Of a stretch of DNA of 30,214 nt, positions 1-30,214 are shown one piece after another. The DNA comes from a virus. Made by a program: the position numbers and the translations under genes. The first letter of the stretch is position 1, and every line of letters begins with the position of its first letter. The stretch lies in the IMG/VR virus record IMGVR_UViG_3300045257_000155, positions 1-30,214 of that record. One strand, given 5' to 3'. Under the pieces are notes generated by a model that was given only the letters and a program-made list of their open reading frames with translations, did no database searches and was not told where the DNA came from.

Positions 1-10
1 CCTGCAGCGA

Positions 11-574
11 TTAGAGCAGCGGAACCGAAAGGCATGGGTACTCCTGTCGAACGCAGACGATCATCGTCACGCGCTCATAGGCCGTTGGGTTCGTCACCCA
101 GTGGCTGAAACTGTTGTCAAACTGGACAATATCCCCAGGCTTCGTTTCCAAGACTTCTTCCTCGACGTGAAATTCTTGCCCCGGCGCGCTAGTGATCTGT
201 ACTCCGAACTTGCTGTACCGCTTGGCATGCCAGCCCGTGTCCACGTGAGGATGGCAGGTAGCGCCTGGCGGAATGCGAGTAACCAGCACTCCGCCTAGTT
301 CGACCCCCTGCACGTGGCGCATAACATCAAAACACAGGCCACGAACTTGAATAACATCAGCGCCTTCATACCAATAAGCATCGTGAGGACGTCCATCAAG
401 CGACCGCTCAGGCTCCCCATAGCGTACCCAAATATCATCCAGTTCACGATGCGGGCTATCTTTAGGTTCTGTACGAATGGTAATTTCGTTCCAGAGTTCT
501 GGGTGCTGCTGCAGCGCCCAGTAGATAGGGGCCACAACAGCGCCTCTAGTGATCAACTTCAATTTATCAGACAT
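11..574 (-). CDS. 2OG-Fe(II) dioxygenase-like (Asp/Asn beta-hydroxylase type) protein
   Basis: A 187-aa protein. Residues 94-176 look like the double-stranded beta-helix core of aspartyl/asparaginyl beta-hydroxylase-like 2-oxoglutarate/Fe(II) enzymes. An HPHVD motif places candidate iron ligands at H110 and D112, a later FSHWVTN segment supplies H158, and R168 in YERVT is a plausible 2OG-binding arginine. PGDIVQFDNS just before H158 is the usual strand-turn of this fold. The substrate is unknown; in this family it is often a protein Asp/Asn/Pro side chain or a small molecule. It is the last gene seen of the minus-strand structural operon, and its ATG overlaps the end of the upstream cupin gene by 8 nt, suggesting coupled translation. 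No signal peptide is seen, so it should be cytoplasmic. The fold assignment is fairly secure, the activity is inferred. Confidence 0.72.
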   Translation of the reverse strand: MSDKLKLITRGAVVAPIYWALQQHPELWNEITIRTEPKDSPHRELDDIWVRYGEPERSLDGRPHDAYWYEGADVIQVRGLCFDVMRHVQGVELGGVLVTRIPPGATCHPHVDTGWHAKRYSKFGVQITSAPGQEFHVEEEVLETKPGDIVQFDNSFSHWVTNPTAYERVTMIVCVRQEYPCLSVPLL

Positions 575-917
575 GCGTCTCGTCGGGTGTGTAAATCAAT
601 GATTTATCTATGAGATCTAAGTCAGTTACTTCAGTGGCGTGAATGCACAGCCAAATGACGGTAGTGTGCGACACGAGGGTATGTTCAATGAACGCGGGAA
701 CATTAAGAATGTTTCCAGGCCCAAATTCTACGGAATGACCACCAGATGTGAAAGTGCCCCGGCCATCAACGACAACCGAGGCGTGGGAGTAATTGTGCGC
801 GTGTTGAGGAAGTTGTACCCCCGCAGGAATTGTAACCTTCTTGATGTAGAGACCATCAGAGAAATGGTGCTCTATCTCAATTCCAGCGTCAATCCATGAT
901 TGCTCTACAGCGTCCAT
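567..917 (-). CDS. small single-domain cupin protein
   Basis: About 116 aa from the ATG at 917. A longer reading from a TTG at 953 would add 12 residues and overlap the upstream gene, but I see no good Shine-Dalgarno for either start. Cupin motif 1 is visible as QHAHNYSH followed by a short strand and VVDGRGTF, giving candidate metal ligands H39, H41 and H45 in the short numbering. Motif 2 is FGPGNILNVPAFIEHT, with H79. The Glu usual in motif 1 is replaced by His, but the four-ligand set is complete, so metal binding is likely. Function is unknown: small cupins include dioxygenases, isomerases and sugar-binding proteins. It sits directly before the 2OG-oxygenase-like gene with an 8-nt overlap, so the two are probably made together. 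Confidence 0.7.
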   Translation of the reverse strand: MDAVEQSWIDAGIEIEHHFSDGLYIKKVTIPAGVQLPQHAHNYSHASVVVDGRGTFTSGGHSVEFGPGNILNVPAFIEHTLVSHTTVIWLCIHATEVTDLDLIDKSLIYTPDETHV

Positions 918-934
918 GGACGCTAGTGTACTGC

Positions 935-1354
935 CTAAGCGCTGCGATACCAAGTCGTATTTGCAAGACGGAATTGCCAGCTCACTCCGATTCCTGCAGT
1001 AAGACCTGTGGCGGTAGTTGCAATCGTGTGGTTTGATAGCACAGTCAGAGTCGCAACATTCTGCGTGCTGGACAATCTATATGTATCTCTATCCTGCGGC
1101 ATACTGGGTAGTGTCACCGTCAGAGCCAACAGCCCACCCGCAGGTTCCAGTATCGTAGTATCCACGCCAGTTGGAGCGACATACGATCCGCCATCTGCAG
1201 GAACTACGTAGTCGTAAACATTGTAGTTCTGAGTTCTCTTCCAGATCTGGAACATGTCAGAGAACCAGCGCTGCCAGCCGTCCGTAAAGATCTGCATATC
1301 CGCAGAAAACTTCTTCGTGGCGGGGGTCTGGACTGGGGGCTGTTTAGCTGACAC
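935..1354 (-). CDS. small virion-associated protein, unrecognised
   Basis: A 139-aa protein. The start is a GTG at 1354 preceded by GAGGA five bases upstream, and it overlaps the end of the gp10-like gene by 11 nt. The N-terminal 45 residues are polar with an amphipathic, Trp-rich stretch (GWQRWFSDMFQIW). The remainder is Thr/Val/Ala-rich and predicted beta, ending in SWQFRLANTTWYRS. This layout, a short helical attachment region and then a beta domain closing with a W...TWYR segment, is common among small phage tail or fibre-base proteins. Its place right after the tail-closure genes suggests a part of the tail tip. It could be a needle-like or adaptor protein, but I see no match to P22 gp26 and do not name it. 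Confidence 0.6.
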   Translation of the reverse strand: MSAKQPPVQTPATKKFSADMQIFTDGWQRWFSDMFQIWKRTQNYNVYDYVVPADGGSYVAPTGVDTTILEPAGGLLALTVTLPSMPQDRDTYRLSSTQNVATLTVLSNHTIATTATGLTAGIGVSWQFRLANTTWYRSA

Positions 1355-2762
1355 TATCGTCCTCTACCGTGGCGCTACCGCTCGCCAACACGAACTTTAC
1401 AGGATCAGACATCCGAATGCGGAATACGAAGTCTTTACCAGAGCCAAGCCTGCTGAAATAGACTCGCTTAAGATACTGACCCACTGCGCCAATACTGCGG
1501 ATCTTTTCTGACCCAAAATTCTTACCTCCATCTCTAGACACAGCGACGCTGACCTGCGGGTTGGGGGCTGCGGTATTCCCCACACCTACCTCCATGTCCA
1601 GATAAAGATCGTGCATACTAAGCTCGTTGCCTGCGTTGCGCACGTGCCGAGTACAGATTTCTCGAAGAATCTGCACCCCGTTGTCGGTATAGGTGTCTAG
1701 ATCGAACTGGTAGATTATACCATTACTAGTGTCGGAGAAGTAGTTCTTGCTATTGAATGATACTCCCAGATGACCGTAGTGCCTGCCCGTCACCCCCAGG
1801 CCCGTCTGCGCCTCGCTCCACACACGGGTGTGTGAATCAAACAGGAAAGAGCGATTCGCTGCAGGAAATGTCATCTGCAGGAAGCTGTGACCGTTGACTG
1901 TGTAGGTAAGACTGATGGCGTCAGAATAAACCGCGAAGCGACGCATCGCATCATCTACATCATCCGTGCTGATTCTAACAGGTGTAACGCCCTCAAGCCG
2001 CATGACCTGTACGCCACCGTCAGGCCCCTGCCCCAAGAAGTGCAACATGCCGTCCAGGACGACGCGACTATACTTCGCGGCAAGGCCCCAGGTCTGCGTC
2101 GCGCCGACAACCTTCTGGTACGGCAGCGGGAATAGCCCAATATCTTGCCAGAATTCAATGGACTTAGTCTGCCCCCAGAGCACGATTAAGCCGTTGTGTA
2201 CATCCACGGCCTGAATGTTATCGCTATAGTCTTCCTTCGTGGCGAAGAGGTAGGGTGTCCAACTCGTGCCATCTAGCTGCGCGCTGCACGTGAAGATTCT
2301 ACTGTTTGGGGTCTCAGCGACGTAGCGTTCGTTTATATACCCAATCGTTGTGCAACCGAAGGGGAAATTAGTGTCTGTAACCGTTGTGATGGTATTAGAC
2401 AGGAGGTTTACGACATAGCCGGTAACACCATCAACAACGATGAGATCAATGCCGTTGTCAGCCATGCTGACGAGCCGGGATACTGTAGGCAGATTTCCCA
2501 ACAGAGTCATGACACCCCCGTTGGTTATTTTAAAGATAGAGACGCCAGCCACGACGTACAGGCTGGTGCCTGCGACGTGATACCCCCGCACGGGAGAGTC
2601 TTGCAGCGTAAACGCGGGGAAACTGCCTGGACTGCCCAGCACCACCACGTCAGACCGATCTGAATCCTTACGCTGAACGTAAAAACAATTTACCCGCCGC
2701 TGGCGGGTAACGATATCCGAAATAGACCGGATACCCTCACCAAATAGAACGACGGGCTTCAA
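1344..2762 (-). CDS. P22 gp10-like tail hub / packaged-DNA stabilisation protein
   Basis: A 472-aa protein close to P22 gp10 in length and organisation. It begins with a short basic segment (SDIVTRQRRVNCFY) and continues as repeated beta-propeller-like blades (for example YVVAGVSIFKI, LIVVDGVTGYVV, RYVAETPNSRIF, LIVLWGQTKSIEFW). The FWQDIG...Y..V.GATQTWGLAA stretch is characteristic of this stabilisation-protein family. In P22, gp10 forms the hexameric hub below gp4 that closes the portal channel after packaging. The gene overlaps the upstream gp4-like gene by 4 nt (ATGA) and the downstream gene by 11 nt. The same gp4-gp10 order as in P22-like phages supports the call. Assignment is by sequence character, not by search. 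Confidence 0.8.
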   Translation of the reverse strand: MKPVVLFGEGIRSISDIVTRQRRVNCFYVQRKDSDRSDVVVLGSPGSFPAFTLQDSPVRGYHVAGTSLYVVAGVSIFKITNGGVMTLLGNLPTVSRLVSMADNGIDLIVVDGVTGYVVNLLSNTITTVTDTNFPFGCTTIGYINERYVAETPNSRIFTCSAQLDGTSWTPYLFATKEDYSDNIQAVDVHNGLIVLWGQTKSIEFWQDIGLFPLPYQKVVGATQTWGLAAKYSRVVLDGMLHFLGQGPDGGVQVMRLEGVTPVRISTDDVDDAMRRFAVYSDAISLTYTVNGHSFLQMTFPAANRSFLFDSHTRVWSEAQTGLGVTGRHYGHLGVSFNSKNYFSDTSNGIIYQFDLDTYTDNGVQILREICTRHVRNAGNELSMHDLYLDMEVGVGNTAAPNPQVSVAVSRDGGKNFGSEKIRSIGAVGQYLKRVYFSRLGSGKDFVFRIRMSDPVKFVLASGSATVEDDSVS

Positions 2763-3715
2763 TCGTCAGCCCTCGGTTGGAAGAATAGAACAGATACCTC
2801 GCCATCCTTATTGCGAGCGATAGACATAGCGGCATTCTTAAGCTGCTCCATCTTGTCTGTCCACTTCTTCTTGAACATTGGGCAGATTTGTTCAGACAGA
2901 CCCCAGACCAGCGCCAAGAACCATTCTTCAGGATAGTATGGCGTATCCGCAGGGTTGACGAACTTCTGCACAGGCTCCATGTAGGTCAGCACGATGTGTT
3001 TCGTTACGTCCTGCGCGGTGGCGACATCCGTGTAGACAGACGTAAACCCCAGATTATTTTCGATGTAGACAGCGGTAGGATCTCCACTATACGTCGGGTT
3101 CACCTTACTCGGTAGCATGTCGTATGCCTGCACCTGCATAATCCTGAGGGGTGTGTCGTTGCCGAAGTCATCTCGAAGCAGCGCGGTCTCAACCGAGACG
3201 GGGTACTGAGCTGGCGTGGTGTAGGTGTAGACCTGCGCACCCGCGTCAACCCCGGACTGCAGCGTCCCTGCAATGACTATCGGGTTGCTGGCCGCAGCTA
3301 CGGTTGTCCAGTAGAGCTGACCGTTTGATCCTACGTACCCAAGGAAATCCCCAGTATTGACCCCAGAAATGCCGACCATCGTCAGTGTATTGGACCCCGC
3401 CACGCTGGGCTGAGACGTGTAGTTCTTAGCGAACGTGTTCGTCCAACCTGTGGTGTTGAATGCGCTTAGATCGTACTTGTGCCCCGTGTTGGACAAGAAC
3501 ACCTTACCGTGCTTGCGAGTCCACACCTTCAATCCTGGGGCGAAATCGGCCTTTCCCATCCACTGAGAAACCATCATATTGAGAACGGTCTGCACATCGT
3601 TATTCTGACGTGGGCTGGGGTCTTCATCCTCATCTAGTTCGCCAATGTTAACCATGGCGAGACGAATGAGCTGTTGCCCATTAATCGTCGCAGTGTAGAC
3701 TCCACTAGTGGTCAT
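2759..3715 (-). CDS. P22 gp4-like head-tail adaptor / tail accessory factor
   Basis: A 318-aa protein whose N-terminal 60 residues follow the gp4-like adaptor pattern: a helix with LIRLAMVNIGELDEDEDPS, then a second helix with LNMMVSQWMGKAD, and then strands. The C-terminal 80 residues (YYPEEWFLALVWGLSEQICPMF followed by a charged helix) resemble the second helical half of adaptors that pack against the portal. It is longer than P22 gp4 (166 aa); the extra length is a central beta-rich domain of roughly residues 95-200. It joins the portal to the gp10-like hub. It overlaps both neighbours by 4 nt, so the methyltransferase-GT9, gp4 and gp10 genes look translationally coupled. Confidence 0.75.
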   Translation of the reverse strand: MTTSGVYTATINGQQLIRLAMVNIGELDEDEDPSPRQNNDVQTVLNMMVSQWMGKADFAPGLKVWTRKHGKVFLSNTGHKYDLSAFNTTGWTNTFAKNYTSQPSVAGSNTLTMVGISGVNTGDFLGYVGSNGQLYWTTVAAASNPIVIAGTLQSGVDAGAQVYTYTTPAQYPVSVETALLRDDFGNDTPLRIMQVQAYDMLPSKVNPTYSGDPTAVYIENNLGFTSVYTDVATAQDVTKHIVLTYMEPVQKFVNPADTPYYPEEWFLALVWGLSEQICPMFKKKWTDKMEQLKNAAMSIARNKDGEVSVLFFQPRADD

Positions 3716-5265
3716 TTCTTCACCTTCAGCAGTGCTGCTTCAATTGCCGGCCAGACAATATCCATCGTCAATTCGGCTTGGCACTTGGCTGTGCCGGTCA
3801 TTTCATCTCTACTGCAATGATCCCAGCCATAGTGTAGCACGTGGCATGCTGGAGCAGCATTGTCCCCGCGACCTCTACAGCGGGTATTTTCTGCAAACAG
3901 TGCCGCAGTATTCTTCCAGTCTCGGGTCAAGTTTTCGTGGCTGGAATGACTCAGTAGAACGATCTTCTGGTTATCCATATCGGCTGAGGCGTTGACCACA
4001 CCCGTTTCTGGGCCAATGATCACGTCCACTTCATCCAGGAAGGCACACGCCTGCCGCATCGTCCACTTACCGCTGGTCTTCCACACACGAGGTTCGTTCT
4101 CCCAACCAGCTTCCAGCATTTCACAGTCAGCGTTTCCAACCAACACGATCTGCGCGGTGGGGAAGGTGAGAAGAATAGTCGCAAGCGCTGAGTCCAGATA
4201 GGGCCAGGTCTTGTGCACACTGCTACCCGCCAAGGCCCACAGCACCACAGGGCCGTCAACCCTATGCTTCTGCAGCTGATCCTTACACCACTTCTCTTCT
4301 TCTCTCGTTCGGAAGAACTTCACCTTAGACACGTTTGGCACGTCAGCCAGCATGTGCTGGAGTTCAAGATAGTTAACGTCCATTAGTCGGTGCCGAGCCG
4401 TCGGTGGGAAGAAGTGGAGCGTGCGCCCCGGCATGGCGAGAAGAGTCCCTTCCACAGACTCACTAAGATTCACGAACTTCGTGAATTTCTTCTTCTGGTA
4501 GGTCCAGAAAGATGACAGATCAGCATTCGGCACCTGATCCCTATCAAACAGCACTAGGTCATCGATGTTTGGGTCGTGTTCTACGACGGATGCTTGTGGC
4601 AAACTGGCGAAGAGTGTGACGTGGTAGCCCTGATCCTTAAGGCCCGCGAATATGCTGCTGGCTTGAATAAGATCTCCATAGGCGCCGTAGCGCACCACGC
4701 AGGCGGTCTTTTCTGGCTTTGGATCTAGGTGGCTAAAGACATTGCGTTTATCACTACGCTTCTTGAATACGAGAAGGAAGCTGTACTCTTCATTCTCGTT
4801 ACGGTCTTGCTTCTCCACCAAGTCCCAGCCATCTGGCATCTTGCTGATAATATCTTCAGGTAGGAAGTCGTGCTTGTGGTCGGGGTTTGCTCCCGGCTGA
4901 CCGATATTGGGGTAGAACTCTTTGTGAGGCAGGTACAGTATCATGTAGCCACCCTGCTTCACCAGTCTCCACCACTCTTTTAGAGCGCTTGCGGTATCCT
5001 CAATATGTTCCAGCAGGTGACTGGAGTACACAAAGTCAAGCGACTGGGAAGCAAAAACATCCAGCTTCTCGCAGTCGCTAGACACGTCTGGTCTCAGAAT
5101 GAAGCCAAACTGTGCATGATTTCCATTGTCCACGCTGATAGCGTGAGGCAGCACCTTGAAGTCTCCGGCGCCGAGGTCTACGCCCCGTCCTCGGAGATAT
5201 TTTGCTACTTCCCAGACAATTTTCTTAGATTCATTACACTGTGCGTTGGTGACGGACCAAACCAC
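3712..5265 (-). CDS. methyltransferase - GT9 glycosyltransferase fusion protein
   Basis: A 517-aa two-domain protein. Residues 1-170 are a class I SAM methyltransferase: motif I is VDLGAGDFKVLP (29-40) with acidic D46 after the next strand, then SLDFVYSSHLLEHIED (75-90) and LVKQGGYMILYLPHK (101-115). Residues 187-517 are a GT-B glycosyltransferase of the GT9 (ADP-heptose:LPS heptosyltransferase) type: VVRYGAYGDLIQASSIFAGLK opens the domain, and GPETGVVNASADM (418-430) is the donor-site loop, followed by IVLLSHSSHENLTRDW. GT9 enzymes normally act on the host lipopolysaccharide core. The start is a GTG at 5265 with AAGGAG seven bases upstream. The stop overlaps the gp4-like start by 4 nt. It may modify a surface or virion glycan; the acceptor cannot be inferred. 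An enzyme of this type between tail genes is unusual. Confidence 0.82.
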   Translation of the reverse strand: MVWSVTNAQCNESKKIVWEVAKYLRGRGVDLGAGDFKVLPHAISVDNGNHAQFGFILRPDVSSDCEKLDVFASQSLDFVYSSHLLEHIEDTASALKEWWRLVKQGGYMILYLPHKEFYPNIGQPGANPDHKHDFLPEDIISKMPDGWDLVEKQDRNENEEYSFLLVFKKRSDKRNVFSHLDPKPEKTACVVRYGAYGDLIQASSIFAGLKDQGYHVTLFASLPQASVVEHDPNIDDLVLFDRDQVPNADLSSFWTYQKKKFTKFVNLSESVEGTLLAMPGRTLHFFPPTARHRLMDVNYLELQHMLADVPNVSKVKFFRTREEEKWCKDQLQKHRVDGPVVLWALAGSSVHKTWPYLDSALATILLTFPTAQIVLVGNADCEMLEAGWENEPRVWKTSGKWTMRQACAFLDEVDVIIGPETGVVNASADMDNQKIVLLSHSSHENLTRDWKNTAALFAENTRCRGRGDNAAPACHVLHYGWDHCSRDEMTGTAKCQAELTMDIVWPAIEAALLKVKK

Positions 5266-5284
5266 TATCTTTCTCCTTAATGAG

Positions 5285-8200
5285 TTATGGGAACACTGTA
5301 GCCTGTACTGCCAGGGTTTGCAATCCGTAAACCGAATCAGTTACTACATCGATACCAAATGGCGTCAAATCAGACTTAAGTGAAGTAGAGTAGCCATTGC
5401 CTGGACTCTGGCACATGCGAATCAGTGCATACGGATTGCTCGTACCATTCAGCGGGTAGGTGCCCGGGTCGTCAAAGGCCCAGGCCATGTAGCCGAGTTG
5501 GCGGGCGTTGCACACCCCCATGAACTCTAGCGCCTCCATATTCGTAATAGACCCTGCTGCGCTGCCCACCATCCACGCGGGGCCGTATTCTCCAATGATA
5601 AACGTCGGGCCGTTGGCCCCGGTTGCCAGAGTATTCAACGACGTGGCAAGCCCAGTCATGACGCCCGTGCGGGTGAAGCCATAGACGTGCAGGTCGAAAA
5701 CAACGTTCTTCTGAGAGTCTGCAGCCAGCACGGCCGGGCTGTGATTGAGGAACGTCCAACCGACGCCACCAGTCGCCCCATCTTGACCAGATCCCGGGGC
5801 GGACAAAGAGATCGGGCACCTGTAGCCAGCGGTTCTCAGCATGCCCACGGCTGTGATGCACGTATCCCGCCACACAGTATTTGAGGCCGTGCCCGTTGGT
5901 CCCCACTCGTTGGCGATGTTAAGTATTAACCAGCGTTCGTAGATACTCCAGCTCGAGTAGGCATCTACCCAGCACTGCGCCGCCGCAATCATGACCGCCG
6001 GAATCGTATTACCAGACATGACGACGTAGTACAGCATCGAGTTCGTAGAGGCTACCGTCTGCACCGAGCCACTGATGGTGTAGGTGCCTTCTTTGCCCGG
6101 AATGCCCGACCCGTTGGTGTTCGTGAGCTGCACCGTGATCGTCGGTCCGCCCGTGACACCGGTTCCCGTCAGCTTTGTTTGGCTGTTCTGGTTGGCGCCT
6201 ACGCCGATCGTGCCGGAGGTGATTGCTGTCACCGTGAGCGTGTTGCCACTGATACTGCCGGTGAACAGGCACTTCAGGGCCCCGATAGATGGCATAGGCA
6301 CCACCTTATTGGTGGCAGAAATCATGTCGTCAATGATAGGCTTGTTCTTCGTAGTGAAGTCTTGAGTCAAATCTGTGAACATGCGCTGGGAATTGGCCTT
6401 CGTGTTGAATAGACCAGCCGACGCACTTCCTGCGGCATTGGCATCCCAGTGCAAACGATTAGCTCCACGAATTCTAAACCTAGTGCCGTTAGCATCATAG
6501 AGTTCCCCGTTAGCCGTCCAGAACCCGATGCCGGTGCTGGCTGCAGGGCGAGACATAGAACCTGGGGCGGTGAGCGCAGTCTGAGAGATACACGCGCACG
6601 TGCTCATCGTCTTAACGATGCGTAGGGTCGTTGAAAACACCGTACCGTAAGCCGTTAGATCACCAAAGGCAGACGACGTGTAGGTTCCAGGAGCGACGAC
6701 GGTGTCGATGTAGTGCGTTCCAATAGATGCGCGAATCTGAGTGACAGCAAACGCCGTGAACCCCGCGTTCTGCGTTCCCGTCGGAGATGCAGAAATAGTA
6801 TTACTATTTGGTGAAGCATTCGTCAGCACTGCCGTCTGAGAGATGTTAGTGTTACTTGCTGCGAACTCTTGACTGGCGAAATTGCCCTGAGACGTGCTGC
6901 CCCGGACGCTAAAGAAAGCCCCAATGTCCCCCGTGACAGGGGTGTAGGTCGCGCTCGTAGCTCCGCCAATCGAAACCGCACCACTGCCCGTGTTCTTGTA
7001 CCACTGCTGACTGGAGATGCTGCCCGTAAGACCAGGAATAGAATACTTAAGCGGAGTGCCAACCACTGGAATCGCTGTAACGACGGCCAGCAGTGGGGGG
7101 CCTGGAGCGACAAATGTCGCTGCAATTAGCGTGTAGAACATTGACCGGGTGAAGATCAGCGGCAAGACAACTGCGTGTAGTTGCTCAAATGCCGTAGGCC
7201 CCCAGCCACTGCCAGACGTCCAGACCTCAACCGAAGTAGAAAGAGTGTTGGGAGCCCAGTTAAACGTCGCATCTGTGCTGAAGTTAACCGAGCCACTTTT
7301 AGTATCGTAGGCAAGCTGATCTGCCGCAGCAATATCCGCCGCTGCCGTGATGCGGCCTGCTGTCGTGGCATTAGGAGTCGTAAGGACGACATACGCCCAT
7401 CCAGACTGAGGATTTAGAGTCAGCGCAGCGCTGTTAGAGGAACTACCCGCGTTATTGGTGACAGAAACAGTCGTCGCGCCATACCCGAGAGTGCCTCGGG
7501 AAGACGTGAATGTGATGGAGGTATCTGCCCAGGAAGTAATCGCCTGAGATACACCACCCAGTGACACGCTGCCGGCGCCCTGAGTAGCCCCAAAATTCGT
7601 TCCCGTGATCGTTATTGCGCCGCCATTGTTAACCGTGGACGAGCTAAGGCTGGTGATAACTGGCGGAGTTACTTGGGCGTTCGCCTTAAATGCGACGATT
7701 ATCGCACCGTACTCACCCGTCGCGCCAGACCACGTCCAAGACGCAGAAACTGCAGTCGTAACAGAAACAATGCTGTAGCTGGTGCTGCTGCAGACGCTAG
7801 TATCAGAGTGCTGCTGAGCACCTAGTGTCGTGTAGCCCGAGGAGTTAGACACCCCCATGGCTGCAACGCTGTTCAGCCCCGGACCAGTTACGGTCGTGAA
7901 TATGATTGAGTTTGCATTCGCCAGGGTCGTTGTGCTTCCAGTGCTGCCGCCAGCGCTGTTACTAGACCCTGCTGCGGTCTGAGCATGTAGCTTATCGAAC
8001 GAGCCGCTTGTGAATCCCGAATTGAACTCGTGGATACGGGCGCTCATAACGCCACCAGAGGAACAGGTCAGGACGGCAGAATGAGCTCCCGAAGATGCGT
8101 TCTCTATATAGTAGACAGCGACGCCTGTGTCGTAGGAAGTGACGCCCTTACAGGCGACACCCGCAGGCGCGCCGCCTGCGGGCAGCGTCCACCCACTCGC

Positions 8201-8350
8201 TGTTGCCGGTGCAGTGCTGAGGTTAGAATCCTGTTGCCAGTGCAATTCCAGCACCAGCAAATTTCCTGCGGCAACCCCAGCGATCGTTGGGGTGCAGGTT
8301 GTACCGCCGAATACCGTGGCCCACGCGCCAGACTGTACGAAGTAACTCAT
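5285..8350 (-). CDS. tail protein with TIG domain and GH5-like (clan GH-A) glycoside hydrolase domain
   Basis: A 1021-aa virion-type protein. Residues 1-225 form a beta-rich Gly/Ser/Thr domain. About 229-315 is an IPT/TIG Ig-like domain (PPVITSLSSSTVNNGGAITI). About 430-600 holds further Ig-like modules. About 620-1000 is a clan GH-A barrel of GH5 character: it opens with TRFRIRGANRLHWD and has ILNIANEWGP, with E815 as candidate acid/base. DLHVYG supplies H888 at strand 6, FIIGEYGP supplies E921 as candidate nucleophile, and MAWAFDD gives the strand-8 Trp. All key residues are present, so it is probably an active endo-glycanase (cellulase or mannanase type) degrading capsule or exopolysaccharide. 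Residues about 692-770 are a phage beta-domain inserted inside the barrel. It lies 19 nt before the MT-GT9 gene and overlaps the upstream gene by 4 nt. Confidence 0.78.
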   Translation of the reverse strand: MSYFVQSGAWATVFGGTTCTPTIAGVAAGNLLVLELHWQQDSNLSTAPATASGWTLPAGGAPAGVACKGVTSYDTGVAVYYIENASSGAHSAVLTCSSGGVMSARIHEFNSGFTSGSFDKLHAQTAAGSSNSAGGSTGSTTTLANANSIIFTTVTGPGLNSVAAMGVSNSSGYTTLGAQQHSDTSVCSSTSYSIVSVTTAVSASWTWSGATGEYGAIIVAFKANAQVTPPVITSLSSSTVNNGGAITITGTNFGATQGAGSVSLGGVSQAITSWADTSITFTSSRGTLGYGATTVSVTNNAGSSSNSAALTLNPQSGWAYVVLTTPNATTAGRITAAADIAAADQLAYDTKSGSVNFSTDATFNWAPNTLSTSVEVWTSGSGWGPTAFEQLHAVVLPLIFTRSMFYTLIAATFVAPGPPLLAVVTAIPVVGTPLKYSIPGLTGSISSQQWYKNTGSGAVSIGGATSATYTPVTGDIGAFFSVRGSTSQGNFASQEFAASNTNISQTAVLTNASPNSNTISASPTGTQNAGFTAFAVTQIRASIGTHYIDTVVAPGTYTSSAFGDLTAYGTVFSTTLRIVKTMSTCACISQTALTAPGSMSRPAASTGIGFWTANGELYDANGTRFRIRGANRLHWDANAAGSASAGLFNTKANSQRMFTDLTQDFTTKNKPIIDDMISATNKVVPMPSIGALKCLFTGSISGNTLTVTAITSGTIGVGANQNSQTKLTGTGVTGGPTITVQLTNTNGSGIPGKEGTYTISGSVQTVASTNSMLYYVVMSGNTIPAVMIAAAQCWVDAYSSWSIYERWLILNIANEWGPTGTASNTVWRDTCITAVGMLRTAGYRCPISLSAPGSGQDGATGGVGWTFLNHSPAVLAADSQKNVVFDLHVYGFTRTGVMTGLATSLNTLATGANGPTFIIGEYGPAWMVGSAAGSITNMEALEFMGVCNARQLGYMAWAFDDPGTYPLNGTSNPYALIRMCQSPGNGYSTSLKSDLTPFGIDVVTDSVYGLQTLAVQATVFP

Positions 8351-10203
8351 GTCCCGATCCCCTCACACGCCCCAATATCCTTGTGGGCACCCTGCGGCTT
8401 GGTGATTCCGTAGAAATCCTGCGTAACCGATACTGACTCAGTCGTCGTCAGAGCGTCGATGCCACCGCCTCCAGACTGGCAGGTGAAGTCCTGCGCGGAC
8501 ACATTAGTGAAGTTCGGGTTGGTGACAATCGGGTTCGTGCCGTAGCTTCCCGTCAACACGCCAGTAGAATCCCAGCACAAGTTCTGGTCACCTGAGACGT
8601 TGGCGTCTGCGCCCCCGAACGCCGAATTCAGATACCACTGGTCATTCGTAGAATGAGTGGCCGTCAAGGCGAAGATGTTGTGGCGAACCTTGATCGCTCC
8701 GGTGTTGGCATATCCCTCAGTCAAGAACGCCGCACCTGTGATGGATCCACGCTGGTTCCAATCCACGCACGTGTTCTGTTCGAAGTTCATGGCAAAGGTA
8801 TTGACGCCTGCGCTGTATGATAGGCCCTCGAACCGCAGGGCTGCAAGCCCACAATTCGAGACGATGTTGCCGTACACATCGCAGGATACTGAGGACTGCC
8901 CGCAGTTGATCCCGTACTTCTGGGCGCCGTCGCACCGGTTGAAGCGAACGATGTTGCCAGTGAATACTGACGTGGCCGCTGACCCTTGCCAGTAGAACTG
9001 AAGCGTCGACCCGCCGCGGATCGCGTGGAACCAGTTGTGTTCGATAATTCCGTTCTTCGAGGCAGCATCGTAAGCTACACCACCTGTCGCCCCGCCCATG
9101 TAGCAGCCGTGGTTCTCCAGCGCAGACGACCCAGGATTGTTAACGTCGCAATCGATGTCGTGGCAGTTGTTGAAGGCGATGTAGAAATTGGACCCCTGGC
9201 CCCCAATGGCTGCTGACTTGGCATTGTTCGGCGTAACAAGGGCTGAAGGCCACGGCCCCAGCTCGCAGTTCGTCACACGCCAGAAATCAGCGCCGTTCTG
9301 CAAATTAATGGGGCCACTATCTCGGGCAGCATTCGCGCCAGTTTCAATGTGCATGCAGGTGATATTGGCGTACTTCCCCCACCCAGCCTCAGCACGCGCC
9401 GTGTCACAGCCGTGAATGCCGCCGCCAAGTGCACCTGTATGATGCACAGACTCTGGGCCAAACAGCGTAGGCATGGGTTCGAATCCGATAGGGCCATGCC
9501 CCACGGTTCCTGTTGCTGCGCTACCCGTGAGTGTCCAGAAACGGAACCAGCGGTTATCAAACTGCTGAGCGGTCCAGTTTCCACCGCGAAGAATCATTGT
9601 ATCTCCACCCTGTAGATTTGGGTAGACACCGCTGAAGACAGAACCATTCCACGTCTGTATGGACTGGAACGGGAGGTTTACGTTGTTCTTAACCCCAGTA
9701 GTATCACTACCGGTTAGAGAGACGTAGTAAAAGTCTCCTGGCTGGATGACGAACTGAGAGAACAGGATATTGGAGTCGACGCTGTTGGTCGTTACCTTCA
9801 CGTCCAGCGCGTGGCCCGCCGTCTGACTACCTCCGAGAGAGCCGACCTGGACGCAGAGATCCATCGTCTGGTCAGACAGATAAGCTGCAGACTTAGCCAG
9901 ATACCAGTAGGTCGCGACTTCATGCCACGTATTATCTCCTGTAGGATCTCGCAAGAATACCTTAGATCCAGCTGTCGTTCCAAGTTGGTCTGAGCGACCG
10001 AACGATCGTCCGAACAGGTGCAGCACAGCCCCATTGTTGCCGACGTGACCTGTGAGTGCGCCCGACATCTTGTCTGTGTTTATCAACTGCAGACCTGAAA
10101 AGCCCGATGGCTTATTTCCCGAGGGGTAGAGAGAATAGATAAGCCCATCGAAGCTGGGAAGCCACGTAGACCAGTCCTTTGCGACAGCAGCCTTAACCGT
10201 CAT
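8347..10203 (-). CDS. right-handed beta-helix tailspike / polysaccharide lyase-like tail protein
   Basis: A 618-aa protein. The first 170 residues are a beta-rich attachment domain. From about residue 175 the sequence FYYVSLTGSDTTG...LPFQSIQTW...GDTMILRGGNW is the classic entry into a right-handed parallel beta-helix, as in pectate-lyase-like and tailspike depolymerase proteins. The rest shows the expected short repeating rungs with Asn/Gly turns (FWRVTNCELG, FYIAFNNCHDIDCDV, NGIIEHNWFHAI, TGNIVRFNRCDG, CDVYGNIVSNCG), ending with GGIDALTTTESVSVTQDFYG. Such proteins bind and often cleave surface polysaccharide, but catalytic residues cannot be picked out by eye. It overlaps both neighbours by 4 nt, so it is probably translated in step with the GH16-like and GH5-like tail proteins. 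Confidence 0.75.
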   Translation of the reverse strand: MTVKAAVAKDWSTWLPSFDGLIYSLYPSGNKPSGFSGLQLINTDKMSGALTGHVGNNGAVLHLFGRSFGRSDQLGTTAGSKVFLRDPTGDNTWHEVATYWYLAKSAAYLSDQTMDLCVQVGSLGGSQTAGHALDVKVTTNSVDSNILFSQFVIQPGDFYYVSLTGSDTTGVKNNVNLPFQSIQTWNGSVFSGVYPNLQGGDTMILRGGNWTAQQFDNRWFRFWTLTGSAATGTVGHGPIGFEPMPTLFGPESVHHTGALGGGIHGCDTARAEAGWGKYANITCMHIETGANAARDSGPINLQNGADFWRVTNCELGPWPSALVTPNNAKSAAIGGQGSNFYIAFNNCHDIDCDVNNPGSSALENHGCYMGGATGGVAYDAASKNGIIEHNWFHAIRGGSTLQFYWQGSAATSVFTGNIVRFNRCDGAQKYGINCGQSSVSCDVYGNIVSNCGLAALRFEGLSYSAGVNTFAMNFEQNTCVDWNQRGSITGAAFLTEGYANTGAIKVRHNIFALTATHSTNDQWYLNSAFGGADANVSGDQNLCWDSTGVLTGSYGTNPIVTNPNFTNVSAQDFTCQSGGGGIDALTTTESVSVTQDFYGITKPQGAHKDIGACEGIGT

Positions 10204-12572
10204 GCGACCACCGTGCCGTAGGCAGTTGACATCGCGCTCTGCATTGTTGCCTCATCGGCATCTGAAAGGCTGTTGCTGTAGACGAACACCCGGAAGACTG
10301 TCATATCCGCGTACCTAGAACCTGGAATGTTGCTTTCCCGGGTATTGCCCAGCGTCGTATAGTTGATAGTGGCGGAAACATTGCCGCTATTACCGCCAAC
10401 GATGTTTGCGCCAGTCCCATAGTTCGCAATGGCACCTACAGCCGCGCCTGTCGGAGACCGGCCACACAGGTAGTGGACACCTGTGGTTGAGTAAGCAACG
10501 CCTTGATTGGCGGTAGACGCCGTGCCGCCGCTGTCGATCTTTCTGTACGAGAAGCCAGTCGTGCTGGTAGCCGCCATCATTACGTGCCGATTATTGCTGA
10601 ACGTATTACCGCCGTTCGCAATCTCAAGCACTGCCATCGTAACGCCCAGGCTATTGCCTGCGGCGTGGTCAATCGTACCCACAACAACGATGGTGCAGGC
10701 CGTCGTGACCCCCATCGCGGACGCAAGTATCATAAGATTAGACTGCGAGGCTACGAATCTGGCAGCATTTCTCCAGACGCTGTTGCCGTCTTGGACAGCA
10801 ACCAACTGCGGCCCCGAAATCGTCGCGTTGCCCAGAGTATTGGACGTAGAGTCCGAACCAGAGATTGCGGTGATTTTTCCGTTGGTGATCGTGATATTGT
10901 TGCTGTTAAAGTCCCACGAACCAACAAGCGTACCTGCCACCAGCGTCGGTGCAGCCACAACAGCCGTAGAAGCCACAACCGTGATAACAACGTTCTGGTT
11001 CGTTGTCTGACCAGCCACGTTAGTGCAGGATGTGGCAACCGTGAATGCTCCATTTACCGTCGGAGTTCCAGTAATAACCCCGTCGGAGGTAAGAGACATC
11101 CCCGTTGGCAGGTTGGTGGCCGTCAAGCCCTTGCCAGACTGGCCCCCAGCAACCCCGATCAATCTCCCGCAATCCCAGGCTGAGTAAAGATCGTAGTAAG
11201 ACGCTGACTTACCGTTGATAAACGTCGCTGTGGTGGCTCCCGTAAACACGGGGGCGACGTCGATATTGAACCGGAAGGGAATACAGGCGTCACCTGAATT
11301 AACTACCTCCAACTTGACATGCGTTCGGCCAGCGTTGGCCGGCGCAGTGCCGGAGAGGACGCGTGTGCCGGAATTGTAGCTCAGGTACGCAGGCAGACCC
11401 GTGGTCGTATTGAAGCCCGTTGTGTTGTTGCCGATACCGGGCTCTTCAATTTCTAGCTGGAGACCGCAGATGTTCTCTGTGAGGCTGCTTGCGCCCCACA
11501 GGGTGGTCTGTGATGGTAGCGTGATACTAACGGCACCACCCGCAGCCACCTGAGTATCCGCATTCAAGCCCTGCAAAGTCTTAGGATACCAGAGCTTTCC
11601 CGTCGTAGGGATCCAAAGCCGCCAGTATTCCACCGTGGCTGCAATGCCAGAAGTCGCTGCTGTCCACGCTGCACCACTGTAAGCTTCGCTCAGGAACGTT
11701 CCATTGTAAGCTGGAGTAGTGAACAAGAAGGCGTCCGCGAAGTTATGGTTCGCAGGCGTCCAACCGCTAGTCGATAGATTGCTGCCAGAAAAATTTATGC
11801 CTGTGCCGATTCGGTTTACTTCCGTACCATCTATCAGGAATGACCAGTAGGCTGTGGTCATCAAGATGGTGAGGAGATGGTAGTTACCATCATGCCCACC
11901 CGCGACCTGAAGAGTTCCGTTGTTCGACGTAATAGACGTGTTGTGGTCGTCCATGTAGGCGTTGAAGACGGTGCTGTTACCTTCAAATCCATACTCGTTA
12001 CCGACCAAACCCTGATTAGGTTGAGTCACAAGACTCCAGAACGTGGGATGCCACCCAGCGGGTCCGCCAGAAGGATACTTTACGCGAGCTTCTATGATGC
12101 AAGGAGCCTTGTACGAAAGCCGCCCCAAGCCCGCAATCATGGCCGTGCGCTGAGGGTTGACCCCCTTGTTCAGTAGGAGTTTCTCTGCCGTAGATTGTAT
12201 GCCAGACATGAGTTGGAGCGCACCTGTGCCCTCTCCAGCCACTTCTACATGAGGCCCCACACCCCCCAGACCATCGTAGGTCATCGGAACACCCCGGTTG
12301 AAGTCGGAGTTGCCCGTGTAAGTGGGATCCACGTACACGTTGGGAGCCAGCGGACCTGAGGCGGGAGTTCTCAAGTCTCCGCCGTTAGCGTTATAAGAAC
12401 CGCGTGTGGTGAAGTACCAACCCTTAGGATTCGCAGGTGTGACTAGGTTAATGTCTCGAAAATCGTCCCCGTCAACGAGAATCATCCCAGCGTACACCCC
12501 GGCTCCTACGGTGCCGAGGGAAGTACCTCCATAGGTGCGATTACCCGCCGAACGAACAATTGGTGCTGGCAT
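10200..12572 (-). CDS. tail protein with GH16-like jelly roll, Ig-like repeats and C-terminal lectin-like domain
   Basis: A 790-aa protein. Residues about 85-330 form a concanavalin-type jelly roll of the GH16 kind: CIIEARVKYP (158-167), GWHPTFWSL (173-181), then E193-Y-G-F-E197 and YWSFLIDGTEVNRIG. GH16 enzymes normally carry ExDxE; here both Glu positions are present but the middle Asp is Gly195, so activity is doubtful. About 335-445 and 446-535 are two putative Ig domains of the He_PIG type (TTGLPAYLSYNSGTRVLSGT, ATNLPTGMSLTSDGVITGTP). The C-terminal 240 residues (GSWDFNSNNITI..., ending FRVFVYSNSLSDADEATMQS) look like a LamG-type lectin fold. The likely role is glycan binding or cleavage at the tail. 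It shares one base (TAATG) with the upstream gene and overlaps the downstream gene by 4 nt. Confidence 0.75.
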   Translation of the reverse strand: MPAPIVRSAGNRTYGGTSLGTVGAGVYAGMILVDGDDFRDINLVTPANPKGWYFTTRGSYNANGGDLRTPASGPLAPNVYVDPTYTGNSDFNRGVPMTYDGLGGVGPHVEVAGEGTGALQLMSGIQSTAEKLLLNKGVNPQRTAMIAGLGRLSYKAPCIIEARVKYPSGGPAGWHPTFWSLVTQPNQGLVGNEYGFEGNSTVFNAYMDDHNTSITSNNGTLQVAGGHDGNYHLLTILMTTAYWSFLIDGTEVNRIGTGINFSGSNLSTSGWTPANHNFADAFLFTTPAYNGTFLSEAYSGAAWTAATSGIAATVEYWRLWIPTTGKLWYPKTLQGLNADTQVAAGGAVSITLPSQTTLWGASSLTENICGLQLEIEEPGIGNNTTGFNTTTGLPAYLSYNSGTRVLSGTAPANAGRTHVKLEVVNSGDACIPFRFNIDVAPVFTGATTATFINGKSASYYDLYSAWDCGRLIGVAGGQSGKGLTATNLPTGMSLTSDGVITGTPTVNGAFTVATSCTNVAGQTTNQNVVITVVASTAVVAAPTLVAGTLVGSWDFNSNNITITNGKITAISGSDSTSNTLGNATISGPQLVAVQDGNSVWRNAARFVASQSNLMILASAMGVTTACTIVVVGTIDHAAGNSLGVTMAVLEIANGGNTFSNNRHVMMAATSTTGFSYRKIDSGGTASTANQGVAYSTTGVHYLCGRSPTGAAVGAIANYGTGANIVGGNSGNVSATINYTTLGNTRESNIPGSRYADMTVFRVFVYSNSLSDADEATMQSAMSTAYGTVVA

Positions 12573-13675
12573 TAGATCACCACGTACTGATTTGCGTTGG
12601 ATACTCTCTGCACGACAGACCCCACAACGAGGGCCGCTGTACGAACTTGGGACGTAGTGGCACCATTCAACGTCGTTGTTCCGTCTGACGCAATTGTAGA
12701 ATTGCCCGACGAGAACGGGATGTAGCTGAACCCAAACCCTGCTGCTAGGCCGAGATTAATGGTGACCGTATAGTTTCCCGTGAACTCTAGAACACTGCCA
12801 TTGTAGGTAGTCTGGTTCGCGGTAGTGATCGTAGTGTTGGCGCCAATCGAGACCGTCAAGCCGCCGGGAATCGTAGCCGCCCAGGCAAGGGCGTTGCTGT
12901 AGTACAGAGTATACGGCGCCGCGCTGCCGACCAAGGCATTGCAGCCGGGGTACGTCGCGTGAGGAAATGCCGAGTCAAGTGCCGCAGCCGTAGCGAACGT
13001 GCCCAAGAACCCACTGGGGGGCTGGATAGTCCAGGTGGCGACGCCACCCACTCCGAACATGGCAAGAGAGTTAACCGGCCATGAAGAGATACCATCTAGC
13101 GTCGTAGACCCGGCAGTGGTGACAATGTAGACGTTATTCGCCGCCGCTGTGCTAGACACTAGCGTGGGCGTGTTAGTGCTCGCGTTCCAGCCTGCGGGCA
13201 CGTTTAGATCGTTAAGTTGATTGGCCTGAAGCGTCGTAATCTGAGTCGCAAGAGCCCCGACGGAGGGATTGATGCTGGGAATATCCGCAGAACTAGCATC
13301 AGTCAGTGCTGTGAATGTCGTAACTCCCCCACCCCCACCCCCGCCACCTCCACCGCTACCCGTGGCGACATAGGAAGTCACTGTGGTAGAATATGTGAGA
13401 AGAGGTGTGCCTGAACTTACAACTTGATCTGGATCATAGAATACCACCTGAGAACCAAGTGCAAGATCTGCAGCCGAGGGAGAACCAGCCAGTTGGGCAG
13501 CAGTGCGTGGAATTCTTGTGGGCTGTACCCCCTGGTAACCATCAATACTCTTCGGGCTTACACCAAAAGAATTTCCTGACCTATCGAAGTACAGTCCATT
13601 CTGAATGGCGTAGATACTACCATCCACATCCGTAACTGTGGTGTAGAATGCGTTTGGATTGAATCTAACCGCCAT
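12572..13675 (-). CDS. tail fibre-like protein with poly-glycine linker
   Basis: A 367-aa protein and the first of four consecutive large tail genes. The N-terminal 110 residues (AVRFNPNAFYTTVTDVDGS...YFDRSGNSFGV) look like a virion-attachment domain that also records genomic-position-like repeats of Asp/Gly turns. A run of ten glycines (residues about 109-118) then joins it to a C-terminal beta-rich part with WPVNSLAMFGVGGVATWTIQPP and a final FSYIPFSSGNSTIASDGTTT segment. The latter pattern, a hydrophobic strand followed by SDGTT, is common near the end of phage fibre proteins. It contains no recognisable enzyme domain. It may be the anchor carrying the downstream depolymerases. It lies 3 nt from the next upstream gene. 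Confidence 0.65.
   Translation of the reverse strand: MAVRFNPNAFYTTVTDVDGSIYAIQNGLYFDRSGNSFGVSPKSIDGYQGVQPTRIPRTAAQLAGSPSAADLALGSQVVFYDPDQVVSSGTPLLTYSTTVTSYVATGSGGGGGGGGGGVTTFTALTDASSADIPSINPSVGALATQITTLQANQLNDLNVPAGWNASTNTPTLVSSTAAANNVYIVTTAGSTTLDGISSWPVNSLAMFGVGGVATWTIQPPSGFLGTFATAAALDSAFPHATYPGCNALVGSAAPYTLYYSNALAWAATIPGGLTVSIGANTTITTANQTTYNGSVLEFTGNYTVTINLGLAAGFGFSYIPFSSGNSTIASDGTTTLNGATTSQVRTAALVVGSVVQRVSNANQYVVI
13323..13354 (-). repeat. G-rich tract encoding ten consecutive glycines
   Basis: On the minus strand three runs of five G, separated by single T residues, follow GGTGGAGGTGGC, and together these encode Gly10 inside the tail fibre-like gene. Homopolymer-like runs of this type are prone to polymerase slippage and may form a two-tetrad G-quadruplex. 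The tract lies exactly at the junction between the two halves of the fibre protein. Confidence 0.8.
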
Positions 13676-13678
13676 GAT

Positions 13679-14014
13679 TTATTGCTCCAGCTTCCAAAGT
13701 TCAACGCCCTTAGCCACGAACTTCTTCACCCCCAGGAGCTTAAACGCCGTCGTAACGTGCTCCCACGGCTGATTATTCTTGTCTGCCTCGGCATACACGA
13801 CAGACTTTGGCAGTGGATTTTCGCGAAGAATGTTCTTCAAAAACTCCGCTGCGCTGTCCACATTGTCAGTATGAATGAGAATTTCTTCACGCTTTGGGGC
13901 TTCTGGAGATACAAGCTGGCCCAGTCCATCAAAGTATTTGCCCTCCTGCACGTAGCGATACTTATCGCTGCCGTGTACGACACCGTAAGGGCGATCGAAG
14001 TCAATCTCAAGCAT
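13679..14014 (-). CDS. hypothetical protein, 111 aa
   Basis: I choose the ATG at 14014 because GAGG lies five bases before it; a TTG seven codons upstream has no such site. The product is a soluble alpha/beta protein beginning MLEIDFDRPYGVV. It has a short segment, YRYVQEGKYFDGLGQLV, that resembles the YFDRSGN / YFDGLG motif near the N-terminus of the downstream fibre protein, and a C-terminal helix-strand unit ending KKFVAKGVELWKLEQ. I do not recognise a family. It sits 7 nt after the preceding small gene and 3 nt before the fibre gene, between head and tail genes, so a virion or assembly role is plausible but unproven. Confidence 0.6.
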   Translation of the reverse strand: MLEIDFDRPYGVVHGSDKYRYVQEGKYFDGLGQLVSPEAPKREEILIHTDNVDSAAEFLKNILRENPLPKSVVYAEADKNNQPWEHVTTAFKLLGVKKFVAKGVELWKLEQ

Positions 14015-14021
14015 ACCCACC

Positions 14022-14396
14022 TCAGATACGATCAAGATAGTTGTTGCGCTCAGCGAAGCCTCCGGAGTCGCCGTAGAAGTGATCCACGTGTTCTCCAGTA
14101 TACATGTCGTCGCTACCCTTCATGTCAAGCTTCGAGTAGCCACAGCCCAGGGCTTCCGCAGAATACATCTCTTTAGAGACGTCGCTAGATCCAGATAGCT
14201 GGAACGGCATGCTATTCTGCTCAGTAGAGTCCTGGTTGCCAATGTCCATACCCGGGGGCATGTCTCTCAGCACTTGCGTGTTACTCGTGGCTCGCTCGCC
14301 GTCCAAATCCCTAGCAGATTCAAACGTTGCCCAGGGCTCCGCAGCTTCAATCTTGCCCGGAGTAATGATCTGAAACTTTTCTTGCAGGGGATGCAT
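14022..14396 (-). CDS. small head-region protein with PPGMDI-NQD motif (copy A)
   Basis: About 124 aa from the ATG at 14396, which has GGAG six bases upstream; an in-frame ATG at 14408 lies directly against a strong hairpin and has no free Shine-Dalgarno. The protein is acidic and rich in Asp, Gly, Met and Tyr, with no hydrophobic core obvious, so it may be extended. Its centre carries PPGMDIGNQDSTEQNSMPF, which is nearly repeated in the next gene upstream. No known family is recognised. Position immediately downstream of the capsid and decoration genes suggests a minor head component. Confidence 0.6.
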   Translation of the reverse strand: MHPLQEKFQIITPGKIEAAEPWATFESARDLDGERATSNTQVLRDMPPGMDIGNQDSTEQNSMPFQLSGSSDVSKEMYSAEALGCGYSKLDMKGSDDMYTGEHVDHFYGDSGGFAERNNYLDRI

Positions 14397-14583
14397 GTAA
14401 ATCTCCATGGAACTGCGGGGGCCGTAGCCCCCGCAGTGATTTCAACACTGGCTTCTTACTCGGGAAGATCCCGGTGCGAAAAGGCACCATCCCCTGGATA
14501 ATCTAGCTCAGTCAACTTCCTGAACGGCATGCTGCGCTGATCAGTCACGTCCTGATTCGTGATGTCCATGCCCGGAGGCATTT
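14202..14583. repeat. diverged direct repeat, units 14202-14261 and 14522-14583
   Basis: Two stretches of about 60 bp, 320 bp apart, encode the shared motif of the two adjacent small head-region proteins. On the plus strand both begin GAACGGCATGCT and both contain GTCCATxCCCGGxGGCAT near the end. Similarity falls off quickly outside, consistent with an old partial gene duplication that kept only this motif. Confidence 0.7.
14413..14436 (-). promoter_or_regulatory. intercistronic hairpin with UACG tetraloop
   Basis: On the minus-strand RNA a perfect 10-bp stem, CTGCGGGGGC / GCCCCCGCAG, is capped by a UACG loop closed by a C-G pair, a member of the very stable UNCG class. It lies in the only sizeable gap between the capsid-side and tail-side genes, just before the start of the 124-aa gene. 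No U-tract follows it, so it is more likely an RNA-processing, stability or partial attenuation element than a full terminator. Confidence 0.7.
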
Positions 14584-14719
14584 TGTTGAACATCGCGCTT
14601 TCGCCTTGGGGGGTGCCCTTCTTAACAATGTAGCCTTCGGTCTGGAAACCAGACTTTTCGCCAATATCGTTCATGGTGCCGCCCATGCCCTTGATACCAG
14701 TGCTCGGAGAACCTTGCAT
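14456..14719 (-). CDS. small head-region protein with PPGMDI-NQD motif (copy B)
   Basis: An 87-aa protein. The ATG at 14719 is preferred: AAGGAG lies eight bases upstream, whereas the ATG at 14725 would have only two bases of spacing. The first part is Gly/Ser-rich (QGSPSTGIKGMGGTMND). Residues in the middle read PPGMDITNQDVTDQRSMPF, matching copy A at 15 of 19 positions. The end is LDYPGDGAFSHRDLPE. Family unknown. It follows the decoration-like gene closely and precedes a strong hairpin. Paralogy with the next gene is visible at both protein and DNA level. Confidence 0.62.
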   Translation of the reverse strand: MQGSPSTGIKGMGGTMNDIGEKSGFQTEGYIVKKGTPQGESAMFNKMPPGMDITNQDVTDQRSMPFRKLTELDYPGDGAFSHRDLPE

Positions 14720-14731
14720 GATCATTACTCC

Positions 14732-15202
14732 TTAGCTAGAGACCGAAGCGAACGGGTCGATTGCGTACTCAACGTACGGAATCTGAACCGCCGTGGCATC
14801 CGTGCCACGCTGCACCCAGAACAGATCGCCCTGAAGCAGCGCAACGCCGCCATCCGCAGTAGAACTGCCCACACCCGTACCGCTGATCTGAATGCGGCGG
14901 AAGCTGCCCGCTGCATTGTCCAGCGCGTAAGGGCCGTAGGTACTCGTAGCCGTACCGCTAACCTTGATGCCCGTCAACGTGTCGCCCGTGCCCGTAGTCG
15001 TCACCGTCGCCGTGCCGTTCCAAGCAGTGTACGTGGACGTACCCGCCGTGACCGTAGTGGTTCCGATGGAGAACACGTGCATGTTAGTGAAGGCTACGAA
15101 CTTGTCGTAGACCTTACTAGCGCCTGCCACCTGCGCAGCAGGCATCTGCTGCATGCGGACCAGATAGGCCGCATGGTCATAGGCCATGTTTTTCGTGGTC
15201 AT
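14732..15202 (-). CDS. probable head decoration or fibre-like head protein
   Basis: A 156-aa protein directly downstream of the major capsid gene (12 nt gap), with an AGGAG site before its ATG. After a 40-residue helical start (DHAAYLVRMQQMPAAQVAGASKVYDKFVAF) it is almost entirely Thr/Gly/Ser/Val-rich beta sequence, with SIGTTTVTAGTSTYTAWNGT and later LLQGDLFWVQRGTDATA. Small beta proteins in this position are commonly capsid decoration or stabilising proteins. I recognise no specific family, so the role is inferred from position and composition. Confidence 0.6.
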   Translation of the reverse strand: MTTKNMAYDHAAYLVRMQQMPAAQVAGASKVYDKFVAFTNMHVFSIGTTTVTAGTSTYTAWNGTATVTTTGTGDTLTGIKVSGTATSTYGPYALDNAAGSFRRIQISGTGVGSSTADGGVALLQGDLFWVQRGTDATAVQIPYVEYAIDPFASVSS

Positions 15203-15214
15203 TCCTGCTACTCC

Positions 15215-16186
15215 TTAGATAACGCTGTCCCACTTCACAATGCGAGCATTGGAAGCGAGGGTGTGAACGATGCCGAAGCCGCCGAGGTAGTACCACGCGA
15301 CACCCTTGCTACGACCATAGTCGCTCGGGATCTTACCGCGCATTTCCTCAGGAACCGCAACCGCCTCAGCAACAGTGTCGTTACCGAAGAAGAAGATCCA
15401 GTCCGACTTGGCCTGATTCCACGTGGTTTGCGTGATACCATCCGTGCCGATACCCTTGGCAATATTGGTCTGCTCAACATAGCGAACATTCTCGTAGCGA
15501 CCGATTTCACCATTCATGATCAGCTTGAAGCCAGTATCACTGTATTGGTGGATCGTTTCGAGGTTGTTCTTGAACGTGCGCAGGGTAGACGGCCACGCCA
15601 GAGCGTAGTAGTCATCACCCAGGTACGCAGGGATGTTGCGTTCCTTCATCGTGTCAACAATCGACTTTGCGTGGCCGTTGTTGTACGCGATGGTGTTTGT
15701 GCCCGTCACCGTGCCGTTCGTGTACAGCGTGATAGCTGCAGTGTCCGTACCCCCCACTGGGATAATCCGAAGAGGCGTCTGATTGAACTGCGCCCAGGCA
15801 AGGCGGTCAAACGACTTGACTGCGTCGTTCTTCAGCACTTTCTGGATAAGCTCCTGCACCGGGAACTTGGACAGATTGTCCAACTTGCCAGAGTAGGGGA
15901 CGCTGTTGCCAGCTTCCGTCACCGTCAGAGTACCCTGCGTGATGGTGAAGTTGGTTTCCGGCATCGTGTTGGTTTCGGTCAGGACACCACCCGCCGTCGC
16001 CACATCCGAGAACACGTCCCAGGTGAAGATGTCACCCTTCTTCTTGCCCTGCTGGCTGGCGTCGCGGACGTCAGCAAACTGGCGGAATTTGACAAGCGGC
16101 TGAACCGCCATACGCAGCACGTTGCTCAACTGGCGGGAGTACATATACCCACCCAGCGAGTTGACTGCCCAAACCTGACCGGCCAT
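15215..16186 (-). CDS. major capsid protein (N4-gp56-like HK97 fold)
   Basis: A 323-aa protein. It opens with VNSLGGYMYSRQLSNVLRMAVQPLVKFRQFADV. This is followed by KKKGDIFTWDVFSDVATAGGVLTETNTMPETNFTITQGTL and TEAGNSVPYSGKLDNLSKFPVQELIQKVLKNDAVKSFD, the E-loop, P-domain and spine-helix layout of N4-gp56-type major capsid proteins. The C-terminal part has YYALAWPSTLRTFKNN, an A-domain strand and loop set, and ends in GGFGIVHTLASNARIVKWDSVI. It assembles the icosahedral head on the scaffold encoded just upstream. AGGAG lies seven bases before the ATG. No N-terminal delta domain or protease site is evident, and a separate scaffold gene is present, as in P22-like assembly. Confidence 0.85.
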   Translation of the reverse strand: MAGQVWAVNSLGGYMYSRQLSNVLRMAVQPLVKFRQFADVRDASQQGKKKGDIFTWDVFSDVATAGGVLTETNTMPETNFTITQGTLTVTEAGNSVPYSGKLDNLSKFPVQELIQKVLKNDAVKSFDRLAWAQFNQTPLRIIPVGGTDTAAITLYTNGTVTGTNTIAYNNGHAKSIVDTMKERNIPAYLGDDYYALAWPSTLRTFKNNLETIHQYSDTGFKLIMNGEIGRYENVRYVEQTNIAKGIGTDGITQTTWNQAKSDWIFFFGNDTVAEAVAVPEEMRGKIPSDYGRSKGVAWYYLGGFGIVHTLASNARIVKWDSVI

Positions 16187-16209
16187 TTCTATTCTCCTGT
16201 GTTGCTAGA

Positions 16210-17151
16210 TTACGCCCGCATCCATTGCGGGCCACCGCGAGCTTGAGCCATCTTTCGAATGACAGAGCTCGGGTCATCATCCTCATCAGGTTCCGTCTTC
16301 GGAGGGGCGCTCTTACCCGCTGCGGCAGTAGGTTCCTTAGGAAGAGCTTCCTTGCGTTCTAGACGCGAGGTATCAACCTTCGGTTCTTCCTTCTTGTCGC
16401 CACCCAGCTTCGTCACCCAACCGCGAAGGTTTTCACCAATCTCGGTATAGCGGTCAGCATAGGCGCGAGTATCGCCATTTGCAAGCATTTCTTCGTCCAT
16501 CTGCTGAGCCATGCGGTTCAACTTAGGATCAGAGACAATGTCTGCGTACTCCGACTTAAATGCCATCATGGCATCACGGAACGTGAGGCGTTCGTCAACA
16601 ACACGGGAAACGTCGTCCATTGCGGATGGACGTTGCTGTGGAGTATGAAGCTTGCGCAGAGCAGCTTCGGCCTCTTCTTCGGTGCCTACTTGTATCGCGT
16701 GCACCAACGCTTTATAGTCAATATCTTCTGTCTTCGGAGGCTCAGGGCGAGTCTCCTTACGCGCAGCCGCTGCTTCTGCCAGATAGCGGTCAGCGCTTTC
16801 AACCTTCTGGGCCCTGGCAATAAGTTCCTCTTGCGTCAGCTCGAGTTCTTCACCGTTAACCTTGATCTTTACCTTCGCAGGCGCTGCGTCTTCAACAACT
16901 TCAACAACTGGCTCCGGCGGAGGAGTTTCTTCACTAGCAGCCTTGACTTCTCGAAAGGGTTCCGTGGTATCGTCATCATTGACGTTTGCAAGCTCTTCAC
17001 CACGATCGCCTTCGTCAAGCGCATCACCAATGCCGTTGAGCAGAGCAACGCGGGCATCGTTGCCCGTGCCAACCGCACCACCACTAGATTCTCCGCCTTC
17101 ATCTCCCGCCTCAGGGGCGCAGTAGCGATTAATCTTGCGGAACATCGTCAT
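16210..17151 (-). CDS. capsid scaffolding protein
   Basis: A 313-aa, highly charged and probably elongated protein immediately before the major capsid gene, the standard place for a scaffold. The N-terminal third is acidic and disordered (EAGDEGGESSGG..., DEGDRGEELANVNDDD..., long Glu/Pro run). VKIKVNGEELELTQEELIARAQKVESADRYLAEA is a small strand-helix module recurring in phage scaffolds. The middle is helical. The C-terminus is a Lys/Glu/Pro-rich linker ending in SSVIRKMAQARGG, a basic helix of the kind that binds coat protein. Two ATGs lie two codons apart; AAGGA precedes the first. It overlaps the upstream small gene by 23 nt. Confidence 0.8.
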   Translation of the reverse strand: MTMFRKINRYCAPEAGDEGGESSGGAVGTGNDARVALLNGIGDALDEGDRGEELANVNDDDTTEPFREVKAASEETPPPEPVVEVVEDAAPAKVKIKVNGEELELTQEELIARAQKVESADRYLAEAAAARKETRPEPPKTEDIDYKALVHAIQVGTEEEAEAALRKLHTPQQRPSAMDDVSRVVDERLTFRDAMMAFKSEYADIVSDPKLNRMAQQMDEEMLANGDTRAYADRYTEIGENLRGWVTKLGGDKKEEPKVDTSRLERKEALPKEPTAAAGKSAPPKTEPDEDDDPSSVIRKMAQARGGPQWMRA

Positions 17152-17437
17152 CAGTATTTCCTTCGAGAAGATTTAGGGATTCCAGACCCCTTTGAATAGC
17201 TTCCTCCATCCAAAGGATGAAGTTTTCTGCCTGCCAAGCCTTGCCCTGGGCCTGCATAACTTCTGCAGAGGATGAGGGGTTCACCGACTTTAGCTCTTCA
17301 ATGGCGCTACTGTAGCACGTGCTCGCGTGCAGGTGCAAGTATTTTCCAATGTCGGAACTCCAAAATTCTTCGACTTGACGGCCGAATGCTGCAGTTCTTA
17401 GAAGCTGCAGCTTTTGCTCATGACTTTCTTGATCCAC
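17129..17437 (-). CDS. hypothetical helical protein, 102 aa
   Basis: The start is a GTG at 17437 with AAGGA eight bases upstream. The protein is mostly helical and charged (QESHEQKLQLLRTAAFGRQVEEFWSSDIGKYLHLHA, then a second helix with NFILWMEEAIQRGLESLNLL). It overlaps the portal gene by 20 nt and the scaffold gene by 23 nt, so all three are tightly coupled. Small helical proteins between portal and scaffold genes are common in phages and are usually of unknown role. No family is recognised. Confidence 0.62.
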   Translation of the reverse strand: MDQESHEQKLQLLRTAAFGRQVEEFWSSDIGKYLHLHASTCYSSAIEELKSVNPSSSAEVMQAQGKAWQAENFILWMEEAIQRGLESLNLLEGNTDDDVPQD

Positions 17438-19397
17438 TTGACGGTTCCTTCTTCTCGGGTGGGCGGTGCATCACTTCAAGCATGTGCAGAGAAAGAGCGC
17501 GGCGATCCTCGCCCTTCTGCTTAATTTCTTCTGATTGAACCTTAGTTTGACCAGCAATCTGAGTCTTAACGATACCGGCCTGGGTGGCAGATTCCTTCTC
17601 CTTCAACTTCTGCTCCAGAACAACCATTTCTTGCTGTTGCTGAGAAATCTTAGCGGCCATGGCATCAATCTGCGGATTATCACTGGTGAAGAAGCGACTG
17701 CCGTCTTGATAGCCCAAGTGACCGAAGATCTCCTTCCCGACCTCGATCATGTTGATACCGGGGGTGGGGTGCTGCATCATAGTAGTGAACGACTGCATGG
17801 CGGTCATAAACTTCTGAAGCTTCTGCGCCGGATCCGTAGCCCCCATGCCGACGTTTACCGTCAGCGTTACTTCCTGCATCAACAGTTCATCGGTAACCTG
17901 ATCAATACCTTCCCGCTGCAGCATCTTGCTCTGTTTTGCAGCAATGCCAAGGACTACCCGGTCAGTTTCGTACTGCTGCTCCGTAAGGATCAATAGCCGC
18001 AGTATGGGCTGGATAAACGTCTCTACGTAAGTCTTCAGCAGATACTCTACCAGAGTGCCATTACTCTGATTCAGCAGAGCCATATTGCGCGCGGGGGCGT
18101 TCAAGCCATTCTGGGCCATGAGCCCTGCTGGGTTGAAGTTCCCCAACAGTTCGTCCATGTCGACGTTGATGCGATTCTGTTCTTCGTACGCAGATGCAGT
18201 AACATCAGGCCATGTGATTTCTCGCACGTCATTAACGGGGTCATTCATCATAACAACCCCGCCAGGAACATTCCGTACAAGACCCGGAAGATCTACGTCA
18301 ACCCCCCGCTTGGCGAACCACTTCTTATTCAGCGCGAATTTTACATTGTCAATGCGTTGGTTAGCAATCTCATTGGCTTCGTCCTGCAAGCCCTTACTAA
18401 TCTGGGGAACACCTGAAGGGATCGGCTTATGCGTCTCAAGAATAGCGTTACCAATGACGTAGGGGCGCCTTCCATGAAACACCACCTGTTTCAACGGAAT
18501 GGGTTCTGACAGCAGAGCAATAGTCCCCAAGGTGTAGAACGTCATGTCCCGCCCGTCAGAGCGGTGGATGTGCCGCTGCACCCAAAACAGGTCGTAGTCC
18601 TTCGCAGCCCTTGGTTGGTCCGTGGCGTCCTCAGATCCGCCGCCACGAGAATTACGCGTGCTGTCCGTGCCGGTCTGGGTGCTGCCGGGGTGCAGGGGCA
18701 GGGTCTTCCATTCCCCACTAGCCATCTTGGCTCTAATGTCCATGGCCCACATGGGGATTAATTCAATGAAATAGGGGCTGGTGTTGACAGGATCAATCCA
18801 GCTAGCTGCTGGGTCAAACCGGATGTTCTCGATGGGGATAAGATCAATTACAGGCTTATCAATGATTGGATCACGCGCTGCGTCGTACACCCAGTGCACG
18901 TGAGCTGCGGCGGCTCCCGTGGTCTGTGCGTCCTGCAGGCCACCCATCACCGTCTGGAACCAGGGAATCGTCTTAGTGAGACGGAATTGCAGAAGCTGCG
19001 CCATCACCTCCGCGCTAGCGCGCTGCACGGGGTCAGACTGGTCAGTGGCCTGAATACTGACCACTTCCATGTTAGAGAAGAACGCTGCGGCTGCAGCGGC
19101 CTCATTCTTACGGATGACGCTGCGGGTCTTAGGTCGGAATAGTCGACTCCGTTTGTCGTAGGCCGGGGCGTTGTACTTGCTATCCGTGCTATGCTGGTTA
19201 TTGAACGCCCGAATCCCGTCGTCCCACTGCTTGCGAAAGTTACTATCTACGTAGGACGTAGACTGCTGGTAGGCAGTAACCGCCCGATGCAGCCAGTCAA
19301 TCCCAGCAGTCTCGTCCGCGGCATGGATGCCCGCACCCTCTACAGAATCGTTCTGAGTGGATGGTGGGGTGTTGCGAGGATCCGGAGCCGTGTTCAT
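17418..19397 (-). CDS. portal protein (P22-like)
   Basis: A 659-aa protein of the length and layout of P22-type portals (gp1, 725 aa). The N-terminal region has the conserved FNNQHSTDSKYNAPAYDKRSRLFRPKTRSVIRKNEAAAAAAFFSN stretch, which leads into the wing/stem. The clip and stem region contains PIENIRFDPAASWIDPVNTSPYFIE. The long helix LLGNFNPAGLMAQNGLNAPARNMALLNQSNGTLVEYLLKT precedes the crown. The C-terminal 120 residues are a Gln/Glu/Lys-rich coiled coil (AKISQQQQEMVVLEQKLKEKES) like the P22 barrel. It forms the dodecameric DNA channel and binds TerL and the gp4-like adaptor. It overlaps the HAD gene upstream by 4 nt. Confidence 0.87.
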   Translation of the reverse strand: MNTAPDPRNTPPSTQNDSVEGAGIHAADETAGIDWLHRAVTAYQQSTSYVDSNFRKQWDDGIRAFNNQHSTDSKYNAPAYDKRSRLFRPKTRSVIRKNEAAAAAAFFSNMEVVSIQATDQSDPVQRASAEVMAQLLQFRLTKTIPWFQTVMGGLQDAQTTGAAAAHVHWVYDAARDPIIDKPVIDLIPIENIRFDPAASWIDPVNTSPYFIELIPMWAMDIRAKMASGEWKTLPLHPGSTQTGTDSTRNSRGGGSEDATDQPRAAKDYDLFWVQRHIHRSDGRDMTFYTLGTIALLSEPIPLKQVVFHGRRPYVIGNAILETHKPIPSGVPQISKGLQDEANEIANQRIDNVKFALNKKWFAKRGVDVDLPGLVRNVPGGVVMMNDPVNDVREITWPDVTASAYEEQNRINVDMDELLGNFNPAGLMAQNGLNAPARNMALLNQSNGTLVEYLLKTYVETFIQPILRLLILTEQQYETDRVVLGIAAKQSKMLQREGIDQVTDELLMQEVTLTVNVGMGATDPAQKLQKFMTAMQSFTTMMQHPTPGINMIEVGKEIFGHLGYQDGSRFFTSDNPQIDAMAAKISQQQQEMVVLEQKLKEKESATQAGIVKTQIAGQTKVQSEEIKQKGEDRRALSLHMLEVMHRPPEKKEPSSGSRKS

Positions 19398-19741
19398 TTA
19401 TTCCATACCTGTGCTTCGTCTTCTGCTGCGGTCTTGCCAGTGTTGCGCTTCACCTGCACAGCTCGATCATCATACAGGACCTGCATCTTGTAGTCCTTAG
19501 TAGCTGTGATAGGCAAGATCTTAGTGAGGTGCTCCTCCATCCAGCGACGAACCGCTGGACTGGGCTTGCGAGCGGTAAAGAGGCGAACATCACGGCCCTC
19601 AGCCAGCCACTTGTTCACCTTCTTTACCATCTCCTCTACAGGGGCGCCCACATGATCTTCACCCCGGAAATGATCGTAGTGAGCTAGCGTCCCGTCCAGA
19701 TCGACGCCAATCCACCCGTCATTATCCTTGCGAGGATCCAT
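19394..19741 (-). CDS. small HAD-superfamily phosphatase-like protein
   Basis: A 115-aa minimal HAD hydrolase. Motif I is GVDLDGTLA with nucleophile D14 and acid/base D16. Motif II is RLFTARK with T56. K85 in KDYKMQVLYDD is candidate motif III, and D91/D92 form motif IV. The cap is a single short helix, so it probably acts on a small accessible substrate, as known phage and bacterial HADs of this size do (nucleotide or polynucleotide phosphatases are examples). The substrate is not predictable. It overlaps the portal gene by 4 nt and the preceding small gene by 1 nt, so it is co-expressed with head genes although it has no obvious structural role. Confidence 0.78.
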   Translation of the reverse strand: MDPRKDNDGWIGVDLDGTLAHYDHFRGEDHVGAPVEEMVKKVNKWLAEGRDVRLFTARKPSPAVRRWMEEHLTKILPITATKDYKMQVLYDDRAVQVKRNTGKTAAEDEAQVWNK

Positions 19742-19962
19742 TACTGTGAGACAGCGTCCGTAACGGTGGGAACAGACGCCTCGGGGGTTAGAATCTTGTA
19801 GCCCTTGGCGAGCAGCCGGGCCATGGCGGCTTCGTCCTTGGTTTTCTCGTCGGAAATCCAGGTCAGAAACTGCGTCACAGCCTTGTGGTACTCGTGATCA
19901 GCGCCAAGGCCCAATTCCTTAAACCAGGTTTCAGCATGGCTAGTGAGGATAGAAAACATCAT
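19741..19962 (-). CDS. hypothetical protein, 73 aa
   Basis: A small, mostly helical soluble protein, MMFSILTSHAETWFKELG at the start and KDEAAMARLLAKGYKIL in the middle, ending in a Thr/Val-rich tail. Either of two adjacent ATGs could be used. It is linked to the HAD gene by a 1-nt overlap. No family is recognised; only its consistent spacing within the operon supports it as a real gene. Confidence 0.55.
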   Translation of the reverse strand: MMFSILTSHAETWFKELGLGADHEYHKAVTQFLTWISDEKTKDEAAMARLLAKGYKILTPEASVPTVTDAVSQ

Positions 19963-19964
19963 GA

Positions 19965-20303
19965 TTAATCCTTATGTTTCAGGTTGAGAAATTGCCCATC
20001 CCAGCTACCTCGGCTAATGCCGCAGCGTTCCAGTAGCTCACCGCCGGCCAGCATCGCTTGATGGGCAAGATCGGATGCTGAAAAAGACTTGGCGCCATCA
20101 ATAGTGAAGCCGTAGCGACCATCGTCGATTGCCATGCACTTTACCACCAAAGTCATGCCAGGGGCAAAGCCCACAGCCCAGGGGTAGTTGGGATAGTGCT
20201 TGGTCAAGGCTTCAGCCACCTGCTTCGCCTTGTCCATGCCCTCCACAGTTTCTTCATCGAAGCTCGTAAGCTCGGCAAGGTCAATGGCAGTTTCGTCAAT
20301 CAT
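19965..20303 (-). CDS. hypothetical protein, 112 aa
   Basis: A soluble alpha/beta protein. The N-terminal 40 residues are acidic and helical (ETAIDLAELTSFDEETVEGMDKAKQVAEALTKHYP). The middle is beta (WAVGFAPGMTLVVKCMAIDDGRYGFTIDGAKSFS), followed by a helix ASDLAHQAMLAGGELLERCG. No known family. It lies 2 nt after the tailspike gene and 2 nt before the 73-aa gene. It might be a tailspike chaperone or assembly partner given that position, but this is speculation. Confidence 0.58.
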   Translation of the reverse strand: MIDETAIDLAELTSFDEETVEGMDKAKQVAEALTKHYPNYPWAVGFAPGMTLVVKCMAIDDGRYGFTIDGAKSFSASDLAHQAMLAGGELLERCGISRGSWDGQFLNLKHKD

Positions 20304-20305
20304 GA

Positions 20306-22186
20306 TTAGGTGTTGAAGTAAGGAACTTTGGCTTGCGTGCCTGCCACGTTGATAATGATATAGCCCAGAGGCGTTGCTGGCAGAGCGCTCGCCCCACCTG
20401 CCGCGCCCACCGTAGTCGCAGTCGTACCACCTACGACGACTGTGCCGGCCCCACCGCTGACAGCAGCCGTAGAAAGAACGACGTTACCAGTAAACGTCTG
20501 CGTCCAGCGCGCAGTAGCTAGTCCATTGGCCCAAGTCACATCCTGGGCGGGAAAGACGCTAAGCGCGTTAACGTTCAGCTTAAGAATATCTAGCTGAGCT
20601 GCAGCCTTAAATCCCGACAGCACCACATTGAACTGACCGACCGTAGCCTGTTCAAATCTAATTGACCCGGCATTGACGTAGGTAGTCGTTCCATCATTTA
20701 TGGTGGCAGATAGACCAACGCCCTGACCATTACCACCCGTCGTGGTCTTTTTAAGTATAGATGGGTACGACATCGTACCCGCAGCGCCATCATCAACAGT
20801 CAGGGGGTAGGACGAGGCACTCGCCTTAATAGTCAGGCCATTAAGAACGGATGCACCGAGCGACGAAATGATATTGCGTAGACCAGACCCCGGCACGCCT
20901 GTCCCAGCATTAGATGGGATGTTATTCGGGTCGGGGTTAAACATCTGAGAACAGTACGACTGGTCAAAGCACTGGCCGAGCGTATTGCCCTCGTTAAAGT
21001 CCCCACCCTCTACGCTGACCCAGCGGCACTCGGGCACGCTGTTATTCGTAGTGCCGCTAAGACGATAGCCATACCCGGCATTTCCCGCACCTAGGCAGTT
21101 CACTAGCCGAACCCAGAAGCAATGACCAAGATGGAAACCATCACCCCCAGTGCTAAGATCCCCCACGCAACTATCTAGGATTCCCTGATTGCAGTTTGCC
21201 CCAGAAGCAGCAGTGCCATCGTGGATGTAGAAATTGTCTCCAACAGAGTTGATTGAGGTGCAGTTCCTAATGATGAAGGAGTTAGTGTTAGTGCCCGACG
21301 AATCTCCCAGGCGGATGCCCACACCACCAGACAAGCACTGGAATACGTTGATAATGCGGATGCCGTTACCGGCGCCAACGATCGCGTCGCCTGTGTTGCC
21401 CACCTGACAAACCACGCCGCCACCGTCCATCATACAGCGATCAATAAGCTTGATGGCTGGAGTCGTCATAGACGAATGCTTGATAAAGTAGCTGGCCGGA
21501 AGAGACCCGGTGGTGTTGCCATCCCCGCCCTTAGTCTCGATACGAGTACCAGCCTGCGCGGTTAGCGTGCTCTTAATAAGGAACGTGTATCCTGCAGGAA
21601 TGCTGATGTGCTTCTTCGCGGCAAACAACGCAGTGCACGCTGCTGTGTCATCAGCAACGCCGTCACCCACGGCACCAAAGTCTAGAGGGCTAGCGCGCTC
21701 ACGAAGCTTTTCCTGGACGAAACGAAGAACAGCGCCTGTACCCGACTGAACCCAGCCAATGAGCCCAGCTCCCGCGCTGGTGGCAAGACTCCTCAGCCAC
21801 GCACCCACGGTGCCTGCGGTATAGGTCAGTGTGTTGTTGAATCCAACCAGCCCCGCGCCCTTGCTCCCAAGAGTGGTGTTCGCCACATCTGACACGAAGG
21901 TTGCGTTGGCAAATGGACCCGACCAATTCACCCCTGTGGCCTGTGAACTATCCGCGACTAGCGCCGTGCCATCTGCGCCAACCGGAACTCTAAGTGGACC
22001 CGTAGCCCCTCTGCCAGAAAGATCACCCTTCGTAGTCGTGGGGTTAGAGCTGGGGATGTCCCCAACCATGGCGCGCTTCGTGCGTAGACCACTGGGGGTT
22101 GTGCTGTCCGGCTGGTCTACGATGATTACATCAGTCAGCGCCAGCGGTGTGTTCGCAGAAGAAAGCTTAGAAATTGACTGGCTCAT
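20306..22186 (-). CDS. tailspike protein with pectate-lyase-like beta-helix
   Basis: A 626-aa protein. Residues 1-160 include a short attachment region (SKLSSANTPLALTDVIIVDQPD...GLRTKRAMVGDI) and a Ser/Gly-rich linker. From about 165 the sequence SPLDFGAVGDGVADDTAACTALF...KHISIPAGYTFLI is the hallmark N-terminal cap of the Pectate_lyase_3 / tailspike beta-helix family. Repeated rungs follow (IRIINVFQCLSGGVGIRL, SFIIRNCTSINSVGDNFYIH, FWVRLVNCLGAGNAGYGYRL). A smooth C-terminal beta region ends in GYIIINVAGTQAKVPYFNT. It probably binds or cleaves host surface polysaccharide. Unusually it lies between the terminase and the portal, far from the other tail genes. It shares 1 nt with the preceding gene. 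Confidence 0.8.
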   Translation of the reverse strand: MSQSISKLSSANTPLALTDVIIVDQPDSTTPSGLRTKRAMVGDIPSSNPTTTKGDLSGRGATGPLRVPVGADGTALVADSSQATGVNWSGPFANATFVSDVANTTLGSKGAGLVGFNNTLTYTAGTVGAWLRSLATSAGAGLIGWVQSGTGAVLRFVQEKLRERASPLDFGAVGDGVADDTAACTALFAAKKHISIPAGYTFLIKSTLTAQAGTRIETKGGDGNTTGSLPASYFIKHSSMTTPAIKLIDRCMMDGGGVVCQVGNTGDAIVGAGNGIRIINVFQCLSGGVGIRLGDSSGTNTNSFIIRNCTSINSVGDNFYIHDGTAASGANCNQGILDSCVGDLSTGGDGFHLGHCFWVRLVNCLGAGNAGYGYRLSGTTNNSVPECRWVSVEGGDFNEGNTLGQCFDQSYCSQMFNPDPNNIPSNAGTGVPGSGLRNIISSLGASVLNGLTIKASASSYPLTVDDGAAGTMSYPSILKKTTTGGNGQGVGLSATINDGTTTYVNAGSIRFEQATVGQFNVVLSGFKAAAQLDILKLNVNALSVFPAQDVTWANGLATARWTQTFTGNVVLSTAAVSGGAGTVVVGGTTATTVGAAGGASALPATPLGYIIINVAGTQAKVPYFNT

Positions 22187-22470
22187 TAGTCGTCTACTCC
22201 TATATCTTCAACGCCATCCGTTAGCGCCGTTCTCATGTCTGGATAGTTATCATCTATCCACAGATCATCCGTGACTTGCACACCGTAGATTCCCGTCAGT
22301 CCCTTGTCGCTGCTATCAAATTCACGGCCATTGCCCCAGCGGTAGATGGCGTGGTCTGGAGCATAGAATTCGCTGCCCCAGGCGGACTGACACATCTCCA
22401 GCCAGTTATAGTCCCGGGTGGAGACCTGATTGCCCAGGTTGTTCTGATTGATCGCCCTAGTGACAGTCAT
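22186..22470 (-). CDS. hypothetical protein, 94 aa
   Basis: A soluble acidic protein with several Trp and Tyr residues (YNWLEMCQSAWGSEFYAPDHAIYRWGNGREFD), ending in MRTALTDGVEDIGVDD. There is no signal peptide or membrane segment. It stands between the lipoprotein gene (16 nt) and the tailspike gene (1-nt overlap). No family is recognised. Confidence 0.55.
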   Translation of the reverse strand: MTVTRAINQNNLGNQVSTRDYNWLEMCQSAWGSEFYAPDHAIYRWGNGREFDSSDKGLTGIYGVQVTDDLWIDDNYPDMRTALTDGVEDIGVDD

Positions 22471-22486
22471 AGCTGAGCAGTATAGC

Positions 22487-22705
22487 TCACGTGGGGGTGC
22501 CGCAAACCAGTTTGTTTTTCCACGAGATCACGAATACCCCAGGGCCGGTGACCATGACCTGAACCCCGTCCACCGCAGCGTTAGCGTCGCAGTGCTGCTG
22601 CAGCACCTTCAGGTCGCCCATTTCCTCGGTGGGCTTCGTGGCCGAGTCGCTGGCGCAAGCCGCGAGGGACAACACAGCCAAGATGCTAAGTGTACTCTGG
22701 TTCAT
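22487..22705 (-). CDS. small lipoprotein (possible spanin-like or exclusion lipoprotein)
   Basis: A 72-aa protein. I choose the ATG at 22705 because AAAGGGG lies just before it; the longer in-frame reading upstream would add a non-signal Arg-rich stretch inside the terminase gene. The N-terminus MNQSTLSILAVLSLAAC is a signal peptide with a lipobox (LAAC) and lipidation site C17, although the n-region lacks Lys/Arg. The mature part is about 55 aa (SDSATKPTEEMGDLKVLQ...VDGVQVMVTGPGVFVISWKNKLVCG) and beta-rich. It overlaps the terL end by 20 nt. An outer-membrane spanin or a superinfection-exclusion lipoprotein are both possible; the low proline content argues mildly against Rz1. Confidence 0.65.
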   Translation of the reverse strand: MNQSTLSILAVLSLAACASDSATKPTEEMGDLKVLQQHCDANAAVDGVQVMVTGPGVFVISWKNKLVCGTPT

Positions 22706-24293
22706 AGTAGCCCCTTTCGGCAAAGCCCGGAGCGTGCGGCTCCATGTCGTAGATGCGAGACACCGCATCAATCAAATCCTTCTTACTGCCGAAGGGGAAG
22801 AAGTGCACCTGCATCTTCAAGTCCTTAGACAGATCGTACAGGTTTCCACTCTCATCCTTACGGATGATGGGCTTGGCGATACGGTGCGCGCACCCGGTGT
22901 TCGCTAGTCGGCGCTGCGTGGCAGTTAGCCGGTCATCCACCGTGGGATAGGGAAGGAATACCTTGTGGCTCCGAATGTCCGGGCCAAGTCTCTGAACTCG
23001 ATCGGTCTTACTCCCTTCGCCGTCACGGGGCCACTTAAGTTCTTCAATTGGGAAGTGTCCGCCCTTGTTAGGCATCGACATCTGTTCCGCGAAGTAGTCA
23101 AGATCCGCTTGCGCGCCGAAACTTTCATAGCCCACCTTTACGTTCTGCACCCCGGGGGCGCGCTTCCAGCGATGGTACATCTGCGCTGTGCGCTCCCAGC
23201 GCTCACGCAAGTCCATCTTGTGGTTAAACCCATCCAGAAGGTACTTATTCCCCGCGTAGTCAATGCCGATGACTGCGACGGCGGTCTTGGCGCTGTCCTT
23301 CTTCTTGCTACGCGCCGGGTCAACAGTGATGTAGATATTCATCACCTCTGGCCTGACCTCGTACACGCCCAGGTCTTCCACGTTGAACATACGCTGCGTG
23401 CCGGCCAGCGGGTTCTGCAGCATCTGGCACGCGATCGTGGCCTCGCCCTGAGCTTTCACCTTCGCGTCCCACTGCGCAGGGGTCAGCAGCACCAGGGTTC
23501 CGTCCATGCTGCCGTCCTCGGTGGCGGGGTACAGCCGCACCTTCACCGCGCCGCGATCCATCATGACCTGGTAAGTGTCCGCGTAGCTGTACCGCGTACC
23601 GATGTGCCACTTGCGCATGGGCTGGGCGCCGAGGTTATCACTCAACTCCCAGGATTCCGTAGTCTTGTGGATCTGTTCCGGGGTGGCGACAGACTCCTTC
23701 GTCACGACGTCATCATAGACGAGGAGCTTGAAGTGCTTACCCGTCGGCTGGCCGTCCACCAACCCGTGCGCCTCCAGGGTGCGCTCCTTGGGGTTGCTCT
23801 TGCGGCGCACCACGATGCCACCGTCTGCTGACCAGGACGGGCTGTCGCGTTCCGGGTTCACGTACAGGATGTCTGGGAACAGGTTCCTGAGGTCTTCGTT
23901 CCCTTCAAACTCGCGCTTAATCTGCAGCAAGAAGTCTTTAGCGATCGGCTTGGTGTGGCTAAAGATTCCGATCGTAATCTCAGGGTCGTTCAGGATTTCC
24001 TGAATGATTCCCGCGTAGGTGATGATAGTGGACTTGTAGTGCTCCCGAGCCCAGAGATCCAGGTATCCGTCCTTGTTAGCCTCCACCTCGCGGCAGCGGG
24101 CGTAGAGCCAGGGCCGGATCAAGTCATTCCGGTGCAGGATTCTGACGAGCAGGTAAAAGCGATCGTTGCGGGCCAGCCAGTTCTGCACCGCGCTCGTGGG
24201 AGTAATGCTTTGTTCCAGTACCTGCCACAGCTCACCAATCTTCTCAAACGGCGCGTCGTGCAGGGACTGCTTGATGCTATCTGGGAGCTCCAT
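22686..24293 (-). CDS. terL: terminase large subunit
   Basis: About 535 aa from the ATG at 24293, which has GGAGG nine bases upstream; a TTG two codons earlier is also possible. The ATPase half has an atypical Walker A, LWAREHYKST (R83 to T89 in this numbering), a Walker B LLVYDDVV (D194/D195), and an intervening SPSWSADGGIVVRRKSNPKERTLEAHG stretch. The C-terminal nuclease half has NIYITVDPARSKKKDSAKTAVAVIG (metal-binding Asp), followed by VGYESFGAQADLDYF (second acidic residue). It packages DNA through the portal and cuts the concatemer. It overlaps the small terminase gene by about 17 nt and is translationally coupled to it. Confidence 0.9.
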   Translation of the reverse strand: MELPDSIKQSLHDAPFEKIGELWQVLEQSITPTSAVQNWLARNDRFYLLVRILHRNDLIRPWLYARCREVEANKDGYLDLWAREHYKSTIITYAGIIQEILNDPEITIGIFSHTKPIAKDFLLQIKREFEGNEDLRNLFPDILYVNPERDSPSWSADGGIVVRRKSNPKERTLEAHGLVDGQPTGKHFKLLVYDDVVTKESVATPEQIHKTTESWELSDNLGAQPMRKWHIGTRYSYADTYQVMMDRGAVKVRLYPATEDGSMDGTLVLLTPAQWDAKVKAQGEATIACQMLQNPLAGTQRMFNVEDLGVYEVRPEVMNIYITVDPARSKKKDSAKTAVAVIGIDYAGNKYLLDGFNHKMDLRERWERTAQMYHRWKRAPGVQNVKVGYESFGAQADLDYFAEQMSMPNKGGHFPIEELKWPRDGEGSKTDRVQRLGPDIRSHKVFLPYPTVDDRLTATQRRLANTGCAHRIAKPIIRKDESGNLYDLSKDLKMQVHFFPFGSKKDLIDAVSRIYDMEPHAPGFAERGYYEPEYT

Positions 24294-24978
24294 TTTCAAT
24301 GACCTCCGCGATAGGTGGGGAGTCCTTGCTGGTCATCACGACGTCAAACCGCTTCAGGATGGCGTCCATAGCATCTTCAGTCGGCGTCGCGACCTGCTGC
24401 GGCGTGGTGGGGTCGTTCAGCGCAGTGGTCACGCCGTAGGCTTGGCGTTCCAGCAGCAGCAAGTTCTTCATCGCGTCGGTCAGCTTCTTAACACTGTCTA
24501 CCCTCCCGTTGAATCCGATGACATACTGGTAAAGATCATTTTCCTTATCCACACCCCGGTCATTCTCGTTCCGCATCCTGCGTCCGAGATCTGCCAGCAA
24601 GTCCTGATTCGTCATCATTCCCTGCAGTTCCTGGAATAGCTGCATGGAAATGGTGCGTGCCATCCCAATGTCCTGCCTGTGGGTGTGCAGCATGTTGGCC
24701 TGCATCTGCACGTTGACCTCGATTAGCCGCGCCTTCTCTTCCTGCAGGGCAATCTCGTCCTGAGACTCTCGGGCTAGGCGGAGTTCCGCACGCTGCTGGG
24801 CCGCGACGTCCGCGTCCTGCGCCCGGAGCCAGCCGTTGCGATGTGCCACGGCGAAGATCCGCTGCACAGGCACGCCAGTCTCTTTCGACAGGGTGGGCAC
24901 CGACTTCTCAGCGAGTTCGAACTGCGCCTGGATGTACAACCAGTCGTCAGCTTTCTCGGGGAGAAGTGGTGGAGGCAT
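24277..24978 (-). CDS. terS: terminase small subunit
   Basis: A 233-aa protein directly before terL. The N-terminal helix-turn-helix is FELAEKSVPTLSKETGVPVQRIFAVAHRNGWLR (about residues 20-52), typical of DNA-recognition domains of small terminases. The middle is a long helical region (RLARESQDEIALQEEKARLIEVNVQMQANML) suited to oligomerisation. The C-terminal tail (TPQQVATPTEDAMDAILKRFDVV) would contact TerL. It should bind the packaging site of the phage DNA. The site is not identifiable here; it may lie within or near this gene, as in other phages. Confidence 0.82.
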   Translation of the reverse strand: MPPPLLPEKADDWLYIQAQFELAEKSVPTLSKETGVPVQRIFAVAHRNGWLRAQDADVAAQQRAELRLARESQDEIALQEEKARLIEVNVQMQANMLHTHRQDIGMARTISMQLFQELQGMMTNQDLLADLGRRMRNENDRGVDKENDLYQYVIGFNGRVDSVKKLTDAMKNLLLLERQAYGVTTALNDPTTPQQVATPTEDAMDAILKRFDVVMTSKDSPPIAEVIENGAPR

Positions 24979-24981
24979 GGC

Positions 24982-25356
24982 CTAACAGATCGTACCGTAA
25001 CCCGCCAGTCCAAGTTCGTGCGCCATCATATGCTCAATCATCATGGCAAAGCGATGCTCCTTGCGGTAAGGCGCAAGCGGGTGATCTCCAGGTTCTTCAT
25101 CTTCGCCAATTCCAAGGGTAGGCGCGGTGACCATGTCAAACTCATCTACCTGCTCCTGCGTCACTCCGCGCTGCTTGCACAGCCAAACCTCTACAAGTTC
25201 GTGCAGAGCCACCAAGAATTGATGATTCTCAGTGGGAAGGTCTGGCTCATCCGAGCTTACACGAATCTGCAGCGTGCCGTCAGCGTCGTACCACCAATCG
25301 CCCCAAGTGTCGTATCTATGTTCCGCGGAAGGAATACTCTCAATTACGATTTTCAT
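24982..25356 (-). CDS. hypothetical protein with HExxE-type metal-binding motif
   Basis: A 124-aa protein. Residues 47-60 read FLVALHELVEVWLC, giving an HExxE (H52, E53, E56) like a shortened metalloprotease motif. It is followed by H92, H101, H109 and H113 in HPLAPYRKEHRFAMMIEHMMAHELG. Such His/Glu-rich small proteins are recurrent in phage genomes and usually annotated as hypothetical; peptidase activity is not shown. The N-terminal 45 residues are beta with several Trp. It lies 3 nt upstream of terS and overlaps the preceding gene by 4 nt. Confidence 0.62.
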   Translation of the reverse strand: MKIVIESIPSAEHRYDTWGDWWYDADGTLQIRVSSDEPDLPTENHQFLVALHELVEVWLCKQRGVTQEQVDEFDMVTAPTLGIGEDEEPGDHPLAPYRKEHRFAMMIEHMMAHELGLAGYGTIC

Positions 25357-25544
25357 GGCGTTACGATCGGTGCTTGGTCGTCGGTTGTGACCGTCGCGGC
25401 GCTGGCATTAAGGCTGACATCAGTGTATTCCACAGCCCCGGCACCGACGCCGTAGCCTGCGTCAAACACAGCGCGGAGGCCCGCGTAATGACTAACAGGC
25501 AGGGCGGTCTTGTACAAATTCTCAAGGTCGTTGTCCGTCATCAT
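25353..25544 (-). CDS. hypothetical protein, 63 aa
   Basis: A small acidic protein (MMTDNDLENLYKTALPVSHYAGLRAVFDAGYGVGAG...) ending in a Thr/Ala/Val-rich tail. AAGGGG precedes the first ATG by six bases. It shares a 4-nt overlap with the HExxE gene. No family is recognised. Confidence 0.55.
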   Translation of the reverse strand: MMTDNDLENLYKTALPVSHYAGLRAVFDAGYGVGAGAVEYTDVSLNASAATVTTDDQAPIVTP

Positions 25545-25556
25545 GTCACACCCCTT

Positions 25557-25772
25557 TCAGGAGTCTCCTGCGTAGTTGTGATAGCCGTCGTAGCCAGTCC
25601 TGGCCCCGTAAGCATTCTCCTGCTCGAGGTAGAATGCCAAGCGGTCACGGATGTCGGGGTTGGTGTTGCGGGCAATGACTGCATCTAGCTCGTAGCTACC
25701 CGTCATGTCCGGCGTGCGGCTCCACTCCTTGGGGCAGACTTCGTGGCGGGGGGAACCTTTTAGATAACGCAT
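25557..25772 (-). CDS. hypothetical protein, 71 aa, first gene of the minus-strand operon
   Basis: A small charged protein (MRYLKGSPRHEVCPKEWSRTPDMTGSYELDAVIARNTNPDIRDRLAFYL...). AGGAG lies eight bases upstream of its ATG, making it a credible gene. It is the promoter-proximal gene of the long minus operon and starts only 26 bp from the double GTGTACAC palindrome. No family is recognised. Confidence 0.58.
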   Translation of the reverse strand: MRYLKGSPRHEVCPKEWSRTPDMTGSYELDAVIARNTNPDIRDRLAFYLEQENAYGARTGYDGYHNYAGDS

Positions 25773-25797
25773 TGAATCGTGCTCCTGGTTGCAGGGG

Positions 25798-25830
25798 CAG
25801 TGTACACCGACTTTTGGCTGGTGTACACTG
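25798..25830. promoter_or_regulatory. paired GTGTACAC palindromes, candidate operator
   Basis: Perfect 11-bp inverted arms, CAGTGTACACC and GGTGTACACTG, are separated by 11 bp. Each arm contains the 8-bp palindrome GTGTACAC, and their centres (25803.5 and 25824.5) are exactly 21 bp apart, two helical turns. The pair lies in the 170-bp divergent gap between the minus operon and the plus-strand gene. It could bind a repressor or activator dimer at each site; as RNA it would form an 11-bp hairpin in either direction. Confidence 0.6.
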
Positions 25831-25863
25831 GGCCATGCCCGCAGTGGTTAACTGGAGATAGAT

Positions 25864-25896
25864 ATGTACTGAATGCTTCAAACCTCCTTGATGTGA
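25864..25896 (+). other. leader mini-ORFs before the 133-aa gene
   Basis: GGAG lies six bases before ATG TAC TGA, a two-codon minimal ORF, and its stop overlaps a second ATG (TGAATG) that opens a seven-codon frame encoding MLQTSLM. Both precede the 133-aa gene, which also begins ATG TAC. They may be translational leader elements or chance. Confidence 0.35.
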
Positions 25897-25942
25897 GTGG
25901 CCCTGGCAAGACCTCTCATCACATTCACTTTAAGGAACTTCG

Positions 25943-26344
25943 ATGTACAACAGAGAAAGAACTGAAATCCTCGACCGGCGCGAGATGCTCCGAGTCAAGG
26001 TCATGAGTCTCATGGCAGAAGCCATGATCATTCGTGCAGAAGAGCGTAAGCAACTCTACTGTCGCCGGGATGGCGCACGTCGTGGGGGCAACCAATTCCT
26101 CTATGAGGAACTTCATCTTCATCTCGTGAAAAACGTGCGCGCGGCTGCGCGGCTCGCGCACTTGGCCTACGGGGCCGTGCGCGGCATGCCCCTGGAGCAG
26201 ATGGAGGCCCCAGGCTCGACGAAGCTGCTGGAAAGCGAGAAGAAGGAAATTCTTCAGATGTTCAAGCGATACGGCGTGCGGGGTGCACCAGCACCTGAGT
26301 GGATGCTGCCGACGGTGTACGCGCCGGTGGCTGTGACGGCCTAA
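25943..26344 (+). CDS. hypothetical protein, 133 aa, first plus-strand gene
   Basis: AAGGA lies six bases before the ATG. The protein is basic and helical (REMLRVKVMSLMAEAMIIRAEERKQLYCRRDGARRGGNQFLYEELHLHLVKNVRAAARLAH...), then a loop with YGAVRGMPLEQMEAPGS and a C-terminal KKEILQMFKRYGVRGAPAPEWMLPTV. The many Arg and Lys residues suggest nucleic-acid or acidic-partner binding, but no family is recognised. It is transcribed divergently from the late operon, and a tRNA-like element follows seven bases after its stop. Confidence 0.6.
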   Translation: MYNRERTEILDRREMLRVKVMSLMAEAMIIRAEERKQLYCRRDGARRGGNQFLYEELHLHLVKNVRAAARLAHLAYGAVRGMPLEQMEAPGSTKLLESEKKEILQMFKRYGVRGAPAPEWMLPTVYAPVAVTA

Positions 26345-26351
26345 GCGCTTT

Positions 26352-26427
26352 GCCCCCTGAGCCGCGCGGTGTGGTGGCCGGATTTCAACCCGAGCTAGGA
26401 CAGGTTCGACTCCTGTAGGGGGCACCA
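26352..26427 (+). tRNA. tRNA-like element with encoded CCA and aberrant anticodon arm
   Basis: A 76-nt element. The acceptor stem is perfect (GCCCCCT pairs with AGGGGGC), followed by discriminator A and encoded CCA. The T-arm is perfect (ACAGG / CCTGT around TTCGACT). A D-stem GCCG / TGGC can form. The anticodon region is odd: no 5-bp stem with a 7-nt loop can be drawn without mismatches, the best alternative being CGG/CCG with an 8-nt loop. Loop ATTTCAA would read Glu (UUC) with only three good stem pairs; U8, A14 and A21 are also missing. It is probably a degenerate tRNA or a tRNA-like structure. Confidence 0.55.
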
Positions 26428-26457
26428 AGTATCGACCTGTGGAGGGTCATGTAGAGT

Positions 26458-26483
26458 GAGCGGCGATCTTCGGGTCGCCGCTC
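26458..26483 (+). terminator. UUCG-capped hairpin, possible weak terminator
   Basis: An 11-bp stem, GAGCGGCGATC / GGTCGCCGCTC with one G-U pair, is capped by a UUCG loop closed by C-G, an exceptionally stable fold. CAATTTT follows, a weak U-tract. It stands 30 nt after the tRNA-like element and 38 nt before the next start codon, so it may end the first transcript or stabilise the 3' end of the tRNA-like RNA. Confidence 0.5.
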
Positions 26484-26521
26484 CAATTTTCGAAATCGAA
26501 TCGATCGAACGGAGAACTGAA

Positions 26522-26815
26522 GTGAGTAGATGCATTATCACGGGCTGCGATCTAGTAGTTCATGGACAGAAGTGGTGCCACGGAGACCTCCATAGAGAAG
26601 GTGACTGCTATATCTTCGACGCTTGCCGCCAGGGAGTAGAGACTTACTGGCAGTACACAGGGCTTCCTGGGGAAGACAGAATGGTTCTCACCGTGGATGG
26701 CGACTACTTCGAGAAGTGCGGAGTGATTGTTACGAGCTGTGGATTCCTAAACGACAAGGCGTTCAACTATGTGAACACACCAGTCAGTTGGATAGACTCG
26801 GTGCTAGGATCTTAG
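26522..26815 (+). CDS. small zinc-finger-like protein, 97 aa
   Basis: I choose the GTG at 26522 because GGAG lies seven bases upstream; a GTG 22 codons earlier falls inside the UUCG hairpin. The N-terminus has C4-x4-C9-x9-C19-x4-H24 in SRCIITGCD...KWCHGDLHRE, a pattern of small phage zinc-finger proteins (C..xGCd....C..H). Further Cys at 29, 35, 66 and 73 could bind metal or form disulfides. The remaining sequence is beta-rich with several aromatic residues. A nucleic-acid or protein-binding regulator is plausible. The stop falls inside a hairpin. Confidence 0.6.
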   Translation: MSRCIITGCDLVVHGQKWCHGDLHREGDCYIFDACRQGVETYWQYTGLPGEDRMVLTVDGDYFEKCGVIVTSCGFLNDKAFNYVNTPVSWIDSVLGS

Positions 26816-26840
26816 AATTCGAATCGAAATTCCTAGCGCC
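26800..26840 (+). repeat. 10-bp inverted repeat at the end of the zinc-finger-like gene
   Basis: GGTGCTAGGA pairs with TCCTAGCGCC (one T-G) around a 21-nt loop rich in AATTCGAAT words. It covers the last codons and stop of the gene. No U-tract follows, so it is not a standard terminator; it may slow 3' exonuclease decay. Confidence 0.45.
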
Positions 26841-27242
26841 CAGGGGTAAGCACTCTCACTGATTTCCCTTCGCCCCTCCTTTCTCTCGGACTGGATTCTC
26901 TTTGGCACATCAGTCAGTCATATGGGACCCATCACCGAGCATCAAACCCTCAACAATCACATCATACCTCAGCGATCGCATCGCAGAAGCCGATGGATGA
27001 TGTGATTGATTCTACAGACCTGATCCATCGTGCTCCATCTCGGTGCTCGGCACTTCGTTGCTGCAAACTTTACCGGTCGTTGTAAGTCTTACAACCCACC
27101 CGGTAAGTCTTACCGCTTTCTGCACCAAGTCGGTGCGTTTACCAGGTAAAACTCTGGCACGGGGCTTGCATGTGTAGGTGTGGGGCGCAAGCCCTGCCGC
27201 TAAGGCCCCGGCACCCGGGCACGCCAACCAAAGGTAAATACC
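26841..27242 (+). other. 400-bp intergenic region with nested inverted repeats
   Basis: No convincing gene is seen. It holds a perfect 12-bp inverted repeat, CAATCACATCAT at 26954-26965 and ATGATGTGATTG at 26997-27008, with CCGAGCA (26935-26941) and TGCTCGG (27042-27048) as outer arms. It also carries the palindromes listed separately at 27080-27150 and, at about 27162-27195, GGGCTTGC / GCAAGCCC around a GC-rich loop. It is the leader of the following Ala/Pro-rich gene and is most likely regulatory. Confidence 0.6.
27080..27150. promoter_or_regulatory. tandem palindromes with 21-bp spacing, candidate operator cluster
   Basis: TTGTAAGTCTTACAA (27080-27094), CGGTAAGTCTTACCG (27101-27115) and GCACCAAGTCGGTGC (27122-27136) are perfect inverted repeats of 15 bp centred 21 bp apart. 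The first two share the core GTAAGTCTTAC. A further palindrome, TTTACCAGGTAAA, follows at 27138-27150. The two-turn spacing suits several protein dimers on one DNA face. A weak promoter-like TTGCTG - 17 bp - TGTAAG would overlap the first palindrome. The likely target is the gene starting at 27243. Confidence 0.55.
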
Positions 27243-27803
27243 ATGGCAACCAAGCAAGTCCCCAAGGGCACCATGCCCGCCACCCGTAAGGCCCCCACTG
27301 CAGCACAGCAAATGGCAGCAGTACTGGCCAGCGCTGCACCTGCAGCCACGCAAGGCCCGGCGCCCGCAGCCATGCTGCAAGCCCTGGGTGCACCCGCTAC
27401 CCTGGTTGCCGCAGTGGCTGCGCAGCCCACCGCGCAAGGCCCGCAGGCACCTGCCACGCCCCTGCCTGCCAATTGGGTGGCAACCGCCCCCAGCGCTGCG
27501 GCAAGCCAGCAAGTGTTCGCGGCCTACAAGCTGCCCAACAGCTTGCAAAGCAAGGGTGCCAACCTGTGCGGTGGCAACCTGCCACCCGCGCTGCAAACCG
27601 CCAAACTGCTGCCCGGCAAGCCCTACGTTGCCCGCAGCGGGCATAACGCAGCCTGGGCCGCAACCTGCACAGCCATGGCGCAAGCCGCAGCCCCCACGGG
27701 TGGCGTGCCCGCTACCGAGCTGTTGGCTGCGGGTGTGGGCGCCCACAGCATTGCAGCCTACGTAAAGCGCGGCTGGCTGGTGCGCACTGCGCAACCGGCG
27801 TAA
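27243..27803 (+). CDS. Ala/Pro-rich protein with possible C-terminal winged-helix region
   Basis: A 186-aa protein with AAAGG eight bases before its ATG. About the first 90 residues are low-complexity Ala, Pro, Gln and Thr. The C-terminal 60 residues are more ordered: AWAATCTAMAQAAAPTGGVPATELLAAGVGAHSIAAYVKRGWLV reads as helix, helix, then a recognition-helix-like IAAYVKRGWLV, suggesting a small winged-helix DNA-binding fold, by appearance only. Codon use is strongly skewed to GCC/GCA/CCC/GGC and differs visibly from the operon to the left, which may mean recent acquisition. A GCAA-capped hairpin follows the stop. A role as regulator binding the palindromes just upstream is an inference. Confidence 0.6.
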   Translation: MATKQVPKGTMPATRKAPTAAQQMAAVLASAAPAATQGPAPAAMLQALGAPATLVAAVAAQPTAQGPQAPATPLPANWVATAPSAAASQQVFAAYKLPNSLQSKGANLCGGNLPPALQTAKLLPGKPYVARSGHNAAWAATCTAMAQAAAPTGGVPATELLAAGVGAHSIAAYVKRGWLVRTAQPA

Positions 27804-27809
27804 GCTAGG

Positions 27810-27833
27810 GCAGGGGGGCGCAAGCCCCCCTGC
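27810..27833 (+). terminator. GCAA-capped 10-bp hairpin, attenuator or processing site
   Basis: GCAGGGGGGC and GCCCCCCTGC form a perfect stem around a GCAA (GNRA) loop, seven bases after the stop of the Ala/Pro-rich gene. Only ATTTG follows, so termination would be partial; two further small genes lie downstream before a stronger terminator. Confidence 0.55.
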
Positions 27834-27858
27834 ATTTGCAACCCACAGGGGGTCAGTC

Positions 27859-28092
27859 ATGTTCTACCCGGTCTGCAAGCGCATTGTGGTCAACAAGCCT
27901 ACTCGCGCGCGTCTCATCAAGGGCTATCGTGTGCCACTTCCGCTCTGGCTCTTGTGGCATCGCAACGGTATCTTCGGTCCGGGCACCGGCAATCCGGGTC
28001 GTGGTCGCAAGCCCTTCACAATGCCCATGCGCAGCATACCCATCGGCATCCAGCTTACTCCTGCGTTTTACGCGCTCTGTCCCAATCCTTAA
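27859..28092 (+). CDS. hypothetical basic protein, 77 aa
   Basis: AGGGGG lies six bases before the ATG. The protein is basic and Pro-rich (CKRIVVNKPTRARLIKGYRVPLPLWLLWHRNGIFGPGTG...RGRKPFTMPMRSIPIGIQLTP) with a short hydrophobic stretch PLPLWLLW but no proper membrane segment. No family is recognised. It lies between the Ala/Pro-rich gene and a 43-aa gene that has the same type of leader (GGGGTCA..TCATG). Confidence 0.5.
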   Translation: MFYPVCKRIVVNKPTRARLIKGYRVPLPLWLLWHRNGIFGPGTGNPGRGRKPFTMPMRSIPIGIQLTPAFYALCPNP

Positions 28093-28103
28093 GGGGTCAC
28101 ATC

Positions 28104-28235
28104 ATGGTACTCGCAGCCGCTCTCTTCGCCCTCCGTGCTCGGTCGTTTGTCTGGCAACAGGGTCGCATCAGCATCCTGCACGCCACCATCGCAGCTCGGC
28201 GTCAGGGCATCAAATTCTGTACAATCTACTTCTAA
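28104..28235 (+). CDS. very small hypothetical protein, 43 aa
   Basis: AAGGGGT lies six bases before the ATG and 11 nt after the previous stop. The peptide, MVLAAALFALRARSFVWQQG followed by RISILHATIAARRQGIKFCTIYF, is basic with a hydrophobic N-terminus, possibly amphipathic. It is followed eight bases later by a good terminator, which supports this as the last gene of the unit. Function unknown. Confidence 0.48.
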   Translation: MVLAAALFALRARSFVWQQGRISILHATIAARRQGIKFCTIYF

Positions 28236-28242
28236 TCACATC

Positions 28243-28262
28243 AGCCCCGCTCAGTCGGGGCT
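28243..28262 (+). terminator. rho-independent terminator
   Basis: AGCCCCG and CGGGGCT form a 7-bp stem around CTCAGT, followed by TCATTTTGTT. It closes the plus-strand unit that begins at the Ala/Pro-rich gene. Confidence 0.75.
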
Positions 28263-28660
28263 TCATTTTGTTCGTATTTGTTCGGTGAACGGATCGCCGA
28301 CTCCTAGAATCACGTTTAGGACTACAGAGATTCCGGTAACTCGCGCATGTATGTGAGAGGTCGTTGTATACAACGCTGTTGCAAAGTGTTACGTTTGTTG
28401 CACTTAGACTCAGGTTTTTGGATGATTTGTAACCGAACGTATAAGAATTGTAACAGAGTGTTACAGATCAGAGTCCAACTTCCTAGAATCGGGGATTCGG
28501 GCCACCGTTTTTAGTAGCAAAATTTGCTCCAAAATGCCCGATTTGAAGCATACCATGCTAAGACCCTACTGACAGAGTGTGTAATCTTATTACGTCAAGT
28601 TAGTGCTCACTAGCGATAAACTCAGTCCTTGGGATCCAAAAGGGTTCATTTTTCAGCAAT
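28263..28660. other. non-coding AT-rich region with a series of short palindromes
   Basis: No credible gene. Perfect palindromes occur at 28362-28375 (CGTTGTATACAACG), 28449-28465 (TGTAACAGAGTGTTACA), 28516-28528 (AGCAAAATTTGCT), 28547-28559 (AGCATACCATGCT) and 28581-28593 (GTAATCTTATTAC). A possible promoter, TTGGAT at 28418 - 16 bp - TATAAG at 28440, ends four bases before the second palindrome, but nothing obvious is encoded downstream. Together with the adjoining inverted repeat this looks like a cis-acting replication or regulatory zone. Confidence 0.6.
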
Positions 28661-28993
28661 CGTAACAAGCTCTGTTGTCAGGGTTTTAGCTTGTACGGCA
28701 CACCTGTACAAACGTTAACTATACGGTTTTAAAGGAGAAAAGCTCCAAACTGTAACAACGTAGCCACTACTTACCCCATAGCTTATGGGTAAACATAAAT
28801 GGAAGGAAATTATATTGATACCTCATACAGACCTTTACACTCATTGAATATACACCTTATTATTTTTCTTATCTCTTAATACCTTTATAATAGTTACTTG
28901 TTACATTTAAGAGTATTTCTCCTTTAAAAACAACCACTTAGCGTTTGTACACCTCTTCGTAACAACCACAAACCCTGACAACAGCTTGTTACG
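28661..28993. repeat. 333-bp imperfect inverted-repeat element, candidate replication origin
   Basis: The outer arms, CGTAACAAGCT..GTTGTCAGGGTTT at 28661-28686 and its reverse complement at 28970-28993, match over 24 bp with a 2-bp insertion in the left arm. Moving inward, TGTACAAACGnTAA, TTTTAAAGGAGAAA and TGTAACAA also match on both sides in order, so each arm is about 100 bp. The central 130 bp is very AT-rich with a CCCATA-GCT-TATGGG palindrome (28775-28789) and a TATAAT on each strand (28886-28891 plus, 28809-28814 minus). No gene fits. Origin, mobile-element remnant (MITE-like) and divergent promoter hub are all possible; no target-site duplication is evident. Confidence 0.75.
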
Positions 28994-29135
28994 ATGCCCT
29001 CATTTCCGCCCACTAGGCTTAGCCCCCACCCTACGCACACCCAGCAAGGCCCTCTACAGCCCATCCCTTGCGCTTGAGCACCCTACCAGCTACCCTACTA
29101 GCCACCTAGCCCTTAAACGCAACCACGGACCGCTA
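28994..29135 (+). other. C-rich, G-poor leader before the 156-aa gene
   Basis: The plus strand is strongly pyrimidine- and C-rich, with repeated CCCTAC, CTACC and CCACC words. An in-frame TTG at 28986 would extend the following gene through this stretch, giving a low-complexity, Pro/Ser/Thr-rich start without a Shine-Dalgarno, so I treat it as non-coding. Confidence 0.4.
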
Positions 29136-29606
29136 ATGCTCCAGTTCTACGCTTTTCTTGCTGACCTAGAAGGAGTGATGCCCCCATATCTTCAGCAGAG
29201 TGCTCAGTGGCGAAGACTCAAGTCTTCCGCTTCTAGACTTAGACAAGAAGACGACGCCATCGCAATGGAGCGGCTGAACGATTGGTTCTACGCCAAGGTA
29301 TTCCCAAAGCTGCGGTCTAGATCTAAGACCCGAGGCCTCAGAGATGAGTGGCGTGCCCTGCGACTATCCCACATCCCTCCGAAGAATCTTCTCAATAAGA
29401 AAACTCACCTACAACAGTGTGTTTTGTACTTCTCTCAGCACGAGTACGCCGCAGCCCTCCATCAAGCCGCCCTGGAGCTTAGACACGACCGGCATGGAAG
29501 TTACGCAGCAGGTTACCGAGAGTTTGAGTTCATTAAGGGAATGTTTCGCATACTCCGGGATGCTGTAACTATTCCGGTGCAGCGGGAGCTATTTCCCACC
29601 CCATAA
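29136..29606 (+). CDS. hypothetical helical protein, 156 aa
   Basis: I use the ATG at 29136; a later GTG/ATG at 29176-29179 has AAGGAG but too close. The product is soluble, basic and mostly helical: LQFYAFLADLEGVMPPYLQQSAQWRRLKSSASRLRQEDDAIAMERLNDWFYAKVFPKLRSRS, then LRDEWRALRLSHIPPKNLL, QCVLYFSQHEYAAALHQAALELR and EFEFIKGMFRILRDAVTIPVQREL. No family is recognised. It is the first gene to the right of the inverted-repeat element, which suggests (no more) a replication-associated role. Confidence 0.6.
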   Translation: MLQFYAFLADLEGVMPPYLQQSAQWRRLKSSASRLRQEDDAIAMERLNDWFYAKVFPKLRSRSKTRGLRDEWRALRLSHIPPKNLLNKKTHLQQCVLYFSQHEYAAALHQAALELRHDRHGSYAAGYREFEFIKGMFRILRDAVTIPVQRELFPTP

Positions 29607-29664
29607 TGCCCCAGGTACCCCGCTACGTGCAGCATCGCACGTCTAACTTGGAGCAACCTGAACC

Positions 29665-30214
29665 ATGACCCCCACCGTGTACACCAAGCGCAAGCCCCTG
29701 CGGGCGTGGCACTTCCTTGACGGAGACAAGCTCCGAGATGGAACCACCGCACCTCCTGATGGAGTCTGGCTGGATTATCCGGGCAAGCCAGTCATGTGCT
29801 GGCGGGGCCTGCACTTCAGCACTGACGTCCGAGACGCACTGTCCTACTCCCCGGGCACCACGCTCTGTCTGGTAGACTGCGCGGGACAAGGTCTCATACT
29901 CGGAGACGACAAGGGCGTGTGCAACAGCCGGCGCATCGTAGCGAGGATGGATTCCAAGCCTCTGCTGCTTGACTGGGCGCGCTGGTGCGTGTTGTCGGTT
30001 CTGCATCTGGCACCGGAAATGCTTGAGATCGTCTACAACTTCTTGCTTGGCGATGATTCCACAGCCACAGCCACAGCCGCGCGCTACGCCGCCACCGCCG
30101 CCATCGCCAGCGCCGCCGCCGCCGCCGCCGCCGACGCCGCCTACGCCACCTACGCCGCTGCCGACGCCGCCACCGCCTCCGCCGCCTACGCCGCCGCCGC
30201 CGCCGACGCCTGCG
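29665..30214 (+). CDS. partial phage protein with C-terminal alanine repeats
   Basis: The gene starts at the ATG at 29665 with GGAG about ten bases upstream and runs off the window without a stop (183 codons visible). The first 100 residues (TKRKPLRAWHFLDGDKLRDG..., VMCWRGLHFSTDVRDALSYSPGTTLCLVDCAGQGLILGDDKGVCNSRRIVARMD) match the pattern of a recurrent phage family: a small N-terminal domain with AWHFL, GLH and DDK..., then Ala-rich arrays. From about residue 135 the sequence is almost pure Ala with Tyr, Asp, Thr and Ser, encoded by GCC-rich triplet repeats. Function of the family is unknown to me. The 3' end lies outside the window. Confidence 0.72.
   Translation, partial: MTPTVYTKRKPLRAWHFLDGDKLRDGTTAPPDGVWLDYPGKPVMCWRGLHFSTDVRDALSYSPGTTLCLVDCAGQGLILGDDKGVCNSRRIVARMDSKPLLLDWARWCVLSVLHLAPEMLEIVYNFLLGDDSTATATAARYAATAAIASAAAAAAADAAYATYAAADAATASAAYAAAAADAC

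Follow-up and report, generated by a model that had tools for sequence, protein, structure and literature searches.

A candidate iteron-flanked, AT-rich replication origin linked to an SF3 primase-helicase in uncultured tailed phages

We propose that a long imperfect inverted repeat with an AT-rich centre, carried by a viral DNA of 30,214 nucleotides (IMG/VR record IMGVR_UViG_3300045257_000155, positions 1 to 30,214, hereafter the window), is the replication origin (ori) of a tailed phage: an iteron-flanked, AT-rich element that would be opened by a phage SF3 helicase. We put the probability of this reading, which is drawn from sequence, at about three in four. The original prediction had named three possibilities for the region. 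The best supported of them is now the origin with an unwinding element, favoured by a conserved symmetric architecture, variable iterons, the AT-richness of the centre and an association with an SF3 helicase gene, while the other two, a MITE-like remnant and a divergent promoter hub, fared poorly (see below).

Anatomy of the element in the window

The region had been described as a gene-free imperfect inverted repeat of 333 bp (28661-28993), with four blocks matching in order on the two arms and too ordered for chance. All four blocks were found again and their order is kept on both arms; the repeat itself thus stands, although its exact limits differ (28659-28995, 337 bp). After reverse complementing, the arms are about 76% identical over about 100 bp (self-comparison match, E 6.5e-15). 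The inverted-repeat alignment score, 190, is far above those of 1,000 dinucleotide shuffles (mean 32, sd 6.5, maximum 76), and positions 28357-28985 are free of ORFs of at least 60 aa. The 139-bp centre is AT-rich, as announced (31% GC), and contains the expected small palindrome, or rather near-palindrome, TTACCCCATAGCTTATGGGTAA. The centre also includes the GC minimum of the window over 100 bp (22%, at 28834), compared to 55% for the window as a whole. Self-comparison revealed no second copy of the arms in the contig. Positions of all features are given in Table 1.

Table 1. Features of the candidate origin and its surroundings (window coordinates)
Feature	Position	Strand	Basis or remark
Conserved neighbour gene	27243-27803	+	homologues beside the element in relatives
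Terminator-like hairpin at the end of the upstream + strand genes	28243-28262	+	
Further iteron-like 8-mers TTGTAACA, TTGTAACC, CTGTAACA, TTGCAACA	28377-28466		left of the repeat; putative part of the element
Left arm of inverted repeat	28659-28758	+	self-comparison, block alignment
Iteron GTAACAA	28662-28668	+	
Diverged core, left arm, ending GGTTTTAAAGG	28718-28735	+	weak matrix score, 11.6 bits
Iteron GTAACAA	28752-28758	+	
AT-rich centre, candidate unwinding element	28759-28897		31% GC
Small near-palindrome in centre	about 28770-28791		read directly from the sequence
Right arm of inverted repeat	28898-28995	-	self-comparison, block alignment
Iteron GTAACAA	28898-28904	-	
Conserved core, right arm, AGTGGTTGTTTTTAAAGG	28921-28938	-	within the 25-bp exact match to L050
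Iteron GTAACAA	28959-28965	+	
Iteron GTAACAA	28986-28992	-	

Two kinds of short sequence recur in the arms, a core and an iteron. The iteron GTAACAA is concentrated in the element, which holds five of its seven copies in the contig compared to 0.08 expected by length. Two details count against the origin reading: one of these five exact copies points the ‘wrong’ way, and the left-arm core of the window is diverged. So does the lack of DnaA boxes in the element; the only perfect box of the window lies within the gene for the terminase small subunit, at a distance of 4 kb. A pattern derived from the outer block, CTGTTGTCAGGGTTT, gave 60 matches and was treated as chance.

The structural genes of the window are on the - strand and include those for the terminase large (24299-22686) and small (24978-24277) subunits, a portal-type connector (19397-17418) and the major head protein (16186-15215). 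The product of the conserved neighbour gene on the + strand gave a sub-threshold match only, to AbiEi winged-helix families (E 0.03). No SF3 helicase gene is present on the window contig, which stops 1.2 kb past the element, within an ORF whose long repeat is alanine-rich (GCC/GCN; 29665-30214). The contig of a close relative, L050, likewise starts in an alanine-rich repeat, which suggests that assemblies break there; this may be why replication genes are missing from the window. The downstream ORF used as query retrieved no relatives, and nothing useful came from comparing the nucleotide sequence of the region directly with phage and plasmid records.

The same layout in relatives and its link to a primase-helicase gene

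The search of related phages called for by the original prediction was carried out with a terminase protein as query and yielded 68 related IMG/VR loci. The same layout, with an iteron sequence that differs between genomes, is present in many of them: an AT-rich centre, a related core (consensus AGTTGTTGTTTTnTAAGG) on one or both arms, and short iterons mostly in opposite orientation on the two sides of the centre. It was read in L015, L013, L030, L048, L051, L014, L017, L004, L055, L026 and L022, and a homologue of the window's conserved neighbour gene lies nearby in most relatives that carry it. L050, on a 58,964-bp contig (G001) with conserved structural genes, has an exact 25-bp stretch in common with the right arm of the window. 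G010, the contig of L020, carries both arms of a stronger inverted repeat (score 284), and the inverted-repeat scores of six relatives exceed their shuffle maxima (G010, L015, L013 and the helicase-linked L268, L284 and L277). The symmetry is not uniform: L050 and L031, the closest long relatives, have one clear core arm and little symmetry, which counts against the origin reading. When the core pattern was searched in all viral contigs, the only new contigs with an inverted core pair among the matches listed were L187 and L260, apparently the same region.

Some further observations concern the surroundings of the element in single genomes. A perfect DnaA box, TTATCCACA, is found close to the element in L022 (about 7641-7649; L273 3518). 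Genes without Pfam or PHROG match lie directly beside the element in L013 (1859-2224, 121 aa) and L030 (5513-5935, 140 aa); their products could be auxiliary origin-binding proteins. One relative, G002, is complete, with a 127-bp end repeat. Its GC skew has a minimum at 12.2 kb and a maximum at 51.6 kb, the element being at about 16.0 kb; there is no clean skew switch at the element in G002, where skew largely tracks gene strand and an alanine-rich gene.

The gene linked to the element encodes an SF3 primase-helicase. In L014, L051, L004 and L055 the element starts shortly past the end of this gene, whereas one small gene intervenes in L013 and L048; it is immediately 3′ of the likely initiator gene in L004, L014, L055, L277, L279 and L283. 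In G001 and G002 the helicase gene is about 10 kb from the element, a distance that counts against the origin reading. Helicase relatives were also sought independently of the terminase. A core matrix built from the earlier, mostly terminase-linked loci was tested on 13 helicase loci outside that set, and in 11 of them a core match of at least 15 bits lay 82-1,721 bp from the SF3 helicase gene, compared to a background of 12 such matches in 537 kb. In the twelfth locus, L280, the match reaches 12.5 bits and lies 92 bp from the helicase gene; the thirteenth, L274, has iterons and no match to the core matrix. AXL_3, ctUtU524 and PW916, cultured or named phages whose primases are related, gave no core match.

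The helicase of the relatives matches DUF5906 (E 1.5e-18), a DUF3854 match being below cut-off. Its AlphaFold2 model (mean pLDDT 86) matches the helicase region of NrS-1 and, at lower rank, the SaPI5 primase-helicase and SaPI PriRep1; a profile search returned the same NrS-1 entries. The C-terminus shows a winged-helix-like secondary-structure pattern in the confident full model, the model of the isolated domain being poor, and this domain has no sequence match in the PDB. A genome collection searched with the helicase alignment gave no relatives. The close relatives also encode a family-A DNA polymerase and have structural genes in common with the window; G002 encodes a PD-(D/E)XK nuclease in addition to the polymerase. 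We infer that the phage of the window, whose contig ends so soon past the element, has an SF3 helicase as well.

Private iterons and a proposed opening mechanism

Each genome has its own repeated 7-9-mer within the element. The window and L050 have TGTAACAA (GTAACAA in the window), G010 has TGTAGCAC, L015 TGTAAGAG and L030 TGTAATGG. Among the helicase loci, L276, L283, L284 and L274 have GGTGGCAG, L280 has GGTAGCAG, L279 GGTAACGG, L281 GGTAGTAAG and L278 TGTACCAC. As in the window, these iterons are concentrated in the element. Within nearly every genome, one iteron is common to both sides of the AT-rich centre, mostly on opposite strands; in L277, with the centre set at the AT minimum of this analysis, the left side is without iterons. 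The two arms change jointly from lineage to lineage, as a single initiator with sequence specificity would require.

Iteron consensus sequences, aligned by us with free choice of strand, were compared with the helicases. Iteron distance is correlated with the distance between helicase C-terminal domains (Mantel P 0.0002). With ATPase-domain distance taken into account, no coupling specific to the C-terminus was detected (partial Mantel r 0.06, P 0.28), so that the coupling of iterons and helicase is inseparable from phylogeny at this sample size.

In the proposed mechanism, the phage SF3 primase-helicase would bind the short iterons of both arms, probably via its C-terminal winged-helix-like domain. 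The inverted arms would set two helicase assemblies (hexamers) face to face across the AT-rich centre; the centre would melt and the helicases would move away from it with one fork each. The SF3 protein itself would provide the primers and the phage family-A DNA polymerase would extend them, giving bidirectional replication. We also suggest, tentatively and with rather more doubt than confidence, a two-layer origin code in these uncultured tailed phages. The core AGTTGTTGTTTTnTAAGG, shared by nearly all lineages, would be one layer, perhaps a loading or melting signal, and the private iteron, changed jointly by the arms, would be the other, so that a helicase opens its own origin alone.

Alternative explanations and known origins

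The same repeats could be operators for a phage repressor or activator, and the AT-rich centre could hold the promoters of an early gene to the right (first ATG 29136). Such a role in transcription control would suit the codirectional downstream gene of the window, a sigma-70-like match in the centre (TTTACA-18-TATTAT, 28834-28863) and the small adjacent gene without assigned function found in some relatives. We regard it as unlikely: promoter matches are at chance level (2 found versus 1.5) and the linked gene encodes a helicase, not a regulator. The divergent promoter hub in particular loses ground because the element is flanked by convergent genes in five relatives (L004, L013, L014, L048 and L051) and so has no gene to drive there; in the window too, the gene on the left reads toward the element. 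A centromere-like partition site or a pac-like packaging site, at which a phage protein would bind the inverted repeats, appears improbable. The element is noncoding, single-copy, symmetric and a few kb from the terminase genes, as this explanation would have it, but none of the examined proteins was recognised as a partition protein and the tie to the SF3 helicase gene holds in contigs that were not found via the terminase.

Folding of the region, proposed as a check in the original prediction, gave a single strand far more stable than shuffles (z -10.5), which could point to a structured RNA or a hairpin in an untranslated region. This strong fold is, however, a direct consequence of the inverted repeat. 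The region has no Rfam match, its iterons change in step on both arms, and its position between convergent genes in relatives also argues against an RNA, for which we see very little chance. Hardly any remains for a MITE-like or other mobile-element remnant. Long imperfect inverted repeats are indeed compatible with it, but the internal architecture is conserved, dispersed copies are absent, and the element, present once per contig, keeps its place with respect to a conserved gene in many genomes.

In the best reading, the candidate origin would work like those of SaPI/PICI satellites and of P4, as judged from layout and gene linkage. PICI and SaPI origins (pri-rep-ori) are defined by two iteron sets around an AT-rich region (PMC6092414), with element-specific iterons and a link to an SF3 primase-helicase initiator, and the SaPI Rep C-terminal domain recognises the downstream origin (PMC7581432). 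The resemblance of the phage helicase model to the SaPI5 primase-helicase and PriRep1 goes in the same direction. In contrast to satellites, which use a helper phage, we are dealing here with a full phage having its own terminase, portal and capsid genes; its element has long imperfect inverted arms and an extra conserved 18-bp core, and the position 3′ of the initiator is not found in the window lineage, where the origin is apart from the helicase gene. For this reason, a full phage with a separate origin, we did not file the element as a PICI origin.

The P4 origin consists of two sites, ori and crr. Its initiator, the alpha protein, is a helicase-primase like the candidate initiator here and binds origin repeats through a winged helix (PMC4234260); the likeness to P4 ori is one of layout and gene linkage. 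The same source proposes the use of a stem-loop beside a related protein in pRN1 and Bordetella phage BIP-1. These cases (pRN1, BIP-1/BPP-1) have a long stem-loop near the gene of an SF3 primase-helicase with a C-terminal winged helix. The window element has strong hairpin potential and may be comparable, its putative helicase gene lying outside the contig. pRN1 differs in having no iterons and a primase of archaeo-eukaryotic type, whereas our element has prominent iterons and a long spacer separating its arms. Compared with the available portions of the SaPI/PICI, P4 and pRN1 descriptions, the long inverted arms and the shared core appear as additions.

Two cultured or named phages show comparable structures. 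In BPP-1 (NC_005357, 26592-26724; L296 1593-1725), the DNA about 450 bp 3′ of bbp29, the primase gene, contains an inverted repeat that is AT-rich at its centre and has paired inverted TTTGCCTCG repeats; it is possibly the origin of this cultured phage. In Pseudoxanthomonas phage PW916 (L292 2949-3086), an inverted repeat with an AT-rich centre and without core match lies between the terminase and primase genes.

Few phages have mapped replication origins. The element described here would be an origin that sequence alone suffices to recognise in a large group of uncultured phages, together with its likely initiator, which makes origin specificity testable. Finding this layout in full-size phages would widen the picture drawn from satellite origins, and may hint at where satellites got it.
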